From: Styela clava
Lineage: Eukaryota; Chordata; Ascidiacea; Stolidobranchia; Styelidae
Length of the DNA stretch: 64,000 bases
Assembly: GCF_964204865.1 (NCBI RefSeq)
Contig: NC_135261.1
Coordinates: 6,882,001 to 6,946,000 of the forward strand
Reading direction: 5' to 3'
The notes under the pieces were generated by a model. The model made no database searches. It was not told where the DNA came from and saw only the letters and a list, made by a program, of their open reading frames with translations. This document shows, piece by piece, positions 1 through 64,000 of the stretch (position 1 is its first letter; the number at the start of each line of letters is the position of its first letter). The position numbers and the translations under genes are program-made.

Positions 1-173
1 GAGCAATATAATCCGGCCAGCGACACTTCACTGAATTAGATTAACAAAAAAGCTGTATTGACGATTATATTCTTCATGCGAATGACTTTCAACCTTTCAT
101 TTTGGCCCACGAGCAACAAAAGTTGGCCGACCCCCGCTCTACATGCTAACTCATTTATCAAACCCTTTTTCAG

Positions 174-3100
174 AAAAATTCAGCGTTCGACAACAGATGA
201 AAGATGCTTTATTAAAGCTGGTTGAGAACAGACCTGAAGACCCACTGCTTTTTCTTTCCAATTTCTTTGATACTGTTTCTTCAGAAAACCGAGCTGACAG
301 GGTACGATTTAGTATAATTTTTATAATGAATAAAGTATAATAATTATAATGAATCTAGAATTTATTCAGGGTTCAGAGAAATATACACCCTAAACTGAAA
401 GTTATACTGTAAAAGTACAGTTGTAAAATGAAATTGTTAAATAGTATCTTTTAATATTATTTATCTGATTAAGCTATTTTATTCTTGCTATGATGATGCT
501 CTTTTTGGCACTGTCTGAATTATAAGTAACTTCAGAGGTTTTCTCTGAATGTTGCTTGATTCATTGATGACAGTCTGATATATGCGCTCACTAATCTGAA
601 TGCAAGATCATCTTCCTCTGTGAAATGAGAGTAGAATTATCATTTAAATTGAAATTCATTCAAAAATTCAATATGGTATAATAATGGTATCATATAACAT
701 CTGTATGAAAAATTCAATTTCAAATGTGTCAAATTCTGTGGATATTTATATTTGAAGCTTTAATAAATGTATTAACTCCAAGCTCATATACGATAAACTG
801 CTACTCCAGAAGTATGTGCACCAAGATGGCGGACACCGGAACGTCGTATGTGTACCAGGTTAGGGTTAGGCCATAATTTTATTCCAATTTTCCTTATTTT
901 AGTTCTATAACGGGTTCAGGGACTAGCCAAGTGACTCCCATAGTATTTGTACCTGAAATTATGGCCTAACCCTAACCTGGTGCACATACGACGTTCCAGT
1001 GTCCGCCATCTTGGTGCACATACGTCTGGAGCGCCGATAAACTATGTATGTTAAAATGATGAAAATAGGAAAAAACAAATTTGTAGTCTTAAAATTTTTT
1101 TTCTGATCATTTATTTTACCTGAATTCTGTCTATCTTGGTCACATGCTCTTTTTTTTAATTTTTTTTCTAGATTTCTCATGCTGCAAGAACGTTAAAACT
1201 GTCTCATCATTCGAGTCCTGCTTTCAATAACAACGTTATATTGGCATACGATATTCTTAGTGCACCTAAAAGTATGATTTTCCTTTATAGTATATTTGAT
1301 TTGTTAGCAAATTTTTTCTAAACATCAATTCTTTGCAAACAAATTCTTGCTATGATGATGCACTTTTTGGCACTGTCTGAATTATAAGTAACTTTGAAGG
1401 TTTTCTTTGAATGTTGCTTGATTCATTGATGACAGTCTGACATATGCGCTCACTAATCTGAATGCAAGATGAATTGATGTTTGATTTCATAACGAGTCGT
1501 TTGTTAGAAAAATTAGAGTGTAGATTAGAACAGGAATGGTCAAAATCGAAATGGTCAAATTTACTATACCAAATACATTCTGAAATTATAATTTTGAATA
1601 CAGAATAAAACGGGGCATGTTCCACAGAAAATTCATATATATACCATTTGAAATGAATAAAATTATATTTGATTATGCAGAATGTTCGAAATAACGTTAT
1701 TCAATATTTTCTTATTAAAGTATAAAAAGTAAAACTAATTTCATTTTTTATCTGGCTTTCTCATGTCACAGACTCAAGGTGACAAATTTCCAAATGGAAA
1801 TATACTAAAAAATATTTCTAAATCAGGAATTAAATATATCGAATATGATTGATTTCAAACGATTACATGCAGCCTCTACTTGGTGAGGACCAATTTGTAT
1901 AAATTTTGATTGGGCCTTTCTGGTTGATACATCAATTTTCCATACATCAGTTTTCCCAATCCAAAATTGATTTCTCCAGCAAAAAGGTTTATACATTCTT
2001 CTTTCCTTCAGACCCAAGTTCGAAGAAGCTTGCAAACAAACGTTCAGGAATGTCTGGAGCAATACATGAAGAATTTATCAAGTTTATTTGTTCCGATGTT
2101 CCTGATGAATTAAAAGAAAATCTTGTTGATAAAGTTTGTTGCAAGTGGAATGAAATGGTTCCATATGAAGTTTTCAAATACAGTGTTACTGTAGCTTATG
2201 TTTTGTTAGGTACGTGTACATTTTTTCATTTATTTTGCAAATTGTGGGATTTTTTGGATATTTATGTCTTGAATAGCAAGTGGCGTTTGTTGTTGTGCAA
2301 GTTTGATCCCAATTGGCAATTACCGTACTTTTTTAAATTTATTTTAAATTTTCTTATCCGGTAATACTTGAAGCATTTGTTTTTGTCATCATAAATCTAG
2401 ATATAGATAGTGAGATATGCAATAAATTGATGGATTTTTATGATGTTTGAAAGATATCTTGAAATCTTATTATCTACATCTGGGGTGTGCAAACTGCGGC
2501 CCGCGGGCCAAATATGGCCCACATAAAGAAAATTGTGCGCCCGCGGAGAAGTGCCAGCTAGCAAAATCCTGTTGCAAAATACACAATGTTATAAAAACTG
2601 TATTTCTCATTGAATTCGTTTACAGTCGGTGTGACAATCAATTTGAATAGCAGTTTTTTCTTTAGAAATTTATTCGTTTTAACTCGCATTTCTGCAAGGA
2701 CCCCTAGCAATGCCGTAAGATCAATAACAAAATGAAACGATTTTTCGTGCCTGCAACTACTAGAAAAGCTATCTTAAATAAAGGTGCCGACCCACGGATG
2801 CACTCATTTACTTTGTATCTAGCCTTACTGTGATGAAGATTGCACACCCCTGATCTACATTATTATTTTTCTCAATAAACAAATGACTCATTTATTTTCA
2901 ATTTTTTTTATTTCTCAACAAACAATATTTCACAGATTTTATTGAACTCTCTGAAGACTTGTTCAAAACCCTGAGTGGAAAAAATGAAATGGCCGACAGG
3001 TTTGTTATTATTTGAATTTTTTGAATTTTCAAATCAGATCATTTGTAAAAATATTTTCTTGCTATGATGATGCACTTTTTGGCACTGTCTGAATTATAAG

Positions 3101-4161
3101 TAACTTCAGAGGTTTTCTCTGAATGTTGCTTGATCTATTGATGACAGTCTGATATATGCGCTCACTAATCTGAATGCAAGATTTCCTTTACTTTTTGAAC
3201 AATTTTGTCTTAGTTTATTTTGCCAAAATTACCAAAGGAGTTTTATATTACCGGTATTTCCAAATTTCCATCCCAATCAAGCTTAAAGTTGATTCCTTAA
3301 TTTAGTTTCCATATTTCCAGATATTTATGTGATACTACTGTTGAAACGTTCAGTGAATCGTTGCTTCGAAGCAACAATAATTTTGTGAAATCTGATGACA
3401 ATTTTTCTCACGCAATGGAGGCAGGAAAGAAATTGAGACCCGATAATCTGGCCTCTGCTATGTTGCAGGTATCGACATTCGACATCAATATTATATCTGA
3501 ATAGTGAATTTACTAAAATTTATCTTTTCGTCTGATTTTAATTTTGTAAATTGCAAATTTTGCATTTGCATTAAGATTGCATTGCTTATGCACATGATTA
3601 ATAATAATTATATTACTTGAATAATAATACAACTACCAAAAACTTTTTAAAAACTTCAGCAAAGATTCTCCATTTTATTTCAGATTTTTAGGAGTATTCA
3701 ATTATTAAGTTGAAAATTGAAATTTATTCAAGTTTGCATTTCTTAATTTGAAATTATTCAAAGATGTCTTAATAATTCCTATAATGGTAATTATGAAAAT
3801 TTTACTCACCAAATCTTGGAATGTCAATTTTTAATACAATATGAATTGTATTATTATAATTTATCAGTAAATTTGCAAGAAAGAGGGAAAAGCTATTAAA
3901 CATATTTCGACATTCTCTTAATTTCCCTGATACCCTTTCTATTCTGATGAATAGTTTTAAGAGTTATGACGATTTGAAGTCTGTGCTTTTATCTTGTTCA
4001 CACTATAAACTTGTGAATTCATTTGCGGTTACTTGACTGACACAATTCTTTAATTTCAGGCGAAAGAAGATGAAGGGGATGCAAAAAATTTAATGGACGA
4101 ATCAGAATTTCTTCATTTAATGACAAATGTTTATCTTAGTAATGTCAAATGTTTAAAATAA
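174..4161 (+). CDS. TPGS1: Tubulin polyglutamylase complex subunit 1, 3' portion
   Basis: TPGS1 is a non-catalytic subunit of the neuronal/ciliary tubulin polyglutamylase complex, which adds glutamate side chains to tubulin. Exons: 174-301, 1172-1271, 2012-2209, 2936-2999, 3321-3468 and 4060-4161. All have AG acceptors and GT donors, and reading phases join without a break to the TAA at 4159-4161. Recognisable blocks are ALLKLVENRPEDPL in the first exon, SHHSSPAFNNNVILAYDILS in the second (family signature AHHS..AFNNN), YEVFKYSVTVAYVLL in the third and LRPDNLASAML followed by FLHLMTNVYLSNVK at the C-terminus. The first exon begins at an acceptor (cag ending at 173) with two bases completing a codon, so the start codon lies upstream of the window. 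An ATG at 143 is in frame but sits in the intron-like pyrimidine run before that acceptor. Introns 1, 2 and 4 each hold a box C/D snoRNA; intron 3 holds a hAT-type MITE. PIGG follows 708 bp downstream on the same strand. Confidence 0.9.
483..607 (+). ncRNA. Intronic box C/D snoRNA, copy 1 (TPGS1 intron 1)
   Basis: A 6-bp terminal stem (tcttgc 483-488 with gcaaga 602-607) brackets a C box ATGATGA at 490-496 and a D box CTGA at 596-599. Internal D' (CTGA 515-518) and C' (TTGATGA 564-570) boxes are present. Between D' and C' lies a 14-bp stem with one bulged base (524-537 with 543-557). Copies of about 125 nt occur in two other introns of the same gene in the same orientation. This is the classical arrangement of an intron-encoded snoRNA guiding rRNA 2'-O-methylation. 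The guide upstream of the D box, tatgcgctcactaat, is identical in all three copies. I do not recognise a named family. Confidence 0.82.
800..1035. mobile_element. Foldback MITE with 8-bp target duplication
   Basis: The two ends are long inverted repeats: gctactccagaagtatgtg at the left and the reverse complement of cacatacgtctggagcgcc at the right, continuing through motifs resembling accaagatggcggacaccgg. The element is flanked by a perfect 8-bp duplication GATAAACT (792-799 and 1036-1043). The inner arms contain ggttagggttagg and cctaaccctaacc. It lies in TPGS1 intron 1. This is the founding copy for the family annotated elsewhere in this window as 'foldback MITE'. The 8-bp duplication is typical of hAT-type transposition; no transposase is encoded. 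Confidence 0.85.
1345..1469 (+). ncRNA. Intronic box C/D snoRNA, copy 2 (TPGS1 intron 2)
   Basis: Same architecture as copy 1: terminal stem tcttgc 1345-1350 with gcaaga 1464-1469, C box ATGATGA 1352-1358, D' CTGA 1377-1380, D CTGA 1458-1461. Its internal stem differs from the other copies (tttgaag 1393-1399 with ctttgaa 1405-1411, against ttcagag with ctctgaa), yet every pair is kept: one G-C is replaced by A-U and two further pairs become G-U wobbles. It starts 73 nt downstream of the exon donor at 1272. Confidence 0.82.
2480..2852. mobile_element. hAT-type MITE (GGGGTGTGCAA family)
   Basis: Termini ctggggtgtgcaaac and the inverse of gattgcacacccctg match at 13 of 15 positions and are bounded by a perfect 8-bp duplication ATCTACAT (2472-2479 and 2853-2860). 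The interior has the G/C-rich gcggcccgcgggcc segment common to several repeats here. It sits in TPGS1 intron 3, between exons ending at 2209 and starting at 2936. No transposase coding is visible. Confidence 0.88.
3057..3181 (+). ncRNA. Intronic box C/D snoRNA, copy 3 (TPGS1 intron 4)
   Basis: Third copy: terminal stem tcttgc 3057-3062 with gcaaga 3176-3181, C box ATGATGA 3064-3070, final D box CTGA 3170-3173. The internal stem is identical to copy 1 and the guide region is unchanged. The host intron is only 321 nt (3000-3320), and the snoRNA lies 58 nt after the donor. It differs from copy 1 mainly by the inversion tctatt for ttcatt before C' and at one base after the C box. Confidence 0.82.
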
Positions 4162-4869
4162 TGTAGTACTGTGTTTTATTCTTATTTACACTGTGCCATT
4201 TAGGTTGTTGAAGTTTTATTTTCTAGATATCTTTTCTATACTTAGTAAAACCATTTAGAATGCCAGGAAACTACTTTATTTTAAAATATTAAAATAGTTG
4301 AATGAATGAATATTTCTAAAAAGGGTTGTTATAGAGAGAGATTAGTTTGATTACCTCAGTGAAATGGTATTGAAATGATTTTGCTCTGTTAACGTTTTCC
4401 ATCGTTAAAGTTATTTATTTATATATATATATATATTTATATTTCAACCGGATATAAATACATATAAAATTACTGGTGTGTGAAGCATCTTCGGTTCAAA
4501 GATGTTTGTATTTTACATAAGTTTTGTCAATCTGGCGCTCCAATGGCTTATTGATAACATTCAATGAATTGTTGTGATTTGTATCATTCTAAAACTGTTT
4601 GTTCATTTTAATTAATGCTAACAAAATACCTAGATAATATATCAGCTATTTGTGGAAATTTTCAAAAATATTATTTTATCCGAATAATTTTCAATTATCT
4701 TCAATTTTTTTAAATTTCTTCAAGTTTTTTCTGTTGTGTGGTTTTATATTTAATGAGTTGTCTCTATCTGAATTCCGTGTTTTATGATGATTTCTCATTT
4801 ATAGATCTTTATTTTTCACAAAATTTATCCTTTGTTCTTGTAGTTTTTAAAATATATTTTAGATAAAAA

Positions 4870-7800
4870 ATGAAATTTAAATGGAGGTTGATGTGTTTTT
4901 ATTTTATAACTGTTCTTGGAATATTCGTCTATCTCAAGGTAAATATTTGTATTTTTTTCTTGATTTGGGAAAGAGATTTCACTCTGAATAGGGCTCTAGG
5001 CTAACAGTCTATTAAAGTGGTTGGTTAGGTCGCCTTCAAAATTTTCCAACTATTTTCCACAGAATGAGAACTTCAATTAATCTATTTGGAGTGATGATTC
5101 CCTGATCATCCAGTGGTGTGAGAGCAATTTTAGTTGGTCAATTTGACAAAGCAACTCACCAACAATAGCGTTAATACCAAACTAAAGTCTCCAATCTTTC
5201 AGACTTCCAATTAGATTTTGCCTGTCACAGCTCCCCTGGTGAAACTCTTGAGTTTACTTATTTGTTCTTCATTTTTACATGATTGGTTTTTTCTAGTTGG
5301 AAAATATAAACTTGACTACTAGCGATGTAAGGCAATCGTTCTCTAAGAAAAGATATTTTGAATGATACAGAGTTTTCTGTAGCTGTTATCTGAAGTTCAA
5401 AAGTCTTATTCAAAGTTTTTACATTTGAGATAATAGTTAATGGTAAGCCAATTGTCACAGAAATAATTAAAGCAAATTTTAGGCAGTTATGAATCTCTAC
5501 TATCTATAATAGATCATGAAAAAAGTCAAATAAACAGTGAAATGAATTTTAATTTATTTTTAAGGGATTTTTTCCAGTCAAGATTTCCAGAGTTGGTTTC
5601 AGTAGTGAAGATGATATTCCTCCTGCACCATCTGATAGTGATATATTACTTCAACTCAGTAGTGTGGATTTCCATTCTCCTGATAACACTCCTACTGTCA
5701 AATCAAAAGGTATAATTCGCTACCATATTTAGGTTAATAAGGAGATCACGCTGGAGTCGTTATTCATTTATTTACATTATGTTCAAATTGCACCGGAAAG
5801 TCCAATGAAACTGGATACATTCAAAATTTGTGTATTCAAAGAGCAAATTCTTGAATTGAAATGCAATTTAAAATATTTTCATTATCATTTCATTGAATCC
5901 TATCCTAAATGTCTAAAATCTGATAATTCGATGTACTTTATTGAACCTCAGACTCTGACAATGTAAAATTAATAAAAGTCGTAACTGAAGAGTATTTTAC
6001 ATTTCTGATTTGTGATATTTTTCCCAGTTTATTATGATTGGGTCTCGGAATATATTAGATTCCCCTTATTTGAAAATATTATTTCAGTATAATAAATGAC
6101 TAGATTATTGAAGTTTGGGATTAACAGTAGGTCCATCTATGTCTTTTCCTCTATTTACGCTCAAATGTGATCTTTCAATGATATTTTTTTACTGTGCAAC
6201 TAATGCCAAATTAAATTCTCATTTTCAATATAAGCTAGTTATTTACAATTATTATATGCTATGTTTTTCTGTGTGTTTCACTGTCTAATCAGCTTTGGTC
6301 TTTAATTAAGTTTTCTACACTTTATTCCCATTAATCAATAATAACGAATTACCTTTAGATCCACTACCTAAGAACTTCACAAAGCTTGTATTGGTCGTGA
6401 TCAATGGCCTTCGTGAAGATTTTGTTTTTGCTTCTCATCATTTGCACAATTTACCATTTATACACAAATTATTACTTGGAGGTGATGCAGCAGGTTTTAT
6501 TTCAAGAGCTGAGGCACCTACATTGACAATGCCTAGAATTAAGGTATGGTGTCTAGCAAATTACCAGAGCATTTAGGTTTATTAACAAAGAATTCTATTT
6601 GAAAAATTCAGTTTTGGAGTATTTTTTTTGTACAATTTTTTAATTTGACAATTAAATCATAATTTGTGACAAATTTTTTGTATTAAATTCATGATTTTTC
6701 TTATAAAATGCTGAAATCAGAATTCGGAATATCACGAATCTGTAGCAAAGTATTCCTTAATATATAACTCTATAATCCTATTTATTTAACTCTATTCATG
6801 GGTTTAATCAGTTATTTTTCAAGTAGTTCCATAATCTAGTAATATTTCTTATTTTAATAGTTGTTGAAATAAAATTTTGCTTGTGCATGTCAAATTCAGT
6901 TTGCCAGAAAAGTGACAACAAAAATAAATTTTATAAAAAAAAATTTGTTTCCAAATTTGTAGCCTATTTTTAAAATTGAAATATTTCTAATCTGATATTT
7001 TTCCCCATTTTTCTATCAGAAAATTCAGCAATAAAAGCATTGTACTAATAATATGAACTTATTTTCGTGTAAGCAAAGAACGCCATCATTACCAAATGTG
7101 ATATTTTTCATTTGCAATGCAGTTGAAATATGTTATTCCCAAATTCATCTAAAAAAAAATTTCAGCCAATTTGGTAACTTTGTATACATGCAGTGTCTGC
7201 TTTCCCAGTTACTGGTTCAGAAATTGTGTATTATTTCATAAAAAATGTACGAATTTTTGTCCACAATCTTACACTATTTCATGTATATTTCATCGCAGGC
7301 ACTTATGACAGGCAGTGTTCCGGGTTATGCTGACGTTATTTTAAGTCTCGATGCCGCAAAGGAATTAAAAGAAGATAATTTCATCAGAAATGCATTTTCA
7401 GCTGGAAGATCTATTGTATTCTATGGTGACGACACATGGACCAGGCTACATCCTGGGAAATTTAAAAGACAAAATGGTGTCAGCTCTTTCTTTGTGACAG
7501 ATTATACAGAGGTTTGACAATTTAATTTGGAGTTTTACGTATGAATTTTGCTTGCTTGGTGTTTTATTGACAGAGTGTTAATGACTGTAGCAGTGTCACT
7601 GTTTCAGTAGACTCTTTTTCAAATAAAATATTTCGAAAGTTTTGATATGTGATGCCTATGGTTAAGAGCGAAAATGTACAATTACCTAATGAAAAAAATT
7701 TGTGTTTGTTTTAATTATTTCAGTAAATTGCGCCCAATTACGGCCCACGTAACGATTTAATATGGAATGCCGAAGTGAAATAGTTTGACACGTAATGTTT

Positions 7801-10800
7801 TTACTATTTTGCATTCTAGATATCCCTCGACTTTTACATCATTATTATATTTAAACTCAATTGTCATACCAATTCAATTATACCAGTATCCTATCTATAA
7901 ATACCAGTATTAGAATTACATACGAGTCTCGTCCTTGTGGGCGCTCCTCTCTCCCGGCCCTCAAATGTTCCCCCGATTCTAATTTTAACCTCCCGGTCAA
8001 TCAACTTTGGGAACCACTGCCTTAAATGCTGTTAATGATCTCAATCCTATATTGAATATTATTTAATTCATTCAGGTTGATAAAAACATCACACAACATG
8101 TAAAAACTGAGTTGAACTATCCTGATCATTTTGATATGATGGTTTTACATTATATTGGACTTGGACATATCGGCCATATTGCAGGTATTTATATATCAGT
8201 GGATTAGGAATTTTGCAAACTTTTTCTGAATTCTTTATCCAAATGCGTTTATTACATTCGGAACTGATAATTATCAGTGTTCCTATCCAAACATGGACAG
8301 GTACAAATCTGTGGTTTTCCATGTGACATGCTGTCTCATCAACTCTTCTCTAAGCCAGGATTATTTATTCCTGAAAAATGCCCAAAGCTAGGTTTTCGTG
8401 ACCTATGAATTGACCTCTAAACCAGCATAATCCGCTTTGGCCTAATTCAGTGATCGGCAAAGTTTTTTTAGTCGAGGCCCAAATAATAAAATGAAAAAGG
8501 TTTTATAGCACAATTCAGTTAGGCCCACCAGATAATGCTCGACAACCCACAGTCTGCTTACTACTGGCCTAGTCTAATATACCATTCCTACTGTTTGGAC
8601 TTTGGGTAACCAATAGCCATTTGACTTTGACTTGGTTATTGATTTTGTGTATATTTAACGACTGATATTTTCATTTTTAGGAGCAAAAAGTCCTCTGATT
8701 GACTCTAAACTCAAAGAAATGGATTTTGTAATTCAACAGATATATGAAACATTGCAGAAACATGTAAGTGTATGCGTTATTCCTTAGAATTTAGAGAGAC
8801 AGGGAGAGATTTATTTCCGTCAACCAGGAAAAACGAGCATTGCAATAATAATAATAAAAATATACAAAAACAATCTAAGTTTTTCAGTATAGGCTGGGTG
8901 GAGCAATATGACCATATGGTCAACCGAGTCAGCTCCCCTTATGTTTGTATGAAAGATTTACGTTATGTTCTGTGATAATAACGCTACAAGGCTCTTTTTA
9001 AATTTTTCAAAAGGGAACAATTTTTGTTCCTCTACTTAGTGGCCGCTGTTACCATCTTTCCTTGCTTTTTGGCTTGAACCAATGAACCAATACCGTTGCG
9101 CAACATTGTTATCGCTATATTTGAGCATTACTCTCTTGTTTTGATATATGAGTATTTATTATTATAATCACTTTATGCACTCTAATTTATTTTTCAAAAT
9201 TGCATATAATCATCGATTTTAACTTTATAAAATTTTAAGTTATACTTGTCTAGCTTATATTGTCAGTATAGAAAATTGAATGCTTGTTTTTCCCTGGCTA
9301 TCTTTAACATATAGATAATCAGGCGTAACACAGGCAAAGATTGAATAAAACATAAGAGTACTAACAGTGCCATATATATTGCGCTTCTTGAGTTCTTTGT
9401 TTTTACAAAAATTAGACATTCCAATTTTCAAGTTTGATATATAAATGGTTTCAAGGCAAAACGGCAAATGTTTGATTTTATAAAAAAGTATTACAATAAA
9501 TGGGTGCGATGTAGGTTAGTACCTAATCATAGATTAAAGCAATATTTACTTAGTATTCTAATAAAAGTTACAGAACTTTTTTTTAGTTGAACTATGTATA
9601 ACTGAGGAAGTCTGACCTTGGTCAGACAGAATGTTACAGAAATGTATTTGTGTTAATGTGCAGTAAGACGCTTGAATCCCTTAGGAAAGTTGCAGAGGTT
9701 TAAAAATATAAAATATATGTTTTTCTTATTTTCTAAAAGCAGCTTTTTCAAGTTTCAAAAGGGCATGTTTTTTGGGGTTTTTGCAATCAATATTTCTTTT
9801 CTTCTATTTATATCTATTCCATTTATTTCGTGTAGACACAATTTTGATTTACAATTTTTTTACTTCTTCAGGATGCTGAGAAAAACTCTCGCAGTCTCAT
9901 TGTGGTGACAGGAGATCATGGTATGACAGATAAAGGTAGTCATGGAGGAACAACACATCATGAGAGAAATACACCGTTATTGTTCTTGAGTCCTAAGATT
10001 AGTTTGGAATCTGATATGTAAGTGGAAATATAGTCCAATTTGATCAAACTTTGCTATTATTGATTTATAATACAAAAAGGGATTATTCTAGATATTTTAG
10101 AATATTAGATTACTTTTTTTCTTAAAACATTTAATATTCCAAAAATATGTTTTCAGAATGATTTTTTAATGTGTATTGTTGAAATATAATATAAACTTTG
10201 AATATTAATTTAAAACTTTTTTCACTATTAATAAACACCATTCAAAGATCTTTTTGTTTTGCCAATATTGGGTTTGCTTTTATATATATTTATAGTTTAT
10301 ATATTTATTCATACAGCTTCACACAAGTACGAATAGATTTATGAAAAAACTTAAATTACGGTTTCGTGTTTTATGATTGTTGCATCGTACATCAAAATAT
10401 GCCAATTTGTATAAGTCATTTTTTACTCTGAATGATCAAATCCATTTATATCAGTCCCAGGCTGGCATTATTGTGATTATAAGACTTTTATCTTTTGTGT
10501 GTGTACCACTATGGAAGAAACTAATTTTGTTCGCCTATTTTAAATCGAGTTGTGTAAAGGGACTGAAGCCTATGGGCAGAGGGTGTATTCACTTGGCTAA
10601 CACAGACAGTCCCCGAACTCCCAATAAAACTAAAATGAGGAAAATTATGGCCTAATCCTAACCTGGTACACATACTACGGGAGTACAGTCTTTTCTTTTG
10701 TATCATCCAATACTTCTTTTCAGAAGTGATATCCCAACTGAAGTGCAACAGATAGATCTTACATCAACATTATCAGTGTTGTTTGGTTTACCAATACCAA

Positions 10801-13800
10801 GAAATTCAATGGGAAAACTCATAACACCTTTAATACAGGTAACTGATAGAATAAAGGAATTTTGCTGTACTTACAATGGCTATATCAATGGATGGATCAA
10901 TATCAATGGATTGGGAAATGGAAGTTGGAAAGCGGAAATCACTTTTTCTCCAACTACTGTAAAATTTTTATCCATTATGAATCTATATCCTACAAGATTT
11001 TTTTCAAATCATTTCAGGGGACACCTGTTAATTTTTGAAAGACTCTTGACTTTGTGGATTCGCAATTTCGCCTCCAATGAAAAATGTCAAACCCCGCCTC
11101 ATCTGCCCTGGAAAATGTATTCATGATTTTACAAACACTATTAATTTGCTGCCATCTGCAATTTTATTTTTTATTTTCCCAGAGACTAAGTCCTGCAGAT
11201 CAGCTTCATGTGTTAGAATACAACTCGCATCATTTACTGACATTAGCTGGGAAGACTGGAACTCTTGATAAAGAACAGTTTGGATTTGCAAACCCTCTCC
11301 AACTATATGGGTAAAATATTAGATATTCACCAAGATCACTAAGATATTCACACTTCCAGGGGTAAATTTTGCGAACAGGTAAGTATGTGACCGAATGTCA
11401 CCAATAACGATATTGCATATTGAAACGTTGTGTTTTGCATAAGACAGCGAGCGGCTCCCAAACTTTTCGTTCGTGCGGCGATAAATTATCATGGAAAAAA
11501 CTCACGGCACACCTACACGAAAAAAAATGCTGCCTCTGAATAAAACTCAATTTTGTGATTGTCAGTGTGTACTTTTATGAATTTTAAAGTTTGGAATCAC
11601 GAGGCCTAAAAGAATAATGACAAAAGGTCAACTCTTCTTTCTCATATATGTCTGATATTCCTTTGAAATACTGAAAAATTCACTCATTTTCGCTAAACTC
11701 GGTCCAGAAGATAAATAAACTGCAGCTCGTGAAATTGCAACAATTAGTTTCTACCTCTATTGTTACATAACAATGGAGGCAGACACTGTGTAACAGAAAG
11801 TAAACGACATAGAATGGTAAAACGAATTTATTTTGTTTCCTATACACATCATTTAAAATAGAAACAAAACATTTATGGTAAATACAATAAATATTTTACT
11901 TTGGAATATGATGCAATGTCAATCATGTTTTACTACTCACCCAATTACCACTTTTAGTGAAGGACTTCTCTCTCATGCTACTTATCTCCAACATCAAGAT
12001 ATTGCCGACAATAAATTTGAAGATGCAAAAAAATCCTATGTTTCATCACAGAAGATCATATCTGATGAATTGATGTATAATATTGCATCGTATAATTATA
12101 TGTACATGGGGATTGGAATGGTTTTAACATGGCTGGTGAGTTTGATAACATTTAATATGGTTATTGGTAACTGTTCTTCAATTTGGTATTGAATTTGAAA
12201 ACGGTTTTGGGGATAAACCAAAGCATAATGGAAGCAGTCATTTATGGTATTTGAAAAAATATGGATCTGAAGGCCGTTTGTCAAGCACCTGATTGCTGAA
12301 AAGATCAGCAGACAACTATGTTCCAATGCTTCATAAAAAGCATTCCCATGAATTAAAATAAAACAGTCAAATATCAATTGAAGTATTGACTCCAATAGCC
12401 CCAATAAAAAATGTAAAAAAAAAAGAAATTTTAGCAGATTTGGCCATGTATCTGTAATGAAAATATGAAATTGATTGATCTGTTAGTTGAGGAGAAAACA
12501 GATTTTTTCTCAACGAGAACAAAAAAAAAACATTGCAAAACATCCACTTTGCCTCTAATGTCAGTTGATTGAAGTAATATAGCATTTCTCCGAATTTTCA
12601 GGGTTATTTTGCTGTAGCAGTCTCTTGGGGCCAAATTGTGTTAATTCATAAAGCTCCAACGAACACTGACGAGCCTCGAGACGCACCCTCCTCACCTGTA
12701 ACCTGGGGTGTACTTGCAACGTTGGGTACTATAGTTCATGGAATGAGTCTCTTATCAAGCAGTTTCCTTGAGGAAGAACATCAAACTTGGTATTTTTTGA
12801 CAACAACGTTTCTGGCAATCCTGTTTTGTAGTGTTATTATGGAAATTGTTGGCAAAAAACTTGGAATGGCTGAGACTATTCAGAAAGGATTTTTTTCTAG
12901 AAGTAAGTTAGAATTGCATTGTTATATATATTTTGCTTTAAAGAGGATAGATGAATAAGTGTAGAAATTTTGTTTTCACAAAATGGTGACAGTTACGGGT
13001 GATTCAACGAGTCTTCCTGCATACTGACACAAACGTATTTTTGTGTCGTTCTGTGTGGCCAAGATGTCTGCCTGCAAACCCAATTGATAAAACAATATTT
13101 GTGATCTGTTTTTATTTTTAAATAATTTTAATTAAAATTTGGACGTTTTTGAAATTGGAAGTACATCATTTTGTTTGCTAATTTTGTACTTTTGAGTAAT
13201 TCATGGCAATTTGCAACAAAATTAAATATATGTAACTATAAGCATAACATTGGATCTATTATTTATAAACAAGTCGGCTTTTGCTGACTTTGACTTAACT
13301 TACATTAAAATACCTTTAGTGCACATTTGCCACATTGGAAACTTGCCTTGAATTCACAATTTTATATTTTAGAAAAATCTTCACCAACCCGCAAAGTTCG
13401 AGGAAAAGAAGAGTCGATGGAACTTCTACATCGAGCTAAATCAGATGAATCTGTCGACTCAACTTGGGATTTTGTTGAGTTAGAAACAAACACCGAGGAG
13501 GAGTTTACTTTCGACAAAACAAAGAAGGGTCCTCAAAATGTGAGGATATTTTCATTTTTTATCAAGCTAGGATTAATGTACAAGCATAATTTTTGAGAAA
13601 TATCAAGTCCAGGCATCTGCAATGAATGATTAACTTTTTATCTATTCTTTCGTACCTATATGAAAACGGAATTATAAATAATTGACATAAAATTATGTAT
13701 GTTTCCAATTGAGTGATTAATTCCACTCATTTGAGGCTTTCATGTTTTTTTGGTTGGACTTCTTGCTCTCCAGTTTTTCAACTGGTCTACTTATTCATCC

Positions 13801-16800
13801 TTTTAGGATTCAGACATTCACATAGTTGGAGTTTTAATAGCAAGTCTTATTGCACATCGAGTACTTCGAGCTTGGAATAGAACGGGCATACAGTATGTTG
13901 ATTTACCAGATATTGGTAAGTGTGCTACCAGATTTCTGAAGAATATTGATAATTGTGCATAAATTACTGTTTAAATATTCCCCAAGCTCTTCAAGAGTGA
14001 GACCATATTGTTTGGATCTATTATATATCATCCTCTCGTGTTTTACATATAATTCCTCGTTGACTTCTTTACTAATGTATAGGGTATCCATAAAGAAACT
14101 TTTTCAAAATTGCAAAGGGAATTTATTGATACCATATATTATTTTGGCCCTCTCAGATGTAATAAATGATGTAAAAGTACCATTACTGATTAAAAAACAA
14201 ACCTGTTAAAAGATATTGAGAACTGACTTCATAACAAATTGAAAGTGTAAAGGGACTTTATGGACACCCTGTAAATAATGCCTTTACCATATCAGACCCT
14301 AATGATAACATTATTCTGTATAGATATTTGAAACGCTGTCAAAATATATCGTTCATATTATATACACACAGTAACCATTAGTCAGTAAGCAGGAATCACT
14401 ACAGTAAGAATAGTCCATTTCGCAATGTGAAAAATTATGGTGAATCAGCATTCATTTTGCTTATTAAAATTCGACTTCATTACCGTGTTGTTGTATTCCA
14501 GGTGATTGGCTCAACAGGCCTGATAACAGCCCAATACTGGGGCTGACCCACTTAATCAGTCTTATCAGTATTGCCATTCTACTAGAGATGATAACGAATG
14601 GAAAAGATATCTGGAGAAGGGGTGTGGTGTGGGTTGGACTCGGTTGTGTGTTCTGGTACAGAAGCGCTGTGATGCGGGCATTGAGGGGTGAAGAAATATC
14701 AAATGGAGACCATGCTATGTGGGTAACTTAGTGTTCAGATTTTGTCTTCAAAAGATACCAGTATTTGGTAAAAGTGGAAATAATATTGTTATTGTTCACC
14801 ACCTCACGCAGGGCGATTCCGAATCGAAAAGATTCTAGTCTTTCCCATGAATAGTAGCTCCTTATGCATTTTAGATATCAGTACTTATACAGGCTTTGTT
14901 TAGAGCGAAAAGCATGAATGAGCGTCGCATAACAAAAAATGGTACTGAATGGTTACGTATACTTTAGTGTAGTATACTACACCGTAGGCAAGAAAATATA
15001 AATTTCAACCGCACTTTTGTAATTTGAATTCCAACCTCTCGACTTTAAAAAAGGTTCTATTCAAGCATCCGCTGTTATCTAACGATGTGTAAGGGAGTTA
15101 GAAAGAACCGGAATCTTTCATAGTCGTCATAGCTTGTTCAATTTACTGCACCCTGGGTGAGGTAGTGGATATGGGATTTCAACACTCCCCTGGGGGGTAA
15201 TGCGATGCCAACAAGTTTTTTTTTTCAGTTTATGATAAAATATTCCTGGTTTTCTTCATTGCTTGTTTTTCCCTGAATGTTTCAATATATAAACATAGCA
15301 GGCGTAACGCAGGCAAAGATTATTTGAAATGCTTCTTGTTATCTCAGTGGTGATTCTCTGCTGGGAGAAGCAGTGTTTCATACATGATATAATAAATTTT
15401 GTTGAATTATTTTCCTGTCTAATTAAGAATGTAAATGGACATGGCTAATAATTAAAGCTCGTTGCGCTGCATTTCGTATTATGGGTTCGAATCCTGAGCT
15501 TGATAATCATGTGTGATAGGATGGATTGTTACTCACTTTCTCTGTCACAGTTGCAAGGCCCACGTAACTGTTTCATTGCCATCCAATACCATGCGTGATG
15601 CGTCTGAAATGATTACCTGGTGTTTTATTCGTATATCCGACATGGACTCGTACTAGACAAAAAACAGTGGTTCACTATATCATGACTTTTTTTTTTGAGA
15701 TTTGAGATTTTATCATCACAGATTCTTAAAACACTTTGGCTTCGTATAGTTTATATCAGTATAATGACTTGGGAGTATTCGTAGCCGGAATTGTGAGAGA
15801 ACTCCGTTGAGTGTGACTTACACCTAAGAATTATATGATGTAGTACGGTGAATAATTATTTTGTTAAACCTGGTATATTTCCTGTTTTCAGTGGCTTGTT
15901 ACCGGCTTTGCTGTCTTACCTATCAGTTGTGTTAGTTCTTGGAAGAGGAATATTTTTGAAATCAAGAAAGATATCTGGTGAGTGGAGAAATTTTTATGAT
16001 ATGTTTAATAATTAGAAGAAGCTCTATTTAGAACTCGGCTTATACTACTAATTCTTTGATATTGAATCCAAATCTTCATTGATTTACTCATAAGCAAAAG
16101 ACTGGGATTGTCAAATTGGAATAATATACAGTGATACCTTTACTAGTCGAACATAATTCATTCATGATTGGTGTTTGAGTAGTGAAACTTTTTTGCTAGA
16201 GAAAACGATGGTAATTATCTTTATACAATCTTACGCTTTCCAAAATATTCATGACTTTTTATTTTTCAAAAACATGGAAATGATAGACTTTGCCATGCAA
16301 TACTGTAACGCAAAATCATACACTCGAACAGCATTCTCGTATTTCACAGTAATTTCTTTTTCCAACAAATCATCAGTCGAACACCAATCCTGAACGATCG
16401 CGTTTGAAAACCGAGGTATCACTGTATATGCTTTTATGTTCTATATCAGGAGTGTGCAACCTATAATACAGAAGAGCCATATACAAATAACTGGGTAAAA
16501 CCGAAGGCCGCACCTTTATTTGACATAGGCTCTCTCTGGTGTTGCGAGCACAAAAATTTTGATTATTGATCTTATGACGTAGATTGGTCGATTCGCCCGA
16601 GCTAGCTGTTAGGGCATTGTAACGTCATGAACATAGATGAAAAAAAAAATTGACTCAGTTGCAGTTACAGGCTCGGAATTACTCGCGCGTACCAGATTAA
16701 ACTAAATTGAAAACTCATTTCGCGGGCCTCACAATTTTTCCTTGTGGGCGCATTTTGCTTGCGAGCCACAGGTTGCATGCCTCTGTTCTATATTATTGCC

Positions 16801-19800
16801 CTGATGAAGTTATTATTGACTTTGTGCCAGTTCTGCCTGCATTTGCTATTTCGATTTGATTGTTGAACCTTTTTTAATTTCCCAGGAACTAAAACAATGG
16901 ACTACATCATTTCATCAGTCATATTGTTGAGTTGTTTGCTTTTACGTCCCCACAACGTTTGGGCATTAGTCATCAACCTCTATTTGTATTGGTCAGTTTT
17001 TCGTCTGCTCTGGCCAATCGTGGAGGAGGATTCTACTTATTCAAATTTACAAATTGGAAAAATTGTCCTCAGGACTACACTGTGTTACTGGTTTGGACAA
17101 ATGTCCTATTTCAGTTTTGTAAGTAACTTTTTTGCACAGCCTTTTTTCACATTGTCTTCGAGGCGCAGTTCTTACCACTTCATGGCAGCTCCTGCCACGA
17201 ACGAACGGCGGCAGCTCTTGCCATGGTTTTATAGCGCTATTCAGTAATCAGTATTAACGGTATATTCACAAATAACAGACCAGATTTTAATTGATCATGC
17301 GGAATTATATCTACTTAAACCCTAACCCTACCCCCACATTCATCAAAACTGTATCCATAAGAAAAACGTTCCAACTTACCCAATATTCGTCACCATAAGG
17401 GACAGCCCTTTCTTTACAGCCCACCTGCCGTAGTTACGGCAGCAAAATTTTACCTGCCATTGGTTTTCAATTTGCTGCCGCGGTAACGGCAGCCTGTCAT
17501 TGGTTTGTGGCAGCTACAAACTCAGTCGCCATTGGTATGGTATGGAAATACCGCCATGGTTTTGCGGCAGCTGCAGACGCCACAGAATACTTAAAACTGC
17601 ACTTGTTGTCTTCCCTACTAGCGGCCTTTTTTATTTAAGTAGCCATCATTTTTGAAAGAACCAGAATATTTCCGGTTTTGCAATGGATTACACTCAGGCG
17701 AAGTGGTGGAATAGCATATCAAATACTGTTCTAAAAAGCCATCAATTCATGTGTCCTAAACACAGTCGAAGCGATAAATTGAGGTTTATCTGTATAGTAA
17801 ACATAGAATATTGGGTACTCTCGCAGTATGTGTTACCAGGCTGCCCATAGGCTTTCGTCCCTTCACACAACTTGATGTAAAGTAGGCGAACAAATTAGTT
17901 ATATCCATATTGATACACATACTTCTGGAGTGCCGAATATTGAACCTCATTTTGATGTTAGAAGGTACTTTTGGTTTAATTTGAGTACAATTCCCAATAT
18001 TATGATATTAATTCTGACTCTGAGGAATTTGTAATTTCAACTTTGACTCAAATGCCAATAACAACGCTTCGTGTTATCTGGGGTAAACGTTACCCATTTG
18101 TTGCAGTCGTCTAATATCTAAAACTAGAACGGGTTTGTTGATTATCACAATATTCCAAGAACAAGAATGGTGTGGCGCATCGTGCTAAGCGTTAGGAATA
18201 CGCTCGCCACCGCATCTCTGATTACCCATCGTGGGAATGCAGGTTCGAATCCCATGCGGGGATGGTCATGTGCGAGAGGATTGCTGGACTCCTCGCCGCC
18301 ATAGGGTGGTTCACGTAACCTCTGGTCGGTTACGGCTTCCTCCACCATAATGTCCATGTCTCTGAAAACAAATAACTGGCTAACTAATCCCATACCCGAC
18401 CTGGACTGGTAACCGGACAAGAGGCCGTGGTTTGCCATATGATTAAGCCGTCTTATCAAATTTCCTCTTCCCCAGAATAAATATGTAAATCCTAAGTCCC
18501 TCCGAACCCCATAAACCCCAACACTGAGAATAACCCTCTCACTTTCTTTCCTCTTTTTTTTTATTTTCAATTTTATTTATTTTAAACCAGGGTAATTCCA
18601 ACAGTCTAGCTTCTATAGATGTCTCTTCTGGTTTTGTTGGAATGTCACATCATACTGGAACACTGGAAGACTCAATTGTTAGATGCTTGATCATATTTAC
18701 TACTTATATTGGACCAATGACTTGGACAATGCTTTGTCTAGCGGACAGCGTGGACGTCACTCTACAAAGTATGTATTAATTGCTGAATATAATAAATAGA
18801 CTGTTGATAATATGATTTTTAATGCATCAGACAGTTAATGTTTAAAAAGGCGCTCTCGTGGGTAAAAGAGCACAATGTTTTTATAATCATCTCGCCCCGT
18901 TAAAATCTTTCTCTGTTTTGCCTGATGCCTCTATTACTGTAAGGCTAAGCGATAGCCGCATTCTCTTCTCTTGTCAGCTGGTGATGAACATTTGACCAGT
19001 GAGTTCAGGGTTGCTACAACCTGTCAAAGCTGTGTTAGCAAACTGTGCAAGAACTCAAAATTTTAATGTCTCACCAAAATGTTAAATAAATAAAATTTAG
19101 CATTGTGAGAATTTTTTATTCGTTGTGTGCATGGAAAATACTAAAGTTTTTGAGTGGCCCAGCTAGATGTCTAAAGTTGGCTATATGTAGGCTTACCATA
19201 CGTCCCGCTTTTCAGCGTTTTGTCCCACCGTCCCGATAAGTCAGTCAAAAGTCCCGCTTTTCTACCATGATACACAAACATGTTCTCGTTACTGTTGTTT
19301 CTGTGTAGTGCAGCGCTAGCCTACTTACTGAAGGTGAATGCGTTCGTTTCCTGCTGATTCCCATTCATGGCAGACACATCGCATGTAAAACCAATACTAA
19401 TTAGTCTAAATTTGAATTATTTGTACCCGTATCGTTACCGTCAATTCCTTCCAACTGAACCCGATATTTGGACAGAGAATATGCGCATGAAATTTCGATA
19501 ACAATATGGTCAATAAAGACAGCCGGGACAGCTTTAAATGTAGGAATGTAGGCCTGTGTAGTAAAATTGGAAAATGTGAAGTTACAAAATCGTTGTCTTT
19601 TGAGGTGTCCCGATTTGTCACAAAAATATGGTAACCCTAGCTATATGGTCCATTGACAAAAATGTTGCACACCCCTGCCTTAACATGACAGTTCTTATGT
19701 GCTTATTTCACGGACCAGGAGGCACAATGTCAATAAATTGCGTGAGTTGGAGTTTTGTCGATACCTAAGGTGCACCAGGGTGTATGACACAATGGTTTAT

Positions 19801-20339
19801 AGGAGTATCTAGTTACTGTACGAAGCTTATTAAACAAAAAATTTTTTAGAGTTATTGTATTTTATTCAAAAGGGAACGTAAAACGGCGGTTTGTTTCTAT
19901 AATAATAGTACTGGTATTATTTTGTAGGCAATAATGCATAAAGCACTACCTGACCCATACATTAGGCGCACCGACTCATAAGGCACATGATCGATTTTTA
20001 GAAAAAATTATTTAAAGTGCGCATTATTGTCTGTAAAATACGGTATATGATATTTTCACTCATTACAAGTATATATTTTAATCTGTATCTTTGTTTTTTT
20101 CATCTACAGATTCCACTTCGAAGCAATATTCCAGACCTGCGTTGTTAGCTGTATTCTCTACGTTCGCATTTCTTCGTATCACACCAACTGCGTTTTATCT
20201 CATTCTTATAACAGCCATGAGATATCATCAATTTGTGTGGAGTGTGTTTGCTCCTAAGTTACTATTTGAAACTGCTTCTACTGTCATTTATGGTGCGATG
20301 TTGCTGGCTGCTTCCATAGCTGCTAAATGGATAACTTGA
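4870..20339 (+). CDS. PIGG: GPI ethanolamine phosphate transferase 2 (GPI7/PIGG)
   Basis: PIGG adds ethanolamine phosphate to the second mannose of GPI anchors in the ER. Eighteen exons: 4870-4938, 5565-5709, 6359-6543, 7299-7511, 8076-8184, 8681-8763, 9872-10017, 10724-10838, 11183-11310, 11958-12135, 12602-12902, 13373-13539, 13807-13915, 14502-14718, 15892-15977, 16886-17118, 18591-18768, 20110-20339. They sum to 2892 nt, 963 aa plus stop, with continuous phase (human about 983 aa). An N-terminal hydrophobic anchor (about 6-22) precedes the alkaline-phosphatase-fold domain: GDAAGFISRAEAPTLTMPRI (nucleophile Thr about 126), VTGDHGMTDKGSHGG (Asp283, His284, His292). A multi-spanning C-terminal half includes EEEHQTWYF (514-522) and ends in MRYHQFVWSVFAPKLL. 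Odd: the family's IDALRxDF reads INGLREDF (Asn87) and GLDHIGH reads GLGHIGH (Gly234), removing two expected metal ligands. Exon 14 uses a GTGGGT donor at 14719, the only choice that keeps phase. Identity of the gene is near certain; activity is in doubt. Confidence 0.95.
8448..8566. mobile_element. Probable hAT-type MITE in PIGG intron 5
   Basis: The left end cagtgatcggcaaag and the inverse of the right end (cagtagtaagcag) resemble hAT termini. The flanks gcctaatt (8440-8447) and gcctagtc (8567-8574) agree at six of eight positions, suggesting a decayed target duplication. Confidence 0.5.
10483..10687. mobile_element. Foldback MITE family, long variant, in PIGG intron 7
   Basis: The interior gtgtaaagggactgaagcct, the block around cttggctaacacag and the end cctaacctggtacacatact match the copies at 33604-33810 and 56966-57169. 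The left terminus is degraded, so the start is approximate. It ends about 36 bp before the exon 8 acceptor at 10723. Confidence 0.6.
11449..11520. repeat. hAT-like left end fragment in PIGG intron 9
   Basis: The sequence cagcgagcggctcccaaac followed by a region rich in cggcacacc is a typical hAT terminal motif. No matching right end or target duplication was found before exon 10, so this is probably a truncated copy. Confidence 0.35.
14080..14271. mobile_element. Tc1/mariner-type MITE in PIGG intron 13
   Basis: Ends tagggtatccataaag and, inverted, cagggtgtccataaag are flanked by TA on both sides (14078-14079 and 14272-14273), as expected for Tc1/mariner insertion. An inverted, partial relative begins near 34470 and shares the segment around ctgattaaaaaacaaacctg and gagaactgacttcataac. 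No transposase ORF is visible. Confidence 0.75.
15440..15620 (+). mobile_element. Degraded tRNA-derived SINE
   Basis: A polymerase III B-box ggttcgaatcc at about 15485-15495 is followed by a diverged version of the body seen at 18240-18330 (catgtgygagagg, then cccacgtaac). It lies in PIGG intron 14. The A-box half is poorly preserved. Confidence 0.55.
16447..16785. mobile_element. hAT-type MITE in PIGG intron 15
   Basis: Termini caggagtgtgcaacc and the inverse of ggttgcatgcctctg are bounded by a perfect 8-bp duplication TTCTATAT (16439-16446 and 16786-16793). The interior ends with a cgcgggcctc segment and gcgagccaca close to the right end. It is related to the 2480-2852 element. It ends 100 bp before exon 16. 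Confidence 0.86.
17165..17590. repeat. GCAGC/GCCGC-rich imperfect repeat tract
   Basis: Multiple short copies of ggcagct, tgccgyrgt and gccatggtttt occur in both orientations in PIGG intron 16, so the tract can fold on itself. A short ccctaaccctacccc run lies at about 17320. Composition is clearly richer in G/C than the surrounding intron. Possibly the remains of a foldback element; no clean termini were found. Confidence 0.4.
17814..17934. mobile_element. Foldback MITE, internally deleted
   Basis: It starts ggtactctcgcagtatgtg and ends cacatacttctggagtgcc, with a perfect 8-bp duplication GAATATTG (17806-17813 and 17935-17942). The interior matches the reverse orientation of the long variant (cccataggctttcgtcc, then aacttgatgtaaagtagg). 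It lies in PIGG intron 16. Confidence 0.85.
18166..18560 (+). mobile_element. tRNA-derived SINE directly upstream of PIGG exon 17
   Basis: An A-box-like tggcgcatcgtgctaagcg at about 18171 and a B-box ggttcgaatcc at about 18242 mark a tRNA-derived head. The body runs through ggattgctggactcctcgcc, ggtcggttacggcttcctcc and acaaataactggctaac. Reverse or forward copies lie at 30800-31010, 42780-43020, 43770-43950 and 38410-38545. The tail ends about 30 bp before the exon 17 acceptor at 18590. The reverse ORF across this element is repeat sequence, not a gene. Confidence 0.8.
19188..19639. mobile_element. hAT-type element, TAGGNTTACCATA termini
   Basis: Termini taggcttaccata and the inverse of tatggtaacccta are flanked by a perfect 8-bp duplication GCTATATG (19180-19187 and 19640-19647). 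It is non-autonomous (452 bp) and lies in PIGG intron 17. It is directly followed at about 19660-19675 by gttgcacacccctg, the right end of a different (GGGGTGTGCAA) family whose left end was not found. Confidence 0.85.
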
Positions 20340-20524
20340 TCGATTGTCTCAATTTCACACACAATATACCAATTTGTTCAATACCATTTATCTATATGGT
20401 TACAATGCATTGAAATGGCGAATTTATACCATATTTTTTATACAGCGCGACTTATTCACCCTCATATGCCAAACAAAGCACTGGACAAGAAGGCGCAGAA
20501 ATCTAAAAATATGTAGGGAGCTGC

Positions 20525-20632
20525 CATTTTGGGCTATTCATACCAAGATGGCGCACAACCTGCTAACCCTAACCTGGTACACACACTAGGTTCAGGTTGT
20601 GCGCCATATTGGTACGAATACTACGGGAACAC
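20525..20632. mobile_element. Foldback MITE copy downstream of PIGG
   Basis: Inverted arms run through taccaagatggcgcacaacc and ggttgtgcgccatattggta, with ctaaccctaacctggtac between them, as in the other copies. No clean target duplication was found. It lies about 190 bp after the PIGG stop, possibly in its 3' UTR. Confidence 0.6.
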
Positions 20633-20639
20633 CCCATTT

Positions 20640-23042
20640 CGTAGGGATCAGAATCCGGGACTGGTAACCAGAAAAGTTTGCTGTATATTTTGTTTGATAA
20701 ATATGAGATACAGTGATATCTTTTGGAATTTCGTCATTTTATATTATTGACCTTGTCGTAGCAATAGATGGTTTAGTATTAGCTGTTCTACTCTCCTATT
20801 CCATTTATTATGAATTTCTCATTATACTTTGTAGCTCTCATATATCGAAGCTTTGCGGTAATAGTGTTGTATGCATGTTGTTGAGTATAGGTCACTGACA
20901 ATGTGTTGATAAGCTGTCCTCAATTTGAAGCTGTTATGCAGGAATCTTCAGAATGGCCAAGTTTTCTATTCATTGGTCCCAATACTATGCAGTGATTTGT
21001 TACAAAGTAGAAATTTTAATGATGTTGTTTTAATACATTTCGCTTACACAGACATTTTCACAAGCTAACACCTATTGTTATTACAACAAAATGGAGTAAC
21101 ATTTGGAAGGATTTAATGACCCACTGAACTGGGCATAAGAGATCCAGTTCCCTTTTCGGCAACTTGAACAACAAAACACAAGTGACTCCGCTTTTTTCAA
21201 AAAACCCATGTAATATTTGTTACACTAATTTCAGAAGATATTAACCCGATCCAATATTGGTGTTTCAAATCCTACTGCCAGTGATCTGGCCGGATTTGAG
21301 TTACACATTTGCAAAGTATTTTTAGTTGGTTGTTAAATATTGTTTGTAGTTGTTACTGTTTTATTTATTTAGACAGAAATTATAAGATGCAATTTTTCTA
21401 ATGGTGTTCTTCATCTATAAAACCATAATCGCGTATTGAATGTGGAAAATCTACATGATCGCTGAGGTTGTAGTTGTTCATAGATGATGAATAAACTCGA
21501 GCGTTTCTGCCAAGCACACACACAAATATTGTTCTCAGAAATGTCTCTAAAATAGAGGATGCCATGTGCGATCACAGTGATTTTAGTGTTTACATAACAC
21601 AACCATATTAGGGTTAGACACCAAATTCGATGAAAATGTCTTTTTGGGGTTAAACGCGTACCAACGTGGCACCACAGTTGAGATAACGTTCCACAGCCTA
21701 CATTTATGAGATCGCATACCAAAGTGGTTCCGATCGTTCCTTTGGCGTTTACCGAATGATTTTCAGCAAAACGAGTCTACTCGGTATATTCAAAATTACT
21801 TGGAATCCTATAACGTTGAGGTATTCGAATATGAACGCTCGTGCTTTTTTACCGTCGGTGTGGTTAGGACTTGGCACTTTAAACCGCATTAAATTGTTCG
21901 AGATGATTCAAGACGAAAATGTAACGGGAACAGTTTTAAATTATAATTAGGTTCTGAAATCATCGGCTCTACCATTGAATAGCTAGCTACCTTAGCTAAT
22001 CATGTGTCTGATTTTGTAACCTAAGTGTGGCCATGTTTCGACACCTTATTTAGAATTTCTCTTCTCCCTGATGAATTTGAGAAATCAGATTTCGTAATAT
22101 TCGCAAATAACTTCGATGCAAGTTATAATGATGACGCGAAACTTGTCCTTTTTCGTGACAGTGTGCGAAGCAACATCTCCGCAAAAGTGTACTTAGTGAG
22201 GGCGAAAAAGTGGTCATTTACGTCATAAATTTTCCGAGGTTTTCAGAACCACTCTCTTATCGAAACAACTAGTGAAAACTTGTTAGAGAGGAAAGTAAAT
22301 TCAGGAATATTTCAAATTCATCATGCCCAAACGTGAGTCAACAAAAGTAGGAAGGATGTTATTTTACCCCATGAAGATACCGAATCTTAGTGATTTTATA
22401 TGTCACAGGTTCTTAAGACAATAAAACACGACATTCGGTGTCGTGTTGTCTTTATATACAGACAAAGCAAGTATTTGTTATGATTTGTGATTTATAACTT
22501 GATAATGTGTTGAATTCCCATGTATTAGGTCATTTCGTCTTCTGTGGTTTAGTAGGATGAGAAACATTGCGGTTAGTTCGATACAACTCTCTCGCCGAGG
22601 GAGGATTTACTGATTAGAGTTTAGCGACCTGTTTTCAAGTTGTTCAATCAATCTGCGTGAATTGTTGATCTCTAGTAATTCTTGAATAGTTTGAGGTGAG
22701 AAAATCTACTTTTACCAAATGCCAGATATACAGACACTGCTGAAAAAATATCACGAGTGCAATAAAACAGATTGGGACAGCAGTGTATCAATTAGAGTTA
22801 ATGCGGGACTCACTGCGACTGCATAGGTTACAGTGTCCTGAGACCGCCCTTGTTTTCCACTTGCGACGTCGAGGAGTCTTGTTTTTCTCATTGTCTGCAT
22901 CTAAATTTGCGTAAAGGGCGAGGGTGCTTCTAATTCTAAGGACAACAAAGGCAGCTAATTCCGAGTCAGGATTTTGACTAACAATTACTAGCTATAAATT
23001 TTTTATTAGATATTATTATCCATATTCAAAACTCTTCAAACA
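20640..23042. other. Intergenic, no supported gene
   Basis: Several ORFs of 60-100 codons occur (for example 21756-21950 and 22025-22228) but none has a recognisable domain, paired splice sites or a homologous copy in the window. A short imperfect inverted repeat around acacgacattcggtgtcgtg lies near 22430. Confidence 0.4.
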
Positions 23043-25117
23043 ATGTATGCTAAATACCTAATTTTCGTTTACGTCACGTTGGTTGTACACCACGCCAAAG
23101 CCTTACCCAATGGAGCTCCAACCAGCGCGTGTTCAACTTTCATGCCACGTCATGTCAATAGACAAAGTGGCGGATTTCTCAGTTCACAAAGTCTGGTTGC
23201 CTCTCCGTATTCTATTGTTGTATCGAGGACCAATTTCACCAGAAATACAGTAATCAGAGGTAAGTCAAACTGATATTTAGAAGTCTTAAAACTCTAATTT
23301 GTGAGAGTAGATGCAAAGCGTTATTTCACAGCTCGATGTGCAAGACACGACGCGCATATTTTACGACAAAATTTTGGCTTGTCATCGCAGAAACTGCAGG
23401 CAATTTTAATTGCGTCAATGTGTGATTTAATTTCTGGAAATGAACGCTAATTGCGCGGTTTTTAAATCACAAAAAAGCGTCACGCTGAAAAACTAAAATG
23501 TTTATGCTTCGAACACCATAGCATTTTGAATCTAAAAATATCGCCGTTGAGAATAACATTACAATGAAAGAATTTTATGCAATATTCGTGTTTTAAATCG
23601 ATGCTGAAAAATAGTTACATTGGTGGTATCAGCCTCATATAATCAAGTATTCCAAAAATAGTTCGAAAATATTGACGAAGCCAACTCGTTGATAGTAAGA
23701 TGTATACACCTCCCAATGTTGGGGATGTTACCCAAATTTTTTTCGGTTTGGAAAAAAGCGGATTAAAAAACCGGTAAGTAGACCATCCATAGAGCTGTTT
23801 ATTTTCAGTATCGCTTTTTAAATGCAAAATTGCCTTTCACCATTGCTTCAATTGAAATGACCCCGTAAATCATGTTTATTAAATTTGCAGTTCACATTTC
23901 TGACAATCGAACGACCCCAAGTGGATATCGCGGAATACTTCTACAAGCTCGACTCAATGATTCATTCAGTAATGGATCTCAAGGATCGTGGATGAATGCG
24001 CCTCCGTTTACAAAACTTATCCGATGCAACAATCGTAACGACGCAGTTACTCATAGTGAGGTCATAAACGTAAAAAATGAAACGACCGTGTTTGAATGGA
24101 GAGCACCGTGTGACAGAGACATTGGAAATATAGTTTTCATGTAAGTTAATCAGTTCTAAATTTCTGTTCGTGCTCAAAACAAGGATTAAAGAAATTAAAT
24201 TGCTATTTTTAAGAGCATTTTGCTATATTTTACTAATAAACCAACCCATAGTATCGCTATTTAACGATGGTTTGTATCAATCGGTAATGTATAGAATGAA
24301 TGCCATATTAGGGGTCAAGGATCAACTAGTTAGAAACTTGGTACTATACCCTGTTGTCATTGTTATGTTTGATTTTACATAGCCTAGGTTAGAAAATAAC
24401 CATACCTCTAAATTCAAAAGTTAATTGTACACAAGTTTAAAGGTACTTCCGTGGTATGTGTATCAGTCGCCGTACATAACTTGATGTAAAGTAGGCGAAC
24501 AAAATTAGTTACCTCCATATTGGTACACATACTTCCGGAGCGCCGTTTAAACTGATATAGATGAGCTCTCTTGCTCTAGTATGCAAATGCCAATATTAAA
24601 ATATTTTTAATGTATCTTAATTGAGTAACTTTTGTTTTCCAAATTTTAATCATTGTTTGTTATCATTCCCAAATAAGCGCCGCACAATTCTGTGGCATGA
24701 CCCGTAATAACTAAGGCCTGATACCATGATGTAACAACTTGATCCAAACAGACTACCATTTTATGTCTACTTTTCTAACCCGTTTGCATATTTTTACATC
24801 AAAACAACTGTGCTTATTTTGACTGCCTGATAAATGTTTTCAATACAACTATTAAAATAGTAACATATGCACGTGCTGTTTTTCCAATTTTATTGCCTGA
24901 TTATATAATATTTTTTTTATACAGCGCAACCGTGGCACAAACTCGTGAACTTTTCTGGCCTCGTATAACATCAGATGTTGTGATGGAAGTGTCAAATGTT
25001 GGAAGCGGACAAGGACCTACGCAGGAAGACGAATGCGGGGAAAACGAAGCCTCAGTCACCTACGTATCCATACTAAGCTGTATTCTGACAATCCTGACTG
25101 CTTTGTCAATATCTTAG
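23043..25117 (+). CDS. Small secreted/GPI-anchored Reeler-domain protein
   Basis: Exons 23043-23259, 23891-24140 and 24925-25117 give a 219-residue protein with continuous phase. Residues 1-20 form a signal peptide (KYLIFVYVTLVV core). They are followed by LPNGAPTSAC, the usual start of a Reeler domain, then PYSIVV, SGYRGILLQAR, FEWRAPCDRDIGNIVF and ELFWP, matching the domain's strand pattern (PYxI, Y.G.L.QAR, W.AP..G.V.F). The sequence ends in a hydrophobic segment (TYVSILSCILTILTALSIS) that reaches the stop with no basic residue after it, resembling a GPI-attachment signal. The family includes insect defence proteins and ferric-chelate-reductase-1-like proteins; here no DOMON or cytochrome b561 domain follows. 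An intron 2 MITE lies at 24442-24544. Function is unknown; an immune or extracellular role is only inferred from relatives. Confidence 0.85.
24442..24544. mobile_element. Foldback MITE, short derivative
   Basis: It starts ggtacttccgtggtatgtg and ends cacatacttccggagcgcc, with the interior catcaag-type segment inverted (aacttgatgtaaagtagg). The flanks agtttaaa and gtttaaac overlap in seven bases, so the target duplication is imperfect or shifted. It lies in intron 2 of the Reeler gene. Confidence 0.7.
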
Positions 25118-25893
25118 TCGGATAGTTGAGTGGAAAATTAGTTTAACTGAAATCAGCAATGTATATTATTAACTTCATCATATGTACTTTTTACATCTAC
25201 ACGCAACCACACCTTTTCCTTTGATTTGCATGACTGACCAGTGCATGGAAGTATAATTTCGCAAAATTGCATTAGTGTTCGCTGGTAAGGACATGCATTT
25301 TAAATGATTTGTACATAAATTGTCACTGGTAGAATATTTAAGTGAAACTCAACATACAAAATATTCAATGATCACAAATGAGGTGATTCATATGATGACC
25401 GACTTCACTGGCCAGATCTTTTTGTGTGATTTTTGCTATAATATGCGAGGGTAAGCTGATATAGAAAATTCACTTCAAACTTTAAAGCGAATTAGGATTT
25501 TCTGTCCTGGGCTTTTTTTATTCTGAATAATATTTCATTCATATCGCTTCAAATTTAATTTGTTTGAAATGACTGCCTCATGTCAGAACTTTTTTTCTTT
25601 GCAATTTTTTGAATATTATCTACCATAAACAACATTCTATCGACAATCATGTGAGATAGAGTTAACTATTATTCACTAAGCCTTTATATATTGGTTTGTT
25701 TTTTCAAAGTTTCGTTTATTTGTTATTGGTCTTACTTGATGACAAAGATATTGTATTGAAGATATTGAAACGGAAATATTGTATTTGAATAATAATTACT
25801 AGCATGACCCATGACGAAAACTCATTTTAAACCGCTGGTCGGTTTTGTATCCTTATTTTACTTCATACAAATAACCAGTAGCATAGTATAGAT

Positions 25894-26088
25894 CAGTGGC
25901 TCTCAAACGGCGGGGCGCGTCCCACAAAGGGGGCGTACACAATTTTTTGAGGGGACGTGAAGCTAATTGAACCTTCGCCTTACTATCTGTTATTTGCAGT
26001 CTATTGTTAGCTGGTTATTTTTGAGGTGGGACTCGAAACTTGAGAAATTCTAAAAAGGGGGCGCGGCTCAAAAATTTGGGAACCACTG
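25894..26088. mobile_element. hAT-type MITE, 195 bp
   Basis: Termini cagtggctctcaaac and the inverse of tttgggaaccactg are bounded by a perfect 8-bp duplication GTATAGAT (25886-25893 and 26089-26096). The interior contains inverted ggggcgcg and gggggcgcgg motifs near both ends. Confidence 0.88.
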
Positions 26089-26933
26089 GTATAGATGCAT
26101 GATATCACTTCTTCACCGTTTTATGAACTATCTGATCGCAGACGACGGTGTGTATACGTTATATTATTCTATTTTTTCTCATTATAAAGGTTGAACTCAT
26201 TGATTCTCCAATTTCGAAAATGTTTATATCATATGAATGAAAATTCCAGATAATATATATATAGCCGAATATTTTGCCTAAATAAGTCTATGGTCGTTTG
26301 CAAGTACAAATAAAATGAACGGTACTCCCGAAGTATGTTAACGAAGATGTACCAAATGAACACATAGTAAAAGCGTTTTAGTTACACGCTATACGCCGAA
26401 AGATATTTGTGGTCATAACGTAATGGTATTTTCGATTGATTCATGAGATGGGGGTAAAAAAGAAATAATTATGTTATAAGGTATACGATGTTCCATATTC
26501 ACTATGACATCAAAATATTATGACGCCACAAAACCTCCTTTTTGCACGTTCACACTTTCATGTCACGGGTTGGCTTTTGTTTTGTTAGATTTGTGTAGAC
26601 TTTACTTTAAATTTTGTCTCATTTTTATACTGTAAATTTCGCTTCTATTGATTTCAACAATAGATGGACAAGTTTGTAGTTCGATTTATTTTTAAATGTA
26701 AATAAATTATTGCATGTAAAATGGCTTAATCTTGTACTGGAGAATGATCAGCATGTTTTATCTTATATTATTGAAGCATTAAACTCTTAATACTAGCGGA
26801 CAATGTTTAATAGTGACTAGTGAGTCGTAATTAGGAATTGTCCATTTTACCTTGGGGATAGTGAGAATTCATTTCACTTTCGTCCGTTGATTGCTTTGCG
26901 CGGGTCAGCAGTTCATGATCAGTAAGCATAGAC

Positions 26934-27850
26934 CAGAGTGGTCCAAACCCAGGCCCGCTTTATTATCTGTGGCCCACGTCACATTCGGAGAGTAATCAAA
27001 AAATCGCATTTCGTGTTGTTTTGTGATAAAATTAATCAGAAAAATCATTTTACATATTGTTACATCGATAATGTCACTGAATTGACTAGTGCTATGGCTA
27101 GCTGAGGCAACTAGCGAAGTTGAATGATGTGCTTGGCAGTCTAAATCATTATCTGGATTTCTATCTTTTTGTTCGGGAAAATATGCTAACAATATAGGCA
27201 TCATAGAAAACTAAAAATTGAATGCGGATTCTATTAGCTTGGGATGGCTATGTCCAGTGGCGTAGCAACCACCCCCGCAACCATCGCGGTCGCGGGGGGC
27301 CCAACACGCAAAGGGCCCCAAGAGGTTAGAATTTAGAAATTTAAGCCGCAAAACCAAAAGCTGCATTGCAAAACCAGGAATGCACATCTAATTATAATGT
27401 TGATTTTAGTTCTGCTCAAATTGTATTGTTACGTAACAATGCCGGAGTCGTCGATTTTTGGCGTCGTGAGGTCTGATCGTACCGGCACAATCACGAAAGC
27501 TGTCAGAATGATGTAGAAAGCAAAACCTCTCAATGGCGCACAGAAACGAAGAAAAATTTTAGGTTACCATAGCCTTTATATAGCGACATGTTGTGCTTTT
27601 TGACGAAATAAAAAAACGTTGTTTTAGCTCATGTCCGAGAGTTTTTAGGGTCATTTCCACGAAATATTTTTTCGGGGGGGCCCACGAGAGTCTTGCTACG
27701 CCACTGGCTATGTCTGATAACTATGTGTTTGCACAATAAAAGTGTTTGTTTTGTATTGCACTGTTCATCCATTCCTGGCACTATTGTGGCCCGCGAACAA
27801 TGCAAAAATAATTTTGTGGCCCGCGAAGCCGACAACCTTGGACCACCCTG
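26934..27850. mobile_element. hAT-type element carrying a nested insertion
   Basis: Outer termini cagagtggtccaaac and the inverse of cttggaccaccctg are flanked by a perfect 8-bp duplication GCATAGAC (26926-26933 and 27851-27858). With the nested element at 27255-27706 and its duplication removed, the parent is about 457 bp. Both ends carry ggcccgc motifs. No transposase was found. Confidence 0.85.
27255..27706. mobile_element. hAT-type element nested in the 26934-27850 element
   Basis: Termini cagtggcgtagcaa and the inverse of ttgctacgccactg are perfect inverted repeats, with a perfect 8-bp duplication GCTATGTC (27247-27254 and 27707-27714). The subterminal runs cgcggggggcccaac and ggggggcccacgag are inverted. 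Perfect ends suggest a relatively recent insertion. Confidence 0.88.
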
Positions 27851-29012
27851 GCATAGACCATAGACTCAGCCTTGGAACGAAGGCATAGTCGTATGCTAGC
27901 TCGCTTGGCCTAAATATTCTGGCACCGCATGCTAGAGCTCTCGAATTCAAACCAATGACTTCCTCGACAAGGTTCTGATAAGCTAGGCATACAGCCCTGC
28001 AATAAAAGTTTACGGCTGGAAACACGGTAATTTGTAACTTCATTGAATGCATCTTCAGTGGTGCGGTTTTATGAATAGGTATGCTCGTCATATCTAGTAA
28101 CCCGAAGAAGCTGCTGAGTGTTACAAAGCCACACATTAGGTTCGATAATATGATGACGCACGCGAGCAACTTTATTTCTCAGCAGAAATGCACGAATTGA
28201 AACAGATAGGAAACAGAACAACGAAACGCGCCCTACCTTTGCGGCAGACAGACCAAGAAGAGCGAACTGCATTCTGAAATCAAATCACGTGGACAGCAGT
28301 GCACGGAGTCCAAGAATAGCAAAACCGGGCTCATTGGAAACTATATCAGGCGAAACAATGGATCTTACTCTTGCACGCAATACCTAAACAACAGAAAGTA
28401 GTCAGTTTCGGACCATTGAAGGCCCTACGGCATTTATAAAAGCCTTAAGAAACATCCTCATCGCACAGATTCCTTAATAAATATTTTATGAGATTGATGA
28501 ACTTTTCGCCAACTGATAGTTTGCGCAACAAACAACAGCTGGATACGTCATTCGAAACAGCATGCTAGGTAGCGGAATACACGCACATTTACAGTCACCC
28601 ACAACGTTAAATTTGTTACCCCAAATTCGATAAAAGTCCTTTGATAATATGTTAAAAATGCCATCGCAAGGATGTAAAAAGTAAATGACTTTTCTGCTTC
28701 TATTTGTAACAATCTGAAAAAAAGATAAAGTTTCAAGAACAACCCAGCATATAAGCAATATATATTTATTTTAAGCTATCGATTGTAAAGTGAATTATCG
28801 CCTTGTCATAATAAATTCAAAATTATTTTTTAACCATATTTTGTATTAGCATCAATTTTTTACATAAAGCTTATTCATGCGTGAAATGTTTTTACTTCTA
28901 CATCATAAGCATTTTATCAATCGTTAGTCTATTACATACTTCACCAAAATTAAGAAATAATTAAAAGAATGTAAAGTACGAATTAAATACAAAATTTACA
29001 TGGAAAACGTGA

Positions 29013-29231
29013 ACAGCAGGTACTACTGTAGTATGCGAACCAAGATGGCGGACACCGGAACGTAGTGCGTGTACCAGGTTAGGGTTAGGCCGTAATTTCA
29101 GTTACAAATACTACGGGAGTCACTTGGATAGAACTAAAATAAGGACAATTGGAATAAAATTATGGCGCAACCCTAACCTGGTACACATACTACGTTCCGA
29201 TGACCGCCATCTTGGTTTGCATACTACAGGT
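29013..29231. mobile_element. Foldback MITE downstream of the PLAC8-like gene
   Basis: It starts ggtactactgtagtatgcg and ends with the inverse pattern (cgccatcttggtttgcatac then tacaggtgtacc). Both arms carry accaagatggcggacaccgg-type sequence and gttagggttagg or ccctaacctgg. It is almost a twin of the 800-1035 element. No exact target duplication is visible. Confidence 0.75.
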
Positions 29232-29385
29232 GTACCCAATTTTATAATATTTATCTGGAGCATATCATTTTAGAAAAACACGTTTAGCATAAGCAATCCA
29301 TCATAGAAACTACGAAACTAATATTTTTAACATAAAATGATAGCTGAGCTTTAAAGAAATGTCATGAACTTGATGAAGGCATCAT

Positions 29386-31851
29386 CTAACAGGCTCCATT
29401 AGGATAACCGAGATGATCCATTTGTCTTGATAGCTGACACATCGAGCAAGGTAAACAGCACCAGTGGATGCAACAATCGCTACAAATGTCACCCTGTGAA
29501 AAACGTGGGGAATAAGGATTTTAATTTAATGTTTTTTTGTAGTGTTGTAGACAAATGTAGAGCATTTCCATGATATATTTCTCCAAATTCTAAGAAGACT
29601 TGAAAGAAAAAACGTGTCAAAACAAAAATGTGTGAAATGTGAACTTTTGAATACCGCAGGATCATAACCTGAAAATTTTCCTAAACTTTTCCTGATCTGA
29701 TTATGATAAGGAACAAAAATCTTCTATCCCAGGACTCATTAAACTGGGAGTGCCGACCCTTCGATGGGTCGCTAAAAGGCCCAATGGGGGTCGCGTTAAA
29801 ACCTTTTTTGACCTTAACTTATGTTAAAACAAAATATCGATCAAATTTGAAACCAAATTTGACCCCCCATCGCGAAAAAACTACTCTAGCCGAAGACTGC
29901 AAAGTAGGGGGAGATAACAATCGGATCCGACTCCCGTCATCGAGTTTATGGTCTCCGACTCCGAGTTAGGTAATATTTTAATTTTGACTCTGCGCTGTAA
30001 AAAAATTTGACAGCGACAGGTCCGTTTTGCAAGGAAATCAAGTATGTAAGCCTTTTGTGTAAAAACTGATCGGAAATGTAATGCTTCTTGAGTTGTTCAT
30101 AAAATATTTGACCTTTTTATCACCGCTGACTGTCTGAAATTCCGTCTCCGGATTATGCAAAATTTTGACTACAATCCCCGAGAATATGAAAATACAGATC
30201 TATTGACAATCTTGATCAAGATTTTATGATTTATAAAAAATAAATCATATATACCTGAATTCCATGCCTGTTTCTGAAAGCAGATCTCATCGCAAGATGT
30301 CCTCCAGGAACGCAACCTGCCGGATATCCACTGCAACCTACACAGCAATTCTCTCCCATACGTTGGGCAATGCAAGCGTAGTAGAAGTTTCCAAACCAGA
30401 ACGCACAGCAACCTGAACAAATTTGTTTCAATATTATTATGGTTTTTTTATTCAAATCAATTCTACGTTTATTGTGCTCCTCAACAAACTTCCGATTTTT
30501 GTATGCTAAAACCAAGTCACACGGATATACTAGTATTATAATTGAGAATCGTGTTACTAAATGAATATGGTACAAAAGAAAACAGGTCACGCTATAGGGC
30601 GCTGTTGACATTTAATATTCTGGCAATGCTTATTCAAAATAGAGTAGTTTATCACTACAGTACCTGCGTTTACATCCAAGCATTTTCGGAGAAATACGCG
30701 CGCCGAGTAACAATACACCCACACTTGTGATACAGTAGGTAATGATTTATATATTTATCTCGGGGGAGAGGAAAGTCGATAATAAGGTTTAACCATATAT
30801 CGAACAACGGCCTAACGTGTGGTTACCATTCCATGTCGGGTATGGGATTAGTTGGTTATTTGTTTTCGGAAGCATGGACTTGATGATGGAGGAATCTATA
30901 ACGGACCAGTGGTTACATGAACCACCCTACGGTGGCGGGGAGTTCAGCAATCCTGTTGCACACAACTATCCCGCATTGGATTCGAACCCGCGAACCCACA
31001 CAGAGTAATCAGAGGTACACTTCGTGTCCAAAACAGCGTTGAAAGTGTACTTACAACTCTTGATATCTTCACCGCAAGCGCACAATTCAGTAGACCACGC
31101 TCCCGTAGGCTGATTTATAATGACTGTTGTCTGCATTACCGATGCTGGTTGGCTTGTCACGATACCTTGTGGCTGATTGTAAGCTGGTGGGCCGTAACCA
31201 ACGGCAGGCTTGTTTTCGTAGGTCTGTATGTAATGGAGTGTCAAATTAAAAATATACTAATTACTAAATTTGTATTGCTTCATCGATTTATAAGTTTTTT
31301 ATATTACCGTTTGGGTTATTGATATTGTAGAATATGGTGGTAGATGAAAATTTCCAAATAAACCTTATACAACAATCATTTGTTAGAATAACTTTATTGT
31401 ATGCACGTATGCGTGAAACAAAAAACAATACCCAAATATATGGGCAAGAAGATGACGCCGTTTCCGGTACGGCGTTAGTTCACCGAATTTAAGAATCATA
31501 GTAGAAAGGGAAACAGAATGGAAAAATGTTCCATTTAATTGAAATAAATCAGCATACTTTTGGATCAAATATAGATGTCCCATAGAACTCAGGGAATAAT
31601 AAATAAATACAATAGTCTTCTTGTGATTCATTCCATTTGAATTCTGAACATTTGTGACCGATCAGTCCGTTAGTTGCGGAGAAATTTTTCCAGCAACAAA
31701 ATTACTTCAACAGCAACAAAACATCAAGACCAACAACACCAATGCAGGAAACGACCCATGGACCCACTTCGTATACCCAATAATAGCGCTTTCGACTATT
31801 AGGTCTTTTGCACCAGGAAGAGATTATTACAGTAGTTAAAATTACCTCCAT
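29386..31851 (-). CDS. PLAC8/cornifelin-like cysteine-rich protein
   Basis: On the minus strand, coding exons are 31851-31846 (ATG GAG only), 31223-31055, 30412-30255 and 29493-29386, total 441 nt, 146 aa, with phase kept throughout. A proline/glutamine-rich N-terminus (GYGPPAYNQPQG) leads to the PLAC8 domain: WSTELCAC near residue 44, a Cys-rich stretch after the second intron, GENCCVGC, then RNRHGIQ joined to GDICSDCC and CCLPCSMCQLSRQ. This order (WSTxLCxC, RxRxxIxG, CxDCC, CPxCxxCQxxR) is the family hallmark. PLAC8 proteins are small, often membrane-associated, and are implicated in metal handling, immunity or size control; no specific role can be assigned here. The two-codon first exon is inferred from an ATGGAG|GTAATT donor and an acceptor at 31224; an upstream TTG-led extension of exon 2 is rejected because it reads through that acceptor. 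The C-terminus ends directly in a cysteine. Confidence 0.85.
30800..31010 (-). mobile_element. tRNA-derived SINE in PLAC8-like intron 2
   Basis: It is a reverse-orientation copy of the 18166-18560 SINE: the reverse B-box ggattcgaaccc near 30979-30990 and the body gggattagttggttatttgt and ggtggcggggagttcagcaa match inverted segments of that element. Confidence 0.75.
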
Positions 31852-33302
31852 TATGCAATCATTAGAAAATCAGTAGACGTAAATTTCAAACAAATCACCT
31901 CGAAATGACCAAATGGGTTTAGTCATTGTTATATTATAATGTATTATATCCATACATTCTTTTATGTTTTCAACGTTTGAACGCGACGCAGATGGATAAA
32001 GAGATGTGAAAATATGTCAGTCAGTTCGCCCCATTGTCCCGCTTCTTATAAATATTGATTTTGCCAAGCAGTTTCTAGGTGTGTTCACGCTTACGAAAAA
32101 ATAACCAAATTTTCATTGTCATTCAAGTAGTCATAATAGTAACTTTGACTATGGAAAATGTTTGATTACAAGTCTCGGCATAAACTTAAACTCCGCCTGG
32201 CGGGTTTTTCGAAGGTTTCATAACACATTCATTTATAGTCTATTTTTATAAAATATAAACATATTTTATGCGCTTGTCATGTTTTCTTAAAGGCTGGTAA
32301 AGAAAATTTCCAAGAAATCGGACACTATAAAATAATATTAGCATGATTTTGTCACAATACGAATTTTTCTCCGATTAATAGTGATGGGTAACCCTGCTTA
32401 TGATAAATTTACATATAGGCCAATATGTCAAAATCTTTATAACGCCATATGCTCAAAAACGGTATGTTAAAAATTCAAATTTGATTTCCCGATTCAATGA
32501 TACAATTTTACAGACGTGAACTACTTACCGCCATTTGTAGCCTTCGAAATTAAAATTATTTTCAAGTGATGATCGGTACGTATATATTCTGGATATTTCT
32601 ACTTAACTTATTATGAATTAAAATGAAACATAAATATAAGAATAATAATTAAATAAATAAATAATATCAGTCGTACATTTAAAAAGTTAGAAAATACTTG
32701 TATTATCAGTTGTTCGAATTGTTCGACTAATATTCACTGATCTGTTACAAGTCTTACAAGTCTTCTACAGGCGAGAATACTCATGACTTACTAAATTATT
32801 TGCAATCTGAATGAGGTTATGTTTATAAGGCTGAGATACAATGCTGTTTGTATAACAAAATTATATTACCGAGGAAAAAAATTGTAATACTGATTTCTGG
32901 TACAAGAAAGTCAAGAATTTTTTTTCTTAAATACCCCTACATCCGGGAAGCTGTGCAGTGAATAGATGAAAACACTATTTACACTATCTTGACAAGGGCT
33001 GGGCATTCCAAATCGAATATTCGAATCGAATAGTAAATTATTCGAATCGGTTCAGACGGGAATTTAGAAACGCCGCCAGCTTTTTGTCCGGCCACAGGTA
33101 GAGTTTAATTCATCATTTTTTATATATATCGAATTTTTAAAACGTAATTCTGACATATGACTCTTTTCTTCCGAGTAATTTATTAGTGGTATTGAATCAA
33201 AAAAGGAAAACCAGGTTTATATTCGGCACGTTTTTAGCACTCGAGAATGTGCGAGCAAAGTTGAAATAAGAATGGAATAAACTCCAATCCAAATCTTTGC
33301 TT

Positions 33303-33410
33303 ATCTTATGTGATTCAGGAGACTCGCTGCACACTAACAAAAGTATATATGCGTGATAGAAATATATTTGTGTTAGTGTGTAGCAAGCCTCTTGAATCAC
33401 TTAGGATAGT
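33303..33410. repeat. Short hairpin (foldback) element
   Basis: The left arm gtgattcaggagactcgctg plus cacactaac pairs with the right arm gttagtgtgtagc plus ctcttgaatcac, about 36 of 44 positions matching around a loop of some 25 nt. A solitary half-copy occurs at 9640-9690 (tttgtgttaatgtgcag, cttgaatcccttagg) in PIGG intron 6, which shows it is a dispersed repeat rather than a unique gene. Confidence 0.6.
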
Positions 33411-33603
33411 TATCTTCACTCTTGCTACAGCCTACATGCATTGTGTGCATACGTACTCGCCGGCACAAAAGCGTAGAAGAAGGATAAGTAGTTCGTCCGG
33501 TAAAAATCCAATCGATAGCAAAAGCTTTGCTTGTTTGTGATTCTTGTCATTACTGAAATTTATGGACCGCCATATCTACTTCGGCTACCCGCTATTTAGC
33601 GCT

Positions 33604-33810
33604 ACAGAAGTATGTGTACCAATATGGCGGTAACTAATTTTGATCACCTATTTTACATCAAATTGTGTTAAGGGACTGACACCTATGGGCAGAGAATATA
33701 TTCACTTGGTTAACACAGGAAATCCCCGACTCGTAATAAGACTTATAAGGAAAATCGGAATAAAACTATGGCCTAACCCTAACCTGGTACACATACTTCG
33801 AGAATACCCG
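33604..33810. mobile_element. Foldback MITE, long variant
   Basis: It starts near gctacagaagtatgtgtacc and ends ctggtacacatacttcgag. The interior has gggactgacacctatgggc and ggcctaaccctaacctgg, shared with 10483-10687 and 56966-57169. The target duplication is not clear. Confidence 0.7.
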
Positions 33811-34469
33811 TTAATTAGACTAATGCCTATGATTATTCCAAAATCATTTTCAAAACAACTATATTATATCAAGTATAAAGTATTCTAAAAATAGTTTATT
33901 TGCCTTGTTGTGGAAACATTCGCCTTTTTTTAATCTACTTTTCTTTTAACCGCTTGCAACTTGACACTGGTCAGTCCTATACCTTAAGACAACTATAACA
34001 TAGATATACAATACACATTCATCTGGATAAAACCTCATTTATCTATTTATGTTAATTAAAATACTTTCGTACCAATAACAGAAACTGTTCTATACACGCT
34101 TATAAATTAAGTCTCGTCTTTTCAATGGAATCCATCACGAAAATGATTCATATTTATTTAGCCGTGAGTTCGCTCCTATATGTCCGTTACGCTTGATGAC
34201 GCTTTCAATAACGCTTGACAAAACTAAAGAATAGGAGACTTAGTGAGACCGTTAAATAATATGACAATCACAAATTTTCGGAATTTTATAACAACATTTC
34301 GAAACCTTATAACAACATTTCGATACATTATCACTCCACGTTTGTGTGAGCCAAATTCTGTCCGAGCAAGGCAATATTCTTAAGTAAATCGATTCCTATC
34401 GTCCACAGGATTGTTAAAATCGTTAAATATGTGACTCGGACTGTTTAATAAATTTTATACACAAATATA

Positions 34470-34650
34470 CAGGGTGTGCATTAGGTCTCTCTACAATTTC
34501 AATTTTGTTATGAAGTCAGTTCTCAATATATCTCAACCAGGTTTGTTGTTTTTTAATCAGTAATTGTTTTAGTATTTTTACCTTCACAACTGTGAGGGCC
34601 AAAACAATATATAATATCGATAAATTCCATTTGCACTTTGAAAAAAAAAT
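34470..34650. mobile_element. Tc1/mariner-type MITE relative, partial
   Basis: From tacagggtgtgcattagg onward the sequence follows the reverse orientation of the 14080-14271 element, including gttatgaagtcagttctcaa, caggtttgtt and the ctgattaaaaaac equivalent. The other terminus is not recognisable. Confidence 0.6.
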
Positions 34651-37600
34651 GGACAAAAATATTCTGACAAGCTCTTGTTCTGACACGTATGTGAGGCGAT
34701 TGGACGTCATTTCATCCAAAATACATCTAAATGTTTAGTCTAGTATTTGACTGAAGAGAAATAACGGTTATTTGAGACAACAGTAAATCTTTTTTCAATT
34801 GAGAAGCCCATCAGCTTTATTAATAAGCTTGTGGACGTTAGATCAAGATAAAGCGGCTCATCGCCATTACTTTTACTTGAAAGTAAACTACTCAGAGTAC
34901 ATATGTGTTTCGTTTGCAAGTCCCTTGCAATGGTGGTATGTTTAATTGACACGAAATGGACATACGGATCATTTTGTTATTATTATGTTTCTTCTTACAG
35001 TTGTTGTCAAAGAACCTTCCTTTTTTACTACTAGACCGAGTGCTTTACAATTTTCAGTGGTTAAAGTTTGTTGTTGTCGCTTGAAGGATATAACTTTTAT
35101 TTATTTCAAATTTCTGTGGACTCTATGAGAATCTTCTTTGTGTGTGGTGGTGTCGTCAAAATCAAAAGTTGAACACGTTTTTCACGATTACGCGATCGCG
35201 ATCGTTGCTATTTGGTAGCCAATCGAAGTGGTAAAGACTGTCGTACCGTACCCGTACTAATTCATTTTGGCCGCCGTGTCCATATATTCGAACATTGCTA
35301 TCTTGCTATAACAATTATGTATGGATGATCATTTATATTCTTTGGTTTCTGCCACATTGTTGCGATTTCGTTGTTTCTAATCAGCTACTTTGCATATTTT
35401 GGACTCCTTAATTTTGAACAAGGACATAATAATGTCTAGACTCTAGAGAATTCATAACAAATACCGTTAGAGAGCCAATTAGTCTACATCGTGAAACTCT
35501 AAAAATTGTCTAATTCGTTTCTTTCAGTCTATGTGTACGAAATATATGTTATAAACTTTCAAAAAATGTAGGCATTTTTACTCAAAATGTTACCAAAACG
35601 CCGTAACAATTGTGTCGTCTGTAAATTAATGCTGCGATGAACACGTGCATATTAATGCCAGCTTTATTGATACCACCATTTCAATGGCCATTTTATTGAC
35701 TTTTTGACTATAGAAAATCACCATGACCATACTGTAGTAAACTGAAAGATTAAATAAGTTCACAAAAACTTGTATAACATGTGTTAACTAGTGTTTACAA
35801 ATGCCTTCATAATACATCTATTCTTCTTGATTGACAAAAAAATTAATTATTAAACAATCATATTTATACCGATTTCGAATTACGACGCCACCACACGGCC
35901 TTTTAAAAGGTCGACCTGGGCAAGCGACCGCTCGAGATTCGGGAAACGGTGGACAGTAACCGTATTCCCAAACTTTTTTCCTCAATCCCTATTTTTGTAA
36001 AATCTAAAATTATAGATATTCGCGACCTCACAACAAAAAGTTTCGTTCAGCAGTCCCAGGAATCAGTAAACGTATATCGTCATCCTGGGGAATATTTCAA
36101 CCCTGCCGTCGTCATTATTACTGTGTTGTTATTCTCGCATCCGACGTGTCGCTGTTTTATTTCTTACGTGTCGTCATTCTATCTTTCGAGTTTTCTGGCG
36201 CCCCTCTAAGCTTTGGGAGATGTTTAGGATGGCATTTCATATTGTAGCGTTTTCACTTGTGATTTTGGTTAGCAATTAGGTAGTTTCGTCCATAGCGTTT
36301 TTTTTTAACTCTATTTCGAATTGTTCGATATAACATATGATATTTGCATGTCTACAGCTCTTTATTATCAATCTGAAAATACAACCAAATACTTAAATCA
36401 AATCAACAGAACAGAAAGGACACAATGAAAATAACGAACGACAAGCATCACGAAGCAAGAAAAATAATATATACAAGAAAAATCCTGAAATCTGAGGACA
36501 GCCCTTGAAATCCGGTACATTCCAGCTAACCTCTGATCAGCCTACTGACTAGCATTAAAATATCTAAACGAGAATGGTCCAAAGTTGCTAGGTTGGCGGG
36601 CGCAATAACTTTTGAGGATGTCTCGCAGGCCGCAGTCGGAGAAAACCCAGAAGTCATCAAAACATCGCGTGTTTACTCACTTTAAATATATTTAGGAATC
36701 AGAGTTTACCACTCTGATTAGTTTTTTAAGGAAGTTATATAAAGCCTTCAGTTATTTTGAAATTGCTTCCCGAGTAATATCGTGGTATTTCCGGTATCTT
36801 TTCTCGTGTTTGGTTTTGTAATGTCGCTTAAAGTTATGTTATTTCGTGACAGATATTACTTGAAAACACACCAGACAGTGTGGTTTAACGTTGTTGTGGG
36901 TAAGGAAATACCTTTCCTCTCAGTTTACCTCGATCACTTTTTTTCTACACTCACTGTATGAAGAATTGTCATATTTGAAAAAATGTATTACGTGTAGCGT
37001 GAGCAGGCCTAGTGCTGCCGTCAAAGAACAACCAAGTCTGTTTAAGTTCGGACCCAGTTATAAAAAAAAAATGGATCGCGCGGCGCTAAATCAACAGTGC
37101 GGTTCGTGACTGCGGTCGCATGGCCAACGCTTGAAAATAGAGAAGTATTTTGGCTAAAATAAAGGCACAAAACGTCTCTTCAAATGAGGAGTTACTTGAC
37201 GCAAGCTCATCTCATCGGCTTGGTCTTGTCTGCACAAAACAATTCATTCTCCTTGTACCGATCACAGGACGTCATTCACATATTGGCACCGTCTTGACGT
37301 TTATAGATACAACATTGAAATTCCGTTATTTTAACAAACATCAATTCCGACATCGGGATTTGGAAAAGAACCATTTCCAGTTGAAATAGTATGAACCCCG
37401 GTTAATTAATTGATGCATGAAGACAATAGAAAGTGTCGCGGACTATAGCGTTCGCGTTTATATTGTTTGTATATTTAACAGATAACATTACTAAAGAACT
37501 GAAAACACGACCGGCCGCCAGCGCAGCGACTGGAGAAAAGAGATCGAAAGACAGTTTTTTTCTCTCACGTGTAGTTAGTGGTCAGAGTCCAGATCCGACG

Positions 37601-37699
37601 AAACAGCATTGAATAAGGTTCAACATAACAGTTTATGAACATAAAAATATGAATATACAAAAAATATAATCGAGGACGATATGGTCCGCAACAGAGCCC

Positions 37700-38545
37700 T
37701 TTCCTTGTTCAGAGCAGAGCAGCCCCGGCTATAATTCAAAGCAAAATTTCCGTTTCTGGAGCTTGATACCCCCAACCCTATTTCTTCCCATGTTACAGGA
37801 TTTGCTGTACATGTAGTATTTTTTCAAAGAAAAAATTGATCAACATTTACATGCAGAATGCAAAAAATTTTCTTCAGCTTTTCTCATGTCGTGGATATCT
37901 CAAGCGGTTAGACGTTTGACACGAAGCCCCATTCGAACATTATGTTTTTCTTTCGGCATTCACATCCGCAAGGAGTCTGAAATTTGAAAGATAAGATACC
38001 TTTAAGAACTTTCATTTACGATATAAATATCACGATATTTCTTACCATCAGATTACTTTTTATTCTTGATGAATTCATTGTAAAGTCTTTGATATTTCTT
38101 AATCAACATTTCAATCAAGTAAACCGTTTTGTCACCTCTAGTATTGTGTTATATTGAGTCACGTGGGACCCTATAGTTTCACCCAGGATTTTGCTATTGT
38201 CCAAAATATTGTGCTTTTATTTTTTCAAAATGCTGAAACTTGAAACTAATACTGCTAATTGAGCAACGAGAATCTAGAATTAGATATTACATCAGGCCAA
38301 CCCGTAATATTGACGACAAAGCCTATGCTCTGTTACGGCTTTAGAGGTGTACATGTTTGAATTGCAATGGGACTTGATTTGTGATTTTTATTTTAAAGTT
38401 TTTGCACGATAAGATAATGGATTTTCGTGTAAATACCCTACCATACCGCTTTGTGTACATATTTGAATAGGATAGGTTTGGATTTATATATTTATTCGAG
38501 GGAAAGGGAAATGGCAACACAGTGTAATCATACGGCGCCAGTTAT
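37700..38545. repeat. Left arm of large inverted duplication (partner 43870-44720)
   Basis: This arm is a diverged reverse complement of 43870-44720, including the terminal exon of the cysteine-rich gene, the atataaatatcacgat-type segment after it and a SINE tail (around cagtgtaatcatacggcgcc). The right arm carries an extra foldback MITE at 44063-44172 that is absent here, so that insertion came after the duplication, or was lost here. Confidence 0.75.
37908..37976 (-). pseudogene. Duplicated terminal exon of the cysteine-rich secreted gene
   Basis: Minus-strand translation from the acceptor at 37977-37979 gives TPCGCECRKKNIMFEWGFVS followed by two residues and a stop, the same peptide as exon 5 of the gene at 41434-44531. 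Only this terminal exon is recognisable in the arm; no upstream exons precede it (at higher coordinates on the minus strand) in matching order. It is therefore probably a non-functional by-product of the inverted duplication, though it retains its splice acceptor and open frame. Confidence 0.75.
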
Positions 38546-38559
38546 ATGTTTCAGGCTTC

Positions 38560-39095
38560 GGTTCAGGCTTCGCCACTCTCATCAGGTTTCGATTCTCATA
38601 TATGCATCCCTGCACAGATTCACACTTTAAATGCATTATAACATTTTTTAAACCTTCCGTTCATCGGTACGCTTTACAAAATATAGATCGCTCGTTTACC
38701 CCCAAAATTGCGTGTTGTGATTGGACAAAATAAGTTGTGTAAAATTCGAAAGTGAACTTGGTAGTTAGTGTAGTTGTAGTTAAAGCTTGGGATGAAAATG
38801 TGACTTCCTGAGAAGTTCTTCAAACTATTATCACCAGGCGATAATTTTTTTAGGGCGGTTATGGAGTGAATATCCGTATACCTAATGTACCTCTTGAAAA
38901 GTGGAAGTGTACCACTGGAGGTACATGTACCCTAGTTTGGGAACCCTTGCTTTAAAAAGTCAATCTAGTAACGATTTGAACCATTTAGTATTCGTGGAAT
39001 AAGAATTTACGATTATGTGTTTTGATTCTCTCGACGATAATTCTGACTCATATCCCTCGAACCATCTGCATGAACCATCTAAATTTCGTATGAAA
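38560..39095. repeat. Left arm of a 2.2-kb palindrome
   Basis: Nearly the full arm matches the reverse complement of 40262-40805, from cttcgccactctcatcagg, through caccaggcgataat and gtaccactggaggtacatgt, to attctgactcatatcc. I estimate roughly nine in ten positions identical. A hAT-type end motif (accctagtttgggaaccctt) lies inside. Adjoining 39100-39250 is a copy of the (GTT)n-family 3' end. Confidence 0.8.
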
Positions 39096-40261
39096 TCTGA
39101 TATTTCGTCCAAGATTTCGCTGTAATATTTTATCCATGGGAACACTGGCTGTCTGGTTTGATTCTTGCTACGCAAAACTCGGAATTTTTCTGAGGGTAGC
39201 GGTAGCGTCAAAGACTGCTTCGCTCTGTGTAATGTGTTCATATATTTGAGCATTGCTTTGTTGTAAATGTAATTGTAATTTGATAATTTTTGCCCGGAGT
39301 AATTGTGATGTAATTGAAAAATTTAAGAGAGTAATTGTAATGGTAATTGTAATTGAACTGAATTACTGTAATTGATCCAACTCTGCATCGAGTATTCAAT
39401 GAAGCTTCAAAAATCATTTTGAATAATCTTTTCTTAACATTTAATTAATATATATTTATTGTTTAATATATAACAATTCTAACAAGGTTTGATTTCTTAT
39501 AATTTTTTATATCTCTTCATAGGCTGTTTGATTTTCTAAATTATGAATTCTCTATTTTGTATTTGTAAAGTTAAGATATAATTATACCATTTTGAGATTT
39601 TTTTCTTTCTCGTGCGAAGGAACTGATTTAAAATGTATAAACAGACGAATATTTCACAAATTCTGGGTCAGACAGAGTTCAGAGTAAAATGCGAATTTCT
39701 ACTTAAAAACAAGTATCCAGAACTGAATACAAATGTTTTTTGCGGTGATTTTCCCTTGGGCTATAACAAGAATTTTCCAACATTTCTCACTTTTAGATGA
39801 TTTGAAGTTTTACCGCGTATTGACCGTATAAATGGATAACGATTGTTTATCACATCTGTCAAAATACAATCAAGATCAAAGTATATCTCGTGCATTCTGA
39901 CACAATAATGCCTAAAAAAAGTTATTTTTACTAAATACTTTAAATAAAACCTAAAAGAGTCGACATCTGGTTTTGAACTTGTGAGGCACGAAGTCTCACA
40001 GAAAAGTCATTAGTAGCAATAAATCACATTTATCAAAATTTGAATTAGACAATGCGACTTTTCACTGAAGAATGACTTTCAATGGCGCATGAAAGCGCAA
40101 TAAGTCAATGAAGAATGGAAAATATAGAATATTTTAACTAGCTTACATCACATTCTTATACTTATTCTTTGTGACAGCAAAGCCGATAAGATGGCTTGAT
40201 TGCAGTCTTCTTCTCCTTCTACTAGTCCATGTCGGCAATAAAAATGATTGACCAAATTATT

Positions 40262-40805
40262 TTTGTCAGATTTCATGCAAATCTGATATAGATGGTTCGA
40301 CGGATATGAGTCAGAATTATCGTCGAGACGATCAAAACGCATAATCGTAAATTCTTATTCCACGAATACTAAATGGTTTAAATCGTTACTAGATTGACTT
40401 TTTGAAGCAAGGGTTCTCAAACTAGGGTACATGTACCTCCAGTGGTACATTTCGACTTTTCGAAAGGTACATTAGGTATACGGATATTCTCGCCATAACC
40501 GCCCTAGAAAAATTTATCGCCTGGTGATAATACTTTGAAAAACTTTTCAAGAAGTCACATTTTCACCCCAAGCTTCAACTACAACTACACTAACTACCAA
40601 ATTTACTTTCGAATTTTACGCAACTTATTTTGTCCAATCACAGCACGCAATTTTGGGGGTAAATGAGAGATTTATATTTTGTAAAGCGTATCGATGAACG
40701 GAAGGTTAAGAAAATGTTATAAAGCATTTGAAGTGTGGATCTGTGCAGGGGTGCATATATGAGAATCGAAACCTGATGAGAGTGGCGAAGCCTGAACCGA
40801 GACCT
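40262..40805. repeat. Right arm of a 2.2-kb palindrome
   Basis: This is the inverse partner of 38560-39095. The roughly 1.17-kb spacer between the arms (39096-40261) is AT-rich with no recognised gene. Both arms encode, reading from spacer outward, a short open tail ending STNTKWFKSLLD and a stop; I could not link it to any family. Confidence 0.8.
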
Positions 40806-41433
40806 TGGCATGAAATTTTTTGAAAGGTCTTGAAGTTTTCATCACGCAAAATAGATTCCGAGATGTTGTTTTGGTTAACCGTGCCACAGCAGTTGCTCGG
40901 GCATCGGAATTAATGGAATAAAGTATAAACAGTTATCGAGAATTACCTCGACCTATTGTCACTCTTCGAGTACTTCGGGTTACTTCGTTGATGTTGCACG
41001 CAATCTTTGGAAAGTGAGTCATGATTTCTGACAATGCCCAGAAAGGTTTTCGGTAATTGTATAGTTGCACGTCTATAGCTGTAAACATTTTATCTTTTTA
41101 TCATTTTTCTGGTTATCCTGTGTATTTAGTGAATTAAAATCTACATTTCTGCATATATTTAATCGTATCAACGATTATAGTGGTTTGGTAGTCAGTATAA
41201 GACATTCCACGAAATACTCGAATGTGCAAAAACAAGAACTAGAATTTCGAACCGCAATACTTGTTTGCTCCTCTGATTGGCTAACGATAAAATGGCACGT
41301 CTGTATACTTATACTATATAAATGAGAAGCCAATGATCTACATCCTTATGAAGCTGCAACACGGAGAAGTGAATTGTCCATACATTTGCGATTTTTGTTC
41401 AAGAAAGGAAAGAAACTTCGAATCACAATCGAG

Positions 41434-44400
41434 ATGAAGATATTGTTGCTATCTCTTTTGTTTTGTCAGTTCGTATATGGATTCGCTCGAAAAGAGTTCA
41501 ATTCGATGGAATTCAAGGCAATGTTTGACAAAAAGGTATAAGTTGAAATAACAAAGTTTGAAATAATTACAGAGTTTCATCGTGCACGAATCGATACCAA
41601 AAAATTCTAGTTTTCTACTAATTTTCTGTTTGAAAATCTATAGACATTTTCATGTGTCTCAAAAATGTCGTGCCCCGTTCTCCAATTGGTCCATTTTGTC
41701 TTGTTTCCATTTTTGACTAGCTCCAATTTTACACTTATTGGTTTCCAAAATTATTCAGCTTCAACTTTCCATTTATAAATAAATACCTTAACATATTTAC
41801 TATAAAATTTTAAATTGCTTTGTTAAAATTTCAATCATATTTTTTCAGGTGAACGAAGAAGAAATCAATAAGTTTACTTTTCCGGAAGAGGATGGATATG
41901 TTGCCGGAAAACACAATTCTTGTGGCAGACTCAAGTAATGAAAATTTAATCATTTATTTTTAAACAACCTTTAATTTGAATCACTTATATGGAGCGTATT
42001 GCTTTAAACTGGCGCACTCTTATTAGAATTTTATATTCTACTGACTACAAAGTTCATTAACTTATGAAGAGTATATTTAATCAATTTCATCTGAATAATT
42101 GTATTGGGATTGTATATGAAAGGTAGCTGAACGTATCTTGACAAGACAAAATCAAATCAACATTAATAAACGGAAAAATTCGTTCCTGTATTGTGTGCGT
42201 TGTTTCCACAAATCAACGAACAAATTGATTATTGCACCGCCATTTTGTTTTGTGTATTGATAACTACTATTATGGCGTTTATACACCACGTTCTTTTTTA
42301 GGCTTTTCTCGGGCCCTGAGGACAGATGCTTCGCAAGTAAAGGCGATACATCAGGATCTCCAAACGCTTGTGATGACCAAAAATGCACACAGAAATCTGT
42401 TTACGGCTCAACCAAATGCAGATCCCACGTCAGGCTACGCCAGCCTTACAGACACACTGGTTTAGAGTGCACGTAAGTACATGATATCGTTATGAAAATA
42501 AAAAATTAATATTTTTAGAAGTAAGCAATAGTATTAAGTAGCGATGTAAGTTTAGGATATTTTGTTTCCGAATCAGAATGTTTTGATTCGAATAATTCCG
42601 AATCTGATTCTATTTAGTGCAATTCCATATTGTTATTAATTTTATTCAAATTTGGAATGCCTACAAGCTAAATTATCATTAAATGATATTAATTCAATGG
42701 AAAACATACAAGGTTGAGAGAAACAATACATTCAATGGATGCATCAAATACCCAAGTTTTAAAATTACATTCTAGTAGTAGGATTTTCATTTCTTTCCTT
42801 GAGGAGTGGAATGCCGATAAGACCATGTTACAGTCCATGTCGGGCATGGGATTAGGTCACTAGTTATTTGTTTTGGATGCATAGACCTGATTTCCGACCG
42901 CCGATTGAATCACTCTATGAGGGCGAGGAGTCCAGCAATCGTTTTGTACAGAATTTTCAACGGGAATCGAACCTGCTGATCCTGTAGGGTGACCAGAAGT
43001 GCAGTGACAAGTGTGTTTCAATGTTATCTATGCTCGATGCACCAACCGCCAATCCACAAGTATACTCAGACATGAATGACAATTAATTACGATTTACCAG
43101 TGAAAATTACCCAATTCAACAAAATGCATGAGAACCTACAGCTAAAAAAATTCCATGAATGAATCTTGGCAGCATATAAAAAAAAAACGAAAGCTATCGT
43201 AATAACAGTATAGAAAAAGCAAGTCCATCCCTCTTCTATTGGGAATATTTTGTAACATTGTTTACTCTATACCGTTTATTATATTTAGTGTAGGCTAATC
43301 TGCCGAAAACTATAAAATTAATGTTCAAAGAGCAATAATTCATTGTTAAATTCATCACACACTGATGTGATTTTTACGTTCAGGTTTCACCAGAAAGCTT
43401 GTGAAAACCAGCATGATAATCGTGAAATGTATCCGGAGCCGGAAGAAGAAACTAAGGAGCGACACATGTATCCAGCCCCGGAGCCTGGCGATGCAAAAAG
43501 CATTGGTCCGAGACCCTGCCTCTGTCAAACCATTTGGTGCATGAATGACATATACACGATTTACGAGAAGGACGGTGATTGTTACAAGGGCAATGTTACT
43601 ATCAAGGTTAGTAAGCTGTGTAGTGTACTTCACATATATTGTGTGATGACTTCAAATGAGATAAAAAAAAAATATCTTTTACAACAATTTAACATAATGT
43701 TTGAACGTACATTTTAATATTAAATTAAATTGTGTAAACGAGAGAGAACTGCACAAATTCTTATGTGTGTGAAGATTGCAGGACTCTTCGTCGTCGTGAG
43801 GGGGTGTACGTAATCGCTGGTCGGTTGTGGATTCCTCCGCCATCAAGTCTATGAATCTAAAACAAATAACTGGCGCCATATAATTACACTGCGTTGTCAT
43901 TTCGCCCTACATCCGAATAAATATAAAAATCCAAACATATCCTATCCAAATGAAGACACAAAACAGAACTGCAGTGCCGGCATTTTACTTACACTAAAAC
44001 CCATTATCTTTTCGTGCGAAAAATTTCAAATCAGAATCACAAATCAACGTTTTACGTAATTGGGACCTGCAGATATATGTGCACCAAGATGGCGCACAAC
44101 CTGAACATAGTATGTGTACCAGGTTAGGGTTCATGTTGTGCGCCATCTTGGTGCACATACTTCGGGAGCGCCCTGAAATGGTGATTAAGAATTACCGAAG
44201 ACTTTACAATAAATTCATCAAGAACAAAAAGTAATCTGATGGTAAGAAAGATCGTGATATTTATATCGTAAATGAAAGTTCAGTCAGTCAGTAATCAGTA
44301 ATTTATTTTTTCACCATTCTAAAGCACACAATGTGAATACACAATACAAGAAATAGGAAATATGGTACTTTAGGGTGAAGGGAGGCGCGAGACACCAAGA

Positions 44401-44531
44401 CTGGTGATCGAGCAGCGACACCCATACGTTCTTACAAGTATATCTTATCTTTCAAATTTCAGACTCCTTGCGGATGTGAATGCCGAAAGAAAAACATCAT
44501 GTTCGAATGGGGCTTTGTGTCAAACGTCTAA
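41434..44531 (+). CDS. Cysteine-rich secreted protein, no recognised family
   Basis: Five exons (41434-41535, 41849-41934, 42302-42472, 43384-43606, 44463-44531) give 216 residues with unbroken phase. Residues 1-16 (KILLLSLLFCQFVYG) are a signal peptide. The middle is acidic (VNEEEINKFTFPEEDG), then come Cys-spaced segments: SGPEDRCF, NACDDQKC, TKCRS, GLEC. A Pro/Glu-rich linker (MYPEPEEETKERHMYPAPEP) is followed by a compact C-terminal module: CLCQTIWC, IYTIYEKDGDCYKGN, and TPCGCECRK from the last exon. The C-terminal module loosely resembles a von Willebrand type C tail, but I do not assign it. A paralogue on the opposite strand (60971-62453) keeps this module and its intron position and phase. 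The true exon 3 frame differs from the longest ATG-led ORF there. Introns hold two SINE copies and a foldback MITE. No membrane segment: probably extracellular. Confidence 0.75.
42780..43020 (-). mobile_element. tRNA-derived SINE in intron 3 of the cysteine-rich gene
   Basis: It is a reverse-orientation relative of the 18166-18560 SINE: gtccatgtcgggcatgggat, cgaggagtccagcaatcg and the reverse B-box gggaatcgaacc are all in the expected order. Confidence 0.7.
43770..43950 (+). mobile_element. tRNA-derived SINE, 3' half, in intron 4
   Basis: It carries the SINE body without a tRNA head: gattgcaggactcttcgtcg, ggtcggttgtggattcctcc, aaaacaaataactggc and the tail with ccgaataaatataaaaatcc. Its 3' part lies in the right arm of the large inverted duplication. 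Confidence 0.7.
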
Positions 44532-44720
44532 CCGCATGAGATATCCACGACATGAAAAAAGCTAAAGAAAATTTTGTGCATTCTTCCTGTAAATGTTGAT
44601 CAATTTTTTCTTTGATTAGATGCTACATGTCCAGCAAATCTTGTAACACGGAAAGATATAGGGTTAGGGTTGTCAAGCTCTAAAAACGGTGATATTGCTG
44701 TGGATTATCGCTGGTAATAT
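43870..44720. repeat. Right arm of large inverted duplication (partner 37700-38545)
   Basis: It contains the last exon of the cysteine-rich gene, the flanking intron and 3' sequence. The reverse complement is at 37700-38545. The intervening 5.3 kb holds the smaller palindrome and exons 1-4 of the gene. Confidence 0.75.
44063..44172. mobile_element. Foldback MITE in intron 4 of the cysteine-rich gene
   Basis: Near-perfect inverted arms (gtgcaccaagatggcgcaca and its inverse) enclose gtgtaccaggttagggttca. The right end is cacatacttcgggagcgcc. Flanks cgtaattg and ctgaaatg agree at five of eight bases. The counterpart arm at 37700-38545 lacks it. Confidence 0.75.
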
Positions 44721-45305
44721 ATTATTATGCTGGTACAAACGCTCACCATCGCCCTGGTATTTACCAATCTTTTGCTCAAACATGGTGGAGAATTAATCCA
44801 CTGATACAACGTCTCATTGCTTATGGTTATGTCTTTTTATTTCCCTCATGCTCATGCATCAATTATTTAACCGAGGTTTCTGATGTGCAAGCTGGACTAG
44901 TAACGGCACGAGGGACCGTGGTTCATTCCTATATTAAGTTGCCTTTAACGGCGTCGTTGACAATAAGCTGTCGAAATCTACAACCAAATATTATACATGT
45001 TGGTGCATTTCTGTGCAAATGCTATTTTATTAGATTATACTGCGGACCTTGTCTTAGGTCTTTAGGTTCGAAGAGGATTGCAATCTCGATATGTAGTCAG
45101 TGTATTTGAACTTTACTTTTTGCAGTGTTAAATATTTATTTATTTTAGACTCGATTATAGACAATCATGACACAATTGATGAATATACCCAAGTGCATGA
45201 TGGCTAAAATTGCCGATTTTGTCCACTTTTCATCAATAATTCTTCTAGTTGCGTCTAATTTTGTTTATCCATTTTCTAAAAGCCGTAGACAAATATATTA
45301 TAAAC

Positions 45306-46492
45306 TTAGGCTGGTGAAGGCTGGATTCTGTAGGCTCCGTTTTTTGTTCCGTTTTTTTTTTTTTCATGAAGTTTACTCTCTGAAGTATCGACTTTTACTG
45401 GAAGTTCAACTACACACTCAGTTTGACCAACAGAAAGATTAGAACTTGTGACAGGTTGACTCACAGTCGAAACGATTGCACGCGATCGTACCGTTCTAAT
45501 TCTTGTGCGCCGACAGCAGTCAGGAGGTATTAGGAACGCAAAAAAAAGGAACAGACATGCCAAAGCACCTATACATCCAAAGGCACTGTAGACAATGGCT
45601 CGGGTACTCCCAATTCCAACTATGTATCCAATCGCCATAGCCGCTTGTATTGCGAACAAACCAAAACAAGCCCACGCCATTTGAGTTTCTTTTGAACATT
45701 TACAAGCTGAAACATGAAAAGTATGACAGATATTATAAGTTTACATTTTTTGAATTCTTGAATAAGATATTATATATTGGGGACTTTTTAAGATCTCTCA
45801 ACAATCGAATTCTCAATGCTTGCCTAAATGCATTGGCGAAAACTCTAGAAATAGTGGCGCTGTTTACCAGAAAAGTTTGTGAGAAAAGGGTGAACACAAA
45901 AGATTTCAGAGAAATTTTATATAAATATAAATATATGACTTCCTAGAAATTCATTCATTTTCAACTATATTCATACTGAAAATTGGAAAGCGGTTGGCTC
46001 TTGAGGCGACCAGGAAAGCGCTTTTTGTTTCAACCAAAAGAACATACTGAATAATGACAGCTCCATATCGTATCCATTAACATGAGTTCTACATAACTTG
46101 AATACTTCAGGTTCAGACATACGCATTCCCATTTAATTCGTATTCCTCGCTTGGTATATTTTGTTTAAGCGGTATTGTGTGGTTGACCTCATAATATTGC
46201 GACCGTGTATTTCTGACATGGTCATACTACGCCCGGTGGGCCAAGGTGGGTACGAAACTTCTTTTTTTCACTTTTGCTTTTGTAACACTGCAAATATACT
46301 TCATGAAATGTACATTTACGTCACACTAACACAGCCCACCAGTCTAGATAGGCAAATTTATTTATTTTTAGTCCAAAAACCTTGCCCTACCTTGGACTGT
46401 GTTGTATTTCTGTTTAACCCTATCCGCAGCATTTAATTCAAATTTGACTTTGAACTTAAAATATAAAACATCTTAAAAATTTACTTACTCAT
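45306..46492 (-). CDS. Small protein with two membrane segments
   Basis: On the minus strand, a four-base coding exon (46492-46489, ATGA followed by GTAAGT) joins exon 2 at 45706-45306 to give 134 residues. Residues 1-10 include CKC. Two hydrophobic helices follow: about 12-33 (AWACFGLFAIQAAMAIGYIV) and about 41-62 (VYSAFGCIGALACLFLFFAF). They are separated by a short loop (GIGSTRA) and followed by a Cys/Arg cluster PPDCCRRTRIRTVRSR and a Ser/Thr/Lys-rich tail ending YRIQPSPA. The helices resemble a membrane hairpin with both ends on one face. Without the short first exon, an in-frame ATG (45680-45678) gives the same protein 10 residues shorter. I do not recognise the family; tetraspan-like or MS4A-like origins cannot be excluded. 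Confidence 0.6.
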
Positions 46493-47109
46493 TTTTTGCA
46501 ATTGAATGCTTTTTTTTCTTTCTAGAGTTTTCTAAAGCTAATTCTGAAAACACACAAGAATGCTCGATTAAAAGTATAGAGAACTTTAAAAAATACCTTT
46601 TTGATTTGCCTATTGATTCTAAAGTAGGCTAATTGGTTAGATCACGGGGCACACGACCAAATGCGGCCCGCAAGAGAAAATTGTGCGGCCCGCGGAGAAG
46701 GGTCAATTTTAAATGGTGTGCGGCCCAAGAAACAAATTTTTGAATTAGTTTAATCTTGTAGGTGCGAGTAATTCCAATCCCTTTGCGTTGCAAAGCCTAT
46801 ACCTCAGTCCAATTTATTATCTAGGCTAAGGACGTTATAAAGGGCCTGACAGCTAGATTGTGCGATGCGTACAACGCATGTCATAAGATTCAAAACCAAA
46901 ATTTTGTGGTTGTAACTACTAGAAAGCTTATGTTGTATAAGCATGTATTACTACACTACGTAAACTTTCAAAAAAAAGTAAACCTAACGCTGTCGCCCAT
47001 ATGGGAAACGTTTGTATTTTAACTTAGCCTATACCTACTCAATGATTTCCGCTAGTAGTAAAAACCATCAGAATTTGACTATTTATATTTTTGCCATAGT
47101 GTAGGTCGT

Positions 47110-47335
47110 CTATGTATACAATCTGAGGTACTACCGTAGTATGTGTACCAGGTTAGGGCTATGCCATAATTCCATTCCATTTTTCTTGTTTTAGTTCTAT
47201 TACGAGTTCGGGGACTGTCTGTGTAAGCAAGTGAATATACGCCCTGCTCATAGGTTTTAGTACCTTTACACAACTTGAGATAAAGTAGGCGAACAAAATT
47301 AGTTACCTCAATATTGGTACACATACTTCTGGAAC
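47110..47335. mobile_element. Foldback MITE, long variant, reverse orientation
   Basis: It starts ggtactaccgtagtatgtg and ends ggtacacatacttctggaa. The interior is the inverse of the 33604-33810 copy (aacttgagataaagtaggcg and gaacaaaattagttacctc). The target duplication is uncertain. Confidence 0.7.
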
Positions 47336-48054
47336 ATTGAACTATTGTCTGAGGCTAATGATGCTGCCATTGCAAAGCGCAAATTTATGCGAAGGCTTAA
47401 ATTTGTACAAAACAAACATGAATGTAGCCTTGGGCTATTAATTGAAAAATACTTGTGGATTGACAATAACGATAACATATATTGCAAAAAAGTGAGTTAT
47501 CGAATTACTATCTAGACTTAATTACTGTTTATTTTGTAAAAATTTTAGTAAGTATACATCTGATAATATAGAAAATATACATGTCTTGTATATAAATTTT
47601 TCAATTTTTGTTTGAATATTTGATAAACTGCATGTTTGAAGATACATTCAAACTGTTGGCAAACAATATCGTTTGAATTTTAACAGTTGAGCGATTTGGT
47701 ATTAGGAAAAACGTGATCATATCCTCTTTTTATATACATTTTTATTTTATTCACAGTCAAATTTGCAATCACGATAAATGTCAAACGAATAAACCTGCAT
47801 GGGCCTCAACTAACAGAAAAATATAAAAGAAATTAAGGTTTTTCCAAACCAAAAGCCAATGATGAAACAAAAACGATGTCACCTAGTCTTGCTATTCCGC
47901 CACCAGGTAGACTATGAAGACAGCGCTGTTCACTCAGTTTAGGACATATATTTGTATTTGCTTGATTGATAGAGGGTGGTAACCTAATAGCAACTATGGG
48001 CGCACCACTTCGCAATCATGATGACTCAACAACCTTTTTAACTAGAATTCGGTT

Positions 48055-48320
48055 GGAAACCGAAGACTCATCGATCGGAGGTTAGGGGGATCCCCCAAAA
48101 CAGTGGTCTTACTCCATTGTGACACCGTGTGTCCCATCACTAATTAATTAATAACTCGCTAATTATACGACATAATTCATCCAAAATCGATAGGCTCCTG
48201 TTCCGAACTATGATGAATGCACATGCAAAATTTGGAGCAGATTCAACCTCGCTGAGATATCGCGTGTATCCAACAGACAAACAAACAAACAAACAAACAG
48301 ACAAATACCTATCAACATAC
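48055..48320 (+). mobile_element. Probable non-LTR retroelement 3' end with short-repeat tail
   Basis: The sequence tttggagcagattcaacctc and gctgagatatcgcgtg, ending in repeated caaacaaacaaacagac units, resembles the 3' tails of invertebrate RTE/CR1-like LINEs. The upstream part (ccatcactaattaattaa, then gaattatacgacat-type sequence) recurs at 54360-54490. No reverse-transcriptase coding is seen. Family assignment rests on recall of tail style only. Confidence 0.45.
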
Positions 48321-48908
48321 TTACCGATCTTAAAATCGATAAGTAATCATAAACAAGCCGGTAGGCGCCCAATATCGATCTCCGTCATTGCTTGATGCCC
48401 GCGTAATTTCAGTTTACCGACGGGTAATAGCTGGCTATTGTACCGAGAAAATTGTACCAGAACTGCCAGTTCATTTGAGCGCTGTGCGGCTCGTCGGTAT
48501 CCGTGGGCATGGTTCTGTTGTGGCTAATAATTTCAATTCGTTCAGTACCCCAGACCGCTACGGTCCATATAAAATAACACAAACGAATAAACATAAGCAA
48601 ATACAAAAAAATGATGAAAACATGTTCACTAAAATTCCTTGGTTTATGGACTATCCAGATGAAAGACGACTTGTTCGAACGAGTATTTTCCTTCGCGGAG
48701 GGTAGCATTCTCAGAATTTTAATATTCGACATGGTTGACGAGAAAATGATAAAATTTATAGGAAAATGAGAATATTTTTAACGATCGGCGCGTTTTTGCT
48801 GCTGCCATGGAAACGGAACATCAATCCGGATTTCCGGTGAAACGCACAGAACTAGGATGACAGGATAACCTACCTGTGAAAATTCATACAGATCAGTCCA
48901 GTCGTTGA

Positions 48909-49142
<234 letters not shown>

Positions 49143-49240
49143 CGATACACAGAGAGAACGACGGATAATAAGGGTTTCCTAGAGCGAGATCCAATATTTT
49201 GAACCAACAAACACACTCGGAATAATGTATTATACTAGGA

Positions 49241-51708
49241 CAGTGGTGGGCAACCCCTGGCATGCGTGCCAAACTTTGCACGCGAGCCCATTTATTCGGC
49301 ACGCGAGCGATGTCTTTAAAACACGATCATTCTTCTTCAGATAAAAAGTTTCAAGACTTTGAATTATCTGATGAAACTAGGATGTTCGTTTACTTATTAT
49401 TGTTTGTTAACAATCCGTTATTTATGAAACTCTTTTTGTCCTTCCATGACATACGACTACAAAAAAATATATTATGATGTAACTAATCAGTGAGCTCTCG
49501 CGCAATTTTGTCGAAGAGAGCGCAGCATCCATTTCGCTATATTTTTGCATAATGTAGTTCGTCTGTGCCACCCTTTTTCGCCATTTGTGCTTGTTTTATG
49601 AAGTTGTACAGTACAGCTCATGTTGGTTATAGTTACTTGCTAACTTACTGTTATAAATTGATTTCCAAAAAATATAAGCGATTGGGAAGGGAATACAAGA
49701 GAGAAACGAATTATTGCGTGATTAGGATGCCATTCCCAACAATTTTACATGTCTTAAAATCTTCGCAACTGCATTACTTTCCATGTTTTCATTTACATAT
49801 GCTTGTGAATCTCTGTTCTCGGGTATAATCTTTATTAAGTCTCGTAACAGGAGTAGCCTGAAAGATGAAACCAGTAGTTCGTATATTTCATTGAAAGTTA
49901 TAAAATATGAACCTAATGTAAAACCTCAACGGTAATGCAGCAGCAGAAGTCTCACTGAAATAGAATGAGAGAAGTAATGAAGTCTTTTTGTCGTGCTGAT
50001 ATTTTCCCGAATAGTGAATCTGTCTGTACATGTTTGAAAGGTTTATTATTGTGTATTTTTGCTTTGAAAGTAGCAAAGCATTGTTTTTAATTTTGGTCGG
50101 CGCGCGGAAGAATTTTGTCGTTGAATTTAGCCGATTTCAGCAAGCGAGCCGAAAAAGGTTGCCCACCGCTGCTCTATAATTTCTGTTTTCTTTTGCCGTG
50201 CCGATGAGTTGATATTAAATGTTGGTCGTTACACTAAAAGTACAGAGATATTAATGAAAATCGTAAATTTTTCTGAAGTATCAAATATGTTTTGGATGTA
50301 CCATTAATAGAGTTGTGACCATACTCGAAAAAATTAATTCACACACATTGATTTGACATTTGAAAACTATGTGACTAGACTTGGTCTATACCAGGGGTGG
50401 GCAACCCCTGGCACGCGTCCCAAGTTTGGCACGCGAGCCCATTTATTCGGCACGCGAACGAGTCCTCGGAAACGAAATCATTTGACTCCAGATAAAAAGT
50501 TTCAAGACTCAGATGAAACTCGATGTTCGTTTATTCATTATCGTTTGTTAACAATCCGTTATTTATTTGAACTATTTTTGTCCTTTCATGACATATGTCT
50601 ACAAAGAAATATATTATGACGTAATATACAAATGAGTGAGCTCTCGCGAAATGTTTGTCAAGAAGAGCGGAGCATTCATTTGGCTACATTCCTACGTAAT
50701 ATAGTTCGTCTGTGACAATCTTTTTGTTCATTTCTGCTTGATTTATGAAGTTATATAACTCACGTTGGTTAGAGTTACCTGCTACCTTACTGTTATAGAT
50801 TGATTTCGAACTAAATATAGGCGATTAGGGAAGGGAATACAAGAAAGAATTGCAGAAAACAAATCATTGCGTGATTGGAATGCCATTCACAAAAAATTTT
50901 GAATTTGCATCTACATATGTTTGTGAATCATATCTATTCTCAGTAATTAACTTTATTAAGTCTAGTAATAAGAGTAGCCTGAAAGATGAAACCAGTTCGT
51001 TCGATTTCAGATGTTTACGGTTACGATTTATTTTGACCCCTAAATTGACATCTCAGGTACAAATCATCTTTATAATGTACTTTTTCTTCACAAATCGCAA
51101 ATTTATCTCCTATGTCTTTTAATTCAAAAAAATATCACCAACTGTATTGGTGAGATCTAATAAATGTGAAAAATAATTGAAGTACCAAGATTGCTGATTA
51201 TGGAAATTTGATGATAATTATGAATTAGTTTTTGGTCTAAATATATTGTTCACGATTTTATTTAAAAAAAATAGGGTTTCACTAAAATACTTCCATATGC
51301 CCAAACCACGCTGCATGTCTCTTGCAGGAGAGCGATCAGGAAACTATCTCGATTCGTGAATAATTTTGAGAAATACCGGGATAAAATCACGCGTAATTGC
51401 TTTGTAGCCATTGTGACGTAACAAGCTAAAATTATTACTGTAACGTCACGCTGCGGTTACTTCTTACCCGGTTAACGGTTAAAGTGTTTTGCCTGAAATT
51501 CCCAGCCCTACCCTAATCAAATCAATTTGTCGGACTGATATTTACTCGAATAGTGAATGTCAGTACATGTTTATGAGGTTGAATATCATGTATTTTTGCA
51601 GTGAAAGTAGCAAAAAATTGTTTTTAATTTCAGTCGGCACGCGGAAGAATTTTGTCGTTAAATTTAGCCGATTTTGGCACGCGAGTCGAAAAAAGTTGCC
51701 CACCCCTG
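49241..51708. mobile_element. Composite hAT-type element (two copies and a spacer)
   Basis: Two directly repeated elements (49241-50171 and about 50394-51708) each begin with a form of cagnggtgggcaacccctgg and end with gttgcccaccnctg. A spacer of about 222 bp separates them. The outermost ends are flanked by a perfect 8-bp duplication TACTAGGA (49233-49240 and 51709-51716), whereas the inner flanks (ctctataa and gtctatac) share only six bases. Both copies share an interior through ttattcggcacgcgag and agataaaaagtttcaagact. No intact transposase is encoded. Confidence 0.8.
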
Positions 51709-52768
51709 TACTAGGACAAGCGTGATCAACCAATACCAGGTTATTTAATCCAGTTGATGTTCATTTGATGTTGGTCCATGTTTAATCTAAGTCCGCAGCT
51801 AACGGAGGGGTATGTATTTCGTATTCATATTTGTGACTTTAAAACCAATTCTGCTCAATCACTGACCGCCAATCGCTACTATAAACCCCCGTAAAAACTT
51901 GAACAAAATGAAGCATATATATGTGTCTGATTGCACATCTCAGTTGTCATGAAAAAGAATACCATCATGGGATTAAATAGGAATAATTGGACCTGTTGAA
52001 CAATGGTTTATTTCTCTCTAGTTCGATGCTCAAATATATAGACACAACGAAGTAATCTGTCACAGTAGACTACCGCCACAAGGTGCGCAAATTTTTTAGT
52101 TTGATGGCGGCATCGCACACAGAAAAACAAATCTCATGGAATCCACAGAATTTTTTTTAAATAAATAAAAGTAATATTTTTCTAGAGAAAAATAAATCTG
52201 TAACAACTGAAAATTTTAAATCAATTTGTTCGTGGTTAATGTGAAAACCGATTTCGTCATAACAAGAAAAATACTAGGAAATGAACAACAACAACAAGTG
52301 AATAAAAAAAAAGATCTGAATGTACATTTCGTGCCCATAATCAATTCCAGCCTATGTCAGTTGCTTAAAACTTGACTTGTGTGACCCTGCTTCTCGACGT
52401 AGTCATACGCATTGTTTTTAGGTCCCATAAGGATTGAACACATAAAATTACCTTTTGATAATCGTTGATTGAAGCAAAACAATTTAATAACGTTTATGAT
52501 AAAATAAGTGGTGATTAAAATGAATTATGCCCCGTTTAGTAAACACAGTTTGAATTGCATCGTATATCGATTTGATAAATCGATAAAGTTTTTAGGTTGA
52601 GTATTCTGTATGAGCAGAGATTGATACACTGACTAGAACTGAACATGAAATTCTTAGGAGTTGTGGTTTACTCGTTTTCTGAAGCTTTACTATATCTAGT
52701 GTCTCTCGACGACAGCAATTTTATTAAAAAGGGAACTCTTGAGTTTCATTTTAAAATATTCGAAACCA

Positions 52769-53491
52769 ATGGCGATGAACCGCGGGAACGATACATTGAC
52801 TTCGTCTAATGCTGAGCTCATTCGAGCATATGAAGAAGAGGACTTGGCCAAGATTTATGCAAAATATGGATTTCCATATTGTTCAACGGTACCAAAAGAA
52901 ACTATGCAGTTTATCCGAGAAAAAAGACTCCCCGATACTGGAAATGGGAGATATGAGCGAATGTGGATGTGGAACATTATCAACACAAATATTTTCTCCG
53001 TATTTTCAATCAATTTTGGGTGTCGATATCAGCGAAGCCAAAATTAGTCAAGCGAAGATATTGAATATGTCCGAAAACATCACTTTTGAGTTATCCACAG
53101 CCACAAATTTCCAGTAGAAGACAATAGCATTGATCTGATCACGTGTGCGACATCCATTCATTTTCTTGATACGAAGAAATTTGAAAAAGAATGTCAGAGA
53201 GTTTTAAAACCTGGTGGATGCTGTGCTGCGTATTTGATTAATCTGCGAAGTGCGAGGCTTATCAACCACTACGAAAACGATCCTGCAACGTGCAACATAT
53301 CGTTGAGGCCTTTGATTGCACAACATTTTGTCGATATCAAAGTTCATCCTTGCAATTTCGACGCAAATGATGGAAATCGACCCATTATCATCGAATACAA
53401 AATCCAACTAGACAATGGCGTATTCATGAATACATTCGTATTCATGAAGGATTGTAAGGACAATCATATTGAGTTGATTGAGTTACGGTAA
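52769..53491 (+). pseudogene. Frame-broken SAM-dependent methyltransferase, intronless
   Basis: A class I methyltransferase (methyltransferase-11 type, small-molecule O/N-methylating kind) can be followed across two reading-frame breaks. Segment 1 (52769 to about 52945) has the pre-domain YAKYGFPYC. Segment 2 (about 52950-53107) has the SAM-binding region CGCGTLSTQIFSPYF and GVDISEAKISQAK, but the glycine-rich loop lacks a residue compared with GCGTGxST. Segment 3 (from about 53108) has EDNSIDLITCATSIHFLD and VLKPGGCCA, then the C-terminal lid to the stop at 53491. The frame changes near 52945 and again near 53107. No introns interrupt it in a genome where all other genes are split, so it is probably a decayed retrocopy; sequencing indels could also explain the breaks. 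Confidence 0.75.
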
Positions 53492-53721
53492 TTTGGGCAA
53501 AACTAGTATTATGAGTTGGAAATCGAATTTAACTCGGATTCTTTGAACTAGGACAAAACGAGTTGGTGATACCAATTCTTAGTTATTGTGCGTCATTCGC
53601 GTCGCAGGCCATATCCCTAGGACAAAACATGTCGTTTTGATCGGACAATCAAGGTTATTTCTTCTGCCGTGCTTGATAATACATTAACTCAGTGAACCAA
53701 TTTATTATATATAAGCACGTC

Positions 53722-53962
53722 ACGGTTTATATAAAAAAAGATAAGAGGGGAGTGTCAAGTCAGAAAGGAACAGTATTTACCCGTAAGATACTGGAGAATT
53801 GTGACGATCAAGTTGGGGAATTCTGATATCTTTGCATTCGTCGTTGGGAGTGGAGATCAGGCAATCCCAGAAAGAGGATACAATAGTGATCAAGCTAAAA
53901 ATTGGACCGCTCCCATCTGCCCTTACACAACGTTCAATAATACTATTATAAAGGCTATGGGT
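53722..53962 (+). other. Possible coding fragment, unidentified
   Basis: A frame open for about 75 codons without an early ATG includes SDIFAFVVGSGDQAIPERGY and NWTAPICPYTTFNNTIIKAM before a TAA. The composition looks protein-like, but there are no convincing splice sites and no family match. It could be a pseudogene piece or chance. Confidence 0.25.
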
Positions 53963-54339
53963 TAATTAGAGTTCATTCAATCTGCGCACTCACCAGACCA
54001 AAGGTTGCAAATAAACCATTTTTCGATGTGTATCATGTATGAATAAGAATGAAAATTATCAAAAGATTAACCAAATTTTGTGCGGTGGTTTGCAGTCGAT
54101 GTTTTTAGATTTAAAATGGAGAGAGGCGTTGTTTTTCGTCAACATATTCGAAATACCTTAGACTTTAGAGAACTATTTTGTTAGCGGAAACGATATTATA
54201 AAGGAATTTGACTCCAACTTCCAACGTTTAATGAATAACCCTCCCTTATCTCGGAAGAAATTCTACTGATCGCTTGAATCGCGAATCGCAATAGATCCAT
54301 AAATAGATAGCGATCGGCGACCGCCGACATATTGATCGT

Positions 54340-54490
54340 TCGCAGAGACGAAAGTTAAGGGATCCACCCAAACAGAAATCGCGTTTTCGATTCCTTCGCT
54401 CTGACTCAATAGCGACATTGCGCGTTCCATCACTAATTAATTAAGAACTCGCGAATTATACGACATATTTCATCCAAAATGAACGCTTAT
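54340..54490 (+). repeat. Second copy of the 48055-48320 repeat, 5' part
   Basis: Shared segments are gttaagggatcc, then ccatcactaattaattaa, gaactcgcgaattatacgac and atttcatccaaaatg, in the same order as at 48080-48185. It lacks the caga-type tail. Confidence 0.55.
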
Positions 54491-55023
54491 AAAATGATTA
54501 ACAGCTCTTAACATATTTCATTCTTCGGAATTTCAGCAGTTGAATCTATTTACGTGACTGACATAGTAGGCTGTAAAATAGGCTAAATCGATCACAAAGA
54601 GCTTGGAAATTAATTGCTGGCGTGAGGGGTAATTAATGATGCAAATATTTCGTGATAATTGTAATCAATAAATTTTATATTGATTGAATTAGATGCAAGG
54701 TGCTTATCATAACAAATGTAAATTACCTTTTTAATGTTAATAAATCGATAAAGTTTTTAAGTTGAGTATTGTAAATTGATAACAGAGATTCAGCCACAGA
54801 CTAGAACTGGATATAGGTTTCAGATGCTACGGAAAACAAATCTACTTAATCTGAGTTTGTCGTAAGCTAAGATTTCACTCATTCGAATGTTCCGGGATTT
54901 CCCATATCCATAATTTTTTATACCTACGTTGAAATTTCAAGTAATGATTTGTATGTATTATGCGGTTTATTAGTTCTAGATTAGTTTGGACGAGTTGAAA
55001 ATTGCAGAATCAAACTACGAAAA

Positions 55024-57445
55024 ATGTGCTCTGGTCTTGAATGGACAGTAGATGGCTTTGACTTTCGAATTCGTGAGTTGGATTCTGATGACATTTCAGA
55101 AGTACGTGGAATGGTCGTCGGCTGTTTGTATAAGATACTGTTTATGGCATTTAAAGGATTATTCGTGAAAAATTGGCGAACACAGGTAACTTTATTGAGA
55201 AAAATTAATTAATTCTATTATTATCCTGATGAATTGTTGGTGATTTCGTAGTATGTGCACCAAGATGTCGCACAACCTGATCATACTATGTGTACCAGAT
55301 TAGGGTTCAGGCTGTGCGTCATCTTGGTGCACATACTTCGCGAGTGCCGAATTGTTTAATATCCAACTATTTAAAAAGGGAAAGTTTTATACCACATTTT
55401 TCAATAATGCTGTTTTACTTTGGGAGGCCAAAAAGTCCCCGCAATACTTGTTCAATTCCTAAAAATTTATGCTGTTTCGTTTTAGAGGTGGTTGCATAAT
55501 ATCATCTGCAACCATAACGTTATTATTGTGCCGAATGCTTGGTTGATAAAATTTACAGCATAGAAAAACTGCAATTAGGCAAACAGTTTTACTAAAATCC
55601 TAACATGACTGAACTATATTCAGATTGTTCTGTCAGGGTTGACCGCGTTGCTTCTCATTAACATCGGATACGACGCGCAGTATATCACAATTTTTGTCCT
55701 TTTTCAAACATGTCTGTTGGGTTTTACAGGTGAGTTTTTTCCCAAATTTAGGAGGCAAGTGTATCGCTGGTTATAATAAAATTTTACAGGGTTGTTTACT
55801 AAACCCGTCGTCATTTAGTTTTTGCCTGTATCTTTCTAGTATTTCAATTCTCCACCTAAACCATACGGTAGTTGATTTTATGAAATAAACAAAAACTAAT
55901 GACTGATATTTACCTGTTTGTTTTTAGTCCAATATAATATTTACCGACGTTACAAACTGTATTGTTCTTTAATGCATTCTCTCGTGATAGTTGTATTTTT
56001 TTAAAATAATCCGCACAGTAGTCTCAAGGTACTCAGAAGTTGAGCCTCATTTAGTTACTTTTTTTCATACTAACCTGCATCAGCTAGGTGTCGCCGCTCG
56101 AAGACCTCTATGAGTCCCTCGCGCCTCCGGTCACACAATTAACACGATCAGTATATTTTATTTGTTGTAACAGTTTTTCTTTATGCTTGTTTCTTATGAT
56201 GACAAATAAAAGATCGATTGGTTGATTGATACGATTAGTTAATACATTCAAGAACGTATGACCAATTCAACGTCAACAACTTTAGGACGTAAAAAAAAAT
56301 ATTCCATTGTGCTTACGGTATAATTATGATTAGATGCAGTCTCGTTTTACTGTTTCTTTGCACCGGAAATAACAACATTTAAAAAAGAAATTGTCAACGC
56401 AGACAAGACTTACCTGAAATTTTGGATTTCTGAGGTTTTCGAAGATGGTGAATGGAAGAAAGTAGGAACAGCGGCTCTGCATGAACCATATCAACTAGAT
56501 AAGTGCGAATTTCAAACTGGAGAAATAACTTCTTTAAAAGTAAGTGCAATGTATGTATATAGAAAATGCCAAACACTTTTAAATAAGTGTTTAATAACAA
56601 AACGAAATAACATTCCAGATTTAAAGAATATTCGAGATGATTCTTCCTACATCCTTTCACTATAATCGAAATGCAAATCTTCCAAATTAAAATATTTGGT
56701 TTATGTAACGATCAGTCAAGCTTTGATTAAATTCTTGAGTAATGGGTCGGCATTTCTACAGTACATTTCTAAACATGTATGACATACACTGTAAATAATA
56801 TCGCTGATGTATTTCATCACAAATATCATGAACAATATCACTTGAAACCGGAAGTTCGCTTACCGATAATTCTGTGTTAAGTCTAACGTGTGTGCAGTCT
56901 TTAAAATTGATGGAGTGGAGAGCTATAATATGGTATATATAATATATATTAAAAAAAAATTTGTAGGCGCATCAAAAGTATGTGTACCAATATGGAGGTG
57001 ACAAATTTGGTTTGGCTACTTTACATCAAGTTGTGTAAAGGGACTGAAACCTATTTCAGTATATTCACTTGGCTAACACAGTATCCGAACCCGTATTTGA
57101 ACTAAAATAGGGAAAATCGGAATAAATTTATTGTACAACACAACCTGGTACACCTACTATGGGAGTACCAATTTGTACAATACCAAATTTATGATTTTAC
57201 AGTGTGTATCAGTATCGCGCGACTGGAGATCCAAGAAGATGGGAACGATGCTGCTGAAGTACGCACTCAGTCAAGCAACTTTGATGAATTATAAAGCTAT
57301 TATTCTTCGTGTTATCGAGGAGCAGCCAACGGCCGTTTCTATGTATAAAAAGAATGGATTTGAAATACTGAAGGTGAAAAACACGGCATGTCTACCTCTA
57401 CTCTATGGGATAAATGTCTACGTCATGGCTAGAAACCTTGGGTAA
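55024..57445 (+). CDS. NAT8-like membrane-bound N-acetyltransferase (GNAT)
   Basis: Four exons (55024-55185, 55624-55729, 56340-56539, 57203-57445) give 236 residues with continuous phase, close to NAT8 proteins (about 227 aa). The N-terminus FRIRELDSDDISEVRGMVV is the start of the GNAT fold. Residues about 55-97 form the hydrophobic insertion typical of NAT8 (IVLSGLTALLLINIG, FVLFQTCLLGF). The fold resumes with KFWISEV..GEWKKVGTAAL and the acetyl-CoA-binding motif A, VSRDWRSKKMGTMLLKYAL (pattern R..K.G..L), then VSMYKKNGFEI near the end. Family members acetylate cysteine S-conjugates or protein lysines at the ER/Golgi; the substrate here is unknown. A MITE ends 33 bp before exon 4. Exon 3's start at 56340 was chosen because it is the acceptor that keeps phase with exon 2. 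Confidence 0.85.
55240..55348. mobile_element. Foldback MITE, short variant, in NAT8-like intron 1
   Basis: It starts ggtgatttcgtagtatgtg and ends cacatacttcgcgagtgcc. Inverted arms are flanked by a perfect 8-bp duplication GAATTGTT (55232-55239 and 55349-55356). The interior reads gtgtaccagattagggttca. Confidence 0.88.
56966..57169. mobile_element. Foldback MITE, long variant, in NAT8-like intron 3
   Basis: It starts ggcgcatcaaaagtatgtg and ends cacctactatgggagtacc, with a perfect 8-bp duplication AATTTGTA (56958-56965 and 57170-57177). The interior resembles 10483-10687 and 33604-33810. The exon 4 acceptor is at 57202. Confidence 0.88.
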
Positions 57446-57756
57446 ATCAAGATTTAGTTTGAGGCATCTTTTTATCATGTGCAATTGTAGCAACAAACTT
57501 CGATTTATAGTAATCCCTAATTTTTAACACTAGCACACAATGTTTCTGAATCGTGATTTCTCTTGTACTTCACACTTTAATGTCCACATAGAGTCAGTCA
57601 TCTGCACTCCATGGAAGAAATTGTTTTATCCCAAACTGGTTGATAAAATGTGATTCGCACTTAATATTTGACATTAGTCGCGAATTTTATCTCGATACCC
57701 CAGAGCAACGGTTAAAATCGCACAATTTCATCTCCAAACGACAATTTACAATTTTT

Positions 57757-57853
57757 GGCACTCCCGTAGTATGGCGCACAATCTGAACCCTAATTTGCTA
57801 CGCATACTATGTTCAAGTTGTGCGCCATCTTGGTACACATACTACGGGAGCGC
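57757..57853. mobile_element. Foldback MITE, short variant
   Basis: It starts ggcactcccgtagtatgg and ends cacatactacgggagcgc. The arms are inverted (gcgcacaatctgaaccctaa against gttcaagttgtgcgccatct). Flanking T-runs prevent a clear target-duplication call. Confidence 0.75.
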
Positions 57854-58169
57854 TTTTTTACGTAAATGACCGCTCCAAGACATCGAGGCTCTTCTTTAAA
57901 CTCTTTGCAGATGTCACACGATCATTTCCAGAATCATCCAAACGATATTTCTATCGCAAAACTATCACCGAAACGATTATTCCACAAACGTCAAATTGTC
58001 TGCGACAATTTCATTCAGAGATCCTAATTTATTTTGTTGTTTATCCGACGGTTACAATATAAATTGTTTTGGTTTCTTTAAACGATCGTGGTTTTCTTGG
58101 TTGTCATTTGTTAATTAGTATGGGGATTAGAAAGATTATACTCTATAGTAAAATTTAAATATATCTTGA

Positions 58170-61100
58170 TGTAATTAAGTGAGAAAGAAATAGGTGTGAT
58201 AGCGAGCGAATTCAATCACCCTCTGCCTTCTGTAACGGAAATGTACTTCATGTACGTTCGCGCACGCAAGAAACTTTACATAAGAAGTGCTGTAGTTGTA
58301 ACGTCGTAAATCCACGGATGTTATTGGACACGTTAGTGGACCTATGGATCGTTTCAATATTATGTTGTTGGACACGTAGTGGACATAACGATCGTTTCCA
58401 TATTATGTTGTTGTTGTTGTTGTTCTTGTTCTTTGACACGTTTTTAAAAAGTCGCTTTTCTCTTCGAATACTGGACCAATTGCTTTGAAATTCTCAGTGG
58501 TTAAAGATAAAAATTTTCTCCAGAAGGCTATTACTTTTTTTTTCGCTATGACGTCATCAAAATTATGTGACTCTACGTGTCCATATATTTGAGCATTGCA
58601 CTCTTGTTGTTCTTTGACATTATTTGGACACCTAGTGGAAAATTTAAAAATTCGCTTTGTCTCTGATTACTGGACTAATTTCTTTGAAATTTTTAGTGGT
58701 CAAAGATGGAATTTTTCTCCAGAAGGCTATTACTTTTATTTATTTCAAATATTTCTGTTAGCTCTGTGAGATTTGCTTTTGTTTGCTATGACGTCACCGA
58801 ACGTTCTGCGGACGCATATGCTGGCACTCCTCTTCATGTTCTTTCGATCACGTGCCATCGAACGTCGGTGGTTCGTAACGGAATCCTTGCTTTGCTAAGA
58901 TTTGAGGAATGGTGAATAGCGAATAGCGCCGTACTTGGTGTTACGTATATTACAGCAGTGTCTCGGATCGTTGGTATTACTACAGTTGTGAGTCGGACCA
59001 TCTTGCAATTTCAATTCACGCTGTCACAAGACAGTAACTGCTAAAGACAGGGCAGTTCCAGTACCGTAACACAGCACAGTGACACTGGACTAACTCGTAT
59101 CTGTCTGGTAAAAGCGGGGCTTGTATTTTAAATTTTGTTCCAATAATGAAGAAGGAAATGAAACGGATTACTTAGTATTTCAATTCATGTTGCAATTGAA
59201 TATAGAAAATAGATTCATTTACACGGGACATGTGAAGTGGGAGGCAGACAACTCGACTACAGACGGACAACTCGACTACAGACAGGCCTGGTGAGTTGTC
59301 TGTGTAGTCGAATTGTCCATCAGCCCTAAACGTTTATGACAGTCACTGTACCGAAACTTGTACCCTGATTCAGGTGGTGTTAAGTTGACGCATGTTATTT
59401 TGTAACGTTTTTATGTGAAATGTTCGACTGTGGTTCGGTACCTGATCCGGTAATACGGTAAATAATTGACTCATATCACGAGATATTTCAATTGATGTTT
59501 CAATATATTTGAGAATAATGGAACATTGTCACAGGACGTAAAATATCTATGACAGTCCCTGTACCGTCACAGTACTCCGATACAGGTACTGGTAAGTCAC
59601 CGCATATGATTTTTGGGGAATTGTTGTGCGTGTCCATATATTTGAGCATTGCTCTCTTGTCATTAATTATATATTAGGAAAATGCACATTTATTGAAGAT
59701 CACAATGATCATGATTTTTTGATTATAATGCTTTGATTCATGGCGATAACGCAAGATAGAAAGGTCAATCCCTGACATATAATACTATATATATACTCTA
59801 AATATGTATTTTTAGATTTGCAAACGTCTTGCTGCATTAACATTCGTCCTTGTTGTTGTTACTAAAACGAAATCGTTGCACCAATCGAATATAAATTTAC
59901 AGTAGCCTACCTAATAACGGCTAAAGCCGCTAAATGACACTTTTTATTCCAATGCTCGTCCGCCAATATTGCAGCAAATCAAACTCAGTGTTCTAAAGCC
60001 TCTTTGTAACGTTACCGATACAAGACCATCTTAGTCCTACCGCTGCCTAATGAATTGCTGCGGTGGTGGCACCTGATTTGCCATTTGCATTCCGATCTTT
60101 TCATGAGGGGGTTTCCGACTTTAGTGTAGGTCGCCTGTGTTACCGGTAGGCTACTTCGGTTAGTCACTGAATCGTCGTGTTCATATATTGGAACCTTGTT
60201 AGACATGAAGTGTATATATGGACCCTCTTGTTATTATGTTGTTGTTGTTGTTGTTAGTCATTCTCTTCTCTTTATCGTTTTAAAAAATCTTCCTTCCCAT
60301 TTACTGGAACAATTGCTTTGACGTTCTCAGTGGTTAACCCGCTTATCTCTCTCCACCTGGGTCCACGGTAGCCTACTGTAACGGATTGCATACCCGTACT
60401 ACTTCGTGCCCATATATTTGAGCATCGCTCTCTTTTCCAGGTGAAATCTTTTGTAAACAATCACCACATTCGATCATCATCCAAAAAGTTTCGTTGTTTT
60501 TTTTGAGATTTCTAGGGGCCAAAGTACTCTTCAATACATTAGAATAAAATTTTGGCACAATTTGACTTCTGAGATTGAAAAATAGATAAAAAATTTCAAA
60601 ATCCAGTTACGCAATAACATCTTTATGTTCATAATACACATTGCCCATCTATTTCAAACTTGTTTATGGATCCATTGTTTCATTAAGATGTATGTTACTT
60701 ACCTATTTATAACGCTACTGTAAAAACCACTTACTCTATAGTTGAAAAACATAATTCTGAAATTAAAAAAACTTGTTGATAATATTTCAATTTATTTGAA
60801 TGTCCAAGCTTAAGCAGTCAGAACAACATTGCACCAAATTAATATTTAAGCTAAGTCCTATGCGAATAGCCTCGAAGAGTCATATTGAATTCATGGTGTT
60901 TTTGTTTTATAACAATTTTCAAGTTTATCTGTATATTTGATCTGCATATAGTAATGTCGGTTGATAACATTTAGCCAACAGTAGACCAATTTTCCATCTT
61001 TCGAAACGGCATTCTGCATTCACACTTGCAAGGTGTCTGTAATGTAGAAAACATAAGAGATTATTGGACACGAAGTGGACATAACGATCGTTTCAATATT

Positions 61101-61720
61101 ATGTTGTTGTTGTTGTTGTTCTTGTTCTTTGACACGTTTTTAAAAAGTCGCTTTTCTCTTCGAATACTGGACCAATTGCTTTGAAATTTTCAGTGGTTAA
61201 AGATTAATTTTTTCGCTAGAAGGCTATTACTTTTATTTATTTCAAAATTTTGCGTGAATTCTATGAAATTTGATATTTCGTTAAGAGATTATTGGACACG
61301 AAGTGGACATAACGATCGTTTCAATATTATGTTGTTGTTGTTGTTCTTGTTCTTTGACACGTTTTTAAAAAGTCGCTTTTCTCTTCGAATACTGGACCAA
61401 TTGCTTTGGAATTTTCAGTGGTTAAAGATTAATTTTTTCGCTAGAAGGCTATTACTTTTATTTATTTCAAAATTTTGCGTGAATTCTATGAAATTTGATA
61501 TTTTGTCTAAAATTTTGCTGTATTATTTTTTATCCATGGGAACACGGATTTTAGTCAGTGTCATGGCTGGCTGTACGTCTTGATTCTGCAAAATTCTTGC
61601 TACTGGAAATTCAGAACTTTTTCGAGGGTACCGGTAGCGTCAAATGTACCGGTAAGGACTGATTCGCTCTGGTCTAACGTGTCCATATATTTGTGCGTAG
61701 CTCTCTTGTATTATATTTAA
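58170..61720 (+). repeat. Cluster of (GTT)n-bearing dispersed repeats
   Basis: Units contain ggacacgaagtggacataac, gatcgtttcaatattatg, a (gtt)n run, ctttgacacgtttttaaaaa, ggaccaattgctttg and gaaggctattacttttattt. They end downstream in gtgtccatatatttgagcat followed by tgctctcttgt. Two units are tandem at about 61060-61280 and 61290-61510. Others start near 58320, 58610 and 60236. End motifs occur at about 58580, 59630, 60170, 60405 and 61680, and singly at 35278, 39230, 52025 (inverted) and 62475 (inverted). A related stretch of gtaccgg/cagtaccg-type sequence lies at 59030-59620 and inverted at 62530-62680. No coding capacity is visible. Confidence 0.7.
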
Positions 61721-62453
61721 TACTAATTCAAATGTTCCTATGAATAGCTGTGACAGAAAAAGAGCAGACGAAAATATTTCGCAATCAAAAGAAAATAATT
61801 TCAGAAAATTTTAGTCCCCAATCATCAATAAAGATATTTCTAATATGCATCCTAATATTATGATAATTCAAATATTTAGATAATTTCATAGTAGCTAAAA
61901 TACAAAGACTAACAAAACAGCAAACGTTTATTTAAATTTGGAGTAAAAAATTTACCAGTGAGGATCGTGAAGTCGGAAAACAATACACGATACAAAGGTC
62001 ACATGTGCAGGGAGATGTAGCGAGATCGTCCCAAAACATATAAGACCAAAGTTGGATTCTAATATCTAATAATTGCAGTGCCACTGGAAAAAAAAAAAAT
62101 CCATTCACAATTTTGGAATTTAGAAGTTGAAATCGCAGTAAAATTAATTGTAGTCCACGTTTTTCTCAGTACGAATATGAAAGTCGCTGTCCGTGTTTAA
62201 GGGATCGGAATCTAGTGCCGAAGGTCCGAATAAACAGTCACATAGAGAATTATTTAATTATCTCACCTTAACAGTAATATTTCCTTTGTACAGTTTTCCA
62301 CCTTCTTCGTAGATTGTCCAGATGTTTCCAAGGCACCAGATAGTCTGGCATTCACATTCTTTATCATCGGTATCGTGTGGGTGAAAACTGGAAAACGTGT
62401 CAACATGTCGTTGATATTCATTTTCACTTTCGCCACAAGGAATATTTGGAAAT
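60971..62453 (-). CDS. Paralogue of the cysteine-rich secreted protein, 3' two exons
   Basis: On the minus strand, exon 62453-62267 encodes FPNIPCGESENEYQRHVDTF, an acidic/His linker, then CECQTIWCLGNIWTIYEEGG and KLYKGNITVK. It joins exon 61036-60971 encoding TPCKCECRMPFRKMENWSTV, one more residue and a stop. The penultimate exon starts with one leftover base and ends in phase 0, exactly as in the gene at 41434-44531. The module CxCQTIWC...IYxIYE..G..YKGNxTxK/TPCxCEC is conserved, while the residues after CEC differ. The intron (61037-62266) is filled with the (GTT)n repeats. Upstream exons were not found and probably lie beyond the window or are too diverged. Confidence 0.72.
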
Positions 62454-62459
62454 CTATTA

Positions 62460-64000
62460 AAAACACGAAAGAGCAATGCTCAAATATAAGGACACGAAGA
62501 CCAAAATAATTTTTTTACCTACAATTTTCCCCAAATTCTGTCCTAAATGAATCGGGTATTGTGGAACACGTACTGTAACTTACCAGTACCTGTATCAGGG
62601 TAACGGTACCCAACATGAATTGAAATACCAAATGATCTGAGTCACAACTGTACTACAAATATTTACAGTACCGGTGACGTAGCTACCGTAAAAAACGTTC
62701 CCACTGCCGCAAGCACCAGCTCCGCTGACATACGGTCGGGTATAGACCACTATTTTTAGTTTTGTAGACGTCACTACACAAAACGTTATATGGGAAAACG
62801 AATCCCACAAAGACCACAGAAAATTTTGAAACGCTATTCGACGTAACAGATGGTGCTAAGTTGGGTATGCTATTTCAACCGGGTAAAGGTAATTCCATGG
62901 TTCAGTTTATTCTCAAAACAAGATAGTTATTAACGTTGCTAGAAAGTAGGTTAAAATTGATGCGTTTAGTGCGAAAGATTCTCATCGCTGAATGCCATTG
63001 AATTCCTGAATTATGAGACGCCATTTTCTTATTTCGTAAAAAAACACCGATTTGCCACTATAAAATAGACGGGACCACAGTAAGCCAGCATTAAACTCAA
63101 TCAAACTGAAATATTTATGAAAAGCAGGAGCCAAGTCAAAATTATTTTTCCCAACCAGAAAAGTTAAAATCGCGCACAAATTACGAGAAAATAATATTTA
63201 CAGTTTTATTGGGGAAGGGAAGTCGCGGGGCACCAAAACTGATTATCGAGTAGGGACACACAATGTTGCAATATATAATTTAACAGAATGGGAGTTTTAG
63301 AGTTTTAAAATCTCTGTTATTGATGGTAAGTACTATATGAATTTTGCGAATTAGCCAACTATCCTCAATTGTAAAATTATTATTCATCAGACTTTATAAG
63401 AATAAAGATTACTAGGTACAATAAACCGCCTGAAGTGCTTACTAAATAAGACAAAATATAAGCATTAAAAATAAGATACCGGATATACTGCTACGTACTT
63501 CCTAATACATTTTTGCAGCGTGCTGCTCATACTCGCTTTCAATAGGCCTCGGGCAAGTGACTTGCAATAATCGAAAATTTGAAACGTTATTGAAAGGTTT
63601 AGTTAGGTCTTAGCATATCCTACCGATCCTTACACTCTGGATAAAATGAAAAAATGAATTTTAACAAATCATCTTTGTCAACCTACATAAGCATTAATTA
63701 ACAGGTGACGTCAACAATGCGCATATTTTGTATTCTTCGGACAATTTTTCGTCGGTGTGCATTATAACCAGAAGGTGCGCCTAATCTATGTATCATGTAG
63801 TGCTTCATGCTTTATTACCTACACATCAAAACCATGACCGGTGGCGTCTTATTTTCCGTTGCGCCCTATGTATGAACAAAACTCCAATCTAAGCCACTTG
63901 TGACCGCAACCCGATCGATATATTTAGGCCCAAAATGCTCGGGTTTACTTGAATATTGGTATATAGCAATAACGCATATAGCAATTAAAATTCGGAAATT
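62460..64000. other. No supported gene; repeat pieces
   Basis: An inverted copy of the agcaatgctcaaatata end motif lies near 62475 and cagtaccggt-type repeat sequence at 62530-62690. Beyond 62700 I see no exon chain on either strand; the first exons of the 60971-62453 gene, if retained, should lie here or further right. Confidence 0.4.

Follow-up and report, generated by a model that had tools for sequence, protein, structure and literature searches.

Three copies of a probable intronic box C/D snoRNA in TPGS1 of Styela clava, with a candidate target in 28S helix 71

The TPGS1 locus and its repeated intronic unit

We examined a 64-kb stretch of Styela clava DNA, referred to below as the window, in which all positions are numbered. 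Its first gene model comprises six exons with GT and AG borders that join into one open frame with a terminal stop. The product matches the Pfam model TPGS1_C (PF24480, E 1e-47), as expected for tubulin polyglutamylase complex subunit 1, while a RIIa match at the start of the product falls under that model's cut-off. The Pfam match bears out the first-pass annotation, which had named the gene TPGS1. Because the model's exon 1 is preceded by an acceptor-like CAG, exons upstream of the window are possible, and the intron numbers used here are valid within the window only.

174–4161, + strand: TPGS1, modeled from splice sites and the open frame
174–301, 1172–1271, 2012–2209, 2936–2999, 3321–3468 and 4060–4161, + strand: the six TPGS1 exons in the window
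482–608, + strand: putative box C/D snoRNA, copy 1, in intron 1 of TPGS1 (numbered within the window)
1344–1470, + strand: putative box C/D snoRNA, copy 2, in intron 2 of TPGS1 (same numbering)
3056–3182, + strand: putative box C/D snoRNA, copy 3, in intron 4 of TPGS1 (same numbering)

Among the direct repeats in the first 6 kb of the window there is one strong three-copy family, and its members are the three intronic units listed above. The copies of about 125 nt that had been noticed at the outset in introns 1, 2 and 4 measure 127 nt, and, as had also been reported, all three share one orientation, that of the TPGS1 strand. Pairwise comparison shows 6, 3 and 7 differences over the 127 positions, with no indels, for an identity of 94–98%. 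Since the flanks of the copies are only 15–42% identical (20 or 50 nt, on both sides), the conserved unit is RNA-sized; it spans both arms of a terminal stem and all that lies between them, with one further T at either end. A blastn-short search of both strands of the 64 kb found no fourth copy, the remaining matches being 10–15 nt long. The distance from each copy to the 3' splice site is 563, 541 and 138 nt, a variation that counts against a snoRNA reading.

Other repeats are also present in the window. A foldback element in intron 1 (804–1031) matches many other places in the window, on the + and the - strand alike, a hAT-like repeat of intron 3 matches one other place, and a GT-rich repeat, reminiscent of ascidian genomes, lies near 61 kb.

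Box anatomy, folding and constraint

The elements of the three copies, with positions for copies 1, 2 and 3 in that order, are as follows:

490–496, 1352–1358 and 3064–3070, + strand: C box AUGAUGA (unit positions 9–15)
515–518, 1377–1380 and 3089–3092, + strand: D' box CUGA (unit positions 34–37)
524–557, 1386–1419 and 3098–3131, + strand: internal hairpin of 14 bp with one bulged U
564–570, 1426–1432 and 3138–3144, + strand: C' box UUGAUGA (unit positions 83–89)
583–595, 1445–1457 and 3157–3169, + strand: putative D guide, 13 nt, invariant in all three copies
596–599, 1458–1461 and 3170–3173, + strand: D box CUGA (unit positions 115–118)

Every copy thus has a C box of the form RUGAUGA near its 5' end, a D box CUGA near its 3' end and internal C' and D' boxes, at offsets that are identical in all three. 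Beside C and D lies the terminal stem, UCUUGC/GCAAGA, with six Watson-Crick pairs in each copy. The internal hairpin pairs unit positions 43–56 with 62–76, again in 3/3 copies, so that the boxes, terminal stem and 14-bp internal stem described in the first-pass annotation are all present in each of the three. A further inner stem joins positions 29–33, just before D', to positions 89–93, which comprise the final base of C' and the four that follow; together with the pair C34-G88 it amounts to 6 bp in all three copies. This stem would mask the D' guide, making the inner unit a closed arm. The location of the copies, in TPGS1 introns 1, 2 and 4 within the window and on the host strand, is that usual for such RNAs in vertebrates. 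Folded as free RNA, on stretches shifted by one base, the copies have z-scores of -4.26, -3.36 and -4.50 against 200 shuffles each, with the qualification that these folds include C-box pairs that would be absent from a snoRNP.

A box C/D descriptor that asks for a C box, a D box and five or more Watson-Crick pairs in the terminal stem has three sites on the + strand of the 64-kb window and none on the - strand. These sites are exactly the three copies, each with inner D' and C' boxes. With the inner boxes included, the descriptor was not matched in any of 40 Markov shuffles of one strand; with the inner boxes waived, it was matched 0.225 times per shuffle. None of the eight variable columns falls in the boxes, the terminal stem or the two 13-nt guides, which together occupy 60 columns (P 0.005, or P 0.04 when neighboring changes are merged into five events).

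In the hairpin of copy 2, four substitutions fall in three pairs (C-G to U.G, A-U to G.U and G-C to A-U), and every pair is kept. The first-pass annotation had counted four preserved stem changes and read them as the mark of selection on RNA structure. The survival of all pairs, the change of G-C to A-U and the two G-U wobbles were indeed seen, while its "one replacement" corresponds to no separate pair. The argument drawn from these changes was overstated: all pairs survive four randomly chosen transitions in 12% of trials and four random substitutions of any type in 0.5%, and in a covariation control with the three sequences 167 of 500 shuffles were equally good, which is not significant. 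We therefore rejected covariation as proof of structure from three sequences, and we regard the pair-preserving changes as suggestive only of selection on the RNA.

The D guide and a candidate site in 28S rRNA

In box C/D snoRNAs, the methylated base is set by position 5 upstream of box D, known as the +5 rule. Counting from box D, positions 1–8 of the D guide can pair with AUUAGUGA in 28S rRNA; an unpaired C follows, and the next six bases pair with GCGCAU. The resulting duplex with helix 71 has 8+6 bp and one bulged C, and under the +5 rule the tentatively predicted methylation site is the G of AUUAGUGACGCGCAU, equivalent to G3783 of human 28S. A bulged base in a guide duplex is atypical, and we hold the target tentative because of it. 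Fourteen pairs with a single interruption arose in 4/3000 and 0/300 controls, which set shuffled guides against random 6-kb sequences and so drew on random sequence rather than real rRNA. Scored as a contiguous match, the 28S site reaches 8, a value equaled or bettered in 163/300 controls and thus expected by chance. A competing 8-bp match of guide positions 2–9 lies at UUUAGUGAGG in human 18S. The 18S and most of the 28S in this guide search were hand-entered sequence, and part of 28S was covered. For the D' element, an 11-bp match to 28S with three G.U pairs was rejected as being at chance level (115/300 controls), and the element does not pair at the SNORD10 site of helix 71.

The helix 71 segment was first spotted in hand-entered 28S, and contigs were then retrieved with a pattern containing it. 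The segment was read in 5/5 retrieved contigs, and because the retrieval pattern contained it, this is no independent test and shows only that such a 28S exists. Three of the five contigs come from an Escarpia laminata symbiont assembly. In contigs L001, L004 and L005 the recognized part of 28S is 76–77 nt at the contig end; in L003 the start of the segment also lies 1714 nt from the contig's end, and L002 begins within the segment. We take the 28S junction in these contigs to resemble R2 insertions. A search of the five contigs with Rfam gave nothing at threshold, viral contigs held no match to the 28S string and none to the snoRNA string, and a 79-nt stretch of the 28S had no match in plasmids and phages.

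The predicted base was placed relative to human 28S sites given in a figure legend of PMC10657414, namely A3764, G3771, C3787, U3797, A3804, A3809 and C3820. All seven meet the right letter in 4/4 anchor-bearing contigs, which makes the predicted base G3783. G3783 is absent from the human sites in that legend, and its chicken equivalent, 19 positions after A3274, is absent from Table 1 of PMC2653536. PMC12288042 gives the SNORD10 target as 28S C3808, in helix 71 at bridge B3. This C3808 appears to be C3787 in the numbering used here, since the PMC12288042 numbers for SNORD15 and SNORD17 are likewise higher by 21.

Known families, competing readings and significance

A covariance-model search of Rfam, proposed in the first-pass annotation as a check on its reading, recovered no family: with Rfam 15 there were no matches at gathering score in the whole window. 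A relaxed search gave seven hits, and the sole box C/D family among them at E up to 10 was SNORD53/SNORD92 (RF00325), a weak match at 485–529 with 16.7 bits and E 8.6, where the gathering score is 46. We take the others as chance. Three miRNA-family hits at 839–996 fall in the foldback repeat and are far under their gathering scores, SNORA22 at 1188–1314 reaches 20.8 of 80 bits and overlaps exon 2, and the hits to rli22 and MIR7991 are weak.

Families of box C/D snoRNAs spread over several introns of one gene are familiar from other animals. Table 1 of PMC2653536 lists, for chicken, U14 in introns 5, 6 and 8 of HSPA8, HBII-108 in introns 5, 7 and 9 of GNL3, and U15 in introns 4, 5 and 6 of RPS3, and the accompanying text ascribes nearly all chicken snoRNA paralogues to intragenic duplication. 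PMC8178906 describes the same pattern as usual in human. The copies in TPGS1 resemble the chicken families in this arrangement; they differ in having no Rfam family and in a host that the PMC2653536 table does not contain. By itself the host sets them apart only slightly, because non-translation hosts are not rare in that table. A full-text literature search with the gene name showed no TPGS1-hosted snoRNA among the matches listed, where the two papers containing both words do not, from their titles, deal with snoRNA genes; this is in keeping with the earlier remark that no such cluster was known.

We consider it probable, at roughly 0.8, that the copies are intron-encoded box C/D snoRNA genes that still function or did so until recently, duplicated within their host, with 28S helix 71 as a candidate target. 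The box anatomy, the terminal stem, the RNA-sized extent of similarity, the host strand, the intronic location and the lack of any other copy in the window support this assignment, and with it the first-pass annotation's reading of the copies as intronic box C/D paralogues. The opposing view that these are inactive pseudogenes whose parent snoRNA lies at another locus sits poorly with boxes, terminal stem and guides that are unchanged in all three copies, and with the retention of every pair of the three helices; we judge it very improbable. Retroposition of a snoRNA-derived short interspersed element, with most copies inert, would also confine identity to the RNA unit, as expected when a mature RNA is retroposed. 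A mobile element of this kind is nonetheless unlikely, given that the 64 kb contain no further copies on either strand, in contrast to the foldback element of intron 1 with its many other matches, and that all three lie in one gene in one orientation. Inspected by eye, the flanks have no A-rich tail, and they lack a target-site duplication, the longest words common to the 30-nt flanks being 4, 4 and 5 nt.

What the RNAs would act on is a separate question. An orphan snoRNA could act in cis on the splicing or expression of TPGS1 rather than on rRNA; the retention of three copies in a single transcript would suit such a role, and one is shown for SNORD2 in EIF4A2 by PMC10324135. Against the TPGS1 pre-mRNA in the window, however, 142/200 and 114/200 shuffled guides paired at least as well as the real ones (139/200 and 113/200 with the copies masked), so we rejected cis pairing of the guides and think a cis role highly unlikely. 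With neither guide better than its shuffles on TPGS1, and with helix 71 as a candidate, the target probably belongs to rRNA, where helix 71 is the best, though uncertain, site for the D guide.

The family might also be orthologous to a known animal snoRNA but too diverged for Rfam to recognize, for instance a SNORD10-like RNA acting on helix 71, which we treat as a minor possibility. Both would pair around the same segment of helix 71, and the human methylated C3787 (the SNORD10 target C3808) lies centrally in the predicted duplex, going by the legend and text cited above (PMC10657414, PMC12288042). However, the C3787 equivalent is unpaired after guide position 8 rather than placed at position 5 before box D or D', the spacing from box D points instead to a G that lies four nucleotides 5' of it, and no Rfam model matches the copies. 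This comparison with SNORD10 is one of target sites. We entertain only tentatively, as a doubtful proposition, that the copies form a lineage-specific TPGS1-hosted family methylating this G of helix 71, at bridge B3 and four nucleotides from C3787, at a site absent from the human legend and chicken table compared, and that the inner C'/D' unit is a stem-closed structural arm and not a second guide.

Intronic snoRNAs are trimmed by exonucleases from the debranched intron, trimming stopping at the assembled snoRNP. In the case of the TPGS1 copies, the RNA would be trimmed in this way from the debranched TPGS1 intron, with the exonucleases halting at a snoRNP that has formed on the C/D kink-turn and the terminal stem. 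The copies are probably expressed and probably act as rRNA methylation guides. The element upstream of box D would guide 2'-O-methylation by pairing with helix 71 of 28S, and the +5 rule would place the modification on the G that corresponds to human G3783. A guide role for the D' element is improbable, as the inner 6-bp stem would close off the inner kink-turn against the 14-bp hairpin. We infer that the three copies arose by duplication within TPGS1.

The kind and arrangement of these copies are ordinary, paralogues in several introns being a well-documented pattern. What the locus adds is a probable snoRNA family that Rfam 15 does not recognize at threshold. In other respects the result amounts to ordinary annotation, in a genome where snoRNAs have probably been surveyed too little. 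Should the helix 71 prediction prove true, the family would mark a methylation site at the subunit interface that lies outside the human legend and chicken table with which it was compared.

Repeats in the TPGS1 introns

Two repetitive elements lie in TPGS1 introns, here numbered among those inside the window:

804-1031, intron 1: foldback element with arms of 76 nt that are 96% complementary
2484-2855, intron 3: non-autonomous element, which we take to be hAT-like, with ends GGGGTGTGCAAACTGCGG and TTGCACACCCC

Matches related to the foldback element are spread over the two strands of the window; they include 29031-29234, 33745-33796, 44067-44172, 47135-47216 and 55250-55349. The intron 3 element has a single distant match in the window, at 16445-16574.

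Other repeats and probable neighbouring coding sequence

Further features of the window are as follows:

48909-49157: tetranucleotide repeat, about 62 copies of ACAG in an array
61054-61503: tandem repeat, two copies of a 225-bp unit
12578-12958: ORF, Pfam PIGO_PIGG membrane region (E 4e-08)
53090-53491: ORF, Pfam methyltransferase domain (E 5e-09)

Diverged matches to the 225-bp unit occur at 35029-35128, 52128-52342, 58365-58542, 58643-58775 and 60196-60337. The ACAG array probably accounts for the long open frames that both strands show at 48.8-49.3 kb. The two ORFs probably represent exons of neighbouring genes.

Animal-type 28S in a symbiont assembly

Three contigs of the Escarpia laminata bacterial symbiont assembly, retrieved by a 28S string pattern (L001, L003 and L005), carry animal-type 28S rRNA, presumably from the site that R2 elements use. 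It therefore seems that rDNA of the host, with R2-like insertions, has been filed as bacterial in this assembly.
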